From positions 62,001 to 126,000 of the forward strand of contig JADGJL010000008.1 in NCBI GenBank assembly GCA_027600665.1: a stretch of 64,000 bases of DNA, read 5' to 3'. Positions 1 to 64,000 of the stretch are shown here, piece after piece. The notes beneath the pieces were generated by a model. That model was given only the letters and a program-made list of their open reading frames with translations, was not told the DNA's origin and ran no database searches. A program made the translations under genes and the position numbers. The DNA is from Irineochytrium annulatum (taxonomy: Eukaryota > Chytridiomycota > Chytridiomycetes > Chytridiales > Chytridiaceae). Positions within the stretch are counted from its first letter, which is position 1. Each line of letters begins with the position of its first letter.

Positions 1-549
1 CCACATGCAGCTATTACGCTCAACCTCCCACCTAATCTCATCTTCATGTGCAGTTATCTCCATTGGCCACTTAGGCTCTGATTTGCGATCCTGTGAAACC
101 AGTGCATACACATGTTGATAATGGACGTTGATTTCATTCTGCGAAGGCATCTTTCTGATCGTGTTCGTCAACCCGTTGATTCGGGTATGTATCCGTTGCA
201 AAACATGCTCGAATTGTTCTTTCTCCAGCTGGACTTTGGCTATATAGTCAATGGCTCCGAGTCTAAGTGCTTCCTGGATATAATCGAAATCCTGATGCAG
301 GGTTAACACAACGATATGAAGTTCCGGATAGAGCTGCCTCGCAGCTCGCATCAGTTCAATCCCTGACATAACGGGCATCGCAAGATCCGTCAGCATCAGA
401 TCGACCGGTTGGGTTTTCAGGAAATCCAGTGCTTTCGCCCCGTTACTTGCCTCTCCTACAACCTCCATGTTGAACTCGTTCCATGGCATCGCAGAGCTAA
501 TGCCTTTGCGTACCAACTTATCATCATCTACAATTAATACCTTAATCAT
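1..549 (-). CDS. YesN-type response regulator, N-terminal part (runs off the window)
   Basis: Reverse-strand reading from the ATG at 549 gives 183 codons with no stop before the window edge. The first 120 residues are a CheY-like receiver: an acidic pocket (VDDD, residues 8-10), the phospho-acceptor Asp55 in LMLTDLAMP, and a conserved Lys near residue 105. The rest is the start of a linker, and the AraC-type DNA-binding domain expected for this family lies outside. The start overlaps the stop of the sensor kinase by four bases (ATGA), so the two are translationally coupled and form one phosphorelay. Its likely role is to activate a carbohydrate uptake or degradation gene set, probably pectin-related given the neighbouring lyase. 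That target is inference. Confidence 0.9.
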   Translation of the reverse strand, partial: MIKVLIVDDDKLVRKGISSAMPWNEFNMEVVGEASNGAKALDFLKTQPVDLMLTDLAMPVMSGIELMRAARQLYPELHIVVLTLHQDFDYIQEALRLGAIDYIAKVQLEKEQFEHVLQRIHTRINGLTNTIRKMPSQNEINVHYQHVYALVSQDRKSEPKWPMEITAHEDEIRWEVERNSCMW

Positions 550-2258
550 GCCGAGATATCTTCTCCTTTAATAGGCAGTACGAGCAGGATGCTTGTCCCT
601 GTCCCCAATTCACTCTCGATCACCAGTTGTGCTTGGTCCCCGTACTGTGCCTTCAACATGCGGTGAACGTAATTGAGCCCGATGCCCATCCCTACTTTTT
701 GTTGTTCAGCTACACGATTGTTTAGCAGATTATGAATGGTTTCTTCGGTCATGCCTGCACCATTATCTTGTATCATAATGTTCAGCGTTGCAGTGCATGT
801 CACTTCAATCTGAATAAAACCTTCGTCACTCAATCCATGATATAACGAATTTTCAACCAGCGGTTGCAGAATAAAGCGGGGCACAGGAATTTGAAGCACT
901 TGTTCATCTGCAGTAATGCGGACGTCAAATTCAAAGTCATAGCGAATTTGCTGCAAAATCAGATATTGTCTTAACGCATCAATCTCCTCTTCCATCGTGG
1001 ATACTTGCCCTAATTTGCCCAAATTGTAATAAAGCAGCTTGTTCAATGATTGCACCAGCTTGTCGATCTCCCCTTGACCATTCATGACGGCCAACCAGTG
1101 CACCGTATCCAGTGTATTCATCAGAAAGTGCGGGTTGATCTGATAGAGCAGTTTTTCCACTTCCAGGTCTGCACGAATCTTCTCTTTCTGCTGAACTTCC
1201 TTGAAGAGGTCACCAATCTGATGCTGCATATTCGAAAATTCACCGAGCAGAAAATCAAATTCGGGAATCTGAGTACGAGCTCGGCTCCCGGTCGTTTGAG
1301 GATTCTTGGACATCCCATCGATTTCCGAATGGAACAGCCCGAGTGGTTTGTATACCATCTTCCACAGGAGCCAAGCGAGAAACACGGTAAAGCCGAGGAA
1401 AAATAAAGCGACCAGCAAAATTTGAAGCAACCACTGGTTTTTCTCCTGTTGATATTGAGCCTGCGAAATGACCGATACGACACTCCATTTCTGTGAGGAA
1501 TCCTCCTTGAACCAGTGATACCCTCGGGATATTCCGTCCTTCGCAGGATCGGCTGTTAAGCTGGAGAAATTCTCGCCGACCTTCATGGCCTCCGGTATCT
1601 CACTGTACACAATGTTTCCTGTACCATCCAGGATGAGGTGAGATAATGCGCCGTTGTATTGATTGTAACCCAAGATATCCTGTGTAAGCCGAAAACCGGA
1701 CTCCACGTAAATGTACACATCGTCCCTTTTGGAGAGTTGTACTTTTCGCATAGCGGACAGAACGAGTTGGTCATCGAATCGGTTCATACTGATATGAGGG
1801 CCATAGTATTTAATGCCATAGGTTTGGAAGAGCACAGGTAAAGAGTCAAAAGATAAACGATCCTTGATTGGAAAGTTGCTAAACTGCGTTGTACCTTCTT
1901 TATCAAAGTAATATAGCGTCAGTCCGATGTTGGGATTGGTAAATGTGACCACACTTAACTCGCTCTTTAATTCGTCCCTGGCCTCAATCAATTGAAAGAT
2001 ATCAGAGGACGGATTCAAGAATTCATCCATGCTTTTGCCCAAAGTTCCCCTGTAGGACAATTGCTGGGTAACGTGATTCATATTGGTGATTGAATTGTCC
2101 AATGAGGACGTGACCTGCTGTAAATTGCTGCGGATGCCATCATCAATTTTATTGGCGAAGATGGAGTCAATAGTATAATAAGAGATTGCAAATATGCTGA
2201 TAAAAGGGATAAACGCACTGAGAAAGAACAGTAAAAATATTCTTTTTTTAAGAGTCAT
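546..2258 (-). CDS. YesM-type sensor histidine kinase
   Basis: A 570-residue membrane kinase. A first transmembrane segment (about residues 7-29) and a second (about 278-302) bracket an extracellular sensor domain of about 250 residues. A HAMP-like linker follows, then the His_kinase domain with the phospho-accepting His377 in the motif QINPHFLMNTLD, and a HATPase domain with NGAGMTEE and GMGIGL nucleotide-binding boxes. This order is typical of YesM/LytS-family sugar sensors. It overlaps the response regulator downstream by four bases. A cre-like site and a strong hairpin lie in its upstream region, which suggests catabolite control and either a leader or an upstream terminator. The ligand is unknown; a pectin fragment is plausible from context. 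Confidence 0.92.
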   Translation of the reverse strand: MTLKKRIFLLFFLSAFIPFISIFAISYYTIDSIFANKIDDGIRSNLQQVTSSLDNSITNMNHVTQQLSYRGTLGKSMDEFLNPSSDIFQLIEARDELKSELSVVTFTNPNIGLTLYYFDKEGTTQFSNFPIKDRLSFDSLPVLFQTYGIKYYGPHISMNRFDDQLVLSAMRKVQLSKRDDVYIYVESGFRLTQDILGYNQYNGALSHLILDGTGNIVYSEIPEAMKVGENFSSLTADPAKDGISRGYHWFKEDSSQKWSVVSVISQAQYQQEKNQWLLQILLVALFFLGFTVFLAWLLWKMVYKPLGLFHSEIDGMSKNPQTTGSRARTQIPEFDFLLGEFSNMQHQIGDLFKEVQQKEKIRADLEVEKLLYQINPHFLMNTLDTVHWLAVMNGQGEIDKLVQSLNKLLYYNLGKLGQVSTMEEEIDALRQYLILQQIRYDFEFDVRITADEQVLQIPVPRFILQPLVENSLYHGLSDEGFIQIEVTCTATLNIMIQDNGAGMTEETIHNLLNNRVAEQQKVGMGIGLNYVHRMLKAQYGDQAQLVIESELGTGTSILLVLPIKGEDISA

Positions 2259-2288
2259 GGGAACCTATTCTCCTTCTGAAAATGAAAC

Positions 2289-2317
2289 AGCAAGCTTCCT
2301 GTGTATGGAAGCTTGCT
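2289..2317 (-). terminator. Strong hairpin between the SUKH gene and the kinase gene
   Basis: Arms AGCAAGCTTCC and GGAAGCTTGCT pair perfectly over 11 bp with a 7-nt loop. On the minus strand a T-rich run follows (GTTTCATTTT). It sits 120 bp after the SUKH gene stop and 30 bp before the kinase start, so it may end the upstream transcript or act in the kinase leader. Confidence 0.65.
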
Positions 2318-2362
2318 CCAAGTCCAATTTCCTTTCATCATTATAGATTGATATTCAAATAT

Positions 2363-2377
2363 GTCAAACGCTTTCAT
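2363..2377 (-). promoter_or_regulatory. cre-like site upstream of the sensor kinase
   Basis: The reverse strand reads ATGAAAGCGTTTGAC, which matches the CcpA cre consensus WTGNAANCGNWNNCW at all positions but the fourteenth. It lies about 105 bp upstream of the kinase start codon. CcpA control of the two-component system is inferred. Confidence 0.45.
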
Positions 2378-2437
2378 AGTGGATGGTAAGATCTAAGAGA
2401 TTAATAAATGAAGTTCTCTAAAAGGATCAAAATTTGC

Positions 2438-2935
2438 TCAATAAAGTGCTATCGATTTTGACATAATGAGTTCCATAAACTCATTCAGATGATTAGCCAC
2501 TTTTTTAATTTCTTCAAATTCTGGTTCTTCTCCATATACGATGGCTCCTATTTCATTGGATAAGTCAATAGCATAGAAGGAATAAACACTGTTAACAGAA
2601 ATCATGATTGGTAGATAATGATTCCACCATGTCGTTATTTCTGATCTCCATTGATCGTCCTCGTTTGCTGCTTCCAAGCTGAGCAGTTCAAATTCATTCC
2701 ATTGAAAATCAGCATCTGAGCTATTTTTGTATTCACTCTCACAAAGGAACCATGTCTTTTCATCAGGGGTAATGCATTGTTCCATAACATGTAAAAAATA
2801 TAAATATTCTTCAGGAATAACTTTGTATCTAGTTATGAAACTAACATCTAAATCTAAATGACAATTCGATTTCTGAGTTATGATCCAACCGTTTGACTCA
2901 GCCCAACTCATAAATTCATGGATTTTGCTGCTCAA
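2438..2935 (-). CDS. SMI1/KNR4 (SUKH)-like protein
   Basis: A 165-residue soluble acidic protein. The features seen are an N-terminal segment ending in YKVIPEEYLYFLHVME, a Trp-rich middle (WWNHYLPI), and a C-terminal FYAIDLSNEIGAIVYG block followed by an amphipathic helix. This pattern fits the SMI1/KNR4 (SUKH) superfamily, often immunity proteins for contact-dependent toxins or general adaptor proteins. The start is taken as TTG at 2935, with a good ribosome site (GGGAAGAAGG) six bases upstream. The longer open frame to 3028 would begin inside a terminator hairpin and is unlikely. No toxin gene is visible beside it, so an immunity role is unproven. Confidence 0.65.
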   Translation of the reverse strand: MSSKIHEFMSWAESNGWIITQKSNCHLDLDVSFITRYKVIPEEYLYFLHVMEQCITPDEKTWFLCESEYKNSSDADFQWNEFELLSLEAANEDDQWRSEITTWWNHYLPIMISVNSVYSFYAIDLSNEIGAIVYGEEPEFEEIKKVANHLNEFMELIMSKSIALY

Positions 2936-2994
2936 AGTGCACCTTCTTCCCTCAAAATGGACTCTCTTTACAATTTTATCGCGAAATAAGTAGA

Positions 2995-3030
2995 AAGTGC
3001 TACTCCTCGAATGGATGAGGAATAGCACTT
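2995..3030. terminator. Hairpin terminator after the pectin lyase gene
   Basis: AAGTGCTA, one mismatch, TCCTC pairs with GAGGA, mismatch, TAGCACTT around an 8-nt loop. On the plus strand it is followed by seven T residues. On the minus strand the tail is weaker (TTTCTAC). It lies 60 bp past the stop of the 2128-residue enzyme and probably ends that transcript. Confidence 0.7.
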
Positions 3031-3091
3031 TTTTTATAAACCTAACCTACTTTATTTCATTGTGGATAATGGGATGCCTCAAACCTCTCAG

Positions 3092-6000
3092 TTACTCGCG
3101 CACCGTCACATTTAATTTGGCTGATCTGGTTTCCCCTGAAGGATTACGAAGAACAGCTTCATACTCATAGATTCCAGGTGCCCTTTCAGAGATTGCGGTA
3201 ACCGCAGACTGTGCGCCAGGTGAGTGAGATTGCAGCGATTGTGTGTCAATCTTTACACCATTTTCGTAAAGTTCGTATTCGGTTGCGTTTGTTCCCCACC
3301 ATAGATTCATGGTGACATTAAAGTTGCCGTCACCGTCCCAGTTGTCATGCGACAGAACGGCTTGCCCCGGAGAAGCATCCGTGACAACAACTGTCAGCGG
3401 CGTACTCATGGTTGTACCCAGTGCATTGATTAATTCCCCCGTATAGATGTAGGTGCCATTTTTCTTACCAGTAATATCAACTTGCACAGATTGGGCAGAT
3501 GGGGATTGATCTACCAGGGAAATTTCCTTAATCATTTCACCATTCTCATACAGCTTGAACTGATTGCCGTTATTTCCCCACCACAGATTCATTGTGACGG
3601 TATAGTCCCCGTCTTTGAGACCCGTGTCATAACCATTATTGTCAGACAAGACCGGAGTGCCAGGGGCCCCGTTTGCGAGTGGCGTTGCCTGATGGAGCCA
3701 TTCCCCCCACTTGATTAGCACACTTGCCTGCTCATCTGTAAATACGGTTCCTCTAGCTGATTGGACGTCATTACCGTAGGATGCAAGCAATTGACGCGCT
3801 TTTGCTCCTTCACGATCGTTTGCTGCCTGTTTGGCCTGCTGTAACGTGTTTGTGAGCTGATCAGCAAGAACACCGGCATTCGGATCGATCGAATCAACTG
3901 CAAAGGTGTTGGTCAGATTGATCAGGCTGTCGAATGTAGCAATAACCGCAAAACGATATTCTACCGTCTGTTCCCACCCAGCCACATCGGAGACGGTTGC
4001 CGTAACCTGATTTAGGCCGGGTTCCAGTGTATACGCCGGAGTGTCCAGAAGCACACCCTCCGGTTCAGCCACACCGGATGCCGTATCGGAAGCGGTATAG
4101 CCAATTTCCACGTGCTGATCAATGGTGTACTCGGTTTGACCATGAATTTCAATGGTTGGTGGTACGAGATCAATGGATATGGACAACAATTGTTCGCTCT
4201 CTTTGTTACCGTCAACATCGACGCTCCAGTAGGTGATCGTATGTGTACCTTCTTCAGCTAGGGTCAACTGCGTGCCACTCACCGTTTCGCCACCATTAAT
4301 TTGATAATAGGTCCCTTCGATTTCGGAGTCTTCATCGGTTGCTGTAAAGGTCACTTGTACAGGAGAAGTATACCAGTCGTTCTGCGATTCCCCTTCCACA
4401 GTTGCCTTAGTATGCGGGGCTTCCTGTTCCGGTGATTCCCCTTCCAGTGTGACAAAATCAGATAAAGGGATATTTAAATCTTTGACAAGGCCTGCCACGA
4501 GTTCAGACACCTTGATTGCACCGTTCATCTGCAAATGTGTGTTGTCTTCGGTTGTACCTACCCACATGAATATCGATTTGGTTCCTTCAGTGCCAAGTTC
4601 CTGAAAATGCTCCCAACTGGCCTGATTGAGATCGATGAGGAGTGTCTCCGTTTCCTGCGCCGTCTCTTTCATCGCCTGTACGTATTCCGGGAAGCTTTTA
4701 TTCAGCACTTCTCCGGTAAAATCACGACGATTCACTGGTGTGACCAGAACCGGAATAGCACCTCTCTGGAGTGCACCGTTAATGTATTCTTTCAGATATA
4801 CCTTAAACTGCTCGGGCGTAAGATATCGCTCCGGACGTGAAGGTGTGGAATCGTTATGAGACCACTGCATGAACAGATAATCGCCTTCGTGAATGTCGAG
4901 CAGAATATCGTTCAGATATCCGCCGACCAGGAAGGTTTTGCTGCTCAAACCGCCAACTGCCCGGTTATCAATGCTGACTTCATTTGCATCAAAATATTCA
5001 CCCAACGTTTCGCCCCAACCTGCTTGTGGACGGTAGCTCTCCGCGTAATTGGCCACCGTGGAATCGCTCGCCAAATATATAACAGGTTTATCGCTTGCGC
5101 TGTGATCTGGCAGACGCTCCAGCTTCAGCGCATTGATCTTCGGTGCATTTCCGGTGAAGTTGAAGTTAAATACCCCATCAATCAGAGCAATATCGTACGT
5201 AATTTCTTTGAATTCGCCCTTGGCAACCGTTGTGAGCGGCAACTTGGTCATTTGCTCCACAACAACATTTGCGCTGGTTGATTCCTCTGCATCCCCGATG
5301 GTCATCGTTACCCGATAATTGGCCGGCTTCATTTCCGCCAGGAAGGAGGTGCCATTTACTCGTGTGAAATCCTCTTTGAGCGCATCCCCGGTCTCCCGGT
5401 TCTCATCTTTGGTCAGTGCAGTATCGGCAAAACCGTAACCGTTGCCTTCGATGTACGCTCTCTTGGCATCTACCTTGATGTATCCTTCGGCAGCACCGCC
5501 GGAACCAAAATCAAATCGGTATTCACTTATTTCTTCGCTCGGTTCATTTGTCAATGAATCCTTTGCCACAGTTAACATGTTAAACGCATGGTCAACTTGA
5601 GCCTGAGTGGCTTCCGTATTAAATATCGCTTCCGCTGCTGTCAAAGCCCGGTTCACCACCGCCTTTGATGCATCTGTATAATCCGACAGATCCAGTGCTT
5701 TAATCTCATTGTACAGAGCGATTAATGCCGTCTGATCGCCACCATCCGAAGGAAGCTGCGTGCCTTCAATCCGCACGTTGTCGATCTGGGTAGTCCAGTT
5801 CAACGTGCCTCCACCGCCTTTTCTTGTTCCGAGGAATCGAATCGCTCTGACATTGTCGGCATATGCGATGGAACTCATAGGGATATCTTTAATTGTTTGT
5901 GTAACGGTCGGATTCGCCACATCTGTTAATGTGAGATCCAACGTTTTCTTCGCAAAATTAATGGTCGCATCCACAGTGACCCACTGGTTCTTGGAAATCT

Positions 6001-9000
6001 CAGTAGCCGTTCCCCCTTCGGGTATAGCTGTATCTCCTGTGCCGTAGTCCGGATTATATGCACCGATATAATAATGAATTTTGGTACTTCCGGTTTTGGT
6101 ATACAACGTGAACAGGGCATTTTCGTTGGAATCCTGGACCGTGAGATGACCTTCTGACGGATAGGCACTCACATTACCGGATTGCCAGTCAAAGTTTACC
6201 TTTACCTGATCGCCGTTTACGGCATCAAACAGACGGAACACCTTGGCCCGATTGCCTGATCCAGACCCTGTGACAGACAGTACCTTATTCCCGGACTGTT
6301 CAACCACCGTTCCCGCCATGGTTCCTGCAATACCCGTGGCATTGACCATCGCATACTGGTAGCCCGAAGGGTCGCCTTCAAAATCCTCCTCATAGAGCTG
6401 GGTTTCCGGCTCTGGTTCTGGTTCGGAAATATCAGGGTCAATGACCAGCGATGAGATACTCAGCCCCATGTCTTTGACCGCACCAGCAACGAGACCGGCA
6501 ATTTTCTGTGCACCATAACTGCTAAAATGAGTATTATCATTGATTCCATTCGGGTATTTTGGATATTCACCCGGATTAGCATATAGGAATACTTTTTCTG
6601 TAGCTGTATTACCAATTTTGTCGTAGTACGCAATACTTAACTTGCTAAGATCAATCAGCGGCACGTCAAGTTCCTCCGCCACTTCTTTCGCTGCCTGCAC
6701 ATATGCCGGGAAGCTGACATTGAACTCCTGAGTCACTGTATTGAAATCCCGGCGTCCCACTGGAGTGAGTAATACCGGGGTAGCGCCGCGCTGTTTGGCA
6801 CCGTTTACATAACGAGCCAAGTAGATCTTATAGTCCTCCGGTGATGCGTACCGGTCCGGTATCCCTGCACTGGCGTCATTATGTCCAAAGGAAATGAAGA
6901 AGAAGTCCCCCGGCTTAATTCGCTGCAGGATCGTATCGAGACGACCGTCTACCATGAAGGATTTGCTGCTTCGACCACCGATCGCATCGTTCACGACGAC
7001 TGCCCCATTGGAGAAATAACGTCCGAACTGCTGGCCCCATCCTTCTTGAGGAGCCTGCGCTTCACTATAAGATTGCATGGTTGAATCACCAGCCATATAG
7101 ATCGTTGTTGCCGCACCAACCGCTTTCTCTGGATATTTTTCGATGATGACATCTTGGATGTCTATGGCTGTACCGGTGAAGAGCAGATCAAGCTGTCCAT
7201 CCACCAATGCAACATCATAGGAATACTCGAGCGGTGCTCCCGCTGTCACATTTGTTACGGCGAGCTTCTGAACGAATTCGGATTTGACCCCCACGTTGGA
7301 GTTATGCGCATCACTGCCCAATCGTAGCGTCACCTTATAGTTGGCATTTGGCAGGTCAATAGCGAATGTCGTACCTGTCACAACCGAAACCTCGTTTGTG
7401 CCTACGGTAACCCCGCTTGCATCCTTGAAGCCGTATCCCTTCTCTTGTGTATATAATGTGTCCTGTATAGCCGTACTTCCTGACGCTGTTTCTGTACCAA
7501 AATCAAAACGGTAAACCTGCTGCGGCATTTCTGCTTCGCGGGTCAGCGCCAGATCGGCTTTCGGGAATGCTGTAGCTTCTGCTCCGAGATAAAAGCCGGT
7601 GTGAGGCGGCTGATTGTAAGATACATTTTGCCATGCTACGCCAAGTCGATACACAGGGTCCTGCATCAGCGTAGGGATACGATAATCCGAAGGAATGGTC
7701 GTTGTGTAGAGACGATATTCCGAGCTATCTTCGCTCCGCAGCAGAATTTCTTCACGCCAGTCGCCCAGAATGTCCGCCTGAAGCGCCGGATTACCTTTGG
7801 TATGATTGTTCGTTAACGTACCGGTTGCCCGGAAGATTTCATTCAGCTTTTTATTTTCGTAATCCCATTTGTAAATGAGTGGAATTCCTTTGGCAGTACT
7901 ATTATCCCACTGATGGTCAAACAGCTCCCGCTGAAGATCTCCGTCCCACCAGATGGCGAAGTTGGCAGTTTTGGGCCCTTCGTCCACCGTATAGATCGCA
8001 TTTCCTGCAGCAGAATAGGTATTGGTTACAGGTACACTTTGCCCGTTGGTAACGGTCGTGGCCCATGATTCGTAGCCCGGATAGTTCGGATCGATGTCCG
8101 CCGACATCCCGCGACCGGTGTCAAAACCTGTTTTCTCACCCCAGAGGATTTCACCTGTGGAGGCATCGCGCATCTCCAGTCCGTACGCCGCATCTGAATG
8201 CTCGTGAACACTGACGACCTGATAGCCATCCCGATTCGGGTCAAGCTGACCGGCGTGCATGGCATCACCGTGTCCAAGTCCGGTGCTGTACATCAAGCTG
8301 CCGTCATCGTCTATAGCTAGGGCGCCAAACATAATCTCGTCTTTGCCGTCATGGTCGGCATCCAGTACACTCAGATTGTGGTTGCCCTGTGCTTGATATT
8401 GTGATCCTGCTTCGTTGGTGTCGAACGTCCAGCGTTTGACGAGTTCTCCACCAACATAATCATAAGCAACAAGCACAGTGCGGGTATAGTAACCCCGACT
8501 CATCACGACGCTTGGTTTCGTACCGTCCAGATAAGCAATCGCGCCAAGAAAACGGTCTACACGGTTGCCATACCCGTCCCCCCAATCACTTACGTTGCCT
8601 CTTGGCGGATCATAATTCACCGTGGATACGGCTGCGCCAGTCTCACCGTCAAACAGCGTGAGATATTCCGGCCCTGACAGTATGTATCCGCCGTCATTTC
8701 GATAATCCTTCGTCCCGTCACCAATAACTGTGCCTTGGCCGTCCTTCGTGCCGTCCGCTGTCTTAACAACAACCTCGGCCTTTCCGTTGCCATCCAGGTC
8801 ATACACCATTAACTGTGTGTAGTGCGCTCCGGCACGGATGTTTACGCCCAGGTCAATCCTCCACAGCTTCGTGCCATCCAGTTTGATGGCATCGATATAG
8901 ACGTTGCCCGTATAACCGGCCTGCGAATTGTCCTTGGAGTTACTCGGACTCCACAAGAAGACGATTTCATATTCGCCATCCCCGTCCAAGTCAGCTACGG

Positions 9001-9478
9001 AAGCATCCCCTGCATAATAGGAGTAGGTTCCGCCGTCCTTGGTCCGTCCGTCGGCCGGTTTATCCAGCGGTATAGGCAGATAATCGTTATGCCAGACCGA
9101 TACAACCTCCGGCTGCATCTGCTCCTTGCCTGAAACAACAGTGGAAATCTGATATTGCGAGCTGTCGAAACCCGTGGTGTCGACATAGTTTGTCACGTCG
9201 CTTATGGGCGACGTATTCACTTTGGTTCCGTTTTTATATATATTGAAAGCGATATCATCTGGGTCGTTGTTTAAATACCTCCAGCTCAGAAAAACACCGT
9301 TGTCTACAAGAACCGCAACCAACCCCCGGTTCAGGTATTCTGCTTGGCGACCCGGCAGGCTGTTTGAAGAAGACTCTGCACGCATCGGTGCTGGAGGAAC
9401 AGCCAGAGAAATAACCATAAGGAGTGCTAAAAAAGATACAAACATCGATTTCTGGATGGAAACAGTTCTTCGGATCAT
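3092..9478 (-). CDS. Giant secreted rhamnogalacturonan lyase (PL11) fused to two SGNH acetylesterase domains
   Basis: A 2128-residue exported enzyme for rhamnogalacturonan I, the hairy region of pectin. Residues 1-34 are a signal peptide ending APMRA. Residues 40-640 match YesW/YesX-type PL11 lyases (LNRGLVAV, SWRYLNNDP, repeated Asp-rich DLDGDGEYE calcium loops). Next come a beta-sandwich (about 665-780) and SGNH esterase 1 (GDST near 797, GHND near 864, NDNTH near 980). Then follow a LamG-like segment, a FIVAR helical repeat (about 1246-1306), a second copy of the beta-sandwich, and SGNH esterase 2 (SDST near 1468, SHND near 1538, EDNTH). The C-terminus holds an Ig-like OmpL47-type domain, a FIMAH-like helical domain (about 1845-1918) and two Trp-rich repeats (1931-2128) like chitinase N-terminal modules. 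Both esterases keep the Ser, Asn and His residues. The start has AAGGAGG ten bases upstream. One enzyme could deacetylate and cut the same chain. Confidence 0.92.
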   Translation of the reverse strand: MIRRTVSIQKSMFVSFLALLMVISLAVPPAPMRAESSSNSLPGRQAEYLNRGLVAVLVDNGVFLSWRYLNNDPDDIAFNIYKNGTKVNTSPISDVTNYVDTTGFDSSQYQISTVVSGKEQMQPEVVSVWHNDYLPIPLDKPADGRTKDGGTYSYYAGDASVADLDGDGEYEIVFLWSPSNSKDNSQAGYTGNVYIDAIKLDGTKLWRIDLGVNIRAGAHYTQLMVYDLDGNGKAEVVVKTADGTKDGQGTVIGDGTKDYRNDGGYILSGPEYLTLFDGETGAAVSTVNYDPPRGNVSDWGDGYGNRVDRFLGAIAYLDGTKPSVVMSRGYYTRTVLVAYDYVGGELVKRWTFDTNEAGSQYQAQGNHNLSVLDADHDGKDEIMFGALAIDDDGSLMYSTGLGHGDAMHAGQLDPNRDGYQVVSVHEHSDAAYGLEMRDASTGEILWGEKTGFDTGRGMSADIDPNYPGYESWATTVTNGQSVPVTNTYSAAGNAIYTVDEGPKTANFAIWWDGDLQRELFDHQWDNSTAKGIPLIYKWDYENKKLNEIFRATGTLTNNHTKGNPALQADILGDWREEILLRSEDSSEYRLYTTTIPSDYRIPTLMQDPVYRLGVAWQNVSYNQPPHTGFYLGAEATAFPKADLALTREAEMPQQVYRFDFGTETASGSTAIQDTLYTQEKGYGFKDASGVTVGTNEVSVVTGTTFAIDLPNANYKVTLRLGSDAHNSNVGVKSEFVQKLAVTNVTAGAPLEYSYDVALVDGQLDLLFTGTAIDIQDVIIEKYPEKAVGAATTIYMAGDSTMQSYSEAQAPQEGWGQQFGRYFSNGAVVVNDAIGGRSSKSFMVDGRLDTILQRIKPGDFFFISFGHNDASAGIPDRYASPEDYKIYLARYVNGAKQRGATPVLLTPVGRRDFNTVTQEFNVSFPAYVQAAKEVAEELDVPLIDLSKLSIAYYDKIGNTATEKVFLYANPGEYPKYPNGINDNTHFSSYGAQKIAGLVAGAVKDMGLSISSLVIDPDISEPEPEPETQLYEEDFEGDPSGYQYAMVNATGIAGTMAGTVVEQSGNKVLSVTGSGSGNRAKVFRLFDAVNGDQVKVNFDWQSGNVSAYPSEGHLTVQDSNENALFTLYTKTGSTKIHYYIGAYNPDYGTGDTAIPEGGTATEISKNQWVTVDATINFAKKTLDLTLTDVANPTVTQTIKDIPMSSIAYADNVRAIRFLGTRKGGGGTLNWTTQIDNVRIEGTQLPSDGGDQTALIALYNEIKALDLSDYTDASKAVVNRALTAAEAIFNTEATQAQVDHAFNMLTVAKDSLTNEPSEEISEYRFDFGSGGAAEGYIKVDAKRAYIEGNGYGFADTALTKDENRETGDALKEDFTRVNGTSFLAEMKPANYRVTMTIGDAEESTSANVVVEQMTKLPLTTVAKGEFKEITYDIALIDGVFNFNFTGNAPKINALKLERLPDHSASDKPVIYLASDSTVANYAESYRPQAGWGETLGEYFDANEVSIDNRAVGGLSSKTFLVGGYLNDILLDIHEGDYLFMQWSHNDSTPSRPERYLTPEQFKVYLKEYINGALQRGAIPVLVTPVNRRDFTGEVLNKSFPEYVQAMKETAQETETLLIDLNQASWEHFQELGTEGTKSIFMWVGTTEDNTHLQMNGAIKVSELVAGLVKDLNIPLSDFVTLEGESPEQEAPHTKATVEGESQNDWYTSPVQVTFTATDEDSEIEGTYYQINGGETVSGTQLTLAEEGTHTITYWSVDVDGNKESEQLLSISIDLVPPTIEIHGQTEYTIDQHVEIGYTASDTASGVAEPEGVLLDTPAYTLEPGLNQVTATVSDVAGWEQTVEYRFAVIATFDSLINLTNTFAVDSIDPNAGVLADQLTNTLQQAKQAANDREGAKARQLLASYGNDVQSARGTVFTDEQASVLIKWGEWLHQATPLANGAPGTPVLSDNNGYDTGLKDGDYTVTMNLWWGNNGNQFKLYENGEMIKEISLVDQSPSAQSVQVDITGKKNGTYIYTGELINALGTTMSTPLTVVVTDASPGQAVLSHDNWDGDGNFNVTMNLWWGTNATEYELYENGVKIDTQSLQSHSPGAQSAVTAISERAPGIYEYEAVLRNPSGETRSAKLNVTVRE

Positions 9479-9581
9479 TCGATTAACGCCTCCTTATCTA
9501 AAAATTCGTTTTTAGAATCATCAGTTCGATCCTGCCCTGCTTGTTATCATAGGAACACAATTTACAGTCACCTCCTCTTTA

Positions 9582-9596
9582 TGTTACCGCTTACAT
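9582..9596 (-). promoter_or_regulatory. cre site at the pectin lyase transcription start
   Basis: The reverse strand reads ATGTAAGCGGTAACA, a full match to the cre consensus WTGNAANCGNWNNCW. It lies directly downstream of the predicted -10 box, where CcpA binding would block transcription when glucose is present. Confidence 0.7.
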
Positions 9597-9598
9597 TT

Positions 9599-9627
9599 AT
9601 CTTACAGGTCTAAAAAAAGACAGACAA
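9599..9627 (-). promoter_or_regulatory. Sigma-A-type promoter of the pectin lyase gene
   Basis: Minus strand: -35 TTGTCT (9627-9622), 17-base spacer, -10 TAAGAT (9604-9599). Transcription would start near 9592, leaving a leader of about 115 bases before the ATG at 9478. Confidence 0.6.
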
Positions 9628-9636
9628 TCTAAAAAA
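9609..9636. promoter_or_regulatory. Candidate AraC-regulator half-sites
   Basis: The nine-base word TCTAAAAAA occurs at 9609 and again at 9628, a direct repeat with a 19-base period that overlaps the -35 region of the lyase promoter. AraC-family activators bind direct repeats of about this spacing, and the divergent regulator at 9687 is the natural candidate. Confidence 0.45.
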
Positions 9637-9686
9637 TGTGACGTATTATATAAAATAATTGACTTTTTCAGGAAGGAGATTCACGT

Positions 9687-10559
9687 ATGGTTCATACGGT
9701 ATCTTACGCTTTTCGTAATGACGATACATCAATCATGACACTGGACTCTATTGGATGGCAGATCGTTTCGAGCGAGGAATATCGTTGTCCCAGTGATGAT
9801 AGACCGGACCCGGGACATGTTGTTTTTCAATACACACTTAATGGTCAAGGTTATCTGGATATTGACAATCAAACGATTCCTTTACCCAAGGGACATGCCC
9901 TGCTTGTTAAAATCTCCGGAGAACATTGCTATTACTATAAACAAGAGAACAACGAACCATGGGAATTTATATGGATTAACATTCGCGGGGATGAAGCCAA
10001 CCGAATTTGGGATATGATCCATGATAATGAGGGACATGTCATTCGACGAAACGCAGATTCTCCCTTGATTCAAGAGTTATGGCAAATCATCCATTTGATT
10101 CATCAGGATAAAGTCACCGACAAGTATCGTTTGTCTATGCAAATCTACCGCTGGTTGCTAATCTTGGTGCAGACGAGTCGGGATGCTGAGAGGGATATTG
10201 GTGCCCTTTCCATAACAACAATCGAGAAATGTAAAAAGTTCATCCGGGAGAATTATGCTTCTCCATTGACGCTGGATCTGCTCGCAAGCCATTGCGATAT
10301 CAATAAACACTACTTGTGCAGGTTATTTCAGAGATCGGAGAAAACATCACCGCTCGCCTATCTCAAAGACAGACGCATTGAGGTGGCAGTTAGACTTCTC
10401 CGCACAACGGAACTTCCGATTTCCCAAATTGGTCAACAATGCGGCTTTGAGAGCCCAAGCTATTTCGGCAAAGTTTTTCGGCAATATATGTCCATGTCAC
10501 CCAAAGAATATCGCTTGAATAAGTTGGAGTTTCCTTATGAGGCCATCTATTATGAGTAG
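9687..10559 (+). CDS. AraC-family transcriptional regulator
   Basis: A 290-residue one-component sugar regulator. The N-terminal half is a cupin-like sensing domain (VVFQYTLNGQGYLDI, PLPKGHALLVK). Residues about 190-285 form the double helix-turn-helix of the AraC/XylS family, ending with the usual QQCGFESPSYFGKVFRQY and SPKEYR signature. It starts at an ATG preceded by AGGAAGGAG. It is transcribed away from the large pectin lyase gene, sharing a 208-bp intergenic region that holds a promoter, a cre site and repeated half-sites. This makes it the probable activator of the lyase. A rhamnose or oligogalacturonide inducer would fit but is not shown. Confidence 0.9.
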   Translation: MVHTVSYAFRNDDTSIMTLDSIGWQIVSSEEYRCPSDDRPDPGHVVFQYTLNGQGYLDIDNQTIPLPKGHALLVKISGEHCYYYKQENNEPWEFIWINIRGDEANRIWDMIHDNEGHVIRRNADSPLIQELWQIIHLIHQDKVTDKYRLSMQIYRWLLILVQTSRDAERDIGALSITTIEKCKKFIRENYASPLTLDLLASHCDINKHYLCRLFQRSEKTSPLAYLKDRRIEVAVRLLRTTELPISQIGQQCGFESPSYFGKVFRQYMSMSPKEYRLNKLEFPYEAIYYE

Positions 10560-10618
10560 CTAAACGGGCTATTTGCTGGTTGTCATTGGCTCGGGAACTG
10601 CTCTTATACCAATAAAAT

Positions 10619-10645
10619 AAAAAAAGCCGCTAGATTAGCGACTTT
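10619..10645 (-). terminator. Terminator, copy 1 of a three-copy family
   Basis: On the plus strand a run of seven A precedes GCCGCTA-GAT-TAGCGAC. Read on the minus strand this is a compact hairpin followed by a T run, about 50 bp past the dehydrogenase stop. Near-identical copies lie at 58372 and 63777. Confidence 0.75.
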
Positions 10646-10690
10646 TAATGGAACTATGTTCTTTCTTGTGTGCTTTGACAATTGCTACAC

Positions 10691-11428
10691 TTATTGTGCA
10701 GTGTATCCTCCATCAATGATCAGGCTGTTTCCTGTCATATAGGAAGAATCATCGCTAGCGAGGAACAGAACTGCTTTCGCCATCTCTTCTGCTTGACCAA
10801 GACGTTTCATCGGTGTTAATGCAGCAAGTGCTTGTTTGCTCTCTTCCGGGATAATCGGTGTATCGATGAAGCCTGGGCAAAGGGAGTTCACCCGAATATT
10901 CTGCTCAGCATACTCCAGCGCGAGGGAACGAGTCAGATTCACAACGCCACCTTTAGCTGCATTGTAAGCTGCTGAACCAGGCGAACCAACCCATCCGTAC
11001 ATGGATGCCGTGTTGACGATTGTGCCGCCGCCAATTTTCAGCATTTCGCGAATTGATTCACGAGCCACCAAGAAAACGCCGTCCAGATCAACATTGACCG
11101 TATTACGCCATTCGGCGTAGTCAAGCTCATGCGTTGGATGAACTCGTCCGATTCCCGCATTGTTGAATACGATATCCACTTGACCGAAGGCTTGGACGGT
11201 TTGTTTGAACATCTCGGCAACCTCTTCTTCACTCGTGATGTTTGCTTTGATAAAGAGAACTTCCGCATTAAGCGCTTTCAGTTCCTGTTCGAACGCCTTG
11301 CCTTTTTCTTCATTCAGATCGACCAAAACCACTTTGGCTCCCTCGGAAACGAACAGGCGAGCTGTTGCTGCGCCGATTCCGGATGCTCCTCCTGTAATAA
11401 TTGCTACTTTATCCTGTAGTTTGCCCAT
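10691..11428 (-). CDS. Short-chain dehydrogenase/reductase (SDR)
   Basis: A 245-residue classical SDR oxidoreductase. It has the nucleotide-binding TGGASGIGAA near residue 13, VDL after the second strand (suggesting NAD(H) preference), NNAG near residue 90, and the catalytic Ser in NTASMYG with YNAAK. The C-terminus is the common DGGYTAQ. Glucose 1-dehydrogenase and 3-oxoacyl-ACP reductase-like proteins share this layout, so the substrate cannot be read from sequence. It is alone on its strand, divergent from a TetR regulator with an operator between, and ends at a terminator. Regulation by that TetR protein is the most likely arrangement. A ribosome site GGGGGA lies seven bases before the ATG. 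Confidence 0.88.
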   Translation of the reverse strand: MGKLQDKVAIITGGASGIGAATARLFVSEGAKVVLVDLNEEKGKAFEQELKALNAEVLFIKANITSEEEVAEMFKQTVQAFGQVDIVFNNAGIGRVHPTHELDYAEWRNTVNVDLDGVFLVARESIREMLKIGGGTIVNTASMYGWVGSPGSAAYNAAKGGVVNLTRSLALEYAEQNIRVNSLCPGFIDTPIIPEESKQALAALTPMKRLGQAEEMAKAVLFLASDDSSYMTGNSLIIDGGYTAQ

Positions 11429-11544
11429 GAATAAATCCCCCAGTATAATATTTTGAATAGCGCCTATATAAATAGTGCTATATGATGTTTACAAAACTAA
11501 TTCTATGCTTAAAATTGTAACATTCCAATCATTAAGATATGACC

Positions 11545-11567
11545 AAGTGTCTACCTCGTGGACACTT
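11545..11567. promoter_or_regulatory. Palindromic operator between the SDR and TetR genes
   Basis: AAGTGTCTAC and GTGGACACTT form ten-base arms with one mismatch around a three-base centre (CTC). The site lies 38 bp upstream of the TetR start and in the shared divergent promoter region. Size and symmetry fit a TetR-family dimer site. Confidence 0.65.
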
Positions 11568-11604
11568 CATAAAAATATGTCTATATTTATAGGAGTTTTT
11601 TCGA

Positions 11605-12219
11605 ATGAATAATGAACTTATTGTGACAGCTCAACATCGTAATCGAACCAAGGAGCACCTAAAAACCGCTCTGATTCAGCTCATTAAGAAAAAAGGCTTT
11701 CATGGTGTGTCTGTCAAGGACATCGTTGATCAGGCGGGTTACAATCGCAGCACGTTTTATTTACACTACCAGGACAAATATCTTCTCGCTGAAGAATTGC
11801 TGAGTACAACACTTCAAGGATTAAGAGGGGCAGTAGGTAGGCCCTATTGGCACGGTCAAAAGGTTTCAACAAACAAGCTGGACGCCGAATCTTTTCAAAT
11901 CGTGGATTATATCTATGAAAACCGAGACTTCTTCGAACTGATTCAATACGATGACACGTTACCCGGTCTACATACAGGCTTCCCCCAAACTATACTCAAA
12001 ATCTATCAGGAACAGTTTGTCTTTGAGACGATCAATAACTCCCCGGTGAACATGGACTATTTCAAGTACTATACCGCCTACGGTTTTTTTGGACTATTGA
12101 ACAATTGGATATTAAGCGGATATCATGAATCACGTGATGTTTTTATCAAGAATGTGATCGAACTGACCAAAACTCATATTCACTCGTTTCATTATGTGGG
12201 TGAGACGTTTGATTCATGA
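11605..12219 (+). CDS. TetR/AcrR-family transcriptional regulator
   Basis: A 204-residue repressor-type protein. Residues about 12-60 form the TetR helix-turn-helix, with the typical KKGFHGVSVKDIVDQAGYN and STFYLHYQDK sequence. The remainder is an all-helical ligand and dimer domain of the kind seen in TetR_C_7-like proteins. The start has AGGAG nine bases upstream. It is divergent from an SDR gene and next to a 23-bp palindrome that it probably binds, repressing itself and the dehydrogenase until a small hydrophobic or aldehyde-like ligand appears. The ligand is unknown. Confidence 0.88.
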   Translation: MNNELIVTAQHRNRTKEHLKTALIQLIKKKGFHGVSVKDIVDQAGYNRSTFYLHYQDKYLLAEELLSTTLQGLRGAVGRPYWHGQKVSTNKLDAESFQIVDYIYENRDFFELIQYDDTLPGLHTGFPQTILKIYQEQFVFETINNSPVNMDYFKYYTAYGFFGLLNNWILSGYHESRDVFIKNVIELTKTHIHSFHYVGETFDS

Positions 12220-12242
12220 TCTGGAGTAGGTTAATTTGAAAA

Positions 12243-14312
12243 TCACGATGAACGATATGTCTGCCTTAGATAACAGGCCAGTTGAAGATGAAGCAGATGC
12301 TCCTGATTACTCAGGGACATGTCCAGAATCTCTTCGATTTTATGAATACGCTGATACAACGTATTGATATGAATATGAAGTGCTGCCGCAGCCTGGACTG
12401 CAGAACTTCCGCAAGCCATATACGTCATGAGGGTTTCCTCTAGTCCACCGGTCTGCCCTTTGGCAGGCCGAAGGGGCTCAAAGATCTCTGCCATAAATGC
12501 ATTCAAATCCTCAGCCGGTTGCCGGATAAACAATCGATTAACACCAATATCCGTATATCGGATTGTGCCTTGTTCCCCCCTTGTCTTCTGATATGCAAGC
12601 GCCTTGTCCGCTTCCTGGTATCCCGTATTAATGGCATCGACTCCAGACCGCACGGAACTTAATCCCCCCAACAATTTCACATGATTACGATGTTCCCATC
12701 CCGGCAGCAATGCGCTGAACTGTTGTTCCAGTTTGCCCGGTTTGTTCGATTCTGTCAGCACAAGCAACACTGTAATTCGTCTTTCATTACCAAATGCAAT
12801 GGGCACCGCTCCTGCTGGCATTTTCTCTCTTAGATACGCTACCAATTGAACAGTCAACGCGCTAAGCGTAGAAGGGTTGACCCACTCCGCAAACTCCAAC
12901 AGTCCCACCACAATGGCGGTTGAAGGAACGATTCCAATCTCCCCGGACTTCTGCCAGTAATCCTCGGAATCCTGACTGAGCCTTAGATCGTTGAAAAGTT
13001 GCTGTGTTTTTTTGAAATAAAATTCGGCTAGGGACTGCTTGCGCATCAATTCCAGGGCCAAAATAGAGCTTCCCTGCTCCAGCGCAATTAATTGTAGCGG
13101 TTCTAGCTTTGTGTTCATCTGGATAATGAGATAACCCAGGCACTGATTGGCTGAAGCAATGGGATACAGATATTGATACGGCCGGTCAGCTTCCCCCTCG
13201 ATACACGTCAGATAATCCGGATGGTGCAAGGATTCGTACAAGGTGCGAAGACTTTCCGTATTCCAGCCGTTCATGACTTTGTTTCGTTTTGGAATCCATT
13301 CATTGTCGATAAAATCCACAAAGGTCATCGGTACGCCAATAACACGCACCAGTTCGTTAACGATCGATAACGCGCCCTTATTTTGCAACGAAAGGCGCAT
13401 GAGTGAGGAGTGAATCTCATCTCGTTTCATGAGTGTTGCGTTCTGTTTGCTCAGGTTCTCGTACAGTTTGGCATTCGTGATGGCAATTGAAACCTGATCA
13501 GCAAAACTTTGCAGGAGCCGCACATCTGACTCCGTGAATAGGGGGACCTTCCCTTTTTGATAAACGATTAACACACAATCCGATTGGCCTTCCACCTTGA
13601 TCGGCACCGAAATGATTGAACCTATATTTTGAAAATTGTACGCCGAATTCAGATGATATTTGTTGTCCATTGTCATGTTGCCAAAATCATCTTCTACTGA
13701 GGATAAACCGTTATAGAGCTTCGGTGTACCTCGCTTAAAGGTGTTCCCAATGATCCCTTCACCTGGCTTCAGTTTCATTCTTAGCATGCCTTCGCCCATC
13801 TCCCCTGCTCTTGCCTTAACCGTCAATGCGTCGATTGCAGGGTCATACCTCCACAACACACCAATGCATTCATAAGGGATAACCGATAGTGCACTTACCA
13901 GAATCCGTCCAAGCAACTCGTTCAGATCCAGAAGTTGAGTCACGTCCCTAATGCTGTTCATGATTTCATTCAAAGCACGTTCATTCTTGTTTGCCACAGC
14001 TTCCGTATAGTATGGGTATAGCAAAGACGACAGTGTAACTAAATCTTCCGCAGAAAACTCCAAATTCTTAAAAACCCGGATAGCCACACATACATTGTTA
14101 TTGTATGGAATGAAAACTAACATAACTTCTTCTGATTCCTGTTCTACTTTGGGATGCTGCAGTGGAAGATGTTCTACAAAAAAAGGCGGTATCCCTTCTC
14201 TACTGCCGATCGCTTCAATCAGTAACCAATCCGTCCAGTTACTACTGATCCATACCTCATAATCGCAATTCCCCAAGCGTTCCTGCAAGACTTTATGTAA
14301 GATTCCATTCAA
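12243..14312 (-). CDS. GAF-domain transcriptional regulator with PucR-type helix-turn-helix
   Basis: A 689-residue soluble regulator. Residues about 115-255 form a GAF ligand-binding domain (LGRILVSALSVIPYECIGVL, SIISVPIKVEGQSDCVLIVY). The centre (about 430-590) resembles the degenerate cyclase-like domain common in PucR/CdaR regulators. Residues about 625-685 are the PucR C-terminal helix-turn-helix (LMTYMACGSSAVQAAAALH, HINTLYQRIHKIEEIL). It is divergent from the MFS, amidohydrolase and serine dehydratase genes and very likely controls them. PucR-type proteins commonly activate nitrogen or acid catabolism in response to the pathway substrate. The effector here is unknown. Confidence 0.85.
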   Translation of the reverse strand: MNGILHKVLQERLGNCDYEVWISSNWTDWLLIEAIGSREGIPPFFVEHLPLQHPKVEQESEEVMLVFIPYNNNVCVAIRVFKNLEFSAEDLVTLSSLLYPYYTEAVANKNERALNEIMNSIRDVTQLLDLNELLGRILVSALSVIPYECIGVLWRYDPAIDALTVKARAGEMGEGMLRMKLKPGEGIIGNTFKRGTPKLYNGLSSVEDDFGNMTMDNKYHLNSAYNFQNIGSIISVPIKVEGQSDCVLIVYQKGKVPLFTESDVRLLQSFADQVSIAITNAKLYENLSKQNATLMKRDEIHSSLMRLSLQNKGALSIVNELVRVIGVPMTFVDFIDNEWIPKRNKVMNGWNTESLRTLYESLHHPDYLTCIEGEADRPYQYLYPIASANQCLGYLIIQMNTKLEPLQLIALEQGSSILALELMRKQSLAEFYFKKTQQLFNDLRLSQDSEDYWQKSGEIGIVPSTAIVVGLLEFAEWVNPSTLSALTVQLVAYLREKMPAGAVPIAFGNERRITVLLVLTESNKPGKLEQQFSALLPGWEHRNHVKLLGGLSSVRSGVDAINTGYQEADKALAYQKTRGEQGTIRYTDIGVNRLFIRQPAEDLNAFMAEIFEPLRPAKGQTGGLEETLMTYMACGSSAVQAAAALHIHINTLYQRIHKIEEILDMSLSNQEHLLHLQLACYLRQTYRSS

Positions 14313-14458
14313 CCCAGCCGCCTCCTGTCAATGTAGGTTTTCACATCTTGATTCAGATAATTATACAGAGATATACATTGTCTTAAAACCCCTACATCAT
14401 GTAACTTTAAAGCAACACAGAAATTTAGTTAACATTTGATGAGAAAGAAGGTAACGCG

Positions 14459-15703
14459 ATGTCTAAAATCATGCACAGTAAAAACTTCAAGTACATTGTT
14501 CTCACTCTCTTGTTTCTCGGCTGGTGTCTTGGCAACCTGGACCGCTTTGTCATCAACTATGCCATTGTCGGCATTACTCAGGATCTGGGCCTTGGTGCTT
14601 CCGCACAAGGAATCATCCTCAGCAGCTTTTTTCTGGGATATGCCATTATGCAAATTCCAGGCGGAGCCCTTGCCGACCGTTTCGGTTATCGCAAAGTTAT
14701 TCTCGTTTCCTTATTCTCCTGGTCCGTATTTACTATTTTGACTGGTTCAGCCTGGTCGCTGTTCTCTCTCATCTTTGTTCGTTTCCTGTTTGGTATCGGA
14801 GAAGGCAGCTTCTTCCCTTCCGGTTCCAAGGCGATTGCCACGAATTTTCCCGTTAATCAGCGAAGTAGAGCCATGTCCATTATGCTGTCATCGGCAGCCA
14901 TTATGGGGGTAATTACTCCGATTCTTACCGGACATGCCCTTGTGACCATTGGCTGGCGCAACCTGTTCTATATCATTGGTGCAGGGGGCATCCTCATCAC
15001 AGCCTTGATGTTCTTTTTATTAAAAGAACCCGCCAAGCCTGCACTTTCGGCCTCCAGCTCGGGTCTACCACCCAAAACGTCGCTGAAAACCGTCCTGAAG
15101 ACACCCATGATCTGGAATTTGTTCATCAGCTACTTCAGCATTTATGCAGTGAACTGGGGGCTTCAATCCTGGATGCCGACGTATATGGTCAATGTCCGAG
15201 GACTGGATATGACTCAGATGGGACTACTCGCTGCGATTCCGGCTTTGGTCAGCATTTTCACCATGATTCTCAGTGGCTACGTGCTTGACCGCATTCCCGC
15301 TGGCAAAGATCGAATGATCGCTTCCGTGTTCGGTGTACTTGTGGCCTTGTTCCTGTATCTGATGGGCTCCGCGGGCAGCATCACCACATTCATTACGTAC
15401 ATGACAATCGTTACGGCAATGGCCGGATTTATCTCAACACTGATCATTTCAAAGTCCCTTAAAACGATGCCCGAATCTGTCGTTGCGACAGCCAATGGAT
15501 TCATCAATACAGGTGCACAGCTTGCAGGTTTCCTCACTCCGATGCTGATCGGATTCCTGGTTGAAGCCTCCGGGGGGTCTTACGCCACTGCCTTCATCAT
15601 GCTGATCGCTTTTGCGCTGATCTGCTCCATTACACTGATGTTCTCCCGTCGTTCGAATTCGGATCAGGGTAACACGACTGAGATGCAAGCAAAAGCGGTC
15701 TAA
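14459..15703 (+). CDS. MFS transporter (anion:cation symporter-like)
   Basis: A 414-residue carrier with about 12 hydrophobic segments. The loop after helix 2 reads GGALADRFGYRKV, the MFS signature, and the protein resembles the ACS subfamily that imports organic acids such as galactonate or tartrate. It is the first gene of a plus-strand cluster followed 93 bp later by an M20 amidohydrolase and then the serine dehydratase subunits. It therefore probably imports the substrate of the amidohydrolase, likely a carboxylated amide. It starts at an ATG preceded by GAAGGTAA. Substrate assignment is inferred from the neighbours only. Confidence 0.85.
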   Translation: MSKIMHSKNFKYIVLTLLFLGWCLGNLDRFVINYAIVGITQDLGLGASAQGIILSSFFLGYAIMQIPGGALADRFGYRKVILVSLFSWSVFTILTGSAWSLFSLIFVRFLFGIGEGSFFPSGSKAIATNFPVNQRSRAMSIMLSSAAIMGVITPILTGHALVTIGWRNLFYIIGAGGILITALMFFLLKEPAKPALSASSSGLPPKTSLKTVLKTPMIWNLFISYFSIYAVNWGLQSWMPTYMVNVRGLDMTQMGLLAAIPALVSIFTMILSGYVLDRIPAGKDRMIASVFGVLVALFLYLMGSAGSITTFITYMTIVTAMAGFISTLIISKSLKTMPESVVATANGFINTGAQLAGFLTPMLIGFLVEASGGSYATAFIMLIAFALICSITLMFSRRSNSDQGNTTEMQAKAV

Positions 15704-15796
15704 ACATACGAGTTTGCAGCCACATGCTGCTTCGATATTTAGTGCAGGTTTATACTACAAACCAACCATTTTAACGAATAAGGGGTGCTACGAATT

Positions 15797-17239
15797 ATGA
15801 CTACAACTGTAGATTTGATCCAATATCTCTCGGAAGTCATTGAAGGAAAACGCAATATGTTCACCAATGCCAGTGACCAAATCTGGGAGTTTGCAGAGAC
15901 CCGATTCGATGAATTCCAATCAGCAGAGCTGCTCATGGGGATGCTGGAATCCGAAGGCTTCGCGATCGAGAAAGGTGTGGCAGGATTAGAAACTGGATTT
16001 ATTGCTTCGTATGGTTCAGGCCTGCCCGTCATTGCTCTCTTAGGCGAATACGATGCGCTGGCTGATCTCAGCCAGGAAGCCGGAATCAGTACATATCAAC
16101 CTGTTCAACCGCGGGGAAACGGTCATGGATGCGGGCATAATCTGCTCGGCATCGGTGCATTGGCTGCAGCAGTGGCTGTCAAAGACTATCTCCAGGAACA
16201 TCCGGAGACCCCCGGTACGGTGCGCTTTTATGGATGTCCCGCCGAGGAAAGTGGATATGGTAAAACCTATCTGGCTCGGGAAGGTTATTTTAAAGATGTA
16301 GATGCTGCCCTCTCCTGGCACCCTCATTCTATGAATGCCGTTATGCATGGAAGCTCCAATGCAGTCATTCACGGTACATTTACCTTCAAAGGTATTAGTG
16401 CTCATGCTGCTGCCGCTCCTCACCTGGGACGTAGTGCTCTCGATGCGGTTGAGCTGATGAATATCGGTTCGAATTATATGCGGGAACACATGATTGATCA
16501 GGCCAGAATTCATTATGCGATCACGAACTCAGGCGGCTTGGCACCCAATGTAGTACAAGCAGAAGCCGAGGTCACGTATCTCGTTCGAGCTCCCAAGAGC
16601 GCACAGGTACGCAATCTGTTTGAACGTCTGGTAAAAGTGGCAGAAGGCGCTGCCTTGATGACCGAAACAACGATGGACTTCAGATATGAAGGCGCCTGCG
16701 CCAACCTGATTCCGAACAGTACGCTTGAAAATGTGATGCATCAGCATCTCGTTGCCTTCGGTGCTCCTGATTATGAAGACAATGAATACAATTATGCCAA
16801 AGAGATCTATGACACGCTGCCGCTCCAAAATCAGCAGGAAGCTGGTGCGTTAGTTGGTCCTGAGCTTGCTCCTCTTCTGGCCGAACGGCCGCTGCCGAAC
16901 TTTATTGCCCCTTATTCGGATGAGAAGGAAACATTCATGGGTGGTTCAACCGATGTAGCCGATGTCAGCTGGAATGTGCCGACGGCGCAGTGTATTACAA
17001 CGACGATGGCATTTGGAACGCCGCTTCACGCATGGCAGACCGTTGCTCAGGGTAAGAGCAGCTTTGCTCACAAGGGTATGTTGCTCGCAGCCAAAGCAAT
17101 GGCGGCTACGGCTATTGAGTCCATTTTACATCCAGAGATCATCAAGGAAGCACAACAGGAATTACGGGATAGACTCGGCGAAGAAGCCTATGATTGCCTC
17201 GTTCCTGCAGATGTGCAACCGCCGAAACGGGGAGAATAA
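15797..17239 (+). CDS. M20-family amidohydrolase (AbgB-like)
   Basis: A 480-residue zinc-type amidohydrolase. Metal-site motifs are present: GEYDAL, GNGHGCGHNLLG, PAEESGYGK and SWHPHS, in the order seen in M20D enzymes such as AbgB (p-aminobenzoyl-glutamate hydrolase subunit B), indole-acetyl-amino-acid hydrolases and aminoacylases. A lid/dimerisation domain interrupts the catalytic domain near residues 185-300. The ATG at 15797 is preferred over a GTG at 15785 because AAGGGG lies 11 bases before it. The next gene, encoding the serine dehydratase beta subunit, starts four bases after the stop, so translation is probably linked. This suggests that an amide is cleaved to give L-serine. Confidence 0.85.
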   Translation: MTTTVDLIQYLSEVIEGKRNMFTNASDQIWEFAETRFDEFQSAELLMGMLESEGFAIEKGVAGLETGFIASYGSGLPVIALLGEYDALADLSQEAGISTYQPVQPRGNGHGCGHNLLGIGALAAAVAVKDYLQEHPETPGTVRFYGCPAEESGYGKTYLAREGYFKDVDAALSWHPHSMNAVMHGSSNAVIHGTFTFKGISAHAAAAPHLGRSALDAVELMNIGSNYMREHMIDQARIHYAITNSGGLAPNVVQAEAEVTYLVRAPKSAQVRNLFERLVKVAEGAALMTETTMDFRYEGACANLIPNSTLENVMHQHLVAFGAPDYEDNEYNYAKEIYDTLPLQNQQEAGALVGPELAPLLAERPLPNFIAPYSDEKETFMGGSTDVADVSWNVPTAQCITTTMAFGTPLHAWQTVAQGKSSFAHKGMLLAAKAMAATAIESILHPEIIKEAQQELRDRLGEEAYDCLVPADVQPPKRGE

Positions 17240-17243
17240 GACT

Positions 17244-17912
17244 GTGAGGTTCAAAGACGTATTTTCGATTATCGGTCCAGCCATGGTTGGACCTTCAAGC
17301 TCCCATACCGCTGGAGCTGCAAGGATTGGACGGACGGCTAGACATCTGTTCGGGGAATGTCCTTCACATGCGGAGATACTCATGTTTGGTTCTTTTGCCG
17401 CAACGTATAAAGGACATGGAACCGACACCGCCATTGTCGGCGGTCTGCTGGACATGGACACGGATGACCCCGGACTTCCTGATGCATTTGCCCATGCAGA
17501 GACTGTTGGTATGAAAACCATCATCCGTCCGGGGACAGGCCTGTACCCTCATCCGAACACGGTCGAGATTACATTAACCAACGCTGCAGGAGATCGCACA
17601 TTGAATATGGTAGGCACGTCGATCGGTGGGGGAAATATCGAAATCGTCCGAATCAACGGCTACAACCTGAAGTTGACGGCGCTCTATCCTACTCTCATCA
17701 TTCGTCACAGCGATGAACCTGGTGTCATTGCTGTCGTTACTCGACTGCTCGTGGATAATCGCATCAATATTGGACATATGTCTGTGGATCGAAAGAACCG
17801 ACGCGGTGAGGCCATGATGGTGCTGGAATGCGATGGCAAGATGAATTCTGCCGTGGTCCAACAGATCGAAGCCATTCGAGAGGTTCAGGAAGTCACTCTA
17901 CTCTCTCTTTAG
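17244..17912 (+). CDS. sdaAB: L-serine dehydratase, iron-sulfur type, beta subunit
   Basis: A 222-residue protein with the family N-terminus FSIIGPAMVGPSSSHTAGA and a C-terminal ACT-like domain (HSDEPGVIAVVTRLL, NIGHMSV). It pairs with the alpha subunit encoded next to form the oxygen-sensitive enzyme that converts L-serine to pyruvate and ammonia. The true start is the GTG at 17244, with GGGGAGA upstream. Longer frames reach back into the amidohydrolase gene and would add a non-homologous arginine-rich leader. It lies four bases after the amidohydrolase stop and 44 bases before the alpha subunit. Confidence 0.93.
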   Translation: MRFKDVFSIIGPAMVGPSSSHTAGAARIGRTARHLFGECPSHAEILMFGSFAATYKGHGTDTAIVGGLLDMDTDDPGLPDAFAHAETVGMKTIIRPGTGLYPHPNTVEITLTNAAGDRTLNMVGTSIGGGNIEIVRINGYNLKLTALYPTLIIRHSDEPGVIAVVTRLLVDNRINIGHMSVDRKNRRGEAMMVLECDGKMNSAVVQQIEAIREVQEVTLLSL

Positions 17913-17956
17913 CTTAAATATCTAACTTCAGTTATACCAAAAAGGAGCTTGCGCCA

Positions 17957-18832
17957 ATGAATTTCCGAACTTTAAAACAACTTGCTGAATTGGCGGAGAC
18001 CCGCAACCTCCGCCTCGGCCAGCTTATGTTGGAAGAGCAATGTCATGAGTCTGGCGAAAACAAGGACGCAGTTTTCGGCCAAATGCGTGAGTATTACGGA
18101 ATTATGAAAAGTGCAGTTCATCAAGGTCTTCACACCGATACAACTTCCAAAAGCGGATTGACTGGCGGAGATGCCCGCAAACTGATGGCTTACCGTGCAG
18201 ATGGGCAACCCTTGCTTGGCGACCATGCCAGTCTGTCGATGAGTTACGCACTTGCGGTGTCCGAGGTCAATGCTTCCATGGGCCGAATTATTGCTACACC
18301 GACGGCGGGTTCTTGCGGCATTATTCCCGGGGTATTTATTAGCAGTCAGGAGCGATTTGGATGGACGGATGAACAAATGGTCTATGGTCTGTTCGCATCT
18401 GGAGCTATTGGTTACGTCATTGCCAACAATTCGTTCATCTCTGGTGCGGAAGGTGGCTGTCAGGCTGAAGTAGGTTCTGCCATCGGGATGGCAGCTGGTG
18501 CGTTGGTGGATATCCGAGGCGGATCCCCTTCTCAGTCTATCCACGCCGTTGGACTTGCTCTGAAAAACACGCTCGGCCTGATTTGTGATCCGGTTGCTGG
18601 CTTGGTTGAAATCCCTTGTATTGTTCGCAACGGATTCGGGGCGATTACAGCGCTGGGAGCTGCCGATATGGCTCTTGCTGGCGTACGCAGCATTATCCCT
18701 TCGGATGAAGTAGTACAGGTTATGCTGGAAGTCGGATCAGCCATGCCCGAATCCCTTCGCGAAACAGCCGGCGGTGGCCTCGCTCAGACACCAACGGGAC
18801 GCAAAATCACAAGGGATTTACAGCACAAATAA
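17957..18832 (+). CDS. sdaAA: L-serine dehydratase, iron-sulfur type, alpha subunit
   Basis: A 291-residue catalytic subunit. Cysteines expected to hold the [4Fe-4S] cluster are seen in TAGSCGIIPG, SGAEGGCQAEVG and CDPVAGLVEIPCIVRN. The start has AAGGAGC ten bases upstream. With the beta subunit it deaminates L-serine to pyruvate. It ends the cluster that begins with the MFS carrier and is followed by a long inverted repeat. Its coupling to an amidohydrolase rather than to amino-acid genes is the unusual point. Confidence 0.94.
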   Translation: MNFRTLKQLAELAETRNLRLGQLMLEEQCHESGENKDAVFGQMREYYGIMKSAVHQGLHTDTTSKSGLTGGDARKLMAYRADGQPLLGDHASLSMSYALAVSEVNASMGRIIATPTAGSCGIIPGVFISSQERFGWTDEQMVYGLFASGAIGYVIANNSFISGAEGGCQAEVGSAIGMAAGALVDIRGGSPSQSIHAVGLALKNTLGLICDPVAGLVEIPCIVRNGFGAITALGAADMALAGVRSIIPSDEVVQVMLEVGSAMPESLRETAGGGLAQTPTGRKITRDLQHK

Positions 18833-18837
18833 AAAAC

Positions 18838-18886
18838 GGGCATGCATTACACGAAAGGAATAAAATCCTCAAGGTAAATGCATGCC
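18838..18886. terminator. Inverted repeat after the serine dehydratase cluster
   Basis: GGCATGCATT and AATGCATGCC pair across about 27 bases that hold an inner hairpin (AGGA-ATAAAA-TCCT). No clear T run follows, so it may protect or weakly terminate the transcript. Confidence 0.45.
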
Positions 18887-18964
18887 TAATCACGAACTAG
18901 ACCATTACAACTGCGAAATATCCCCATTTATGATCTAGAGTAAGTTACTCTATGCCTTACATTA

Positions 18965-19315
18965 TTATTCGGATGGAATCAATACCTTATTTGGTAACCA
19001 GCCCTTTTCACCCTCTGCGGTATGAACAAAACTCCATTCATTTAGTTCAAATTCTTTTGTAACGATGATACCGGGTTTTACGGTTAATTCGTGTGCTGAA
19101 TAATCTGATAATGCAGTCGCGATCTGTTCTTCATTGGGAGTGCTTAATATTTGCTTCGGTACCCAGCCGCTTTTTTTAGAATGTACGGATTCACAGAAAA
19201 TCCAGTTGGGGAATTCAGTATCTTCTCTCCCATATAGGATCGTATCTCCTTTAGCTAAAACGATGGGATCGGGATAGTTTGAATTATGGGGTTGAACAAC
19301 TTTATATAATTTCAT
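18965..19315 (-). CDS. Small protein with two SH3-like domains
   Basis: A 116-residue cytoplasmic protein without a signal peptide. Two similar halves each show an SH3-like pattern ending in a Gly-Trp-Val/Leu-Pro motif: KKSGWVPKQIL near residue 52 and GEKGWLPNKVL near residue 105. The start is an ATG with GGAGG six bases upstream. No neighbour shares its strand closely, so the role is unknown. A ligand-binding or scaffolding function is all that can be inferred. Confidence 0.75.
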   Translation of the reverse strand: MKLYKVVQPHNSNYPDPIVLAKGDTILYGREDTEFPNWIFCESVHSKKSGWVPKQILSTPNEEQIATALSDYSAHELTVKPGIIVTKEFELNEWSFVHTAEGEKGWLPNKVLIPSE

Positions 19316-19396
19316 AATATGCCTCCAACTATTATATTCGACCTGTTACCGACAAACATAATATCATATTATTATGTAGTTATTCATCCCTATTTT

Positions 19397-19435
19397 ATAA
19401 AGCAGCGCCCCCTTCACAAGGGAGCGCTGCTTTAT
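19397..19435. terminator. Terminator after the pentose operon
   Basis: ATAAAGCAGCGC and GCGCTGCTTTAT pair perfectly over 12 bp, with an inner CCCTT/AAGGG stem. It lies 62 bp past the GH43 stop and would end the minus-strand pentose transcript. Confidence 0.75.
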
Positions 19436-19497
19436 CCGAATAGAAATATTTTATCACGAGTTCACCTTATAACGTTTGGGCAATATCACACAATCTT

Positions 19498-21153
19498 CTA
19501 ATTTCTTGATAACTCTCCAGACACACCATCCGCAGAATCTATATGGCTTAATGCATTCACTTCATGCTTTGTTTCTCTATACACAAAGTAATCAAAATCG
19601 GCATGTTTTCGAGTTCCACCGAGATCCTGCACACAAAGTCCGATGTAGGTTCCCGTAAACCGAATATACTCCGGAGATTCATCGCACAGATGTGTGATAT
19701 CAACCCACTCGCCTACATGATTCCAGGATGAATCCTTATTTAACGCATAGTAAAAGCGGGCGCGATCATGATCAACCACTACTTTTAAGCGAAGCGTATT
19801 CACCGACTCTAGCGGAATATCCTCCAACAGTTCGTCATACACCCCGTACTTGGACTGAATAATTCCCAAGCACAGCCCCTTCGCTTCATGATAAGTTACA
19901 CGTAAATAGAGATAGTCCTTGGTATCGTAGTACAAAATCAATCCTGCCATCTGCTGTGGATGATCCGGCGCAAATTCCAGAACTGTTTCGGCTTCACACT
20001 CAAACGTTTGCAATCTTCGCGCGATCATGCTTTGCCTATGCGTTGAACTCATCGACTCCATACCGTGCAAGCGCAAGTAACCGGGACGTTCCGACAAGCT
20101 GAGCCAAGTCGGGTCGGGTGGAATGCGAAGAGTATTCCAGTCATTCCGAAGCTCGGATTGATCAAAATGATCCATTTCAGCTAACGGTTCAAACGGATGT
20201 GCCGTAATCTTCGGTGCAATGACCTGGACCTCGGGATACCGGTTACCGCTCGCAAGCCTCAGCCAGCCGTCCTCGCTCCACGTACACGGCTGAAGTGCGG
20301 TCTCACGTCCAAGAATGCAATATTTTTGATGAACGGGTCGTCCAACCAGATGAGCCATGTACCATTCGCCGGTATGTGTTTCAACAAGACTGCCGTGGCC
20401 TGCCTTCTGCAGAGCCAAATCCGTTCTGCCATATGAAGTAAGGATCGGATTGGCTGGATCAACCTCGTAAGGGCCTTGTAGTGTACGGGAACGTGCTACT
20501 GTAACCGCATGCTCATAACCGGTTCCCCCTTCAGCCGTAATGAGATAATAATAGTCCTTGTGTTTATACAGATGAGGTGCTTCAGTTAATCCTAAAGCGG
20601 TTCCTTCAAAAATGTTCTTGGCTGGCCCGACCAGCTTTTGCTCCCCAACCGAATACTCCTGCAGAACGATGCCTGCAAACCGGTTTTTGCCCTTGCGGTG
20701 ATCCCATATCATATTGACCAGCCACTTCCGTCCGTCCTCATCATGAAACAGGGAAGGATCAAAACCGCTACTGTTGAGATATATCGGTTCGGACCAAGGC
20801 CCTTCAATATCGGTTGCTGTCACAAGGTAATTGTGAGTGTCTTTAAAGGCGCCTACCCGGCTTTTGACATCGGTGTAGATCAGGTAAAACACGCCGTTGT
20901 CATAACTGAGACATGGCGCCCATACACCTCCGGAGTTAATGTTGCCCTCCATGTTCAACTGCGTTGCACGAGTCAGCGGTGAAGCGATTGGTCGCCAATG
21001 AACCAGATCTCGCGAATGGTGTATGCGTACACCGGGGAACCATTCGAAGGTGGACGTGGCGATATAATAATCTTCTCCCGCCCGGCATATGGACGGATCT
21101 GGATGAAATCCGGGGAGGATGGGATTGGTGATCATTTTCTTGATACTGTTCAT
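19498..21153 (-). CDS. GH43 beta-xylosidase-like glycosidase
   Basis: A 551-residue enzyme with no signal peptide, so probably cytoplasmic. Residues about 5-310 form the five-bladed propeller of the GH43 beta-xylosidase/arabinofuranosidase group. The base Asp lies in GFHPDPSICR, the modulator Asp in SSGFDPSLFHDED, and the acid Glu in LTEAPHLYKHKD. Residues about 330-535 form the C-terminal beta-sandwich that closes the pocket in this subgroup. The ATG at 21153 with GGAGG upstream is chosen; a longer frame has no homologous leader. It is last in the operon with sugar-acid genes, so it probably frees xylose or arabinose from imported oligosaccharides. Confidence 0.9.
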   Translation of the reverse strand: MNSIKKMITNPILPGFHPDPSICRAGEDYYIATSTFEWFPGVRIHHSRDLVHWRPIASPLTRATQLNMEGNINSGGVWAPCLSYDNGVFYLIYTDVKSRVGAFKDTHNYLVTATDIEGPWSEPIYLNSSGFDPSLFHDEDGRKWLVNMIWDHRKGKNRFAGIVLQEYSVGEQKLVGPAKNIFEGTALGLTEAPHLYKHKDYYYLITAEGGTGYEHAVTVARSRTLQGPYEVDPANPILTSYGRTDLALQKAGHGSLVETHTGEWYMAHLVGRPVHQKYCILGRETALQPCTWSEDGWLRLASGNRYPEVQVIAPKITAHPFEPLAEMDHFDQSELRNDWNTLRIPPDPTWLSLSERPGYLRLHGMESMSSTHRQSMIARRLQTFECEAETVLEFAPDHPQQMAGLILYYDTKDYLYLRVTYHEAKGLCLGIIQSKYGVYDELLEDIPLESVNTLRLKVVVDHDRARFYYALNKDSSWNHVGEWVDITHLCDESPEYIRFTGTYIGLCVQDLGGTRKHADFDYFVYRETKHEVNALSHIDSADGVSGELSRN

Positions 21154-21215
21154 GGAAGAAACCTCCGGTATGAAAGTGATGATCTGTACAACAGCAGATA
21201 CACGAAAGGTAGAAA

Positions 21216-23192
21216 TCAGTACCAGCCCAGCGCTTTTTTGCCGGCTTCCAGAGCAGTTATAATTCGCTCTACATCGTATACATTGCCTCTCCATGTTCCG
21301 CCGCTGACAGATTGCAGCGCAGCCCAGAGCTTTGTATCGTCCGGCAAAGCTTCATCAGGCCGCATATCCGGATGGAAGGTCCTTTGTGCCAGGATGAGAG
21401 CACCTTCTTCCGGCGAAACCTCAATTTCTCCTTCTCCGACAAAGTTAATGCTGCCCTCCAGCGTGCTCCGATCCACCACGATGTTAATCAGGTCTCCGTT
21501 CCGCAGCTTGCCAATTGGTCCGCCTGCCAGCGCTTCGGGGCCAACATGACCAATACACGCACCGGTGGAAACACCGGAGAACCGGGCATCCGTAATCAGT
21601 GACACGTATTTGCCAAAAGACAAATGCTTAAGCGCAGAGGTTAACTGGTACGTCTCCTCCATTCCGGTTCCGGATGGACCTCGTCCGAGAAGCACGACCA
21701 CATCCCCAGCCGAGATACCTCCGGTCTTAATCGCACGGATCGCCTCACGTTCGGTGGTAAATACCTTGGCTCTGCCACGATGACGGTACACGCCATTCTC
21801 ATCCAGCACAGCAGGATCAATAGAGGTGGATTTGATGACAGAACCTTCCGGAGCGATGTTTCCGGTTGGAAATGTTACGGTCGAAGAGATGCCAAGCTGC
21901 TGGGCGTGTTCTACACTCATGATGACACTGTCCGGATTGATGCCGTCCTGCTCTTTCAACTGCTTCCGCATGAGATGACGGCGTTCCGACGATTCCCACC
22001 AATCCAGCACCTGCCCCAATGACGTACCTGTAACCGTTGGTACAGACTCATCCAACAGACCAAGCTGTCTGAGGTGAAGCATAACCTCTGGTACACCTCC
22101 GGCCTGAAAGACGCGAATGGTCGGGTAAAAGATCGGACCGTTAGGCAGGGCACTAACCAGTCTTGGAACATTCTTGTTGACCTGTATCCAATCCTGTACC
22201 GTAGGCACGGTTAAACCAGCCGCATGGGCTATCGCCGGTATGTGAAGAAGCAGATTGGTCGATCCGCCAAACGCAGCGTGCACGGTCATGGCATTGCGAA
22301 TGGATGCATCCGTGACGATGTCTGCCATCCTCATTCCCTGAGACTCCATATGGATGAGTGCGCGTGACGATTGGCGCGCCATTTCAATCCAGACGGGCTG
22401 CCCGGAAGGTGCAAGCGCGGCATGTGGTACTGTCATGCCCATGGCCTCTGCTACGACCTGGGCTGTTGCGGCGGTACCTAGAAACTGACAGCCTCCTCCC
22501 GGTGTAGCGCACGCGCGGCATCCTAAGTCCGACGCCATTTCGAGCGAAAGTTCTCCGCTGACATATCGTGCACCGATGGTCTGAATTTTACCAGCGTCCT
22601 CTCCATCGGTAGGTGGAAGCGTGACGCCACCGGGAACAATTACACCAGGCAATTGAGGCATACCGGCAAGCGCGAGCATCATTGCCGGTAGACCTTTGTC
22701 ACAAGTAGCGACACCCAGCACCCCTTTACGTGTCGGCAGCGAGCGAATCAGTCTGCGAAATACCATGGCAGCATCGTTCCGGTAAGGAAGCGAGTCGAAC
22801 ATGCCGGTCGTTCCCTGTGATCTGCCGTCACACGGATCACTGACATAGCCGGCAAACGGGATTCCTCCTCGGCTTGACAGTTCTTCTGCGGCAGCTTTCA
22901 TCAGTAGACCGACCTCCCAGTGACCCGTATGGTAACCGAGGGCTGTGGGACTACCATCCTCGTTGCGAATGCCGCCTTGTGTACTTAAGATCAGAAATTG
23001 TTTTCCGTTCAATTCCCCAGGTTTCCATCCCATTCCAACATTCTGGGACATGCCGAACAAGTCGCCACTTGGAGCATTTCGCAGTAAATCTTCCGTTAAT
23101 GGCAGACGTCCGGCAGCTCCTGGAGCATGTGCTATGATATCGAAGCAGTTGGCTTCCTTCTCCCCCATAATCGACGTAATCTGTTCGTGCAT
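21216..23192 (-). CDS. YjhG/YagF-type sugar-acid dehydratase (IlvD/Edd family)
   Basis: A 658-residue dehydratase, the length of the YjhG/YagF D-xylonate dehydratases and longer than IlvD. Cysteines for the iron-sulfur cluster are seen in [12 protein letters not shown] (about 118), [13 protein letters not shown] (about 163) and [11 protein letters not shown] (about 233). It should turn D-xylonate or a related aldonate into the 2-keto-3-deoxy acid. It sits 16 bases behind the aldehyde dehydrogenase gene and 62 bases before the GH43 gene, all on one strand. With the FAH-family protein and the dehydrogenase it makes a complete lower Weimberg-type route. The exact sugar acid (xylonate or arabinonate) is not decided by sequence. 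Confidence 0.88.
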
Positions 23193-23208
23193 GATAGCCC
23201 CCCACAGT

Positions 23209-24675
23209 TTATGACTTCACGAAGACCGTTTTGATGGCGGTGAAAAACTCGATAGCCGCTTGCCCCTGTTCTCTGGAATGTGAACTTGACATCTTCATTC
23301 CACCGAACGGAGCTTGTAGCTCTACGCCGGCCGTTTCTGCATTAATTCTGACAAGTCCTGCATCCATGTCCCGGATGAAGGACAGCATCGCCCCTACGTT
23401 CTGAGTATAGATGGAAGCACTTAAGCCGTAGTCGCTGTCATTCGCCGCTTCAATCGCTTCCTCCAGGGAATCTACTGCAATTAAGGCCAGAACCGGACCG
23501 AAGATTTCTTCCCGGGCAATGGACATATGGGATTCGACCCCTTCAAATACAGTCGGTTGCACATAGAATCCCTCTTCCAGTCCAGGACCGTCTCCTCTTT
23601 TTCCGCCAGCAAGCAGAACGGCACCTTCATCCTGACCTTTTTGGATATAACTCAGCACCGTATTGAGTTGTCCTTCACTCGCACATGGCCCCATCCAGCT
23701 TCCAGCAGACATGCCGTCACCCAGCCGGATTTCCTGGATTTGCGAGAGCAGTTTTTCTTTAAAGGCATCGTATACGTTTCGTTCAATGATGACCTTACTG
23801 GTAGCTGTACATTTTTGCCCTGTTGATTTCAATCCACCACTGATGGTGGCTTCGACAGCCAAATCCAGGTCAGCGTCAGCTGCAATGATGATCGGGTTTT
23901 TGCCACCCATCTCAAGTTGATACTTGGCCCCACGTGCTAGCGCTGCAGCACCGACCCGTTTCCCCACTTCATTGGAACCCGTGAACGTTATTCCTCCCAC
24001 ATCCGGATGCTCGGCAAGTGCTGAACCGATCACTGAGCCTCTGCCGCAAATCAGATTAATAACGCCTGCCGGGATACCCGCCTCTTCAAAACATTCCATG
24101 ACTTTAGCCGCAGTGACCGCAGTTTCCTGAGCCGGCTTCAACACAACTGTATTGCCATAGATTAAGGCCGGAGCCATTTTCCAAATCGGAATGGCTACAG
24201 GGAAATTCCAAGGGGCAATAACTCCTACTACGCCAAGGGGTACACGAGTCGTAAACATCAGCGCTTCACTGTCTGTCGAGGGGATAACGTCCCCTGTTTT
24301 TCGCATGCCTTCTCCGGCGTAATACCTTAAGATCGCGACACCGCGCATCGTCTCTCCTTTGGCTTCAGGAAGTGTTTTGCCCATTTCCCTGGTCATCGCC
24401 TCTGCAACTTCATCGGCCCGACGTTCCAGCACATTTGCTGCCTGAAATAGATAGTTGCCGCGTTCTGCACCCGATAATCTCCGCCATTTTTTTGCTGCTT
24501 CCTTCGCCGCTTCGACAGCCCGGTTCAAATCCTCTACGCCGGAAGTGGGTACATAGCCGACAACTTCCTTCCGATTCGCAGGATTGATGCTCGGTTCGGT
24601 CTCACCAGATGTGGCCTTCACCCATTCTCCGTTAATATAATTGTTGTACGTCTGCTCCACTTGAAATGCGGTCAT
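23209..24675 (-). CDS. Aldehyde dehydrogenase, probable 2-oxoglutarate semialdehyde dehydrogenase
   Basis: A 488-residue NAD(P)-dependent aldehyde dehydrogenase. The catalytic Cys is in STGQKCTAT (about residue 287), the general base Glu in QLEMGGKNP (about 254), and the Rossmann Gly in FTGSNEVG. The sequence resembles the KGSADH group that oxidises 2,5-dioxopentanoate to 2-oxoglutarate. The start has AAGGAGG eight bases upstream. It lies between the FAH-family dehydratase and the YjhG-type dehydratase, which supports the last step of an oxidative pentose or sugar-acid route. Confidence 0.88.
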
Positions 24676-24695
24676 AGCCTTATCCTCCTTATAGA

Positions 24696-25571
24696 TTAGT
24701 TTGAAATAACAGAATTCACGAGTGTCCCGATATCACTAATGGATATTTCAATCCGGTCTCCGGGTTCAAGTGTAAATTCATTAGGGGGAACGATACTTGT
24801 ACCTGTCAAAAGAACCGTACCGTCAAACAAATCATTGTCCCTTGCTAAAAAAGAGACCAATTCATCCAGCTTACGGTTTAATTCACTTGTGTTTGCCTCG
24901 CTCTTAACAACCAGTTCACCTGCGCGATAAATTTCGCAGACAATGCTGAATGCGTAGGGATTCTGCACCGTTTCTGCCAATCGGATAGCCGGACCGATGG
25001 AGCAGGAGTTGCGCCACATTTTGGCTTGTGGCAGATACAGCGGATTCTCCCCTTCAATATCACGGCAGCTCATGTCATTACCGGCAATGTATCCTACAAT
25101 ACTTCCGTCACCCGCAAGCACCAATCCAAGCTCAGGCTCCGGGATCTGCCACGTGGAGTCGCTTCGGAGCGTGACGGCATCATTCGGACCTACCGTTCGT
25201 GCTGCCGTGGATTTAAAGAAGATTTCGGGTCTTTCCGCATCGTATACCTTATCGTAAAAGGTCGTTGCATCCATTTTTCCATCCGTCGCTTCATAATTTC
25301 TCGCTTCCCTGCTTCGTTGATACGTAACACCTGCCGCCCATACTTCCGGGGCATCCACTGGTGTGATCAGATGCAAGGTAGTCCAATCATCCGTCAGCTT
25401 GTTTAATGGTTTAAAAGCGCTTTCAATAAGTTGAACAGGTGATATCCCTTGTTCTTTTGCTTGATGGATCAAAGTCATAAAATCGGCTTGCGGCAAACGA
25501 TAGGCTTTTTCATCATCCGTAACGGCTGCCAGCCACTTTTGTTGCCCGTCCAGAAATCGAATAATTCGCAT
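24696..25571 (-). CDS. FAH-family protein, probable 2-keto-3-deoxy-pentonate dehydratase
   Basis: A 291-residue member of the fumarylacetoacetate hydrolase superfamily. The metal-binding acidic residues lie in [10 protein letters not shown] (about 143-152) and [14 protein letters not shown] (about 170-183), and an active-site loop is suggested by YQRSREAR. In Weimberg-type operons such proteins dehydrate 2-keto-3-deoxy-xylonate or -arabinonate to 2-oxoglutarate semialdehyde. It is first in the operon, 20 bases before the aldehyde dehydrogenase, and divergent from an AraC regulator. Hydrolase activity on other acylpyruvates remains possible. Confidence 0.85.
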
Positions 25572-25821
25572 TCAAGCTTGCCCCCATTCTCCCTATTGGG
25601 TTGATAATATTACCTTAGCACCAGCCAGGTTTCGTGACGATGTTCTAATCACTCCAACGAATTACCCTTTTCACGCATTTTTTTTCTGTTAAGATAAATC
25701 TAGATTAGATGAACCAAGGATGATGTACTCATCTCTCGTCCCTGTGTGTATTCTCAGTTCAGTGGATATCAACGAAATGATAAGATGTTGGAGTATAGAA
25801 GGATAAGGAGGTTGGGGTGCT

Positions 25822-26736
25822 GTGGCCAAGCTTTCGGAAGCCGTGTATTTGGGTCGTCTGCCTGATGTTCGCATGTCTTTTCAATTATTGGGGCTACATG
25901 CAAGAAAAGTGGATTCAACCTGGACGTATCCATCTCATGAGCATTCAATGTATGAAGTGCACTGGATGATGGACGGCCAGATGAATATGGTTGTTAACGG
26001 ACAGTTATACAGTCAGACTGTAGGCGATCTTCTGTTCATTCGCCCTGGTATGACGCATTCCTGTACGGGTGCCGGACCGGAGGGGTTCACATACTTTTCC
26101 GTGCATTTCAGTGTACAGGATACGTCCTTTTGCAGAGAACTCAACCGTTGCAAAGACATCTATTATCCGGCAAATTCGAATTTGGCTCTGGGGCTGTCCT
26201 CTTCCCTGTCTACCTTGTATAATCTGGCCACAGAGCATTTGTCGAGTTCGCTATCCTCTTCCAAACAGATGAAGGTGCATGCTGCTGTGTTCGAACTACT
26301 CGGTTCCCTGGTCGGACAATTATCTCAGCAAGCATCCGTTACGTTGTCGAGAAAAGAAACCATTGCCCATCAGATTGCTGAGCACATTGAGGATTCGGTG
26401 AGATATATCCATCTTCATGGGGAAATTCAGGAGAGCGAGCGAACCTGGATTCAAGATATTGCCAAGTCGCTGAGCATTAGCCCGTCACAGGTTAATCGTA
26501 TTTTTCGGCAGGTATACGGCATCGCTCCGCGTAAGTTTCTATCGGAAACCCTTCTGAACGAAGCGCAGCGCTTGTTAAAACAAACGGACCTGAACATAGA
26601 CCATATTGCGATGATGCTGGGGTATAAGACCAATGCGCACTTCAGCCGCCAGTTCAAGCGGTGGACAGGCATCGCGCCAAGTGAATTTCGCAGTCATTCG
26701 CAGCAGAATGGTGAAGCCACACATTCAGATGCCTGA
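25822..26736 (+). CDS. AraC-family transcriptional regulator
   Basis: A 304-residue regulator. Residues about 20-110 form a cupin sensor (HEHSMYEVHWMMDGQMN, LLFIRPGMTHSC). Residues about 195-295 form the AraC double helix-turn-helix (LSISPSQVNRIFRQVYG, MMLGYKTNAHFSRQFKRW). The start is a GTG with AAGGAGG ten bases upstream. It is divergent from the pentose-acid operon across 250 bp and probably activates it in response to a pentose, pentonate or xylo-oligosaccharide. A ten-base palindrome, AATCTAGATT, near 25697 in the shared region is a possible site. Confidence 0.88.
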   Translation: MAKLSEAVYLGRLPDVRMSFQLLGLHARKVDSTWTYPSHEHSMYEVHWMMDGQMNMVVNGQLYSQTVGDLLFIRPGMTHSCTGAGPEGFTYFSVHFSVQDTSFCRELNRCKDIYYPANSNLALGLSSSLSTLYNLATEHLSSSLSSSKQMKVHAAVFELLGSLVGQLSQQASVTLSRKETIAHQIAEHIEDSVRYIHLHGEIQESERTWIQDIAKSLSISPSQVNRIFRQVYGIAPRKFLSETLLNEAQRLLKQTDLNIDHIAMMLGYKTNAHFSRQFKRWTGIAPSEFRSHSQQNGEATHSDA

Positions 26737-26779
26737 GATGCAGCAATCTCTGAGCCGCATGAAGCTAACCAATACAAAA

Positions 26780-26807
26780 AGCAGCTGCTGGATGTCCAGA
26801 AGCTGCT
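26780..26807. terminator. Bidirectional terminator between AraC and GH43 genes
   Basis: AGCAGC pairs with GCTGCT and the inner CTGG with CCAG, with A-rich sequence before and T-rich sequence after. It serves the two convergent genes. Confidence 0.7.
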
Positions 26808-26844
26808 CTATCTTTCTCAGGTATTCGATGTTCTGTTGTAACTT

Positions 26845-28266
26845 TTACGCTAAAATAAATGCAGCGAGGCTCGCACTTCCCGAACCCCGATATGTAAAAT
26901 ACAACGCCTGTATACCATCCGGAATATTAATCTCGGCTGTATAGGGTTTCCAATGATTAGTGAAATGTACCGGTATTGTACCCAGTGCAGGACCGTCCCA
27001 TACTGTTTTGACCTCGAATACCCCGTTACAATATCCACGCACCTTGATTGAGACCTGGCGAATCCCTTTGCAATCAAAATACTTAAACCCTGCCGTTGCA
27101 GATTCAACCATATTGGCAATATAACCGATCTCTTCATCACCATCTCTTCCATCCTGGGTGATCTTCGGAAATCGGCTGTCCAGCCAGGCTCCTGCCCCGA
27201 ACCCCCCAGTATACCTTTGATCCTCTTGGGTAAAAAGATTGCATGCAAGATACGCAGGGTACTCGCCTCTTCCCTCCAACGGTCTACCGTTTGAGCCGCA
27301 GGAGGTCATTTCCACCTGAGGAATGCTGCCGTCCTCTTCAAATGATATCTTCTCAATACAGCCCTGGCGGTTGAATGCGTCACCATTGGTATGACGGTGA
27401 TAGAAAACATACCAGTCTCCGTTGATCTCTACAATGCTGCCATGGTTATTGCCTCCATAATACATGGGTTTTTCAGCAGGTTTGTAGGAGTCGATATGGA
27501 GATCACAGTTGCTTACGATGACGCCCTGATATGTAAATCCTCTATTTGGAAACAGGCTAGTGGCATAACATAATTCATGCATAACGATAGAGGAATATAC
27601 GAGATAGTAGGTATCCCCTCTCTTGCGGATGGAAGGTGCTTCGAAAAATTCATGGCCCTCATAACCGCTGCCCTTACTGTAAGGTTCGCTCGGTGCTACG
27701 AATACGGGTTCTTCCACAATCGTTAGCATATCTGAACCTAACATCGTGGCCATCGCGCCATGTCTTGAGGGGTCTCCAGGTGCACAAAAACCGGTATACA
27801 GATAGGTATGCGGTCCTTCAGTCATCACGCCGGGATCGAACTGCGGCTCATCCCCATCTCTTTCGCCGAGACGAGTGCCGTCAGCATATTGTACATACCC
27901 ATAGAATTCATATTTGCCAGCAGGTGTATCACATACAGCCACCGAAACAACGGGTACCTTGTCCAACACATAATACAGATAATACCGTCCATCGGGACCC
28001 CGCGTAACATCTGGCGCATACAGGCACATATGACCATTTGGATTAAGGGGGTCATCAGTTTTTTGGTAGATTACCCCTTCATTTCGCCAATCCCCAAGGT
28101 CATTCACGGGTGCAGACCAGCATACATAATCGTTCAGACAGAAGGCATGTCCGTTAAAACGGTCATGTGAACCATACACATACACTCGTTCATTGAATAC
28201 ATAAGGCTCGCCGTCGGGGACATATTCCCAGGATGGAAGGTATGGATTCAAACCTTGTTTATTCAT
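26845..28266 (-). CDS. GH43 glycosidase with C-terminal CBM6-like domain
   Basis: A 473-residue enzyme without a signal peptide. Residues about 1-325 are a GH43 propeller of the arabinoxylan arabinofuranosidase or xylosidase type. Key blocks are YVYGSHDRFNG, CLYAPDVTRGPDGRYYLYYV and the Glu in HEFFEAPSIRKRGDTYYLVY. Residues about 345-473 form a beta-sandwich like CBM6, ending IPDGIQALYFTYRGSG. The family often begins with a DP motif, while here the first blade reads VPDGEPYVFNERVYVYGSHD. It is divergent from an AraC regulator and probably acts on imported pentose-containing oligosaccharides. AAGGAG lies upstream of the ATG. Confidence 0.87.
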   Translation of the reverse strand: MNKQGLNPYLPSWEYVPDGEPYVFNERVYVYGSHDRFNGHAFCLNDYVCWSAPVNDLGDWRNEGVIYQKTDDPLNPNGHMCLYAPDVTRGPDGRYYLYYVLDKVPVVSVAVCDTPAGKYEFYGYVQYADGTRLGERDGDEPQFDPGVMTEGPHTYLYTGFCAPGDPSRHGAMATMLGSDMLTIVEEPVFVAPSEPYSKGSGYEGHEFFEAPSIRKRGDTYYLVYSSIVMHELCYATSLFPNRGFTYQGVIVSNCDLHIDSYKPAEKPMYYGGNNHGSIVEINGDWYVFYHRHTNGDAFNRQGCIEKISFEEDGSIPQVEMTSCGSNGRPLEGRGEYPAYLACNLFTQEDQRYTGGFGAGAWLDSRFPKITQDGRDGDEEIGYIANMVESATAGFKYFDCKGIRQVSIKVRGYCNGVFEVKTVWDGPALGTIPVHFTNHWKPYTAEINIPDGIQALYFTYRGSGSASLAAFILA

Positions 28267-28401
28267 TCAATGCACACTCCTTATATAAATTGATAGACCA
28301 TCTATTACACTTACGATTACTTTCGTATAATAGAGAACAACTACAATGTTCCATAAGTGTCTCTATTTATTCCATAACCTGCATGGTAAAGGTGAAGAAC
28401 A

Positions 28402-29187
28402 ATGAATACGATTTTTTACGTCGAATATGATGCTGCCCATAACCATCCGTTTGTGTTTGATATTCCAGAAGGACATGATTGCTGGCTGTTAGTTGTTACG
28501 CAGACTCCTGCACAGTTCTGGGTGGGCGGGAAATTGATAGATTATCCACCTCATTGTGCCGTTCTCTATCCACCTCATCAGAAAATATATTATCGCTCTT
28601 GTACGGAGCAATATGTGAATGATTGGATTCGTTTCGAAAGTGATGAGATGTATGTAACTGAAACTTCCCTACCGAAGGGCGAACCATTTCCATTAGATGA
28701 TCCTGAATTTTGTCACAAGCTGTTTCAATTACTTGTTGCTGAGCATTCTTTCCAGAAAAACAACCGAGAATCAACGATAGATTATTTACTACGAACGCTG
28801 TTCAACAAGCTGTTGGAGTCTTGCGTTCAAGAGAGTATTGGCCCGCAGCATTATCCTCTGATGAAGCTTCGAACAGAGATTCACAATAATCCGAGTCACC
28901 CATGGACAGTTGCTGCCATGGCCAAAACCATGAATATTAGTCCGGGATACTTACAGCTTGTATATAAGAACTCCTTTGGGGTGTCGTGTATGGAGGATGT
29001 AATTCATAGCCGAGTTCGGTTAGCTAAAGAGTACCTCAGACATCATCAATATACGGTTGCAGAGATCGCCGACAGGTGCGGGTATCGTAATGTCGAGCAT
29101 TTTTGCAGGCAATTCAAACAAATGACGGGTGTATCACCCAAGCGATTCATAAACGACATAAAGAACCCGGGTGACATAACAGAATGA
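28402..29187 (+). CDS. AraC-family transcriptional regulator
   Basis: A 261-residue regulator with a short cupin-like N-terminus (AVLYPPHQKIYYR) and the AraC DNA-binding domain at about 155-255 (MNISPGYLQLVYKNSFG, ADRCGYRNVEHFCRQFKQM, SPKRF). It starts at an ATG with AAAGGTG upstream. It is divergent from the GH43 gene, separated by 135 bp, and most likely regulates it. The inducer is unknown. Confidence 0.88.
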   Translation: MNTIFYVEYDAAHNHPFVFDIPEGHDCWLLVVTQTPAQFWVGGKLIDYPPHCAVLYPPHQKIYYRSCTEQYVNDWIRFESDEMYVTETSLPKGEPFPLDDPEFCHKLFQLLVAEHSFQKNNRESTIDYLLRTLFNKLLESCVQESIGPQHYPLMKLRTEIHNNPSHPWTVAAMAKTMNISPGYLQLVYKNSFGVSCMEDVIHSRVRLAKEYLRHHQYTVAEIADRCGYRNVEHFCRQFKQMTGVSPKRFINDIKNPGDITE

Positions 29188-29371
29188 GAGATAAATCTCA
29201 CTCTCTCGCTCTGTCCAATGGGCAGTTACACTTAACTTTTTAGCCATCCAAAAGGTATACGTCAACGAGTTTGTTAGCGTTCTCTGCTGTCATTTTAAGT
29301 TAAGGTTTTAGCCTGTATAATGCAATGACATATTCTCAAGCATAATTGATCTATTATCATATTGTGATACT

Positions 29372-30340
29372 TTATAATGACATCTTGTTTTTGGCATATG
29401 CAGCCGCACCAATCATCCCTGCTTGTCCGCCTAATTTCGCTTGCACTATTTTACATGCATGGGATGAAAGCTTTAGCGAATGTTTCTCAACAGTGTCACG
29501 CACCGTATTCAGCAATCGATCACCGGCTGCCGACATTCCTCCACCAATAATAATTACTTCCGGATTGAACAGATTGATTACATTGGATAGACCAAATCCG
29601 AGAATCTTACCGGTCTCATGCATAACTTCAATTGCAAGTGAATCACCAAGATCATATGCTTCCGAGATCATACGTGCAGTAATTGTCGTCCAATCCTCTC
29701 CAACCCATTTCAGAATCATACTTGATCGCCCTTCCTCAAGCTTGTCAGTAAAGGTCTTGACGATTCCTACCGCAGACACGTATCTCCCCAGACAGCCCGA
29801 ACTTCCACACCGACAAGGACGACCCTCCCGGTACATATTCATATGTCCGATCTCGCCTGCACTTGATGTAGTACCGTAAATAACCTTTCCGTCATTGACA
29901 ATACCAGATCCCAGACCAGTGCCTAACGTTATCAATATCAGGTTTTTATAGTCGATGCCTGCGCCAAACTGCCATTCACCATACAGATTTACCCGAACAT
30001 CATTGTCGATGTAAACAGGAAATTCAAAATGTTTTTTCATATAGTTCACGACATGAATGTTTTCCCAGTCTGGAAAATTAGGTGAAAATATGGATAGTCC
30101 CTGCTCCGGATCTAATAATCCAGGAATGCCCATACCCATGCACAGAATAGAAGCTGACTCAATCCCCTCAGAAGACAGCATTTCTTGGATAATGTGTACA
30201 ATTCGGTTTAATACATGGAGCGGTCCTTTTACCGCCTCTGTAGGGTCGCTTCTTTCGTGAATTTTTTGAAACTCCAGAGTGAGAATGGAGGACTTAATGT
30301 TGGTTCCACCCAAGTCAATTCCGATGATGTATTCTCGCAT
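29372..30340 (-). CDS. ROK-family sugar kinase
   Basis: A 322-residue kinase. It has the ATP-binding IGIDLGGTNIKSS at the N-terminus, the catalytic Asp in VYIDNDVRVNLYGE, a second phosphate loop LGTGLGSGIV, and the zinc motif GHMNMYREGRPCRCGSSGC. It probably phosphorylates glucose, mannose, allose or a related hexose. The ATG at 30340 is chosen because GGAG lies six bases before it; a frame seven codons longer is less likely. It stands alone between AraC and MFS genes, and a role in hexose entry to glycolysis is inferred. Confidence 0.88.
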   Translation of the reverse strand: MREYIIGIDLGGTNIKSSILTLEFQKIHERSDPTEAVKGPLHVLNRIVHIIQEMLSSEGIESASILCMGMGIPGLLDPEQGLSIFSPNFPDWENIHVVNYMKKHFEFPVYIDNDVRVNLYGEWQFGAGIDYKNLILITLGTGLGSGIVNDGKVIYGTTSSAGEIGHMNMYREGRPCRCGSSGCLGRYVSAVGIVKTFTDKLEEGRSSMILKWVGEDWTTITARMISEAYDLGDSLAIEVMHETGKILGFGLSNVINLFNPEVIIIGGGMSAAGDRLLNTVRDTVEKHSLKLSSHACKIVQAKLGGQAGMIGAAAYAKNKMSL

Positions 30341-30477
30341 AATAATCTCCGCTCTCATTTAATTTGATATTGATGAACAAACAGCAGCAATTTGCTAATA
30401 AACTCATGCTCTATTCTGCCATGATGATTGCATCTCAATAAAGCCAAGTTTTAGAAGCAACAATTACCATCCTGAAA

Positions 30478-31650
30478 TTACACTGGATCTGTTGTTTCCG
30501 TCCTGCTTCTCAAGTTCTTAAATCGTAATATGACAAGAAGTAAAGCAATGCCTACAGCTCCAAAACCCAACCAATTTAAGTACAGGACTGATGTACGACT
30601 GATCACAATCCCGCCTAATCCAGATCCCAGTGCAAAACCAAATTGGATAAACGACGTATTGACGCTAAGGGCAATATCAGGATTACGAGGTGCCAGTGTA
30701 ACCAGATATAGTTGCTGGGCCGGAGATATGCTCCACGTGGCTAACATAAAAATCATTAAAACCAAGATTAACATCACAAGATTAACTCCAGCTAGAGCAA
30801 ACAAAAGAAGAGTTACGCCTTGTAACAGAAGGCCTAGACCAATTGTAAACTTTGATCCCTTTACATCTGCCAATTGTCCACCCACTTTTGATCCGACAAA
30901 GCTGCAAATTCCCGCGAGAAACAGAACACCGCTGATCTCGGTCATGGTAAGTGTGGATGTAGCTTGCAAGAACGGCGTGATATACGTGAACAGTGTTGAA
31001 TAGCCGCCGATATACAATAATGTAATAAGCAAGGCAGTCAGAATGAGTGGATTTCTTAAAATGGAGAGCTGCATTTTGAGGGTGATCTTTTCTTCCTCTT
31101 TGATTACCGGAACCTTTTTGTTGATAATAAGTAATGGAAGAACACTTAACAATCCAATCAATACAAATAGAACTCTCCATCCAAACCTTTCACTAAAAAA
31201 TGTACCCAATGGGACACCGAGCACTAACGAACTGCTTAGCCCCATCAAAATGATGCCGATGGCATTGCCCCGCTTTTCTTTTTCAACCAGTCGTGTAGAT
31301 ACGGCCATCGCTACTACAGTAGCCATGCCTCCGCTAGCCCCTTGAACTATTCGTACCCATAGTAAAGTTTCGTAAGAAAGGTTAAAAAGCATGAGCCCGT
31401 TACTCGCAATAAACACACTGAGGGTGGACAACAGTAACTTCTTACGATCCATATTTATTGTAATTGCAATGAGAATCGGGGCAATAATGGCGGCTGACAG
31501 AGCGAATACAGTCACCAGTAACCCCACTTGGGAAGTAGACACGCTCAAGTCTGAGGCGATCATTTCAATGACTCCTGTAATGATGTACTCAAGCGTTCCG
31601 ATCAGAAAAACAGTTAACGCCAAGATATATATGATCCATTTATTTTTCAC
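30478..31650 (-). CDS. MFS efflux transporter (DHA1-like)
   Basis: A 390-residue permease with about 12 hydrophobic segments, similar to AraJ/NepI/YdhP-type exporters of drugs, purine nucleosides or sugars. Conserved spots are GVIEMIASDLSVSTSQVG at the N-terminus, MDRKKLLL after helix 2, and GVPLGTFFSERFGWR in the middle. It starts with GTG and follows the MerR gene by 24 bases, so both belong to one transcript driven by a MerR-type promoter. Export of a toxic compound sensed by the MerR protein is the simplest reading. Confidence 0.85.
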   Translation of the reverse strand: MKNKWIIYILALTVFLIGTLEYIITGVIEMIASDLSVSTSQVGLLVTVFALSAAIIAPILIAITINMDRKKLLLSTLSVFIASNGLMLFNLSYETLLWVRIVQGASGGMATVVAMAVSTRLVEKEKRGNAIGIILMGLSSSLVLGVPLGTFFSERFGWRVLFVLIGLLSVLPLLIINKKVPVIKEEEKITLKMQLSILRNPLILTALLITLLYIGGYSTLFTYITPFLQATSTLTMTEISGVLFLAGICSFVGSKVGGQLADVKGSKFTIGLGLLLQGVTLLLFALAGVNLVMLILVLMIFMLATWSISPAQQLYLVTLAPRNPDIALSVNTSFIQFGFALGSGLGGIVISRTSVLYLNWLGFGAVGIALLLVILRFKNLRSRTETTDPV

Positions 31651-31674
31651 TTTACTCCACTCCGTCTTCTTCAG

Positions 31675-32496
31675 TTATCTATTTAGTATTGGGATCTGTA
31701 TTTCTATGAATTGTGCATCTTGTTCTTGGGATAAGGGTAAATATAGTTCCCTACCCGCTTCGTTTTCCTTGATCTGATAGTTATTTTTCTCAATCCATGT
31801 AGCTAAATGAACACAGGCTTTGCAGGCAAAGGTGGCATTGGAACGATAAGCTATGGTGGCCATCATGGGCTCAGCAGGAAGAGTCCGGATTTGAAATGGA
31901 TATGGAGGTAATTGCAGCTCACAAGTTAAGAAATAACCTATTTCCAATTCGAACTTTTCCTCTTGTCCAAGGATTTCTCTCCACAAAACAACCTGTGGCC
32001 CCTGGATCATTTGACGTATTTCTTTGGTTAATGACTGATCAAAATGACGAAATAAACTCGGAATATCCTCATCCCCCCCGTACCCAGTCTGAAAAAGAAG
32101 CTGCCGAGCACTTTCCTCTTTGATTCGGATTTCTTGCCCAGTTTCGACGTGCCCCTCTTCCTCCATAAGCTGCAAGCGTTCCTCAATTCGGACGAGTTTA
32201 GCTTGTTCTGTATCGATAATCTGCTGAATTTCGCTTTTTTTCAGTTGAAACATACCTTGAATATTCTCCAATGTAATATGTTCCTGTAACAGTTGTGTGA
32301 TTTGTGGCAACGTAAACCCCAATTCTTTATAAATCAGGATTCGGTTGAGCTCCAGAAGCTGATCTGCGGAATAGTAACGGTAACCTGTTTCGTGATCTAC
32401 CTTTCTCGGTTTAAGTATGCCAATCTGGTCATAATAACGCAGTGTTTTTAACGAAACCCTACTTAGCCTGGAAAATGCACTGATCTTGAACAACAT
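31675..32496 (-). CDS. MerR-family transcriptional regulator
   Basis: A 273-residue regulator. Residues 1-70 form the winged helix (FSRLSRVSLKTLRYYDQIG, ETGYRYYSADQLLELN). Residues about 75-120 are a coiled-coil dimer helix, and the C-terminal 150 residues resemble GyrI-like multidrug-binding domains as in BmrR and BltR. It lies directly upstream of an MFS pump gene. Its own promoter has the 20-base spacer and palindrome that MerR proteins untwist, so autoregulation and drug-induced pump expression are likely. Confidence 0.9.
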   Translation of the reverse strand: MLFKISAFSRLSRVSLKTLRYYDQIGILKPRKVDHETGYRYYSADQLLELNRILIYKELGFTLPQITQLLQEHITLENIQGMFQLKKSEIQQIIDTEQAKLVRIEERLQLMEEEGHVETGQEIRIKEESARQLLFQTGYGGDEDIPSLFRHFDQSLTKEIRQMIQGPQVVLWREILGQEEKFELEIGYFLTCELQLPPYPFQIRTLPAEPMMATIAYRSNATFACKACVHLATWIEKNNYQIKENEAGRELYLPLSQEQDAQFIEIQIPILNR

Positions 32497-32524
32497 ATCA
32501 TCTCCAATCTATTAATATAATGCG

Positions 32525-32556
32525 AGTATATAGTTTCCCGTGCAGGGGAAAGTCAA
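32525..32556 (-). promoter_or_regulatory. MerR-type promoter with 20-base spacer
   Basis: Minus strand: -35 TTGACT (32556-32551), a 20-base spacer, and -10 TATACT (32530-32525). The spacer holds the palindrome TTTCCC-N6-GGGAAA. Overlong spacers with central symmetry are the hallmark of promoters activated by MerR proteins. It drives the MerR-MFS operon. Confidence 0.75.
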
Positions 32557-32689
32557 GGGGAATATGCTTCTCATTTTTATAGTTAAATCAACTAAATCAA
32601 CCATCATCCTTGTCTTCACTCTATGTTGGGCTTATGGGGAAGTCAAAGAACCGTTTCTGAATGAAACGTTCATTTTTTTTGAACAAAAA

Positions 32690-32710
32690 AATGCCACTTA
32701 TCGTGGCATT
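32690..32710 (-). terminator. Terminator of the ars operon
   Basis: AATGCCAC-TTATC-GTGGCATT with a run of seven T on the minus strand, 43 bp past the arsC stop. Confidence 0.8.
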
Positions 32711-32752
32711 CTCTCGGTATTCATTCAATTATTCTGCTCAGGCAGGGTTGTA

Positions 32753-33172
32753 TTATTTTCCGGTTTCAGCAAATGCTTTAATACGCTCCCCGATCTGATC
32801 ACGGACCCTTTGGAATACGGCCCATTTCTCTTCATCTGTACCTTGCGCTTTGGCAGGATCATCAAATCCCCAGTGTTCCCGCTTCACATGCGGAGGCGTC
32901 ATTGGACATTTATCTGCGGCATCCCCACACAATGTGACTACGAAATCAGCGTTGTTCAACAACTCTGAATCAATGATGTCCGAGGTTTGAGTCGAAATAT
33001 CCAGATCAACTTCGTTCATGGCTTTAACCGCTTTTGGATTCAGACCGTGGGCCTCTATTCCTGCGCTATAGATGTCCCAGTCCTCACTCAGATATTTCTT
33101 GGCCCAGCCTTCGGCCATTTGACTCCGGCAGGAATTACCGGTGCATAGGAAGTACAGTGTTTTTTTACTCAT
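32753..33172 (-). CDS. arsC: Thioredoxin-coupled arsenate reductase
   Basis: A 139-residue enzyme of the low-molecular-weight phosphatase fold. The nucleophile Cys10 and the following loop read [11 protein letters not shown]. The redox pair Cys82 and Cys89 lies in [13 protein letters not shown], as in the Bacillus and Staphylococcus plasmid enzymes. It reduces arsenate to arsenite, which ArsB then exports. It is the last gene of the arsR-arsB-arsC operon, 25 bases behind arsB. Confidence 0.95.
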
Positions 33173-33197
33173 GTTTATCTCTCCTCGTTATTTAAAG

Positions 33198-34493
33198 TTA
33201 TAAAATGATTAACCACAGATACAGACCCACTAGGGTAATAAGCAGAGTCGGAATGGTGATTATGATACCTGTCTTGAAGTAAGTGCCCCATGATATTTTG
33301 ACACCTTTGGTGCTAAGTACATGAAGCCAGAGCAGGGTCGCGAGTGAACCAATCGGGGTAATCTTGGGACCTAAGTCCGAGCCAATAATATTGGCATAGA
33401 TAAGCGCCTCTCGAACAGTCCCTGTTGCTGTCGTTGCATCGATGGCAAGTGCATCAATCAACACGGTAGGCATATTGTTCATCAGGGATGAAATGATTGC
33501 CGCGATAAAGCCCATACCCATTGTTGCAGCAAACAATCCTTGATCTGCTACAGCCTGAATGACTACGGCCAACAGATCGGTCAAGCCTACATTACGTAGA
33601 CCATAAATCACGACATACATGCCGATGGAGAAAAATACGATGGCCCAAGGTGCTTCTTTGACAACCAATGCGGTCGGTACAGCAGAACTCCGGGAAGCCA
33701 TGATCAGGAAGAATATCGCGACAATACCTGCCACAAAGGATACGGGGATTCCGAGAAATTCACTGGTAAAGTATCCAATGAGAAGAACCGCTAATACCAC
33801 CCACGACAACCGAAACATCTTCATATCCTTAAGGGCAGTTACCGGAGGTTTCAATTCACTCGCATCAAATCGTTTGGGAATACTCTTGCGGAAAAAGAGA
33901 TACAGTACACCAATACTCGCCACCAGTGAGAACAGATTCGGAACAAACATTCTTCCTGCGTACTCCATAAACGTAATACCAAAGAAATCGGCAGACACAA
34001 TGTTAACCAGGTTACTCACAACCAGCGGCAAGGAAGTCGTATCCGCAATAAATCCGCTGGCGATAATAAATGGAAATACTCTCTTTTCATCAAAATTCAG
34101 TGCACGTACCATGGCTAGAACAATTGGTGTCAGTATCAGTGCACCTCCATCATTGGCAAAGAAAGCAGAAACCACTGCTCCCAGGATGGAGACGTAAACA
34201 AACATTCGTACACCATTGCCATGAGCGGCTTTGGCCATATGTAAGGCAGCCCATTCAAAAAAGCCGATACGATCCAGAATTAACGAAATCAGAATGATTG
34301 CGACAAATGCAAGCGTAGCATTCCAAACGATTTGCGTTACATCCCAGACGTCATGAAGATCGACCACGCCCACAAGTAAAGCAAGAATTGCTCCGCCGCA
34401 AGCAGACCAACCAATGGACAGGTTCTTAGGCTGCCAGATGACAAGGATTAGCGTAATTAAAAAGATCATGCACGCTAGCAGCGTAGAAAACAA
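33198..34493 (-). CDS. arsB: Arsenite efflux permease
   Basis: A 431-residue membrane protein with about 11-12 hydrophobic segments, of the ArsB/NhaD family. Recognisable blocks are [36 protein letters not shown] and [13 protein letters not shown]. The start is taken as TTG at 34493 because AAAGGGGG lies seven bases before it and the length then matches known ArsB proteins. A longer frame reaches 34544. It exports arsenite or antimonite across the membrane, without an ArsA ATPase in this operon. Confidence 0.92.
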
Positions 34494-34567
34494 TATATTT
34501 CCCCCTTTCAGTTCCGCCATCTGATTTATATTTGTATATAACAATATACTTATATATTGATAAAAAA

Positions 34568-34894
34568 TTAATTACATCCGGATGTAAAGTTCTCTTTATT
34601 CAAAGACTTAAGAATCGTTGCCGTGTCCGGCATCAGTTCCAAGACAGATTTAATATAAGGTGTATTCTCTACATTTAAAGAGTAGTATACCCACTGGCCA
34701 CGCTTATTCTCCTTAACCAAGCCTTGATCCTTCAGCTTGCGTAAATGCTGACTAATTCCAGGTTGTGACATGTCTAAAATCTCTACAAATTCACACACAC
34801 ACCATTCACGTTCTTTGAGGAGTGTAAGGATCGTAAGACGTGTTTTATCGCCCAACAATTTAATCTTTTCTGCTGCATTTTGAATGGAATCCAT
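34568..34894 (-). CDS. arsR: ArsR-family arsenite-responsive repressor
   Basis: A 108-residue winged-helix repressor. The arsenic-sensing cysteines lie in REWCVCEF near residue 33, just before the recognition helix ([19 protein letters not shown]). The ATG at 34894 with GGAGG upstream is chosen over a longer frame. It heads the arsRBC operon and should release the operator when arsenite binds. The C-terminus ends TSGCN with one more cysteine. Confidence 0.93.
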
Positions 34895-34917
34895 GTCACT
34901 TCCTCCTTCCGTTAAAC

Positions 34918-34960
34918 ATAAGTGCATGCTTATATTATAATATTAAAAATTTGAAGTCAA
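34918..34960 (-). promoter_or_regulatory. ars operon promoter with candidate ArsR operator
   Basis: Minus strand: -35 TTGACT (34960-34955), 17-base spacer, -10 TAATAT (34937-34932). The dyad ATAAG-N6-CTTAT (34918-34933) overlaps the -10 region and would let ArsR block transcription. Confidence 0.6.
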
Positions 34961-35069
34961 CATAATTCATGGGATCTTTGACATGAAAAATAAGGCGCGT
35001 AACTCAGTTCGAGCTCTGTCAACTCCTGTATATGTCCTCCAAAATATGATTTATTGATATGATTGTCAA

Positions 35070-35114
35070 AAACGCCTGTCAACACTGCTAAAAGCGAGTT
35101 TTTGACAGGCGTTT
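35070..35114 (-). terminator. Terminator of the tandem GH43 gene
   Basis: AAACGCCTGTCAA and TTGACAGGCGTTT pair perfectly over 13 bp, and on the minus strand TTTTTG continues the tail. It lies 46 bp past the stop at 35160. Confidence 0.8.
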
Positions 35115-35159
35115 ATATTGGATCAATTATGAAATAACGATTCAAATGAATGTCTTATG

Positions 35160-36974
35160 TTAGAGTATAACAGGCTGAATCAATCCGTCCTTGCCGAAAA
35201 GAAGCAGATCAATACATATTTCACGATGATAACCCTTTCCAGAGGAAAATCTGGAGAGTGGCGTGACAAAACGGTGATAGGCTATCCGGTACTGATCAGT
35301 TTCGGGCTCATTAAATATACAATGATGACCTGTGCCCAGCATGCCTTTCTCCACATTTTTGCTCAGAATCGGGTATTGATAGGTGATCGGACCGTATAAT
35401 TGCTCTGACGTACCGTAATTCACATGATAGTTCTCACTGCCCGTATCATCACAGGACCACGTAAAGTGGTATAGTCCGCCCCGCTTCAACACCGTTACCG
35501 CCTCACGAAAATCATGGAGCCCTGAGAGATTGCTCATGGTGTCCTCTAAGACACTTGTCATGTCGTCACCAAGCTCCACAATGGCAGCATGTCCATTCCC
35601 GAATAGCAAATACGATTTTCCATCCGTTTCAGTATAGATAGAAGGGTCGATAGCTTGCCCCATGGTGATACTCAGACGTCTTAACTGCTGCATTGTGATC
35701 AAAGGCTGCGGCTCGGCCAGGAATGGCCCAATCGGTGTATCCGCTACAGCAACGCCGATGGCACTCTCTCCATTCAGCATTTTGCCACAGAAATAGAAAT
35801 AGAACTTTCCGTTGCGGGTGGCAATGGCTGGTGCCCAGGCATTACCGGTTGCCCAGGTGACATCCTCTGTCCCCAGATCAAGGATCACACCTTCGTCTTG
35901 CCAATGCTTCAGGTCTGAAGAAGAAAACACCTTGAACTGTGTTCCCGACCACCCCTCGAAGCCATCTGTTGTCGGATACATATAGTAACGATCCTCAAAC
36001 TTGGCGACATCTGGATCGGCATATTGTCCAGGAAGCACCTGATGACCATCCCCGTAAGCCGCGAGAAGCCGGCTGCACTCCTCAGTTGTGATGGGCAGGA
36101 CACTTCCATGACGCTTTTGGTTCGTTCCCATATCAAAATCATCATCAGGAACGATTCGGAATTCTCCGCTTCCCAGATCTGTAGTCAGCAGAGGAAGATA
36201 ACCCTTGCCTTCAGCAAATCGATCAACAATCAGGCACCATTCTTCCCGGTCATTGAATTTAAATATCTGAGGTCCCTCCACACCTGCCACAGCCTCCAGA
36301 ATCGGGGCTTGCAGCGGAACAAACGCTTCTTTGTCGAGAGAGTCACCTTTTTCTACCCGTATGTTTTTGGTTGTTTCATCCTTGGAGTATCGATAGTAAC
36401 AACCACCCGAAGGAAGAATCGTTGTATCAATAATATGATTATCCCGCTCAATGTATTTTTCCGATGCGGAGAACGTACGAAAGTCTTTTGTGCGAGCGCT
36501 GTATATTTTTTGCTTTCGTTCTTGCTCCTGAGGCTCTTGCGTTGCAGAAGCCCAAAATACGAGAAACTCATCTGTTGTTTCATCATACACCGCTTCGGGT
36601 GCCCAGACACAACCGGTCCCCTCAACTCCTAATGTAACGTTCCAGGGGGATGACCAATTCACGAGATTGCTGGATTCCCATATAATTACGTCCCGGCTCC
36701 CGGCATTAACGGCATGAGTCCATCCTTTGCCGCTTGCGATGCGCAGATCTGTAGCAATCAGATAGAATTTATTTTCCTTGACTGAACGAATCAGAAACGG
36801 GTCCCGTACTCCTTTTTCTCCAAGGTCAGAAAACAGCACAGGTGATCCGCCATTAAGATCCTTCCAGTGAAGACCATCCTCGCTATAGGAGAAATAAACC
36901 TGCTCTCCATCTGGTTGTTCGCCAATAAAATGTACAAATAGATACCCATTATAATTTGAAGATGATGTGGTCAA
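35160..36974 (-). CDS. Tandem GH43-like double propeller protein
   Basis: A 604-residue protein without a signal peptide. The first half (about 8-300) is a GH43-like propeller with RDPFLIRSVKENKFYLIATD, CVWAPEAVYDETTDEF and AGVEGPQIFKFND. The second half (about 310-595) is another, with QYADPDVAKFEDRYYMYPTTD, NAWAPAIATRNGKFYFYF, AIDPSIYTETDGKSYLLF and a Glu in HDFREAVTVL. Both keep acidic residues at typical active-site positions, so two activities or one active and one binding propeller are possible. It is probably an intracellular arabinosidase or xylosidase. It is monocistronic, with a cre-like site 55 bp upstream. Confidence 0.82.
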   Translation of the reverse strand: MTTSSSNYNGYLFVHFIGEQPDGEQVYFSYSEDGLHWKDLNGGSPVLFSDLGEKGVRDPFLIRSVKENKFYLIATDLRIASGKGWTHAVNAGSRDVIIWESSNLVNWSSPWNVTLGVEGTGCVWAPEAVYDETTDEFLVFWASATQEPQEQERKQKIYSARTKDFRTFSASEKYIERDNHIIDTTILPSGGCYYRYSKDETTKNIRVEKGDSLDKEAFVPLQAPILEAVAGVEGPQIFKFNDREEWCLIVDRFAEGKGYLPLLTTDLGSGEFRIVPDDDFDMGTNQKRHGSVLPITTEECSRLLAAYGDGHQVLPGQYADPDVAKFEDRYYMYPTTDGFEGWSGTQFKVFSSSDLKHWQDEGVILDLGTEDVTWATGNAWAPAIATRNGKFYFYFCGKMLNGESAIGVAVADTPIGPFLAEPQPLITMQQLRRLSITMGQAIDPSIYTETDGKSYLLFGNGHAAIVELGDDMTSVLEDTMSNLSGLHDFREAVTVLKRGGLYHFTWSCDDTGSENYHVNYGTSEQLYGPITYQYPILSKNVEKGMLGTGHHCIFNEPETDQYRIAYHRFVTPLSRFSSGKGYHREICIDLLLFGKDGLIQPVIL

Positions 36975-37028
36975 TGGAAAAGCCTCCTGAAATGAGATTG
37001 AGTTTAAATGATTTACTTTAACTGAAAA

Positions 37029-37043
37029 ATGAAAGCGTTCTAC
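37029..37043 (+). promoter_or_regulatory. cre-like site upstream of the tandem GH43 gene
   Basis: ATGAAAGCGTTCTAC matches the cre core TGAAAGCG, and the cre consensus at all but one or two of the downstream positions. Catabolite control of the glycosidase is likely but unproven. Confidence 0.4.
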
Positions 37044-37165
37044 TTATGTTGTATCATACTTCAAAAATAGTGGAATGAGTATATTTTTATAATCTCGTCT
37101 GTTGTAGATCATGTGAATCTTTCGCTGGAAACCTATTGTCCAATACATCGCCTTATTTTGTTTAT

Positions 37166-37204
37166 TTTACCTCAGGTATACAAAATTCTTGGTTTTCATT
37201 TACA
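37166..37204 (+). promoter_or_regulatory. Pho box for the alkaline phosphatase gene
   Basis: Four hexamers with an 11-base period: TTTACC (37166), TATACA (37177), CTTGGT (37188, poor) and TTTACA (37199). PhoP in Bacillus binds TT(A/T/C)A(C/A)A-like repeats separated by five bases. A TGCTAACCT extended -10-like word follows at about 37211. Confidence 0.6.
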
Positions 37205-37293
37205 ATTGAATGCTAACCTTTTTAAGGATGAACAAATGAATATAGATTCATGCATTCATTTTTGTTTTCGAGATATGATGAGGAGGAATCATT

Positions 37294-38652
37294 GTGAAAT
37301 TATCCAAAAAAGTATTACCAGCGGTAGCGCTGACTCTGGCTGTATCGGCTTCTACTCTCTTGTCTGCGGGACAAGCAAGTGCCGTTCAAGCTGTAAGTGT
37401 GGAGAAAAAACAAATCAAGAACATCATCTTCCTCATTGGGGATGGCATGGGGACCTCTTATACTTCGGCCTACCGCTATATGAAGGATGATCCTTCAACG
37501 AAGGGCATGGACAAAACCGTATTTGACCCTTATCTGGTTGGGGCACAAATGACCTATCCGGATGATGATAAACAAAATGTGACGGATTCTGCTTCCGCAG
37601 CAACGGCCATGTCGGCGGGCGTGAAAACATACAATGCGGCCATTGCGGTTGACCCTGAGCAGAAGGAAGTCAAAACCGTACTTGAGCAGGCCAAAGAAAA
37701 CGGTAAGTCCACCGGACTCGTGGCTACGTCGGAGATCACTCATGCCACACCAGCTGCATTTGGTGCCCATGATATCAGTCGAAAAAATATGGATGCCATT
37801 GCGGACGATTATTATGATGAGTTGATTAATGGCAAGCATAAGGTGGATGTACTTCTGGGTGGAGGGAAATCCAATTTTGTACGCGAGGGTCGGGACCTGA
37901 CGAAGGAGTTCCAGAAGGCCGGATTCAGCTATGTGACGGATCGTTCCGCTCTCCTCGCTGATAAGAATCAACAAGTTCTTGGACTGTTTGCCGATGGAGG
38001 ATTGGACAAGATGATTGATCGTACTGCTGCAACGCCATCATTGGCTGAGATGACCAATACAGCGATTGATCGCCTCAGTTCGAACGATAAAGGGTTCTTC
38101 CTAATGGTTGAAGGCAGCCAGATCGACTGGGCAGGACATGATAATGATATCGTTGGCGCGATGAGTGAAATGGAAGATTTCGCAGCAGCATTTCAGGCAG
38201 CTATTGATTTTGCCAAAAAAGATGGTGAAACCCTTGTCGTGGCTACTGCCGATCACTCCACGGGCGGACTTACGCTTGGAAAAGACGGAGAATACAACTT
38301 TTTCGTAGACCCGATCAAAGCTGCACTGCGAACACCAGACTTTATGGCAGCACAGATTGCGAAAGGTGCTTCGATTGAAGAAACACTGAAAAGTTATCTG
38401 AAACTCGAGTTAAAGGCCGAAGAGATTGAATCGGTGAAAGAAGCAGCCAAAAGTGCAGATGTAACGAAGATTGATAATGCCATTGAAGCCATTATTAATA
38501 GCCGTTCGTTTACGGGCTGGACCACAGGTGGACACACAGGGGAGGATGTTCCTGTATATGCCTACGGCCCGGCAAGTCATCGCTTCGCCGGTTTGATCGA
38601 CAACACAGATAATGCGAAGATCATATTTGATATCCTCAGCAAGCACCAATAA
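37294..38652 (+). CDS. Secreted alkaline phosphatase
   Basis: A 452-residue PhoA-family enzyme. Residues 1-31 are a signal peptide ending GQASA. The metal Asp is in IFLIGDGMG, the nucleophile Ser is in NVTDSASAATAMSAG (about residue 98), and other metal ligands are in VEGSQIDWAGHDND, TADHSTGGL and TGGHTGEDVPVYA. It releases phosphate from esters outside the membrane using zinc and magnesium. The start is a GTG with AGGAGG seven bases upstream. A Pho box upstream points to induction by phosphate starvation, and a strong terminator follows. Confidence 0.94.
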   Translation: MKLSKKVLPAVALTLAVSASTLLSAGQASAVQAVSVEKKQIKNIIFLIGDGMGTSYTSAYRYMKDDPSTKGMDKTVFDPYLVGAQMTYPDDDKQNVTDSASAATAMSAGVKTYNAAIAVDPEQKEVKTVLEQAKENGKSTGLVATSEITHATPAAFGAHDISRKNMDAIADDYYDELINGKHKVDVLLGGGKSNFVREGRDLTKEFQKAGFSYVTDRSALLADKNQQVLGLFADGGLDKMIDRTAATPSLAEMTNTAIDRLSSNDKGFFLMVEGSQIDWAGHDNDIVGAMSEMEDFAAAFQAAIDFAKKDGETLVVATADHSTGGLTLGKDGEYNFFVDPIKAALRTPDFMAAQIAKGASIEETLKSYLKLELKAEEIESVKEAAKSADVTKIDNAIEAIINSRSFTGWTTGGHTGEDVPVYAYGPASHRFAGLIDNTDNAKIIFDILSKHQ

Positions 38653-38680
38653 TTCCAGCATAATTCGGTAATTTATGATC

Positions 38681-38720
38681 ATCCCTTCTCTTCTTTCATC
38701 TGAAGAGAAGGGATTTTTTC
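38681..38720 (+). terminator. Terminator of the alkaline phosphatase gene
   Basis: ATCCCTTCTCTTC and GAAGAGAAGGGAT pair over 13 bp with an 8-nt loop, followed by six T. Confidence 0.9.
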
Positions 38721-38733
38721 ATTTCTGATGGTG

Positions 38734-39447
38734 TCACTCGACATCAATGGGATGTTTGATTTGATCCTCATAATAATCGATATAGATCCTGCCGTCGCTT
38801 CCTTTTACAGCATAAAATACATCGTTTATGTTCTTGCTTTTCGATTCAAGCTGTTGCATTAATTGCTTATCTGATATGCCATTTAGTTCTAGATTCTTGC
38901 TTAACATCGTTCCGTCCATAATTAACTCCACAGGCATGCGTTCAGGTTTGGACTCTACCTTCCTATGAACATCCTCAACCGTAGCCGTTCTATATTTGTT
39001 TTTTTTCATGACTGAAACTTGTCCATTCACTTCGAGTAAGGCGTACTCTACTTCCTCCATATTGAAAATGTCTTTCTGTCTTAGCATTTGGTTTAAGGAA
39101 TCCAATGTCAGTTTATTCTTGGCGAGATTATTTTCAAGGATTTTGCCACCTTCAATCAATACGGTAGGTGAACCTTCTGCCAGTAGACGGATTTTTCTGC
39201 TTTTCAGATTTAATTTAGATAACAGATAAGAGGTTCCGGTAAAAACAATTAGAGAAATAATCAGATGTGTGACTTCTATTTTCTCGTTAAAAGCTAGATT
39301 GGCAGCTATGGCTCCCATGATGACTGCGGTGACAAATTCATGGAAGTTCATATCAGACAACGTTTGTTTTCCCAATATGCGAGCAATTCCCAATAAAAGC
39401 ATAAAAGCAAAGATACTACGGATGAAGATAATGACATGTTCGTACAA
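38734..39447 (-). CDS. DUF421 (YetF/YrbG-like) membrane protein
   Basis: A 237-residue protein. The first about 85 residues hold three membrane helices (HVIIFIRSIFAFMLLLGIAR, FVTAVIMGAIAANLAF, THLIISLIVFTGTSYLL). The rest is soluble and has two related domains with the family blocks GSPTVLIEGGKILENNL and MPVELIMDGTMLSKNLE. A TTG start at 39447 is preferred, with AAAGGG eight bases upstream; the frame extends to 39504 without a better site. DUF421 proteins occur in spore formers and have no settled function. It shares a 297-bp region with small membrane genes on the other strand. Confidence 0.85.
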   Translation of the reverse strand: MYEHVIIFIRSIFAFMLLLGIARILGKQTLSDMNFHEFVTAVIMGAIAANLAFNEKIEVTHLIISLIVFTGTSYLLSKLNLKSRKIRLLAEGSPTVLIEGGKILENNLAKNKLTLDSLNQMLRQKDIFNMEEVEYALLEVNGQVSVMKKNKYRTATVEDVHRKVESKPERMPVELIMDGTMLSKNLELNGISDKQLMQQLESKSKNINDVFYAVKGSDGRIYIDYYEDQIKHPIDVE

Positions 39448-39744
39448 TACAAGCACCCTTTCGCGTGTTAGACAATTATGGAACTCTTTTAAGTATTCAC
39501 CCAATTGTCCTTAAATATGTTGCCTTATGCATTACAAAATGAAACAAAACAACATGATCCGTTAATATGAGAAAAATGATATGAACATGAAATCAGTTTG
39601 GAACAAAACGCGGAGCATTTTATAGAGGGGATGGCGATTTTATTTCCGTTTGGGTTCGTTCTCGCTCCCGTATAGTCATGCATTATTTCCCATGAAGATG
39701 GGTACTCTAACTTAACCATCTATGTGTTGAAGGAGAGAAATCCG

Positions 39745-39930
39745 ATGAATGCGGTTAACGACTGGTTGAGGCAGATTGCCCACAATTATATATTGATTGT
39801 GATTGCCGCGATACTCTTTTTTACGGTCAAAGCAATCATTGGATACTATACGTACAAGCATTATGATAAAAAATTAAATGCACTGTCAGATCAAATGGAT
39901 CGTCTTATGGAGAAGAAAACGACGGACTGA
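39745..39930 (+). CDS. Small single-helix membrane protein
   Basis: A 61-residue protein beginning MNAVNDWLRQIAHNY, with one hydrophobic segment (about 15-37) and a charged coiled tail (DKKLNALSDQMDRLMEKK). The ATG at 39745 has AAGGAGAG eight bases upstream. It precedes a CBO0543-type membrane gene by 52 bp. Not recognised as a named family. Confidence 0.65.
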   Translation: MNAVNDWLRQIAHNYILIVIAAILFFTVKAIIGYYTYKHYDKKLNALSDQMDRLMEKKTTD

Positions 39931-39982
39931 TTTAAGGCATGAAAATCCATAATTGAAGTAACTAGCTTTGGAGGAAAAATAA

Positions 39983-40441
39983 ATGTTAGGAAATTTGCTT
40001 TTGGGTATGATTCTTCCCATTCTGTTGGGCGTGTGGGTTTTGCGACGACACGTTAAAATCCTCGTTATTTATTATCCACTGGGTGTGGCTATTGCTGCTT
40101 GTATCAACAACGTGGGGTTTAATTATTTCTGGAACATACTGCCGAACACTCGCAACCAGTCTTTTGCCGCTCTCCCTATGGACCTCGGTATCTATCCAAT
40201 TGCCGGATGCCTGATGATGTATGCCATTTTAGTAAAAGGGGCGAAGCCATGGGCAGCCATATTTGCGGCCTCCTTATCACTGACATTCATAGAATGGATT
40301 GCTAAAATGCTGGGACATGTGATCTATTTTAACGGTTGGAACATCTTTTGGACTTTCTTGTCCTATCTCCTGCCATTTGTGCTGGCTTACGGGTACGGCG
40401 TGTTATTGAAACATCTACCCAGCGATCAAAACCCGGTCTGA
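39983..40441 (+). CDS. CBO0543-family membrane protein
   Basis: A 152-residue integral membrane protein with about five hydrophobic segments. Length and the blocks GFNYFWNILPN, DLGIYPIAGCLMMY and FIEWIAKMLGHVIYFNGW resemble the CBO0543 family of spore formers, whose function is unknown. TGGAGG lies upstream of the ATG. It follows the small membrane protein on the same strand and precedes a ferritin-like gene, possibly one stress- or spore-related unit. Confidence 0.75.
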   Translation: MLGNLLLGMILPILLGVWVLRRHVKILVIYYPLGVAIAACINNVGFNYFWNILPNTRNQSFAALPMDLGIYPIAGCLMMYAILVKGAKPWAAIFAASLSLTFIEWIAKMLGHVIYFNGWNIFWTFLSYLLPFVLAYGYGVLLKHLPSDQNPV

Positions 40442-40534
40442 AAAGTTAAACGCGTACATACAAAACAGCTAAGGGTTAACGCGGATGGGCATACGTGCAT
40501 ATGTTAACTCATATTCGTCTTGGAGGGATTCGTA

Positions 40535-41005
40535 ATGTATGTGGCATATCCTTATGGTTACAGGTACACTTTTACTCCGGTATGGGCAACATCAACAGCC
40601 GAAGCACTTGAATTAATCAAATCCGCTGTGCAGGGAGAACGAAACGATGAGATGTTCTATGATTCACTGATTCAGTTATCACCTGATGCCAATCAGGCTG
40701 CCATCATCACGAGCATCCGTAATGATGAACGTGGACATAATCAAATGTATCGGCAAATGTACAAGGATCTGACAGGTCAGGAGATTTCGGGCGTAAGTAA
40801 TGAGCCGGTTGAGAAGGTCACTTCTTATCTAGGCGGGCTGCAACAGGCGTTTCAAGGTGAATTGGCGGCCGTGGAAAAGTATCGGAGAATATGGTTTGGT
40901 CTCCCTTATGGCATATATAAAGACACGGTCTGGGGAATCATTCTGGACGAACAGAAACATGCGGATAAATATAACAATCTGATTACTTACAATCTGCCGA
41001 GATAG
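40535..41005 (+). CDS. Ferritin-like (rubrerythrin-fold) protein
   Basis: A 156-residue four-helix protein. Di-iron-type carboxylate and His motifs are visible: QGERNDEMFYD, RNDERGHNQMY, FQGELAAVEKY and DEQKHADKYNNL. This fits the ferritin-like group found in Bacillaceae and Paenibacillaceae that may store metal or scavenge peroxide. The Tyr-rich start MYVAYPYGYRYTF resembles spore-associated proteins. The ATG at 40535 has TTGGAGGG upstream. It ends at a bidirectional terminator shared with the CDF exporter gene. Confidence 0.8.
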   Translation: MYVAYPYGYRYTFTPVWATSTAEALELIKSAVQGERNDEMFYDSLIQLSPDANQAAIITSIRNDERGHNQMYRQMYKDLTGQEISGVSNEPVEKVTSYLGGLQQAFQGELAAVEKYRRIWFGLPYGIYKDTVWGIILDEQKHADKYNNLITYNLPR

Positions 41006-41060
41006 TCAGGTATGGGATAAACAAACGCGTGGATTCCTTCCCAGAAACACAATTGAAATC

Positions 41061-41109
41061 AGCAAAAAAACCAGTGATTGATTAAAGCTCACTGGTTTTT
41101 TGTTTTGCT
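41061..41109. terminator. Bidirectional terminator between ferritin-like and CDF genes
   Basis: AAACCAGTGA and TCACTGGTTT pair perfectly, with further AGCAAAA and TTTTGCT pairing outside and A/T runs on both sides. Confidence 0.85.
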
Positions 41110-41134
41110 GAATTTCTCATTTAAAATCTAAATC

Positions 41135-42022
41135 TTATATGCATTCTTTCAACATATCAGGTTCCACATGAACGTGAACGGTGTATACGTCATGCTCCTC
41201 CATTAACTCGTTCTCCACGTCTGTACAGATATCGTGTGCTTGTTGAAGATCCAGCTCAGCATGTACGGTGATGACAACATCCACGACAGCATTATTGCCA
41301 TAATTGCGTGCTCTTACATCTTTGACCTTCTCTACACCGTCTATTCCGGCAATCGTCTTTTTGTATTCCTGAATCAGTTCAACATCAAAACCATCGGTCA
41401 GATGATGTGTGGCTTCTTTGAAAATGTCCCAAGCGGTCTTGCAGATCAGGAAACCTACGATAACAGCCGTTACGGGGTCCAACCATGGAAGTCCGAACTG
41501 GGAACCCACGATTCCAATGACCGCACCGATACTCACCCAAGCATCGGAGATATTATCTCGCGCTGCAGCCATGACCGCCTGACTTTTGATACGTGTAGCA
41601 AGTCTCTTGTTATATCGATAGACCAGATACATAATAACCGCGCAGAAAATACCTGTGTACGCGGCGATGATATCCGGAGATTCATGTGTACCCTGGAACA
41701 CAGAACTGATGGCTTCAAACAGAACTTGTAAACCTACTGCCATCATAATGAAAGAAGCAACTAGTGACGCAACGGTCTCTGCTCTCCAGTGACCATATGT
41801 ATGGTCTTTGTCGGCTGGGCGTTGGGCAAGCTTCAAACCGATCAATACAGCTATGGAGGCCACAATATCGGTAGCATTATTTAATCCATCCGCCTTAAGC
41901 GCTTCTGATCCGGCCATATTGCCAACGATCAGTTTTAATAAGGTCAAACATATGTAGGCGATAATGCTAATGATGGCTCCGCGCTCCCCCAGCTTTAGAT
42001 TATCGTATTTTAGTTGATCCAC
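41135..42022 (-). CDS. CDF-family cation exporter, manganese type
   Basis: A 295-residue cation diffusion facilitator. Six hydrophobic segments are followed by a cytoplasmic dimer domain (residues about 210-295). The transport-site motifs are NNATD in helix 2 and DNISD in helix 5. This N-D-D-D set characterises manganese exporters such as MntE and MneP rather than zinc types, which usually have H-D or D-D/H-D. DHTYGHWRAE is the linker motif. A GTG start at 42022 with AGGAGG eight bases upstream is chosen over an upstream TTG. The role is probably Mn(II) efflux. Confidence 0.85.
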   Translation of the reverse strand: MDQLKYDNLKLGERGAIISIIAYICLTLLKLIVGNMAGSEALKADGLNNATDIVASIAVLIGLKLAQRPADKDHTYGHWRAETVASLVASFIMMAVGLQVLFEAISSVFQGTHESPDIIAAYTGIFCAVIMYLVYRYNKRLATRIKSQAVMAAARDNISDAWVSIGAVIGIVGSQFGLPWLDPVTAVIVGFLICKTAWDIFKEATHHLTDGFDVELIQEYKKTIAGIDGVEKVKDVRARNYGNNAVVDVVITVHAELDLQQAHDICTDVENELMEEHDVYTVHVHVEPDMLKECI

Positions 42023-42254
42023 AATGACATCCTCCTGCAATCTTCATTTCTAGCACGACTATGATGGTATCATTGCTGAATTGTGTGGGTCTAGAGAAAC
42101 GTTTTGAGTGTTACGAAACATAATCTGTAAGCGGCAATTCTTTTAAGAGAATCCAAAAAAGTTGGATTTGGCAAACTTAAGTGTTTGATGGGTACGAGGA
42201 AGGTGGCCTATTGGCTTCCTTTCCTGTGACCACACCTTCTTGCTCCTAAACAAA

Positions 42255-42291
42255 AAGAGCCAAATGGATCGTATTGATCCACTCGGCTCTT
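42255..42291 (-). terminator. Terminator of the giant secreted protein gene
   Basis: AAGAGCC pairs with GGCTCTT and the inner TGGATC with GATCCA. On the minus strand five T follow. The rest of 42041-42354 holds no gene. A smaller hairpin, AATCCAA-AAAAG-TTGGATT, lies near 42150. Confidence 0.8.
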
Positions 42292-42355
42292 AGCGTTATT
42301 TTACAATAATTTGTATAACATCACTTACCGTTGTTTCATTTCCATTCATTCATAT

Positions 42356-45300
42356 TCACTGGTCTTGTTCAGAATGTATCGGTTCATCTGGCGCCTCATT
42401 TGCAAGCAACTGCGAATCATCGGAATGCCGTTCGAACATAACTGCGTCAGCCCTTGTATAGATCATATCCGCAGGAAGCGTTGGCGGGTCTACCGTTGTA
42501 GGCGTAACCCTTGTTAAACGAACATACTCGCTGCCGTCTCCCGTGAAGTCAAACGTGCCCAGATTAACCCAACCCGATGAGCCGGCCGTTGCATCCATAT
42601 AGGTGACCTCGGTACCCGTCTTATGCTTCACTTCCACTTTGACATTATTATCATTTCCCGTTGTATGGACGAGCTTGTAGATGGAAACGGTATATTTCCC
42701 TTCTGGAAACTGGCCTTTCCACGTTGCGGATGATCCTTGAACGGTTGAGTAGCGGGATTTAACCCCAATTTTGTATCCGGCTAAATTACTTTGGCTCCAA
42801 GACCCTTCTGTTGTGTATAACCCTGTTGTATCTGTACTGTCGACGATAATCGTTAGGTCCTTAATCGTGATGTTCAAATGCGGTGTGGTTAAGGTCACTC
42901 CGTCAATCGTTACCGTGGCCCATACCTCAATGTGATCCGTGTCCCCATCGAGATTGAGAAGAGTCAACAACCCACTGCTGTTCACTTCAGCCAGATCCGT
43001 ACGATCAACGAAATACTGAACATCAGCCTGTGTCAGATCACCGATCAAACCGTTATCCAAATAACCGGTTACGCTTAGTTGTGCGGTTTGAGTCATCTGC
43101 AGCTCGTTCCGATCAGACTGAACTATGGCAGACTCCAATTGCGGTATCCTGTTCGGGTCCACCCACATCATTGCATCGGCTACGACTCTGGATTTGTTGG
43201 CCTTGTTCGTTAGTTCCACGTACCCGCTATCACCTGCAGCAAACGGATAATCCCCCAGGTGCACCCAAGTACCGTTCGCCATTGTCTCATCAACAGTAAC
43301 CGTCTCGGAGCCTCCGCTATAATAAACGGTAAACGAAGCATTGGTTGCCCAATTTTCACTCGTTGCAGTGATTTGCGGAATCTTGTAATACACACTGTAC
43401 GTGACACTTTCCGGTAGATCAGGCCGCCATCTCATTTTGCTTGTCGATGTACCAGTCGTAGATTTGGCATACACATAGTTATCATAGTAATAGTCGTTAG
43501 CCGTTGTATCCCTTATCCAGACGCCTTCCGTCTCCGCCTCCGTATTATCCACAATGATTGATGAATGATCCTGCCCATCATCGGGCTGGACTGGCGTTTC
43601 CGTTACCTGATCCGGTAGATAGAGTGTGCGCTTACGGGTCTGTTTCCCCTCCGATTCCACATAGTACGTGAAGGTTTGGGATAAATCATTCACCCGTATC
43701 GACCATTCCATCGGATAGATCGTATCTGGGATGGTCGTATAAGTAGCGCCACCATCCAACGAATAATGGATTGTCGCTGGTTTCGTTGTTTTGGCCTGAA
43801 CATATGCATCATAGACCGTTTCGTCGGGCTTGACCATCAGCATGCCTTTAACCGCATCAATTGGACTGTGAGTATCAAAGAAATAGCTTGCATCCGATTG
43901 TTCAGCTGTTCTGACCTGATGGAGTGGTACATTAATGTCAAGTCCTTCTACAATGATAGCCGTGATGCCCTTGCCTGAAACGGTGGCTTGAATGATTCCG
44001 CCACTCATAACGGTTTGCTCAGGTGTACCATTGTCGCGGATGATCGTTACAGTATAATCTTGTGCCGGGTTGAACCCAATGATCTGTTCATTCAATTCAA
44101 TCGGAGTCTGAATTTCTTCCGACGATGCGTTGCTTAGCCCAATGTAGAATTTATCTCCACTCTCACCTGTGATCCAGTTCAATTGAGGATGATTGGTCTT
44201 AATGATCTCCTTCGGCATCCATAGCCAAACGTCGGAATTGCCATAAAATTGACCTGGTTTATTCCCATAGAGGTGATATTTGAACCATAAAAAATTCGTT
44301 TCAAATACGGAAGGAAATGTAATGCTTCCGTTCGATTTCAAGGATTGTTCGCTGATCAAATAATCCATCGTTTGCCCGAGCTGCCCCGGAATATGGTGAT
44401 AATAGATGGATGTAGCACCACTTGGACCTTCCAGAGGGAAGTCCGGTTCAAGTTGGCTAACGGCAAATCCTTTATAATAATAACCTGGATAACTGGAATA
44501 CCGACCAATAACCGCATTATGAGCAATGTCCTGTAACAGTTTATCCCCTGTATAGAGCGACAATCGCAGCATGAACGGTGCTTCCTGAGCATTCATCCGA
44601 TAATAGCCGGTTGTACTTCCTGCTTCAAACGTCAATCCGCTTGGTGAAACAAGCCAACGCTCGGCTTGAACGCCTCCGGCAATATCTTCGGGAAGCTTGA
44701 GCCGAGGATATTGAAATTTACCACTTTCCGGCCAATGGAATGACTCCGCGTAATTATATGTCTCTGGTTGAGGAATCGTAACGTTTCCTTCAGGAACTGG
44801 ACGAGCAACAAACATGGTTGCATACCGTTTAGCTTCCTTGTAAGCGGCATCCAAGTATTTGGGGTCCTGCGTTTCTTCGTACAGCTCCAAAATTTCCATC
44901 CACAGCTTACTATAATAATAAATGAACTCATTTTTACTCACATCGACAGATGCAGGCGTATCGATATGTTGTGTAATATAGTTGTCGGCTGCATCCTTCG
45001 CAGCCTGCAAGTACTGTGCCTCTCCCGTCATACGATACATCATTAGAGGCTGAATGACAGGCCCGCGGTCTTTCTGGTCAGGATCACGCATAAGGTACTC
45101 TTCCTCTGCCAGCGCCCCAATTCCTGCCGAAGTGCCCATCATCTGATTGACAGCGGCTACGCTTGAAACATCAAACGGCAGGGTAGCCATTTTCCATAAG
45201 GAAGGTACACCGTATACTTTCTTCTGCGTCGGCGACCAACCGATACCATTTCGCGATACGCCATACTGAACGGACGGCAATGCTCTCGTATCATAAAGCT

Positions 45301-47431
45301 GGTCATCCCCGGTCAAATAGTAAGCCCCCAGAAGAACCGCATTCGAACTTGTTCTAACACTATCCTCATTTTCAATATCAATAAAACCCTTGGCACGGCT
45401 CCACCACCCGCTGGGTGACGGGACATAATTAACAGAGTCGTCTCCTTGCGGCTCAATCTTGAGCAAATCGATCATATTAAACATCGCGTCAGTAAGCGAC
45501 TTATTTGATACATTTTTACGATATGCCGAATAATCGTACTCATTGCGAAGAATATCCGTGTAGGAATCATACAGATTACTTTTTTGCGCGATTAACCCCA
45601 TATGAAATTGATAGGTGCTTTCAGCGGTCATCTGAGAATAGGTCCCTAATTGAGGAGCATATAGGATGGGCTGCACGCTGCCTTCGTTGTTAACAAGGCT
45701 CATGCCCAAACGTTGTTTGGTCACACCTCCCGTCGGTTCAAATTCAACCGGAAGCTCCCCCGAGGGTACAAATATCCCATACGTCAATGGATTCCCCGAA
45801 CCATCATTCTTCTCAACCAGGCTCATCGGAGCGCTCAGCTCTCTCAAGCTTGTAGATTCCACTGTACCTACCATTTTGGCATGTGACCGGAATCCATTTA
45901 ACACTTCGTTGATGCCCGAGACTGTCTCTGTTGTGAAAGACTGATATCCAATCACATAATTGCCGTCACGGCGAGGTGTGAAGGCAAAGGAAACATCGGG
46001 TTTATCTCCTGCCATGGACCAGTTCACCTGTAAATCGTAATCACTGCCGTGTGAGGAATCGGTTAATACCGCCGTTTGGCTGTCTGGAAAAGAGATCCCG
46101 TCAAATGTAATCCAGCGCTTATTCATCGTATCGTAGTAATTGGTTCGGCTGCCCGCATTCCCGTCCAATAAAACCCATTGTTCCTCCAATCTTTCCGATT
46201 CATTATTAATTGGCGTCCAATTCCCAGTGTCCGTGTTCTTATAGAACATGTCCCGAACGATGGATTTGCCCCCATCCCATGTCGCCTCATAGAAGGTCGC
46301 TTTATAGTTATCATTTTCGATGCTGCCTTTTTCCGTGTAACTGAGATTCGCTAAAGTGCGGCTCCGCAGCGGGGGCAACGGCGGGGCTTTCTGCTGGATA
46401 TTTCCTTCGAATTTGACTGCATCAGCCCGCGTAATAATGGTACCCGTCGTAGGTTGCGTTCGAGTCAACCTGACAAATTCGGTATCATCCCCACTAAACT
46501 CATACTCCCCCAAATCAACCCATCCGACCGATGGACCCGACGAAGGTCTAAGATCCATAAACTTCACATCCGTAATCCCGTTATGAACAATCTCAATTTT
46601 CACATTACTATCTGCTTTATCCCCCCAATCCAGCTTATAGAACGATATTCTCGCCGTGCCTGCTTCCAAGCGCGGATTCCATGTGATCGTTCTACCTACA
46701 GCATCCGTATATTTGGAACTGGAATTATTGTATCCCTTCACTCCCGCGCTTGTGGTCCAATACGGAGCGGAGAATCCGTTATTGGTATTGCCTGCATCAA
46801 CAGTGACGACATCATCAATCGTGAGGCTTCCATCATCAATGATGATCGTCTTATGTGGCTCTTTTTGCTCAATATTTCCTTCGAACTTGACCGCATCAGC
46901 TCGTGTAAGGATCGTGTTCGTGGTGCCGGTAGACCGGGTCAATTGAACGAATTCTTCCCCAACCCCGGAAAAATAGTACTCTCCCAAATCAACCCAACCC
47001 GCCGGCGCGCCAGATGAGGGTCTTAGATCCATAAAGACTACATCTGTTGTCCCATTATGAACAATTTCAATTTTCACATTGCTATCTGCTTTATCTGCCC
47101 AATCCAGCTTATAGAACGAAATTTTCGCTGTTCCTGCTTCCAAGCGTGGATTCCATGTGATCGTTCTGCCTGCTGTACTCGTATATTTGGTGCTGGAAAG
47201 ATCATACCCCTTCACCCCTGTGCTTGTGGTCCAATTTGGAGCCGAAAATCCATTGTTCTCGTTACCCGCATCAGGTGTTAGAACATCATTGATCTTAATA
47301 CTCCCGTCATCGATGATAATGGTCTGATAAGGTAAGGTCTCCGCATAAGCGGTCCTTATTCCAATCAGGCTGAAAGGAACTACGATCGTCAACATGAAAA
47401 CGATGAAGAAAAACAGCTTCCTTTTGACCAT
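42356..47431 (-). CDS. Giant secreted modular protein, probable carbohydrate-active enzyme of unknown family
   Basis: A 1691-residue exported protein. Signal peptide (about 1-30, ending RTAYA); two near-identical beta-sandwich repeats (about 33-183 and 191-343, each from IIIDDGS to RADAVKFEGNI); a long central domain (about 360-1090) with helical-toroid features (WMEILELYEETQDPKYLDAA, KLLQDIAHNAVIGRYSSYPG); then a golvesin/xanthan-lyase-type CBD (about 1290-1422), a Big-like domain (about 1430-1520) and a third copy of the first repeat (about 1522-1668). The central domain is not one I can name; Trp- and Tyr-rich stretches (PSGWWSRAKG, YNYAESFHWPESG) suggest polysaccharide binding or cleavage. 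The ATG at 47431 has AGGAGAGG upstream. It has its own promoter with the same regulatory element as the ABC operon, and a cre site in its leader. Confidence 0.8.
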   Translation of the reverse strand: MVKRKLFFFIVFMLTIVVPFSLIGIRTAYAETLPYQTIIIDDGSIKINDVLTPDAGNENNGFSAPNWTTSTGVKGYDLSSTKYTSTAGRTITWNPRLEAGTAKISFYKLDWADKADSNVKIEIVHNGTTDVVFMDLRPSSGAPAGWVDLGEYYFSGVGEEFVQLTRSTGTTNTILTRADAVKFEGNIEQKEPHKTIIIDDGSLTIDDVVTVDAGNTNNGFSAPYWTTSAGVKGYNNSSSKYTDAVGRTITWNPRLEAGTARISFYKLDWGDKADSNVKIEIVHNGITDVKFMDLRPSSGPSVGWVDLGEYEFSGDDTEFVRLTRTQPTTGTIITRADAVKFEGNIQQKAPPLPPLRSRTLANLSYTEKGSIENDNYKATFYEATWDGGKSIVRDMFYKNTDTGNWTPINNESERLEEQWVLLDGNAGSRTNYYDTMNKRWITFDGISFPDSQTAVLTDSSHGSDYDLQVNWSMAGDKPDVSFAFTPRRDGNYVIGYQSFTTETVSGINEVLNGFRSHAKMVGTVESTSLRELSAPMSLVEKNDGSGNPLTYGIFVPSGELPVEFEPTGGVTKQRLGMSLVNNEGSVQPILYAPQLGTYSQMTAESTYQFHMGLIAQKSNLYDSYTDILRNEYDYSAYRKNVSNKSLTDAMFNMIDLLKIEPQGDDSVNYVPSPSGWWSRAKGFIDIENEDSVRTSSNAVLLGAYYLTGDDQLYDTRALPSVQYGVSRNGIGWSPTQKKVYGVPSLWKMATLPFDVSSVAAVNQMMGTSAGIGALAEEEYLMRDPDQKDRGPVIQPLMMYRMTGEAQYLQAAKDAADNYITQHIDTPASVDVSKNEFIYYYSKLWMEILELYEETQDPKYLDAAYKEAKRYATMFVARPVPEGNVTIPQPETYNYAESFHWPESGKFQYPRLKLPEDIAGGVQAERWLVSPSGLTFEAGSTTGYYRMNAQEAPFMLRLSLYTGDKLLQDIAHNAVIGRYSSYPGYYYKGFAVSQLEPDFPLEGPSGATSIYYHHIPGQLGQTMDYLISEQSLKSNGSITFPSVFETNFLWFKYHLYGNKPGQFYGNSDVWLWMPKEIIKTNHPQLNWITGESGDKFYIGLSNASSEEIQTPIELNEQIIGFNPAQDYTVTIIRDNGTPEQTVMSGGIIQATVSGKGITAIIVEGLDINVPLHQVRTAEQSDASYFFDTHSPIDAVKGMLMVKPDETVYDAYVQAKTTKPATIHYSLDGGATYTTIPDTIYPMEWSIRVNDLSQTFTYYVESEGKQTRKRTLYLPDQVTETPVQPDDGQDHSSIIVDNTEAETEGVWIRDTTANDYYYDNYVYAKSTTGTSTSKMRWRPDLPESVTYSVYYKIPQITATSENWATNASFTVYYSGGSETVTVDETMANGTWVHLGDYPFAAGDSGYVELTNKANKSRVVADAMMWVDPNRIPQLESAIVQSDRNELQMTQTAQLSVTGYLDNGLIGDLTQADVQYFVDRTDLAEVNSSGLLTLLNLDGDTDHIEVWATVTIDGVTLTTPHLNITIKDLTIIVDSTDTTGLYTTEGSWSQSNLAGYKIGVKSRYSTVQGSSATWKGQFPEGKYTVSIYKLVHTTGNDNNVKVEVKHKTGTEVTYMDATAGSSGWVNLGTFDFTGDGSEYVRLTRVTPTTVDPPTLPADMIYTRADAVMFERHSDDSQLLANEAPDEPIHSEQDQ
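46390..47330 (-). repeat. Tandem duplication within the giant secreted protein gene
   Basis: Two copies of a unit of about 470 bp lie head to tail (about 46860-47330 and 46390-46860). They encode repeat domains differing at few residues, with identical runs such as RTITWNPRLEAGTA in both. A diverged third copy lies at about 42425-42865. Confidence 0.85.
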
Positions 47432-47456
47432 ACAATTCACAGCCTCTCCTCAAAAA

Positions 47457-47471
47457 TGGTAACGCTTTCAA
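47457..47471 (-). promoter_or_regulatory. cre site in the leader of the giant secreted protein gene
   Basis: The reverse strand reads TTGAAAGCGTTACCA, a full match to the cre consensus. It lies between the predicted transcription start near 47545 and the ATG, where CcpA would act as a roadblock. Confidence 0.7.
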
Positions 47472-47551
47472 TAATAGATTGCCTTTTACTCAAATGATTG
47501 TAAAAAGGCTATTAACCTTATCCTTCTGCCTATTCCCGCTCTGTCGTTTTT

Positions 47552-47614
47552 ATCTTAGCAGTCTCAACACCGTGAAATTTCTTTCATTTTAAGAATTTCT
47601 TATACGATTTTAAG
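47552..47614 (-). promoter_or_regulatory. Promoter with shared 63-bp activator element, copy 1
   Basis: Minus strand: conserved block 47614-47591 (core AAGAAATTCTT), a second half-site AGAAATTT at 47582-47575 (18-base period), then an extended -10 TGC-TAAGAT (47560-47552). No good -35 box is seen, as expected for an activated promoter. The same layout occurs at 58241-58303. Confidence 0.75.
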
Positions 47615-47618
47615 TAAA

Positions 47619-47667
47619 AAACCTACATCTAACTGAGCGCTTATTGCAGTCAGATAGAATGCAGGTT
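47619..47667 (-). terminator. Terminator of the SGNH hydrolase gene
   Basis: On the minus strand AACCTGCAT, ATCT and ACTG pair with CAGT, AGAT and ATGTAGGTT, followed by six T. It ends the transporter-kinase-oxidoreductase-hydrolase transcript and abuts the next promoter element. Confidence 0.8.
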
Positions 47668-47673
47668 TATCAC

Positions 47674-47709
47674 ATGTTCCAAATGTTCCAAATGTCCCTA
47701 ATGTCCCTA
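47674..47709. repeat. Nine-base tandem repeats
   Basis: ATGTTCCAA occurs twice, followed directly by ATGTCCCTA twice, with a decayed fifth unit after. They lie just past the stop of the SGNH gene, in untranslated sequence. Confidence 0.85.
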
Positions 47710-47731
47710 GTCTTCCAAGTGAAATAATTCA

Positions 47732-48940
47732 TTATAATGGCGGCTGCACTAATAACAACTTTCCAAGCTGAATGACCGTTTGATCATACCAATCCGGATG
47801 CTGCTGAACATGTGCGATACTTCTTACATTGCCACTTGCTTCAAACACGGCCGCTTTGTCTGTCTTCTCGTGATCGATCTCGAAGCGAACGGTATGTTTC
47901 CCATTGGGTAGTTCTGGCAAGAAAATATATTGATTTCGATTATGATCGTTATAGGGTGTGAACCGATCGATAACAATCGGTTCCTCTCCATCCACCGACA
48001 CCTTCAATCTGCCAGAATCCGGCCCCCCGATATCAAATAAGCCGATGTGGGTTCCCTCAAATTCCACTATGATCGTCTCACCGGGATCAACTGCTCGCCA
48101 CAGACCGGGGAACAACCAATCATACTCGCGCACTAAGGCAAAATCATCGGGAGTCATGTAGGACCATCCTGCGGAAAAATGAGTAAGACGATCCAGTGGC
48201 AGCATGGTTGCATACTCCCAAGGATTGGCCGGAACCAGAGTGTCTTGCGGCAAATGATGTTCCACTTTTCCCACATGATCTCGAAGTTCGCTCATTTTCT
48301 CAAATGACCGGGTGATGGTGTCCGTGTAAATCTGATGTCCTTCGGGAATCGTTGGATGGATCGAATCATGTGTAAAAATAATGGCACCGGGAATGGATAC
48401 ATCTGCACTTGAGGTGAAAATGAGCTTTCCACCTGAAACCAATTGACTGACCGCCACGCCCAGATGAATCGAAGGAATGTCGTAATAGTCGGCAACTTCC
48501 TCTTGCATAAGTGCACCCTTCTGGTACTCTCCGGATTGAAATAAGTTCAAATCCCGCTCCTTAATCGTATATACGAACAGGATATCGGTGAACAGGCTGT
48601 GCTTGCGGATCTGTCGGACAATACCTTCGATTCGCGCCTTGGATTCGGGGACTCCCCCATCATTGCCAACAAATTCAACAAAAACGAGATCAGGCTGATG
48701 ACGCAGTACATCGGCCTGCAAACGAGCGCAGCCGAGGTCCGATCCTGTCCCATCAATGCCTGCGTTCACAGCGCGGATATCGGCATGGGGATATTGCCCT
48801 CGCAGCCAATCGGCCGTCATGACTCTGTATCCTTCAGAACGTGTATTACTGCCGCCAAAATAAACGATGGTCACAGGTTCCCCATTTTCCAACTTCTGAA
48901 TGACATTAGGAAGCCCTCTCCGAGGAAAAAATTCTTTCAT
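47732..48940 (-). CDS. SGNH/GDSL-family hydrolase with C-terminal beta domain
   Basis: A 402-residue protein without a signal peptide. The SGNH blocks are intact: nucleophile Ser in VYFGGSNTR, Gly in VNAGIDGTGSDLG, Asn in EFVGNDGG, and the Asp/His pair in THDSIHPTIPEGH. The last about 140 residues form a beta-sandwich. It is probably a carbohydrate esterase removing acetyl or other acyl groups from imported oligosaccharides. The ATG at 48940 is used; a GTG at 48961 overlapping the upstream stop is the alternative. It follows the FAD-dependent oxidoreductase gene directly, so the two are co-translated. Confidence 0.82.
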   Translation of the reverse strand: MKEFFPRRGLPNVIQKLENGEPVTIVYFGGSNTRSEGYRVMTADWLRGQYPHADIRAVNAGIDGTGSDLGCARLQADVLRHQPDLVFVEFVGNDGGVPESKARIEGIVRQIRKHSLFTDILFVYTIKERDLNLFQSGEYQKGALMQEEVADYYDIPSIHLGVAVSQLVSGGKLIFTSSADVSIPGAIIFTHDSIHPTIPEGHQIYTDTITRSFEKMSELRDHVGKVEHHLPQDTLVPANPWEYATMLPLDRLTHFSAGWSYMTPDDFALVREYDWLFPGLWRAVDPGETIIVEFEGTHIGLFDIGGPDSGRLKVSVDGEEPIVIDRFTPYNDHNRNQYIFLPELPNGKHTVRFEIDHEKTDKAAVFEASGNVRSIAHVQQHPDWYDQTVIQLGKLLLVQPPL

Positions 48941-48957
48941 CGCAACTTCACCCGACC

Positions 48958-51174
48958 TCACTTCGCATTTTTAGGAGCAAAAAATTTCACTGCAAACACT
49001 TCATAATAAGGTGAGCCATACGTTGCACAGAAATCAAACCTGATCTGGCTTACACCTTGCACATTCACCTGATGTTTATTCAACGAAAGATAATTTCCGC
49101 GGACTTTAATTTCACTCTTGATCCCGTCCTCTAACGTTAAGGTCACATCATAATCCTGAATCAGTGGCTCTATTGGATCGTCAAAATGCTCCAAATTCAG
49201 CTCCGAATTGAAGACAAGATGAATTTCATCCAGATTCTTGGGGCTTGCAAAATCAAATTCCAACCATTCCCGTCCTTCTGTACGTTCCGAAATCCAACCG
49301 TTTGGCAGACCATAAGGTCTGGAGAATCCGTTGACGACATTCGCGGGATTATACATATCCTGGGATGGTTTCAGATCCTTGAAGCAAATGCTCTTATTAA
49401 GCTTCTTCAGCCTGGATGGCTCTTCCGGTTTATAAAGGAAGCTCACCGCTCCAGTCATTTTCTCATCATTGGTGTGTATCGCAAGGCTCTCTGAACCTTC
49501 CATTACGATGTAGACCTTGTCATCAGCCGGTTTCTCACAGCCCAGGTCCAGCGTAATCCAGTCATCGTAACCCGCTGAAATAAGCAAGGGATATTTTTTA
49601 AACTCGCTGGTGGGAATATAGTTTTCCTTCCGTTCCCCGCCGTACAGCTTCACTTGCAGCGTTTCTGATTGCTCGGATCTGTTTTTAATTTTGATCTGCA
49701 CACTTTCAGCCACGGATGTCTGAATCGGCAAGACCAAACATAACGCTTTCTCCAAGGAGATCTCTTCGGTTGCATGAAGATGTTCATAGTTTCGCTGAGA
49801 TGAGGCACGAATCGTTAATCCATCTGCGAAATAACGATCCAACGGCTCTTGAAGCCCTACAATCGTTTGTCCGTCTCGCAGCAGCTGCGCCTGAAGCTCA
49901 CCCATATGGGCTTTGACGAGAGCCGCAGGGTCTGCCTCATATTTTACGCATAACGCAGCAGCCGTTCCTACAGCCTGCCCCATACAACCACAGGTTGCCA
50001 TGACCCTTGTAGACCCAAAAGCCACATGGGTAGCGCTTATATTGCGGCCAGCGAACATGAGATTGGGAATGTTGCGTGAAAATAAGCTGCGAAACGGGAT
50101 ATTATACAATCCTGGCACAAAATTCCACGCTGTAGCTGGTCCATCATCGTAGATGCCTTTATTCGCATGCAGATCCATATACCAGCCGCCGACAGATACC
50201 GCATCTTCGAAATGAGGTTTCGCTGTAAGATCGTTTTGAGACAGCATGTGTTCCCCTATGAATCGTCTCGATTCCCGCTTTCCCGGAATTGGGCACACAT
50301 AATCCAGAATGAGATTGTCTACATCATCGAACTCGCCGCTGTTTTTGATATAATCCCAGATTCCGTACACCAATTTTCGCAGTTCCAATGCAATGTCTTC
50401 ATTATTCTTGATAATATCCATATGTCCGCCGTATTCCAGCCACCACAATCCGCCAAGCCCGTTGATTTTCCTTGGAAAAGACCGATGGTTTAATCCTTTT
50501 CGGATACTATCAAAAAAGTCCAGCTTGGTAATATCATACGCAAAGCCTGGCCTTTTGTAAGGAACGGGATAGTCTACGTCACGGGCTTGAAACAGAATCG
50601 TATCGCCCATCGTGTAATGATCCGCCACTTCTGGAGCGAGCTCCTCTTGGTATTCATGCTTCGCCTCTCTTCCCCATCGGAAGTGAGCGCCTGCTTGGTA
50701 TCCAACAATTCCATCCCCGGAGCAATCGATGTAGGTTGAGCTTTCAAAACGAAATTTTCTCTCGGAAGCCAATTGAAGGCCCTCCACCCATTGGATTCTG
50801 CCGTTCTCCATACCCGTTTCATGTACGCATGTGTTCAGGAATAGAGAAATGTTGGGCTCATCATAAACCATGTCGAGTAAGACTGTATCGGAAAGTGAAA
50901 GCATCAGCTTCTTGTTGTATAACGGATTGTAATGAAATATCTTCAGCTTCAGTTCTTCTATCAACCCGCCCTCTCGAGCATAGTAGGATGGACTGTTTCC
51001 GAGATAAGCCGACCCGTTGATATGCACTCTGACCTCGCTGCTCGCATTTCCCCCTAGAACTGGCCGATCATTAATAAGTGAAACCTTCAGACCTTGGCGT
51101 GCAGCTGCAATGGCAGCGCATATCCCTGCAATACCTCCACCTACGACGGTTACATCAGCTTTTATAGACTCCAT
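48958..51174 (-). CDS. FAD-dependent oxidoreductase (FAD_oxidored family)
   Basis: A 738-residue flavoprotein. The dinucleotide-binding motif VVGGGIAGICAAIAAA starts near residue 9, followed by VLGGNASSEVRVHI, a family signature. FAD contacts continue in YIDCSGDGIVGYQAGA and MFAGRNISATHVAFGSTRVM. Residues about 560-738 form a C-terminal beta-sandwich like discoidin domains. There is no signal peptide. Proteins of this family are common in polysaccharide loci, often labelled xanthan lyase-associated, but few have known reactions. The ATG at 51174 has GGAGG eight bases upstream. It likely oxidises or isomerises a sugar taken up by the neighbouring transporter. Confidence 0.82.
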   Translation of the reverse strand: MESIKADVTVVGGGIAGICAAIAAARQGLKVSLINDRPVLGGNASSEVRVHINGSAYLGNSPSYYAREGGLIEELKLKIFHYNPLYNKKLMLSLSDTVLLDMVYDEPNISLFLNTCVHETGMENGRIQWVEGLQLASERKFRFESSTYIDCSGDGIVGYQAGAHFRWGREAKHEYQEELAPEVADHYTMGDTILFQARDVDYPVPYKRPGFAYDITKLDFFDSIRKGLNHRSFPRKINGLGGLWWLEYGGHMDIIKNNEDIALELRKLVYGIWDYIKNSGEFDDVDNLILDYVCPIPGKRESRRFIGEHMLSQNDLTAKPHFEDAVSVGGWYMDLHANKGIYDDGPATAWNFVPGLYNIPFRSLFSRNIPNLMFAGRNISATHVAFGSTRVMATCGCMGQAVGTAAALCVKYEADPAALVKAHMGELQAQLLRDGQTIVGLQEPLDRYFADGLTIRASSQRNYEHLHATEEISLEKALCLVLPIQTSVAESVQIKIKNRSEQSETLQVKLYGGERKENYIPTSEFKKYPLLISAGYDDWITLDLGCEKPADDKVYIVMEGSESLAIHTNDEKMTGAVSFLYKPEEPSRLKKLNKSICFKDLKPSQDMYNPANVVNGFSRPYGLPNGWISERTEGREWLEFDFASPKNLDEIHLVFNSELNLEHFDDPIEPLIQDYDVTLTLEDGIKSEIKVRGNYLSLNKHQVNVQGVSQIRFDFCATYGSPYYEVFAVKFFAPKNAK

Positions 51175-51285
51175 TTTGATAACCTCCATGATTAGATGCT
51201 CCTATCATGGTAATGGTTTTGGCCCGTTTTTTTTTACAGGATTTCACGAAAAAATCATACATTTTTTGCATCCTTATTGGGATTC

Positions 51286-52896
51286 CTACCGTGTCATTTT
51301 GATCCGGTATTGCTTAGGTGTATCGCCGGTATATTCTTTGAAAAGTTTGCAAAAGTAACCTTCATTGACTATGCCTACTTCCTCGCACAATTCCAATAAA
51401 GAATAATCCTTCACATGTAACAACTCGAGAGCGAGATTGATTTTTTTACGGTTGATGTAGCTAATCACACCTTCGTTCATTGTTTTTTTGAATAAGCTGC
51501 TAAAATACGATGGCGCTAAATTCACTTCCTCCGCAATGGCCTCCAGCGTTAAACGCTGTTTCAGGTTTTTCTCTATAAAATGAATAGCATTCATGATTTC
51601 TGCACGATGTAATCGTTGGCCTGCATGCACGTATTCAAATGTGAAGTCGCCAATATAGGCGAGCTGCTCTTGAAATGTCATATATTCCATGGGGAATTCA
51701 GCTGCTTCCATAGCCAGCTTGTTCCCTGATTTAAACTTTACGGTAATTTCTCTGTACAAGTCTCTAATCATGGGCGCCATGACGGACTTGTGGATTTTAT
51801 GGTCCGAAACAAATTGCAGCAGTTCGGCAAGTGCACTGTCGAGCTCTTCCTTGGAAATCTTTCGTTTCAGCCGTATAAGAAAATCATTCACCTGCTGCTG
51901 AAAGTCTGCTTTTTTGTCATTATGGTATTGGAACCGATGCATCGGTGTTTTGACTACTTTTTCGGTATGATAATAGAAATCCTCACTCACATTTGTAGCT
52001 TCCGTGTACGCCTGTTTGATCGATTCCCATCCTCGGTGTGGACCTCCAAAAGCGACGGATACCCTTTGATTCAAATATTGATGCAAATGAGAGATGATCT
52101 GCCCGCCCAAGGATAGGCAAGCGTATTCCGTTTCCATATCACTGCGGTTATTTTCCCAGGATAAAAAGCCAATAAACCGACTATCGGACAGATCCGCAGC
52201 TACACCGCTACCGCCACTCATCACCGTTTCTTCGATGATATTCGTAATCGCATATTTCAAGATGTTTTGATCTGCGGCAGCGTATTCGTTTCGGAAACTT
52301 TCATACGTATTCATCTCAACGATGAAGCAGCAATAGTTGGCTTGAAAGAAATGAAACTGCATACGATTGGCAAAATCCGATGCCCGATGAGAAGGAATTT
52401 CACCACGGATCAATTCGTTAAAAAATTGCTTGCGAACTCTATATTTATTTTCAAGTACGGATACGTTTAACGAATGAAATTCCGCTTCTTTTTTTTCAAA
52501 CTCATCTAAAATTCCAGCTGCCTTATCCAACGCTCGAGTCAGATCAGCTTCCCTTAGCGGAACCTTTACAATGTACTCCAATACGTTGGCTTGAATAGCT
52601 CGCTGGGCGTATTCAAAGGATGAATAAGCGGTCAGAAGTATGTACTGGGTATGGGGGAGCTCCACTTTTAACTGCTCAATCATGGAGATTCCGTCCATTC
52701 GCGGCATGACAATATCGGATATAACGATATCCGGCTTAAGTTTGATGATCTCCTCGATCCCATTCAGCCCATTATTCGCTTTTCCCACCAGAACAAATCG
52801 TCTATCCCTATGAGAGAGCTCACTAAAAAACAATTCCAATCGTTGAATGATCAGGTCTTCATCGTCAACAATGAAGCAGGTATACTCTTTCCCCAT
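51286..52896 (-). CDS. YesN-type response regulator with AraC DNA-binding domain
   Basis: A 536-residue regulator. The receiver (1-125) has phospho-acceptor Asp61 in VISDIVMPRMDG and the acidic pocket VDDED. A helical linker of about 300 residues follows, then the AraC double helix-turn-helix (about 432-532; VNLAPSYFSSLFKKTMN, EVGIVNEGYFCKLFKEY, TPKQYR). The start overlaps the kinase stop by one base (TAATG). It should activate the locus when the kinase senses its sugar. The element shared at 47552 and 58241 is its likely target. Confidence 0.92.
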   Translation of the reverse strand: MGKEYTCFIVDDEDLIIQRLELFFSELSHRDRRFVLVGKANNGLNGIEEIIKLKPDIVISDIVMPRMDGISMIEQLKVELPHTQYILLTAYSSFEYAQRAIQANVLEYIVKVPLREADLTRALDKAAGILDEFEKKEAEFHSLNVSVLENKYRVRKQFFNELIRGEIPSHRASDFANRMQFHFFQANYCCFIVEMNTYESFRNEYAAADQNILKYAITNIIEETVMSGGSGVAADLSDSRFIGFLSWENNRSDMETEYACLSLGGQIISHLHQYLNQRVSVAFGGPHRGWESIKQAYTEATNVSEDFYYHTEKVVKTPMHRFQYHNDKKADFQQQVNDFLIRLKRKISKEELDSALAELLQFVSDHKIHKSVMAPMIRDLYREITVKFKSGNKLAMEAAEFPMEYMTFQEQLAYIGDFTFEYVHAGQRLHRAEIMNAIHFIEKNLKQRLTLEAIAEEVNLAPSYFSSLFKKTMNEGVISYINRKKINLALELLHVKDYSLLELCEEVGIVNEGYFCKLFKEYTGDTPKQYRIKMTR

Positions 52897-54635
52897 TATG
52901 CATCTCCTTTTTGCAATTCTGCCGGGAATAATGCGCGTATGCGGGTTATTTCCTTAGGTATGCTAATGATCTCCAGTCCGAATTGATCTCCGTAGTGAAG
53001 TCTTATTCGACCATGAATATTATTCATTCCGATCCTTTTTCTTTTTACTTCCTCTTCACTCGGTTCTGAGATTAAAATATGCTTTAATTGGTCGGCCGGA
53101 ATTCCCTCACCTTGGTCAACAACTTCTATGATCACAATACCGTCTTCCCTGTACGCATGAATCGTAATAGGTCCCTCTATCTCGCCTCCGTTATAACCAT
53201 GGAAGATACTATTCTCCACAAGGGGCTGCAACAACATTCGGAAAACCGGAAAATCCATTAATCCTGCTTCGATATGTTCAATCAAATTGAAGTTTCTGTT
53301 ATACCGAATGTTCTGGATCTCGATATAGTCCGCTACATTGCGTAATTCCTGGCGTAGGGAAACCTTCTCAGAAGCATCGTCTATCCCATATTCCAATAAT
53401 GAAATGAGCGACCCGATTACCACATCGACTTTCTCTATTTGTCCAAGACGTATCACATTGCTGATCGAACCAAGCGTGTTATACAGAAAATGTGGGTTTA
53501 TTTGAGACTGTAATACCTGAATTTCCAGCTTCCGCTCAAGTTCATTATGAAGCTCGGCTCGGCGAATCAGTTCAACAATTTGCTGTAACATACGATCAAA
53601 TGCGCGTGAAAGATCTCCAAACTCATCGTTTCGGTTAATGGTTACTGTCGTTGTGAGGATGCCTTGTTCGACCTGTTTCATTTTTCTTTTGAGTGTATAT
53701 AGTGGTTTTCTTATAAATTTGGCAACCATGAAAGAAATGAACAAACTTAACAGAAGACCTGCAGCCAGAAGCTCAATATAATAGGTTTCCAATCTGGACA
53801 AAGCTGCTTTCAAACGTGATTCATCATTAACGGAGACAATGGTCCAGTTGAATTTCTCCGTTGGTTTCTTCAAAAGAGAGACGGGAATACCATCCTTCGT
53901 ATGCAGTTGAAGATTTGTTTCTGACGTATCCAAAATTTCTTCCGCTGACGTCTCCCCGATCGAAAACGTATGATCTTGAATACTCAGGGGTCCTTTATTT
54001 TCAGAAAATCCGGCAATGATCTTACCTGAGGCGGTGATCAGAGCCAGATTCATTTGTTCCTGTTTATTAATCTTGAACAAGGTTTCTTCAATGGCATTTA
54101 GATCCAGATCAACCGCAATGGCCATAGGAAACGGAGCACCGTTCAGATAACGAACCATCGTAACAGTCCAGCCGGAGTACTTTGATTTGTATGGTTCACT
54201 AACAAAGGTAGTCCTTCTATTTTTGTCAGCCGCATCATATAAAGGTTCTCTTTCCGATAAAGGTTCATCGAATATTCGTGTAGGTGCACTTCCGCCCAGA
54301 ATGGATAAATCGCTTTTGATCAAATAAATATTACTAACATAATTACTGTTGAGTTCATACAGTTCTCTTAATTGCTCTTTAATCACTTCGGTATGGTTAA
54401 TATTAGCTTTCACCGAAGTTTCAACCGAGAAGAGGATCGTTTGGAAGGAGTAAAAGTTAACGGTGAAATACTGGTCCACCTTGTCTAATATTTGATTGGT
54501 GTAATAAATATCATTGGTTCGTATTTCTTTTTGGACATAGCGATAAGATAATTGGCTTATCAAGAGGATGCAGCCCAATACAAATGCAAACACGATAAAA
54601 AATAATTTTAAAGGCAAGCTGATTCTTCTTCGCAT
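52896..54635 (-). CDS. YesM-type sensor histidine kinase
   Basis: A 579-residue membrane kinase. Transmembrane segments lie at about 10-30 and 288-312, with an extracellular sensor of about 250 residues between. A HAMP domain follows (about 312-365), then the His_kinase domain with His382 in QINPHFLYNTLGS, and a HATPase domain (VVDQGEGIPADQL, RIGMNNIHGRI). It is coupled to the response regulator by a one-base overlap and follows the binding-protein gene by 93 bp. Such kinases often sense sugars through the associated ABC binding protein. Confidence 0.92.
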   Translation of the reverse strand: MRRRISLPLKLFFIVFAFVLGCILLISQLSYRYVQKEIRTNDIYYTNQILDKVDQYFTVNFYSFQTILFSVETSVKANINHTEVIKEQLRELYELNSNYVSNIYLIKSDLSILGGSAPTRIFDEPLSEREPLYDAADKNRRTTFVSEPYKSKYSGWTVTMVRYLNGAPFPMAIAVDLDLNAIEETLFKINKQEQMNLALITASGKIIAGFSENKGPLSIQDHTFSIGETSAEEILDTSETNLQLHTKDGIPVSLLKKPTEKFNWTIVSVNDESRLKAALSRLETYYIELLAAGLLLSLFISFMVAKFIRKPLYTLKRKMKQVEQGILTTTVTINRNDEFGDLSRAFDRMLQQIVELIRRAELHNELERKLEIQVLQSQINPHFLYNTLGSISNVIRLGQIEKVDVVIGSLISLLEYGIDDASEKVSLRQELRNVADYIEIQNIRYNRNFNLIEHIEAGLMDFPVFRMLLQPLVENSIFHGYNGGEIEGPITIHAYREDGIVIIEVVDQGEGIPADQLKHILISEPSEEEVKRKRIGMNNIHGRIRLHYGDQFGLEIISIPKEITRIRALFPAELQKGDA

Positions 54636-54728
54636 GGATCATCTTCCTTTTAGTTCCGTTTTGTACTAAGAATAGCATATGCCAATAAAGAGAGGGGCTA
54701 CGAATAGCCACTCTCTCTTTGTTTATTT

Positions 54729-56315
54729 TTACTTGATGAGGCCGGCGTCTTTAAATTGCTGGATGGCTGTTTCCTTATATTTCTGCATATCAAACTTGGT
54801 ATCCAACGTTTGGAGGAAATTGTCCCAGTTGGAAAGAGGTTCTTTGCCCGTCATAAATTTGACCAAGCTTTCATTAATGAACCGTTGGCGGTCTGCATCC
54901 AAGGTGTCGCTCGGGTCTGGGGTCAATAAATTACCGGGTAACGTTGGCCCCACATATTGCTGATTGTTCTTGAAGGCTTCCGCTGTCTTCGGATTCTGGA
55001 AGCTGAAGTACTCCGCATCATCACCGCGCCGCGGCATTCTATAATGATCGACCCACAGGTACTTCTCTTTCATTTCCTTCGATAACTCGGAGGTTTTATT
55101 TTTGATTTTGCCATCCACCACATCCCAATGAATCCCTTTGATTCCGTATGCAAAATTCGGATAGGCTTCTTCATCCGTAAAGAGATAATTCAGCATGGAC
55201 AAGATGCGAATGATTTTGTCCTCGTCCGCTTTTGCAGATATGGCCCATGAATTGCCCTGGAACGATTTTCTCTCTACAATCTGATCGCCGTAAGGACCTT
55301 TCATCGGAGGAATAACGATCCATTCCGGCACCTCTCCACTAATTTCTTTCATTTTCTGTTGATAATCCGGTTCCAGCCTGCGGGCATCTCTGATCATGAA
55401 GCCAACTTTACCCTTAAACATCTTTTGGTCCAACAGATCAGGTGAATTCATCGTCACCCAATCCGGATCTACGACTTTGGCTGCCATCATTTTGTTAATG
55501 TAGGCAAGTGCCTCTTTCATTTTGGGATCGATAAACAGGAATACCGGTTCATTATCTTTTATCTCAACGGCCGAAGGAGGATTAACGCCAAACATCCACA
55601 TCAGGCTATCAAAGCCGTAGGTTTGCAGATTGCCTTCTTTATTCATACCGCCGATGAATCCGTACGTATCGTTTTTGCCATTCCCGTCCGGATCTTTCTC
55701 TGTAAAGGCTTTCATAACTTCGAACAACTCGTCAGGTGTCGTTGGCACATCCATATTCAACTTTTTCAGCCAATCGTTACGGATGAAGAAGCTACGACTG
55801 ATACCGTTTACATTATCATAGCCTGGAACTCCGATCGTTTTCCCTTGATAGGACATCGCCTCCCAGGAGTCATTGCCAAACCGTTTCTGTAATTCAGGAA
55901 ACTGATCCAGATAAGGGGTCAAATCCGCAAGCACGCCTTGGTCGTAATATTGTGCAAGATCAGCACGACTCTTCAAGAAGATCAAGTCTGGAATATCCCC
56001 GCCTGCAATGAGCGTGTTCAGTTTGGTTGTTGCTTGACCCGCTTGAGGAATCATCATATCCAAGTCGATGTTCATCTCTTCTTCCAACATTTGGCGTTGA
56101 ATATCTTCATCCCGTGGAGGTACTGGAGCAGCAGCATTGAACGTACCTTGGTTAAACATGGAGATCTTCATTTTGGTTGCAAACTGGCCAGACTGGTCTT
56201 GCACATTACTCGAGGTTGTCGATGTAACTTCTTCATTTCCCCCACAACCCGACAATAGCGTTCCAAGTCCTAAAATTGCCGACAGAATAACAAACGAAAA
56301 CTTTCTACGCTGCAT
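54729..56315 (-). CDS. LplA-type sugar-binding lipoprotein
   Basis: A 528-residue extracellular solute-binding protein. The lipobox LLSGC puts the lipidated Cys at residue 24. The mature part resembles the long LplA/YtcQ family, with PEWIVIPPMKGPYGD and AISAKADEDKIIRILSMLNYLF. It should deliver oligosaccharides to the two permeases encoded just upstream. AAAGGAGAGG precedes the ATG. It lies between the permeases and the two-component genes in one minus-strand unit. Confidence 0.92.
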   Translation of the reverse strand: MQRRKFSFVILSAILGLGTLLSGCGGNEEVTSTTSSNVQDQSGQFATKMKISMFNQGTFNAAAPVPPRDEDIQRQMLEEEMNIDLDMMIPQAGQATTKLNTLIAGGDIPDLIFLKSRADLAQYYDQGVLADLTPYLDQFPELQKRFGNDSWEAMSYQGKTIGVPGYDNVNGISRSFFIRNDWLKKLNMDVPTTPDELFEVMKAFTEKDPDGNGKNDTYGFIGGMNKEGNLQTYGFDSLMWMFGVNPPSAVEIKDNEPVFLFIDPKMKEALAYINKMMAAKVVDPDWVTMNSPDLLDQKMFKGKVGFMIRDARRLEPDYQQKMKEISGEVPEWIVIPPMKGPYGDQIVERKSFQGNSWAISAKADEDKIIRILSMLNYLFTDEEAYPNFAYGIKGIHWDVVDGKIKNKTSELSKEMKEKYLWVDHYRMPRRGDDAEYFSFQNPKTAEAFKNNQQYVGPTLPGNLLTPDPSDTLDADRQRFINESLVKFMTGKEPLSNWDNFLQTLDTKFDMQKYKETAIQQFKDAGLIK

Positions 56316-56380
56316 ATTGACCTCTCCTTTGTTTGTATATTATCACGGTTTGCCCGTAATAAGTTAGGTTGGAACACCTT

Positions 56381-57250
56381 TTAACCTTTAACCGATCCCA
56401 GGAGCACACCTTTGGTAAAATGCTTTTGCAAAAATGGATAAACGATCAAAATCGGGACCGTAGTCACAACAACTGTAGCCATTTGCACAGCGAACGTACT
56501 GACAGCTCCGGAATTGGCGAGCGAATCAGCGCTTTGCGTTGCGACGTTAAGCAGGATATTGCGCAAAATCACTTGAAGTGGCATGTAGTTGGAATCATTG
56601 ATATATACAATGGCATCGAAATAACTGTTCCAATGCCCGACTGCGTAAAACAAGGAAATGGTTGAAAGCACGGGTAACGACAGAGGTAAAATGATCCGCC
56701 ATAACGTCTGAAGCTCACTGGCACCGTCTACCCTCGCGGATTCCTCGATTTCACCAGGTAGTTGCTCAAAAAATCCTTTAATGATCACCAGATTAAATGC
56801 ACTAATGAGATTGGGAATAATCAATACCCACGGACTATTTAACAATCCGAGAGAACGAATTAGTAGATAGGTCGGAATTAACCCCCCGCTGAACATCATG
56901 GTAAATACAATGAAGAGTAAAAACGGACTTCTTCCGGGCAAATATTTTTTGGATAACGGATATGCCGCGATTACTGTAAAAAATACATTTAACGCAGTGC
57001 CTACAATCGTTCGAAACAACGTAATTTTATACGCCTGCCAGATCCCGTGAGAAACGAATACTTCTTTATAGGCCAGAAAAGTAAAGGATTCGGGTATAAT
57101 CACAATCCCTCTTCTTAATACTTCCGATTCTGGCGTTACGGAGACAGCAACCACATAGAGGAAGGGCAGCACACAAAGTAGGGATAACAAAATAAGCATC
57201 ACATAAACGACGGTTTGCCAGACTTTTTCACTGATTGTCATATGGATCAT
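56381..57250 (-). CDS. ABC sugar permease, LplC/YtcP type
   Basis: A 289-residue permease with six membrane segments and the ATPase-coupling EAA loop SARVDGASELQTLWRIILPL near residue 190. The ATG at 57250 is chosen, with GAGGTGG eight bases upstream, over a longer frame into the previous gene. It pairs with the upstream LplB-type permease. No ATPase gene is present, so a shared MsmX-type ATPase encoded elsewhere is expected. Confidence 0.9.
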   Translation of the reverse strand: MIHMTISEKVWQTVVYVMLILLSLLCVLPFLYVVAVSVTPESEVLRRGIVIIPESFTFLAYKEVFVSHGIWQAYKITLFRTIVGTALNVFFTVIAAYPLSKKYLPGRSPFLLFIVFTMMFSGGLIPTYLLIRSLGLLNSPWVLIIPNLISAFNLVIIKGFFEQLPGEIEESARVDGASELQTLWRIILPLSLPVLSTISLFYAVGHWNSYFDAIVYINDSNYMPLQVILRNILLNVATQSADSLANSGAVSTFAVQMATVVVTTVPILIVYPFLQKHFTKGVLLGSVKG

Positions 57251-57263
57251 TCTAAAGACCACC

Positions 57264-58211
57264 TCACCAAATTTGCCCATCGAATTTTTTGGCGAGCTTA
57301 TTCGCTGCCAACACCAAAGCAAATCCGATGACAGCTTTAAACAATCCTACAGCAGTAGCCAAGCCAATCTTGAGACGCTCCAACCCTTCCCGGTATACCC
57401 ATGTGTCAATAATGTCGATCTTCTCCTGGTTAAACGTGTTGGCAAACATGAATATTTGGTCAAAACCCGCATCCAGGATATGGCTTAATTTTAGAATCAG
57501 CATCAGAATAATGACGCCTCGAATGCCAGGTAACGTGATATGCCAGAGCTGTCTCCATTTGGAAGCGCCATCCATTCGAGCAGCTTCATATAAGCTTGGA
57601 TCGATTCCTGCCAAGGCGGCAAGGTACAATATCGCCCCCCATCCAATATCCTTCCATACTTCAGATAAGATGATCAGCAACCTGCCCCAGGCAGGTTCCG
57701 TTAGGAACGATATGGGTTCAAAACCAAAATCCTTCATAATCATGTTAAAGAGACCATCGCCTGGGGCCAGTAATGCCACCATAATTCCATACACAATGAC
57801 CCATGACAGAAAATGAGGTAAATACGTGATGGTCTGTACGATTTTCTTGAACCATTGGCTATACACTTCATTGAGGAGTAAAGCAAGTACGATGGGCGCG
57901 GAGAATCCGAACAATAGCTTATACAGCGATATGATGATCGTATTTTTCATGATGTCCCAGAAATAAACGCCGTTCATAAAATCCGTAAAATTTTTGAATC
58001 CCACCCAGGGGCTATCCCATAGTCCCAAAGCCAGGTTGTAGTTTTTAAAAGCAATCATGATTCCCGCCATAGGAATGTATTTGAACACGGCAAAGTAAAT
58101 TAAGGCTGGTAATAAGAGAGCATACATCACTTTGTGCTTTTGTATTGTCCTGATCCATGACTTTCGCTTTGGGGAGATGGGAACGGCGTCCGCTGCCAAT
58201 TTTGCTTGCAT
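57264..58211 (-). CDS. ABC sugar permease, LplB type
   Basis: A 315-residue permease with six membrane segments. The N-terminus has KVMYALLLPALIYFAVFKYIP, typical of LplB/YteP, and the coupling loop is YEAARMDGASKWRQLWHITL. The ATG at 58211 with GAGGTGAT upstream is chosen. It is the first gene of the minus-strand locus, 13 bases before the second permease, and is driven by the promoter at 58241-58303. Confidence 0.9.
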   Translation of the reverse strand: MQAKLAADAVPISPKRKSWIRTIQKHKVMYALLLPALIYFAVFKYIPMAGIMIAFKNYNLALGLWDSPWVGFKNFTDFMNGVYFWDIMKNTIIISLYKLLFGFSAPIVLALLLNEVYSQWFKKIVQTITYLPHFLSWVIVYGIMVALLAPGDGLFNMIMKDFGFEPISFLTEPAWGRLLIILSEVWKDIGWGAILYLAALAGIDPSLYEAARMDGASKWRQLWHITLPGIRGVIILMLILKLSHILDAGFDQIFMFANTFNQEKIDIIDTWVYREGLERLKIGLATAVGLFKAVIGFALVLAANKLAKKFDGQIW

Positions 58212-58240
58212 TTCATCACCTCGTCTTTGTTTGTATTTGT

Positions 58241-58303
58241 ATAATAGCACCCGTTTATCGGATAAATTTCTGAAATTTCAAGAATTTCTTATAAGATTTT
58301 AAG
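58241..58303 (-). promoter_or_regulatory. Promoter with shared 63-bp activator element, copy 2
   Basis: Minus strand: conserved block 58303-58280 (23 of 24 bases equal to copy 1), second half-site AGAAATTT at 58271-58264, and extended -10 TGC-TATTAT (58249-58241). The spacing from the block to the -10 box is 33 bases in both copies. It drives the permease genes and probably the genes behind them. Confidence 0.75.
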
Positions 58304-58371
58304 GAGTGTGCCAGGGTTCGTTTCAACAACTGAATCCAAGCAAGCTGGACAAGAACTTGTTCTAATAAAAT

Positions 58372-58397
58372 AAAAAAAGCCGCTAAAATAGCGACTT
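58372..58397 (-). terminator. Terminator, copy 2 of a three-copy family
   Basis: Seven A, then GCCGCTA-AAA-TAGCGAC on the plus strand. It is a minus-strand terminator 58 bp past the methyltransferase stop. Confidence 0.75.
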
Positions 58398-58454
58398 TCA
58401 AATGGCGTTATATTCTTATTCCTTATTGATATGACTGGGTTTCATTAGGGGGCT

Positions 58455-59210
58455 CTATACTTCTCCCCAAAACATTTCAGTTTCATAGTCGAATGCAACA
58501 GTACCCTCTTGATTATTTTTATCAAATAAATTTCGCAGTGCTGATATCATAGGATCGTAATTTGCATGCCCTGGTGCAGGGCTATAGGAAGATGATAGCA
58601 ACCTGCCTTTCAATCCTTCGAAATCGAACTCCTGACTCATTCTGAATCGCATTTCATGCATTGAACCTTCCTTGAAAAAAGAGAGCAGCATCGTTTGAGA
58701 AATATTTTTATGATTAACTTTTTGGTAGTCCGTTCCATATGTATGGAGCAGTTGATTGTATTCTTCACGAAACGGAGTACCGTGTGTAAGACGTGAATTC
58801 CAGATGAGTATTACTCTCCCGCCAGGCCGTAGAATTCTGCGGAACTCGATTTGGGCTGCGGATTGATCGAACCAGTGGAATGCCTGAGCGCAGACAATAA
58901 AATCAACCGACTGATCAGGTAATCCCGTAGATTCTGCAGAACCTGCTATACTCACGAATTGCGGACTACTTTTTAACGTTTGCTCGGCGGCTTCCCGCAT
59001 AGCCTGATTTGGCTCGACCGCTATTACATAGCTTCCGCGTTCCAGAAGTAGCTTCGAGATGATCCCAGTACCTGACCCGATGTCTGCTATATTACTGTTC
59101 GCACGTAAACCAACAACGTCGTATAAATGGTCAATAGCCTCTATTGGATAGCTCGGGCGGTATTTCAAATACGAATCGACCCGGCTCGTAAACCGTTCTC
59201 TACTGTTCAT
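58455..59210 (-). CDS. Class I SAM-dependent methyltransferase
   Basis: A 251-residue enzyme. The S-adenosylmethionine motif I is IADIGSGTGIISKLLL (about residue 39), followed by the acidic VIAVEPNQAM, and motif IV is VDFIVCAQAFHWFD. This places it in the Methyltransf_11/25 group, near YcgJ- and UbiE-like proteins. The substrate cannot be read from sequence. It is monocistronic between a terminator and an intergenic region without clear genes. Confidence 0.85.
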   Translation of the reverse strand: MNSRERFTSRVDSYLKYRPSYPIEAIDHLYDVVGLRANSNIADIGSGTGIISKLLLERGSYVIAVEPNQAMREAAEQTLKSSPQFVSIAGSAESTGLPDQSVDFIVCAQAFHWFDQSAAQIEFRRILRPGGRVILIWNSRLTHGTPFREEYNQLLHTYGTDYQKVNHKNISQTMLLSFFKEGSMHEMRFRMSQEFDFEGLKGRLLSSSYSPAPGHANYDPMISALRNLFDKNNQEGTVAFDYETEMFWGEV

Positions 59211-59390
59211 CGATCGTCACGCTCCCATCAATATTTTTCTGGTCCATGAGCTGCTCTTATCTTGGCTGTATTGATCGTTGATTATATAATCCCTAATACA
59301 TTCATCGGAATGGATTCCTCCTAAGTAGAAATAGCGGTGCCATATATGGCTTTTTTAATTGCGTACATCTTCATATTGCCTTATGAAAAG

Positions 59391-59416
59391 AAAAGACCCC
59401 ATATGGAGTCTTTTCT
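59391..59416. terminator. Terminator of the stalk/PKD protein gene
   Basis: AAAAGACCCC and GGAGTCTTTT pair around ATAT with one mismatch, and T-rich tails lie on both sides. It lies 51 bp past the stop at 59467. The rest of 59211-59466 shows no gene. Confidence 0.8.
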
Positions 59417-59466
59417 GTCGATGATTAACGCATCGCACAAAGCATTCGTTATAAGAGACAACTACC

Positions 59467-61767
59467 TTACTTCTCCGATGGGAGCGGTGTAAAGAGCAGA
59501 TTGACCGGCAGGTTGCTTCCTGGCGCGGCTGAGAACAGAATCGTTACGCTCCCTCCGATTGATCCGGTGCGGTAAAGAACGCTTTGTTCACTTGAATTGG
59601 CAACGGCAACGTTGCCTTCGGCAATCGATACCAACTGGTTGTTCACCAGCGCTACTCCGGAGTACTTCCCTCCACGAGGGTTAAAGGAGATAAGCGTACG
59701 TGGTGCAACATTGGTCAGCGTGATTTTGTACAATACGCCGAAATTACCCGCGTTGGATGCGTCTGTGTAAGCCATCGGATCTGTTCCTACCAGATTGGGA
59801 TCGCTTGAATTGTCACCAAGTGGCAGACGAGCCGGTTTGAGTCCCACGTGCTCATCGTACTTTATGATACGAGTTGCGTTCGGGTACGTCCCCCGGTTAT
59901 GCACTCCGTCACGATCAAGCACGGGAAGCAATGGCAACGCTTCGAACGGATCTTTATTTTCTTCCACCAGGATAACGTTATAGTCTAAGGAATAATCACT
60001 ATATGCATCCGAATAGAGAGAGATGACTTGTCCTTCTTTCATCGGCGTTTTATTAAGTTCGGTCAAAATCAATTTGCTTTCCCCAGGTTGAAGGTACTCT
60101 TTCTTTTGATCCGCTCCGGTCTGAATCGACTTGAACCATTTATCAATAGACAATTTCCCGGCTACAGTAGCATACGGTGTAGGTCCAGCAAAGCCCATAT
60201 TCTGCTGTTCGAATACAGCCGGATTCGGGTTGTTATTGGTGGCAATCACATACATTTTTACTCGTTTGCCTGTATTGTTCACGTGGTGAATCATGAAACG
60301 GGTCTGTCCCGAAGATGATTCTTTATACACAATGCCTTCCGTATTCACCGTTTCCGGGCTGTTACTACGGATCAACAAACTTGGCTCATCTATATACGTA
60401 TACGGCACTTTCTCCATTGTAGTCACTTCGCCGCCGTTAAAGGTGAATTTCTGTCCTACTGGCGTGAAGAGTAAATTGAAGTCGGTAAATGAATATAAGG
60501 TCTCATTGGTTATGGTGATCACCTTGGAGTACGTGTTTGTAGCGCCATGATTATCAGTAACCGTAAGTGTTACCGTTTTTGGACCCGGTTCAAAGAAAGC
60601 AAGTGAATTGTTCTCCCACACAGCTTTGACAATATTATTTTCATCATCTGTGCTTTGGTCGGTGTATGTTATTTTTTCGCCCATTTTATATTGTTCTTTA
60701 TCCGTGGCAAACATGGCTACAGGAGGAAGATTAGGAGTCATAACTTCAATGGTAATCGAGTAAGGATCACTCCATTGGCCGTTGGCATCCTGTACTTGAT
60801 ATGAAATCGTATATGTACCTGCTTGATCAAATGAATCCTGGCGACCTGTCCAGCGTTCGTCAACGATATCCAATCCATTGGGTGAACTGTTTGAAGTTAC
60901 GTAGTCCACTGTATCGCCTGCAAAGATTTCCTTTTGGGTAATGGTGAAGCTTGCAACAGGTTTCGTATTCAGATTCAGCACAACCGTCTTGGCTGACTGA
61001 TTCACTTTATAGGTGATGTTCAGGGCTTGAGTGATGGAAGTTAACGGCACCATGAACGTATTTTTTTGCTGATAAGCAGGGCCTTTCATCGTTCTGGTCT
61101 CTCCATTTACCGTGTAGTCCTTGCTGTTCGTCTTGAATCGGAGTTCATCGTCACCACTAATAATGATGGTTTCCTTGGTTTTGTTATCGTATTTGACCCC
61201 GTACCCCACACGGTCAACCAGCGCACGAATGGCAACATAGGATACACCGTTTTTGACAGCCATGGGCTGGCCAGCAAGATACGTTTTTCCATCCTGCTCC
61301 ATTTTGTTGCTATTCATGTATAACGTCAGATTACCACCTGCTGCTACAGGAGACGTCCCGTCAATGGATGGTTGCTCTATTTCTGCTGGCGTAGCTGGCG
61401 TTTCAACCTTCTCAGGCACTTCCTCTTGAACCTCAGGTTTCGTGCCCGTTGCGTCAGTAGTGGCTTCTTCCCCATCCAATGCAGGTTTCTCACTATCTGT
61501 TTTGGTTGTTGCCTGATCGCCAGTCGAGGTTTTAGTTTCCTTGGCTTCAGAGGATGGAGTACTGATCGATTTGTTATTGCTCTCTGTCTTCACTTCACGC
61601 TCTGCAATTGGCTGCTCTTGTTTTAACACCTCTACGGATTCTACGTTTGCCGTGTTTACTGACGTGGTGTCACCTTGCTGTGTTGATTGCGCATTCACAG
61701 AACCAACTGCAAATGCCTGAAAAACGGCTAAAGCGGTAAAAATGGATAATTTCTTCTTCATATTCAT
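59467..61767 (-). CDS. Secreted stalk-domain protein with PKD-like repeats
   Basis: A 766-residue exported protein. Residues 1-26 are a signal peptide ending VNAQS. Residues about 30-140 are low-complexity, rich in Thr, Glu and Lys. Residues about 148-268 form a copper amine oxidase N-terminal (stalk) domain (VSYVAIRALVDRVGYGVKYD, FMVPLTSITQALN). Two PKD-like beta domains follow (about 270-345 and 350-425; FDQAGTYTISYQVQD, FEPGPKTVTLTVTDNHG). The C-terminal about 340 residues form a beta-rich region I do not recognise. It is probably a surface or matrix protein. AAGGAG lies upstream of the ATG. Confidence 0.82.
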   Translation of the reverse strand: MNMKKKLSIFTALAVFQAFAVGSVNAQSTQQGDTTSVNTANVESVEVLKQEQPIAEREVKTESNNKSISTPSSEAKETKTSTGDQATTKTDSEKPALDGEEATTDATGTKPEVQEEVPEKVETPATPAEIEQPSIDGTSPVAAGGNLTLYMNSNKMEQDGKTYLAGQPMAVKNGVSYVAIRALVDRVGYGVKYDNKTKETIIISGDDELRFKTNSKDYTVNGETRTMKGPAYQQKNTFMVPLTSITQALNITYKVNQSAKTVVLNLNTKPVASFTITQKEIFAGDTVDYVTSNSSPNGLDIVDERWTGRQDSFDQAGTYTISYQVQDANGQWSDPYSITIEVMTPNLPPVAMFATDKEQYKMGEKITYTDQSTDDENNIVKAVWENNSLAFFEPGPKTVTLTVTDNHGATNTYSKVITITNETLYSFTDFNLLFTPVGQKFTFNGGEVTTMEKVPYTYIDEPSLLIRSNSPETVNTEGIVYKESSSGQTRFMIHHVNNTGKRVKMYVIATNNNPNPAVFEQQNMGFAGPTPYATVAGKLSIDKWFKSIQTGADQKKEYLQPGESKLILTELNKTPMKEGQVISLYSDAYSDYSLDYNVILVEENKDPFEALPLLPVLDRDGVHNRGTYPNATRIIKYDEHVGLKPARLPLGDNSSDPNLVGTDPMAYTDASNAGNFGVLYKITLTNVAPRTLISFNPRGGKYSGVALVNNQLVSIAEGNVAVANSSEQSVLYRTGSIGGSVTILFSAAPGSNLPVNLLFTPLPSEK

Positions 61768-62197
61768 GCGTTGTCTTTGGCTCCTTCTACTCTCTAGTTA
61801 TTTATTTACAACCCCTCAAAAACTCATAGTATTAGACGCTAGATTCAGGGAAAAGTTTCTAAATCAATTGAAAATTATGGATTTTGACAACGATCTTTCA
61901 AACTTTGGTTATAAGTTCTTGAATAAAAAGCCTCTTTTGAATAATCATCTTGATTTTGCACAACATAATCCATGTCTTTCTAGCAAACTACTGAACTATC
62001 TCACGTATGAAGCGAATATCCAACAAATTAAAAGAAAACTTACGGTTAAGGTGGAACCTGATAGCGAAATTGATGTGAGTCTCCGTCAACGCATAAAGTG
62101 CACCTCGTAGAATTTCATCGGATCAACCATGGGTTAACCAATGTCCATTCTAATGGGTGCACTTCAAATAGTTTCGGACCTTATGATCTACTGTTCT
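61768..62197. other. 430-bp intergenic region
   Basis: No convincing gene is present. The part near 61780 carries the ribosome site and probably the promoter of the stalk protein. The part at 62096-62164 is a self-complementary 69-bp element. Confidence 0.6.
62096..62164. repeat. 69-bp folding palindrome, MITE-like
   Basis: Ends AAGTGCACC and GGTGCACTT are perfect inverted repeats. After symmetric three-base bulges, TAGAAT pairs with ATTCTA, then CAT with ATG and GG with CC, and the tip holds AACC-AT-GGGTT. The whole element folds on itself, as remnants of small transposable elements do. Confidence 0.5.
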
Positions 62198-62677
62198 TTA
62201 ATTCCGTACTACAGGAATCCACATTTCACCATATACCAAACCGTTTTTCTCTCCCATTTCAACTGTTGTATTCGGACCGCCAACATAGGCATAATCCTTT
62301 TCTGCGGGAAGGGCTTGACCAAAGGCAATGCCAGTAAGCATATTACTGAGCGCATCAGCCGTCTCTGCTTCACCCTTCACAACAAGGTATTTTCCCTTAG
62401 GAAATTGAATTACTCTCGTTGCTTCTGGCAGAGATTCTTCTGTCATGACCCCAGCATAATGCATCATCTTGTTATTGACTGCTTCGTTTACAGCGAAAAT
62501 ATAGTCATTAGTAGCTAGGGACTTTAATGTGTCCAGGCTTCCATCCTCTTTCACAGTGGACCAAAAATCCGCCTTCTCCTTGCTGATACCAGCATAGTCT
62601 GTGTAGTCGCTTTTAAGTTCTGTTCCAATACCTAAAACGATAAAGCTGTCTTTTTCTTCGAAATGATAATTACTCAT
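62198..62677 (-). CDS. GyrI-like (effector-binding domain) protein
   Basis: A 159-residue soluble protein. Length and blocks such as FIVLGIGTELKSDY, YAGVMTEESLPEATRVIQFPKGKYLVVKG and GLVYGEMWIPV match the GyrI-like/AraC effector-binding fold used to bind drugs or, in related proteins, to hydrolyse cyclopropanoid toxins. It is divergent from a WYL-type regulator across 105 bp, so regulation by that protein is likely. Confidence 0.8.
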   Translation of the reverse strand: MSNYHFEEKDSFIVLGIGTELKSDYTDYAGISKEKADFWSTVKEDGSLDTLKSLATNDYIFAVNEAVNNKMMHYAGVMTEESLPEATRVIQFPKGKYLVVKGEAETADALSNMLTGIAFGQALPAEKDYAYVGGPNTTVEMGEKNGLVYGEMWIPVVRN

Positions 62678-62782
62678 GGTTTACACCGTCCTCTTTAAAT
62701 TTTCAATTGATTTGTGTTTTCACTTGATAGGTTTATAATAACCTTAAATCATGTCAGAATATGATACTGTTTAGGGGGGCCA

Positions 62783-63757
62783 ATGAAGAAAGTTGAACGC
62801 ATAAACATCATCACGCGGTATATCAATAACCGTGCACACTTTACCATCTCTGAAATCATGCGAGAATTTAATATTTCTCGTTCAACAGCCATTCGAGATA
62901 TCAGAGAAATTGAAGCCATGGGAATGCCACTTGTCGCTGAAGTTGGGCGGGACGGAGGTTATTTTGTCATGAACAACTCGCTCCTGCCCACGGTTCGTTT
63001 TACCGATAATGAAATCAAAGCGTTATTCATTGCCTTTATGGCGACAAGAAATCAACAGCTTCCTTATCTGAAGAGTCGTCAATCTTTGGCTGAAAAATTA
63101 TTAGGCCTTATCTCAGAAAATCAGCAAGATGACCTTGTGCATTTGAATCAAATATTGCTTTTTGAAGGGACCAATCCCCATAATCCAGACTTGCTTGATC
63201 TGTCAGACCTGCCTCACCCTACCTTGGAAAAACTCATCCAAATTCTTCTTATAGAACGTTATTTGTTAGTTACTGTCCAAGAAGAGAAGAAAACAAAGTC
63301 CTATCCCATCGTGCTCTTACACCTTCATCATCAAAAAGGCCATTGGATCATTGAAGGTTTTGACTTGGAGGAAGAAAATAGACGCATCATATCTGTCGAC
63401 AACCTCATCCGTGTAGAAGCATACCCAACGAAAAACAGACGGAGTACGAAAAAGATTGTAGAACAACTAAAACGAAATGCGCAGGAAGAGGTCATCAACC
63501 TTGTTCTGGAACTTGGCCCAAAGGCGATTGCCCAATATAAAAAGTACCATCCTTTAAAGTTTTCAATTGCCTATACGAATCCGTACCAAACTACAGCCCT
63601 TCTAAAGGCATTTACGAATGTTCATAACTTAGACGAATTAACTGAAATCACCAATTGGTTGCTTTTTCTAGGTGAAGATATCAAAGTCAAGGAAGTTCCG
63701 GAGGAAGTCCTGAACGCTGTACAAGAGAGATTAAACCTATACCAGTTGAAGCAGTGA
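62783..63757 (+). CDS. YafY-type regulator (DeoR-like HTH plus WYL domain)
   Basis: A 324-residue regulator. Residues about 1-60 form a winged helix (HFTISEIMREFNISRSTAIR, EIEAMGMPLVAEVGRDGGY). Residues about 140-215 are WYL-like (ERYLLVTVQEEKKTKSYPIV, HWIIEGFDLEEENRRIISVD), although the Trp-Tyr-Leu triplet itself is replaced by WII. It is divergent from the GyrI-like gene and probably controls it. GGGGGG lies upstream of the ATG. Confidence 0.87.
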   Translation: MKKVERINIITRYINNRAHFTISEIMREFNISRSTAIRDIREIEAMGMPLVAEVGRDGGYFVMNNSLLPTVRFTDNEIKALFIAFMATRNQQLPYLKSRQSLAEKLLGLISENQQDDLVHLNQILLFEGTNPHNPDLLDLSDLPHPTLEKLIQILLIERYLLVTVQEEKKTKSYPIVLLHLHHQKGHWIIEGFDLEEENRRIISVDNLIRVEAYPTKNRRSTKKIVEQLKRNAQEEVINLVLELGPKAIAQYKKYHPLKFSIAYTNPYQTTALLKAFTNVHNLDELTEITNWLLFLGEDIKVKEVPEEVLNAVQERLNLYQLKQ

Positions 63758-63776
63758 GCGCTCAGTACGAAAAACC

Positions 63777-63802
63777 AAAAAAAGCCGCTATGTTAGCGAC
63801 TT
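63777..63802 (-). terminator. Terminator, copy 3 of a three-copy family
   Basis: Seven A, then GCCGCTA-TGT-TAGCGAC on the plus strand. It lies 67 bp past the stop of the partial permease on the minus strand. Confidence 0.75.
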
Positions 63803-63868
63803 GTTATGGAATCATATTCATTATGCCTCACGCCTCACGCCAATCCTTGGCGAGTTGTTCCTTCTATA

Positions 63869-64000
63869 TTAAAAGTCAGCATTAGACTGGGCATGATTAG
63901 GTGTATGCTGCGAGATTTTTTTAACGAGTAGAAAATAAGTAACAATGGCAATGACACTGGTCATTAACAAAGTGAGTCCTAACGGGACGGCAGTGTCCTC
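63869..64000 (-). CDS. C-terminal end of a membrane permease (partial)
   Basis: The reverse strand carries 43 codons ending in TAA at 63869. They encode a hydrophobic helix (LGLTLLMTSVIAIVTYFLLV) followed by a short charged and polar tail. This is the look of the last helix and tail of an MFS-type transporter. The family cannot be fixed from the fragment. Confidence 0.6.
   Translation of the reverse strand, partial: EDTAVPLGLTLLMTSVIAIVTYFLLVKKISQHTPNHAQSNADF

Follow-up and report, generated by a model that had tools for sequence, protein, structure and literature searches.

A conserved promoter element as the probable operator of a YesN-type response regulator at an importer operon and the neighbouring giant secreted-protein gene

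In the class II sites of AraC/XylS-type activators, such as XylS at Pm, RhaS and AraC at I1-I2, half-sites are arranged in tandem and the proximal one overlaps the -35 region. Among two-component response regulators with a DNA-binding domain of this type, RR07 (TCS07) of Streptococcus pneumoniae, a YesMN-type system, is described, in the part of the work available, to induce glycan-metabolising enzymes (PMC7075642), and the excerpts of a second study give CTWWWWWWAG, 39-60 bases before the start, as a candidate motif of RR07 (PMC11034029). The motifs of pneumococcal RR07 and YesN are candidates or incomplete and unvalidated in these excerpts (PMC11034029, PMC7075642), where a clear repeat for pneumococcal YesN was not found. 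Carbohydrate clusters of Ruminiclostridium (Clostridium) cellulolyticum likewise have response regulators of the AraC type, XydR and CuaR, according to the accessible sections of the respective papers; the sequence in front of cuaA is a target of activation by CuaR (PMC5663094), and the two promoter regions bound by XydR have repeats in common close to the predicted -35 boxes (PMC3572039). In the same sections, the operator consensus of XydR is not settled and expression of xydRS is not regulated by XydR (PMC3572039). A firmly defined YesN-type operator was not found in what could be consulted of the literature on XydR and pneumococcal RR07/YesN. YesN-type regulators are numerous in Paenibacillus, with 76-252 candidate stretches per genus genome on a loose count.

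The window, which is the whole stretch of 64,000 nucleotides that was analysed, holds a system of the same kind as those of CuaR, XydR and RR07, with an unusually well-defined probable operator, for which no description was found in the CC-licensed literature. The genes follow each other on the minus strand in the order permB, permC, solute-binding lipoprotein, yesM, yesN, FAD oxidoreductase, SGNH esterase and giant secreted protein (Table 1). The regulator combines an N-terminal receiver with a C-terminal AraC double helix-turn-helix and adjoins a YesM-type kinase, as is characteristic for the YesN type, and its relatives in the PDB include 3lsg (yesN) and 6swi. The YesN protein of the window shares 99% identity with its counterpart in genome G076. 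The assembly from which the window derives (G000) comprises 27 Mb in 1082 contigs, much exceeding one Paenibacillus genome, and is probably mixed or contaminated.

Table 1. Coordinates of genes, proposed promoters and putative regulatory sites of the locus in the window.
Feature	Position	Strand	Domains and remarks
Terminator upstream of P1	58375..58399	-	
P1, element and extended -10 of the importer operon	58241..58303	-	block 58303-58280; half-sites 58289-58282 (AGAAATTC) and 58271-58264 (AGAAATTT); -10 hexamer 58246-58241
Permease B (LplB-type)	57264..58211	-	BPD_transp_1
Permease C	56381..57322	-	BPD_transp_1
Solute-binding lipoprotein	54729..56315	-	SBP_bac_1
YesM-type sensor kinase	52896..54635	-	His_kinase, HAMP, HATPase_c
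YesN-type response regulator with AraC DNA-binding domain, proposed activator	51286..52896	-	Response_reg (3.8e-19), HTH_AraC (1.8e-18), HTH_18 (2.9e-14)
P3, candidate divergent third element before the FAD gene	51207..51269	-	element 51269-51230; 17 bases; TACCAT 51212-51207
FAD-dependent oxidoreductase	48958..51189	-	FAD_oxidored, E 5.7e-86
SGNH/GDSL hydrolase (carbohydrate-esterase-like)	47732..48961	-	Lipase_GDSL_2; CE2_N below cut-off
Terminator hairpin with U-tract that closes the importer operon, immediately ahead of P2	47612..47668	-	-22.2 kcal/mol, z -5.55
P2, element and extended -10 of the giant secreted-protein gene	47552..47614	-	block 47614-47591; half-sites 47600-47593 (AGAAATTC) and 47582-47575 (AGAAATTT); -10 hexamer 47557-47552
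cre-like candidate CcpA site of the giant-gene leader, TTGAAAGCGTTACCA	47457..47471	-	perfect match to WTGNAANCGNWNNCW
Giant secreted protein, 1694 aa	42356..47440	-	golvesin-type domains around a beta-sandwich and (alpha/alpha)6 region

The giant gene, regarded as distant in the original prediction, is instead the next gene, as the last gene of the operon ends at 47732 and is followed by a terminator hairpin at which P2 begins, which provides the giant gene with a promoter of its own. For permB, the probable start, judged by eye from the ribosome-binding site and the -10, is ATG 58211 and not GTG 58250 of the mechanically derived ORF, which is why the -10 of P1 falls within that longer ORF; with ATG 58211 as start, the leader between P1 and permB is very short.

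P1 and P2 share a block of 24 bases with one mismatch and carry the second half-site AGAAATTT 18 bases beyond the first half-site AGAAATTC, exactly as had been predicted for both copies, followed by an extended -10 (TGC-TATTAT at P1 and TGC-TAAGAT at P2) 33 bases after the block. The shared element is real and far above chance. With three mismatches allowed at most, a composite pattern of 30 bases detects P1 and P2 alone in the window and has no match in 100 shuffles, and at the same tolerance a 28-base pattern detects only these two in the entire assembly, while a position-weight score gives z values of 9.8 and 9.4 for the two copies with 4.7 for the next-best position in the window. The bare pair AGAAATT-N11-AGAAATT with up to two mismatches is not enriched (276 matches versus 282 with the reversed control), the exact pairs in that search being P1 and P2 only; the signal therefore resides in the whole element.

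A scan with YesN recovered 54 loci, of which the unrelated L086 was dropped before all counts, so that 53 remained. The order permB before yesN is found in 51 of them, and P1 is present with up to three mismatches in 50 of the 51 and with four in L082. Likewise, P2 was found at up to three mismatches in 39 of the 40 loci in which the esterase gene is followed by the giant gene; L064, the sole such locus devoid of P2, possesses an N-terminally short giant gene, and L063, with a fragmentary giant gene, has a P2 with three mismatches. A second element, even with four mismatches allowed, was not found in the nine loci lacking the giant gene in the fetched stretch, which extends more than 6 kb beyond the esterase gene in eight of them and 4 kb in L061. 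The sequence of L071 is too short for P2 to be judged, and L079, L080 and L082 are rearranged. Where the distance between the esterase gene and P2 is extended to 0.4-1.9 kb (L041, L075, L076, L077 and L085), P2 is still located 166-172 bases from the matched start of the giant gene.

In a conservation profile of 51 P1 and 40 P2 copies, including those of the window and leaving out the rearranged L079, L080 and L082, most positions of the element reach 1.5-2.0 bits and a few are as low as 0.4, compared to 0.0-0.5 bits at -60 to -26 upstream. As the spacer, the -10 and the leader are well conserved too, at P1 above all, the element does not stand out by itself on its downstream side. The larger set of 98 copies, taken from the 53 loci, the window, L141 and L142, has the two half-sites exact in 93 and 94 copies, respectively, and a weaker box midway between them (AAAT in 92, GAAAT in 74), which results in a step of 9 bp. 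The claim of exactly 33 bases between block and -10 holds for both copies of the window and fails as a fixed rule, since P2 normally has 34 in relatives: the gap from AGAAATTT to TGn amounts to 14 in 48 of 51 P1 copies and to 15 in 39 of 40 P2 copies, with the P2 of the window as the only one at 14. Thus, in all 91 copies AGAAATTT ends 14 or 15 bases before TGn, the start sites being predicted only. The absence of a good -35 box was borne out as well, with TTGACA matched at none of its six positions in 91 of the 98 copies when a 17-bp spacer is assumed.

Spread of the element to unrelated promoters was looked for in 75 genus genomes, of which 27 carry it, each in exactly two copies 10.6-11.3 kb apart, with 0 matches for the reversed-pattern control. 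The same 27 genomes encode the YesN ortholog, and it is located between the two copies in every one of them. Extended to 394 family genomes, which include the 75, and with a threshold of 1e-130 for the regulator, the search found the element in 61, the regulator in 63 and both in 60 genomes (reversed-pattern controls again 0), the yesN orthologs of the 60 having at least 67% identity. Such confinement to regulator-encoding genomes, as expected for a regulon-specific operator, has one exception among the 394, genome G271, whose match with three mismatches looks like chance; the three genomes with the regulator only encode homologs of 54, 44 and 41% identity. In 26 genomes picked from those of the 53 loci, two copies were detected in 19, one in four, three in two and four in one, and a control pattern with N5 in place of the N4 spacer gave one match with three mismatches. 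The co-occurrence of element and yesN is partly expected from linkage, and as linkage alone would yield much of it, the rearranged genomes carry the weight.

Two of those, G022 and G023, have the locus split between contigs: one carries the genes for importer, esterase and giant protein with two perfect elements, the other yesM, yesN and the FAD gene behind elements of their own, one of which precedes yesM; each genome has a single YesN match at 1e-60. This evidence in trans comes from two species and perhaps from one rearrangement, in draft assemblies that do not give the distance between the contigs. A further element in G022 (L079, 4579-7594) precedes an ORF with a golvesin fragment and a 704-aa ORF with sub-threshold, lectin-type Pfam matches only, and the operator may hence serve other secreted proteins. 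In G025 the giant gene is positioned upstream of the importer, with an element before each (two and four mismatches). In G383 a different protein, of 1491 aa (L145, 12333-16903), follows the second element; it shares about 25% identity with the giant protein over a part of its length and has no Pfam match, and possibly the enzyme has been replaced under the same control. The sole extra copy outside the known loci in the 26 genomes, on the minus strand at L144 7424 in G013, has two mismatches and no -10; it adjoins a piece of the FAD gene and may be what is left of a second, decayed cluster.

Whether the architecture is general for importer paralogs was considered for G006, which has 143 matches to permease B (E up to 1e-20). 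The idea was rejected; this genome has one copy of the element at up to three mismatches, and paralogs may have other layouts. Among the best 30 of the 143 matches, a TGCTA-type -10 is found near the start in L154 and L178, besides the ortholog L151, and an extended -10 further from the start in several others.

To follow the element beyond close relatives, a softened weight matrix was built from 94 copies. At the 18-kb locus with the 54% identical regulator (L147, genome G131) the two top scores (z 8.0 and 7.3) coincide exactly with the permB and giant promoters, and both positions carry a -10-like sequence at the usual distance. With the 44% and 41% homologs the best score is located just before permB (z 5.1 and 5.4) and is followed by CGCTATCAT or CGCTATGAT; these scores are modest, in L149 and L181 barely above the next-best positions (4.6 and 4.7), and their position adds weight. 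The AraC recognition helices, APSYFSSLFKK and VNEGYFCKLFK, vary little among 11 aligned sequences. By sequence comparison, the element can be traced in diverged form to regulators of as little as 41% identity.

These data also bear on the proposition that some other regulator, with its gene elsewhere, uses the element as its operator, for instance a global binder of AT-rich DNA or a repressor, and that YesN is merely linked. In its favour, AAGAA-N-TTCTT in the first half is palindromic in 60 of the 98 copies, as a repressor operator might be; however, both AGAAATT are exact in 89 of the 98, and the inverted-repeat reading was rejected as the palindrome is kept worse than the direct repeat. A global factor is contradicted by the absence of the element from 330 of the 331 family genomes that have no yesN match at 1e-130, and furthermore the place of the element over a missing -35 suits an activator and a diverged yesN is accompanied by a diverged element. 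We consider control by such another regulator improbable.

Since the element is confined to the locus, co-occurs with yesN, persists in trans and diverges together with the regulator, AraC-type direct half-sites and joint control of both units are well supported by the comparison of sequences. YesN, initially named as the candidate on the basis of its position, is strengthened in this role. Of the proposed single regulon for uptake and secreted depolymerisation, the joint control is likewise retained, and the depolymerisation part rests on a protein fold. We hold with considerable confidence that the element is the operator of YesN, acting as a class II activator and autoregulator at the importer and giant promoters; very probably, P1 and P2 are YesN binding sites that switch both units on together.

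From these features we infer binding, its dependence on phosphorylation, activation over repression and the signal. YesM would sense an extracellular glycan signal and activate YesN by phosphorylation, whereupon YesN would bind as a tandem pair, each AraC domain reading one AGAAATT direct half-site plus the A/T-rich box upstream of it and the pair spanning roughly -69 to -30 with respect to the predicted start. Relative to this predicted start the half-sites are found near -55 to -49 and -37 to -30, a tandem arrangement with the proximal half-site overlapping the -35 region as in class II sites. Because the proximal half-site occupies the -35 position, YesN would substitute for the -35 box and recruit sigma-A polymerase to the extended -10. 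P1 would drive the importer, the two-component system as positive autoregulation, the FAD enzyme and the esterase up to the terminator that ends the unit, and P2 would restart transcription for the giant secreted protein.

The same binding could have the opposite outcome, with YesN repressing and the signal lifting the repression, since polymerase can be kept out through a site over the -35 region; yet 91 of the 98 copies have no -35 to compete for, and activation is the usual role of AraC-type regulators at such sites. As far as the accessible text goes, a reporter in E. coli was switched on by CuaR, the AraC-type regulator in an importer cluster similar to this one (PMC5663094). Repression appears even less probable than a foreign regulator. 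That an ordinary promoter was duplicated within the cluster and kept by recent descent without shared regulation is hardly credible, as, despite the nearly identical block in P1 and P2, the upstream flank is unconserved and the element near-invariant with YesN down to 81% identical, P1 and P2 retain different -10 spacings and different spacers, and the second copy is missing without the giant gene and decayed where that gene has decayed (L063).

As the probable operator of YesN, the element resembles the sites of XylS-Pm, RhaS and AraC I1-I2 in its tandem half-sites for two AraC-type domains, and differs from them by the two-component response regulator, by AGAAATT at 18 bp, in contrast to 21 bp for AraC, and by the extended -10 without a -35. 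CTTATAAG, at 58288-58295 on the minus strand within the P1 element, loosely resembles the candidate RR07 motif as given in the excerpts on the pneumococcal system. In contrast to RR07, which according to those excerpts did not induce its own kinase gene, yesMN is found behind an element here even after the locus has been split.

Two additional sites might refine the control. The consensus of the CcpA cre site is WTGNAANCGNWNNCW, and a cre-like match to it, a candidate site, is restricted to the leader of the giant gene, with 37 of 40 P2 regions and 0 of 51 P1 regions carrying one. Judged by this consensus, preferred sugars would silence the costly secreted protein and spare the importer. The other site, P3, may be a third, weaker YesN site. 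Each of 55 gaps between yesN and the FAD gene contains one TA[AC]CATGA, at a constant distance from a GAAAT-type box in 51 of the 53 measurable gaps, and the P3 consensus matches that of P1 and P2 at 21 of 40 positions (shuffle fraction 0.006; in eight single loci 0.001-0.011 in seven and 0 of 3000 in L082). Tentatively, and with somewhat less than an even chance in our estimation, the locus would define a full YesN-type operator, in which a GAAAT-type box recurs every 9 bp, three times in all, and is recognised by two tandem AraC domains set 18 bp apart that replace the -35; this operator would change stepwise with the regulator from 99% to 41% identity and have a weaker third copy before the FAD gene.

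The giant protein is likely carbohydrate-active as judged from its modelled structure. The model of residues 345-1265 (pLDDT 88.7, pTM 0.91) consists of a beta-sandwich, an (alpha/alpha)6 barrel and further beta domains, the first two being considered as a possible sign of a polysaccharide lyase like BACCELL_00875, and its fold matches, among them a polysaccharide lyase (5nok/5no8), GH76 and 2-epimerases, are spread over epimerases, glycosidases and lyases. It is from this fold that a depolymerising role is suggested. Pfam recognises golvesin domains and a sub-threshold GH127 match, an NCBIfam search of the protein gave no match, and sequence relatives occur in Paenibacillus, Cohnella and actinobacteria.

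The logic of the locus, with an activator over the -35, autoregulation and a catabolite site at the enzyme gene, is already familiar. It links a family of uncharacterised secreted proteins with the importer and the sensor that belong to it, and it offers a regulator with its probable operator, a regulon of one locus, a natural arrangement in trans and a series of diverged pairs, by which the specificity of the YesN class becomes directly testable. If the tentative full operator holds true, such regulator-operator pairs of this lineage could serve to work out which sequences the many uncharacterised YesN paralogs of Paenibacillus recognise.
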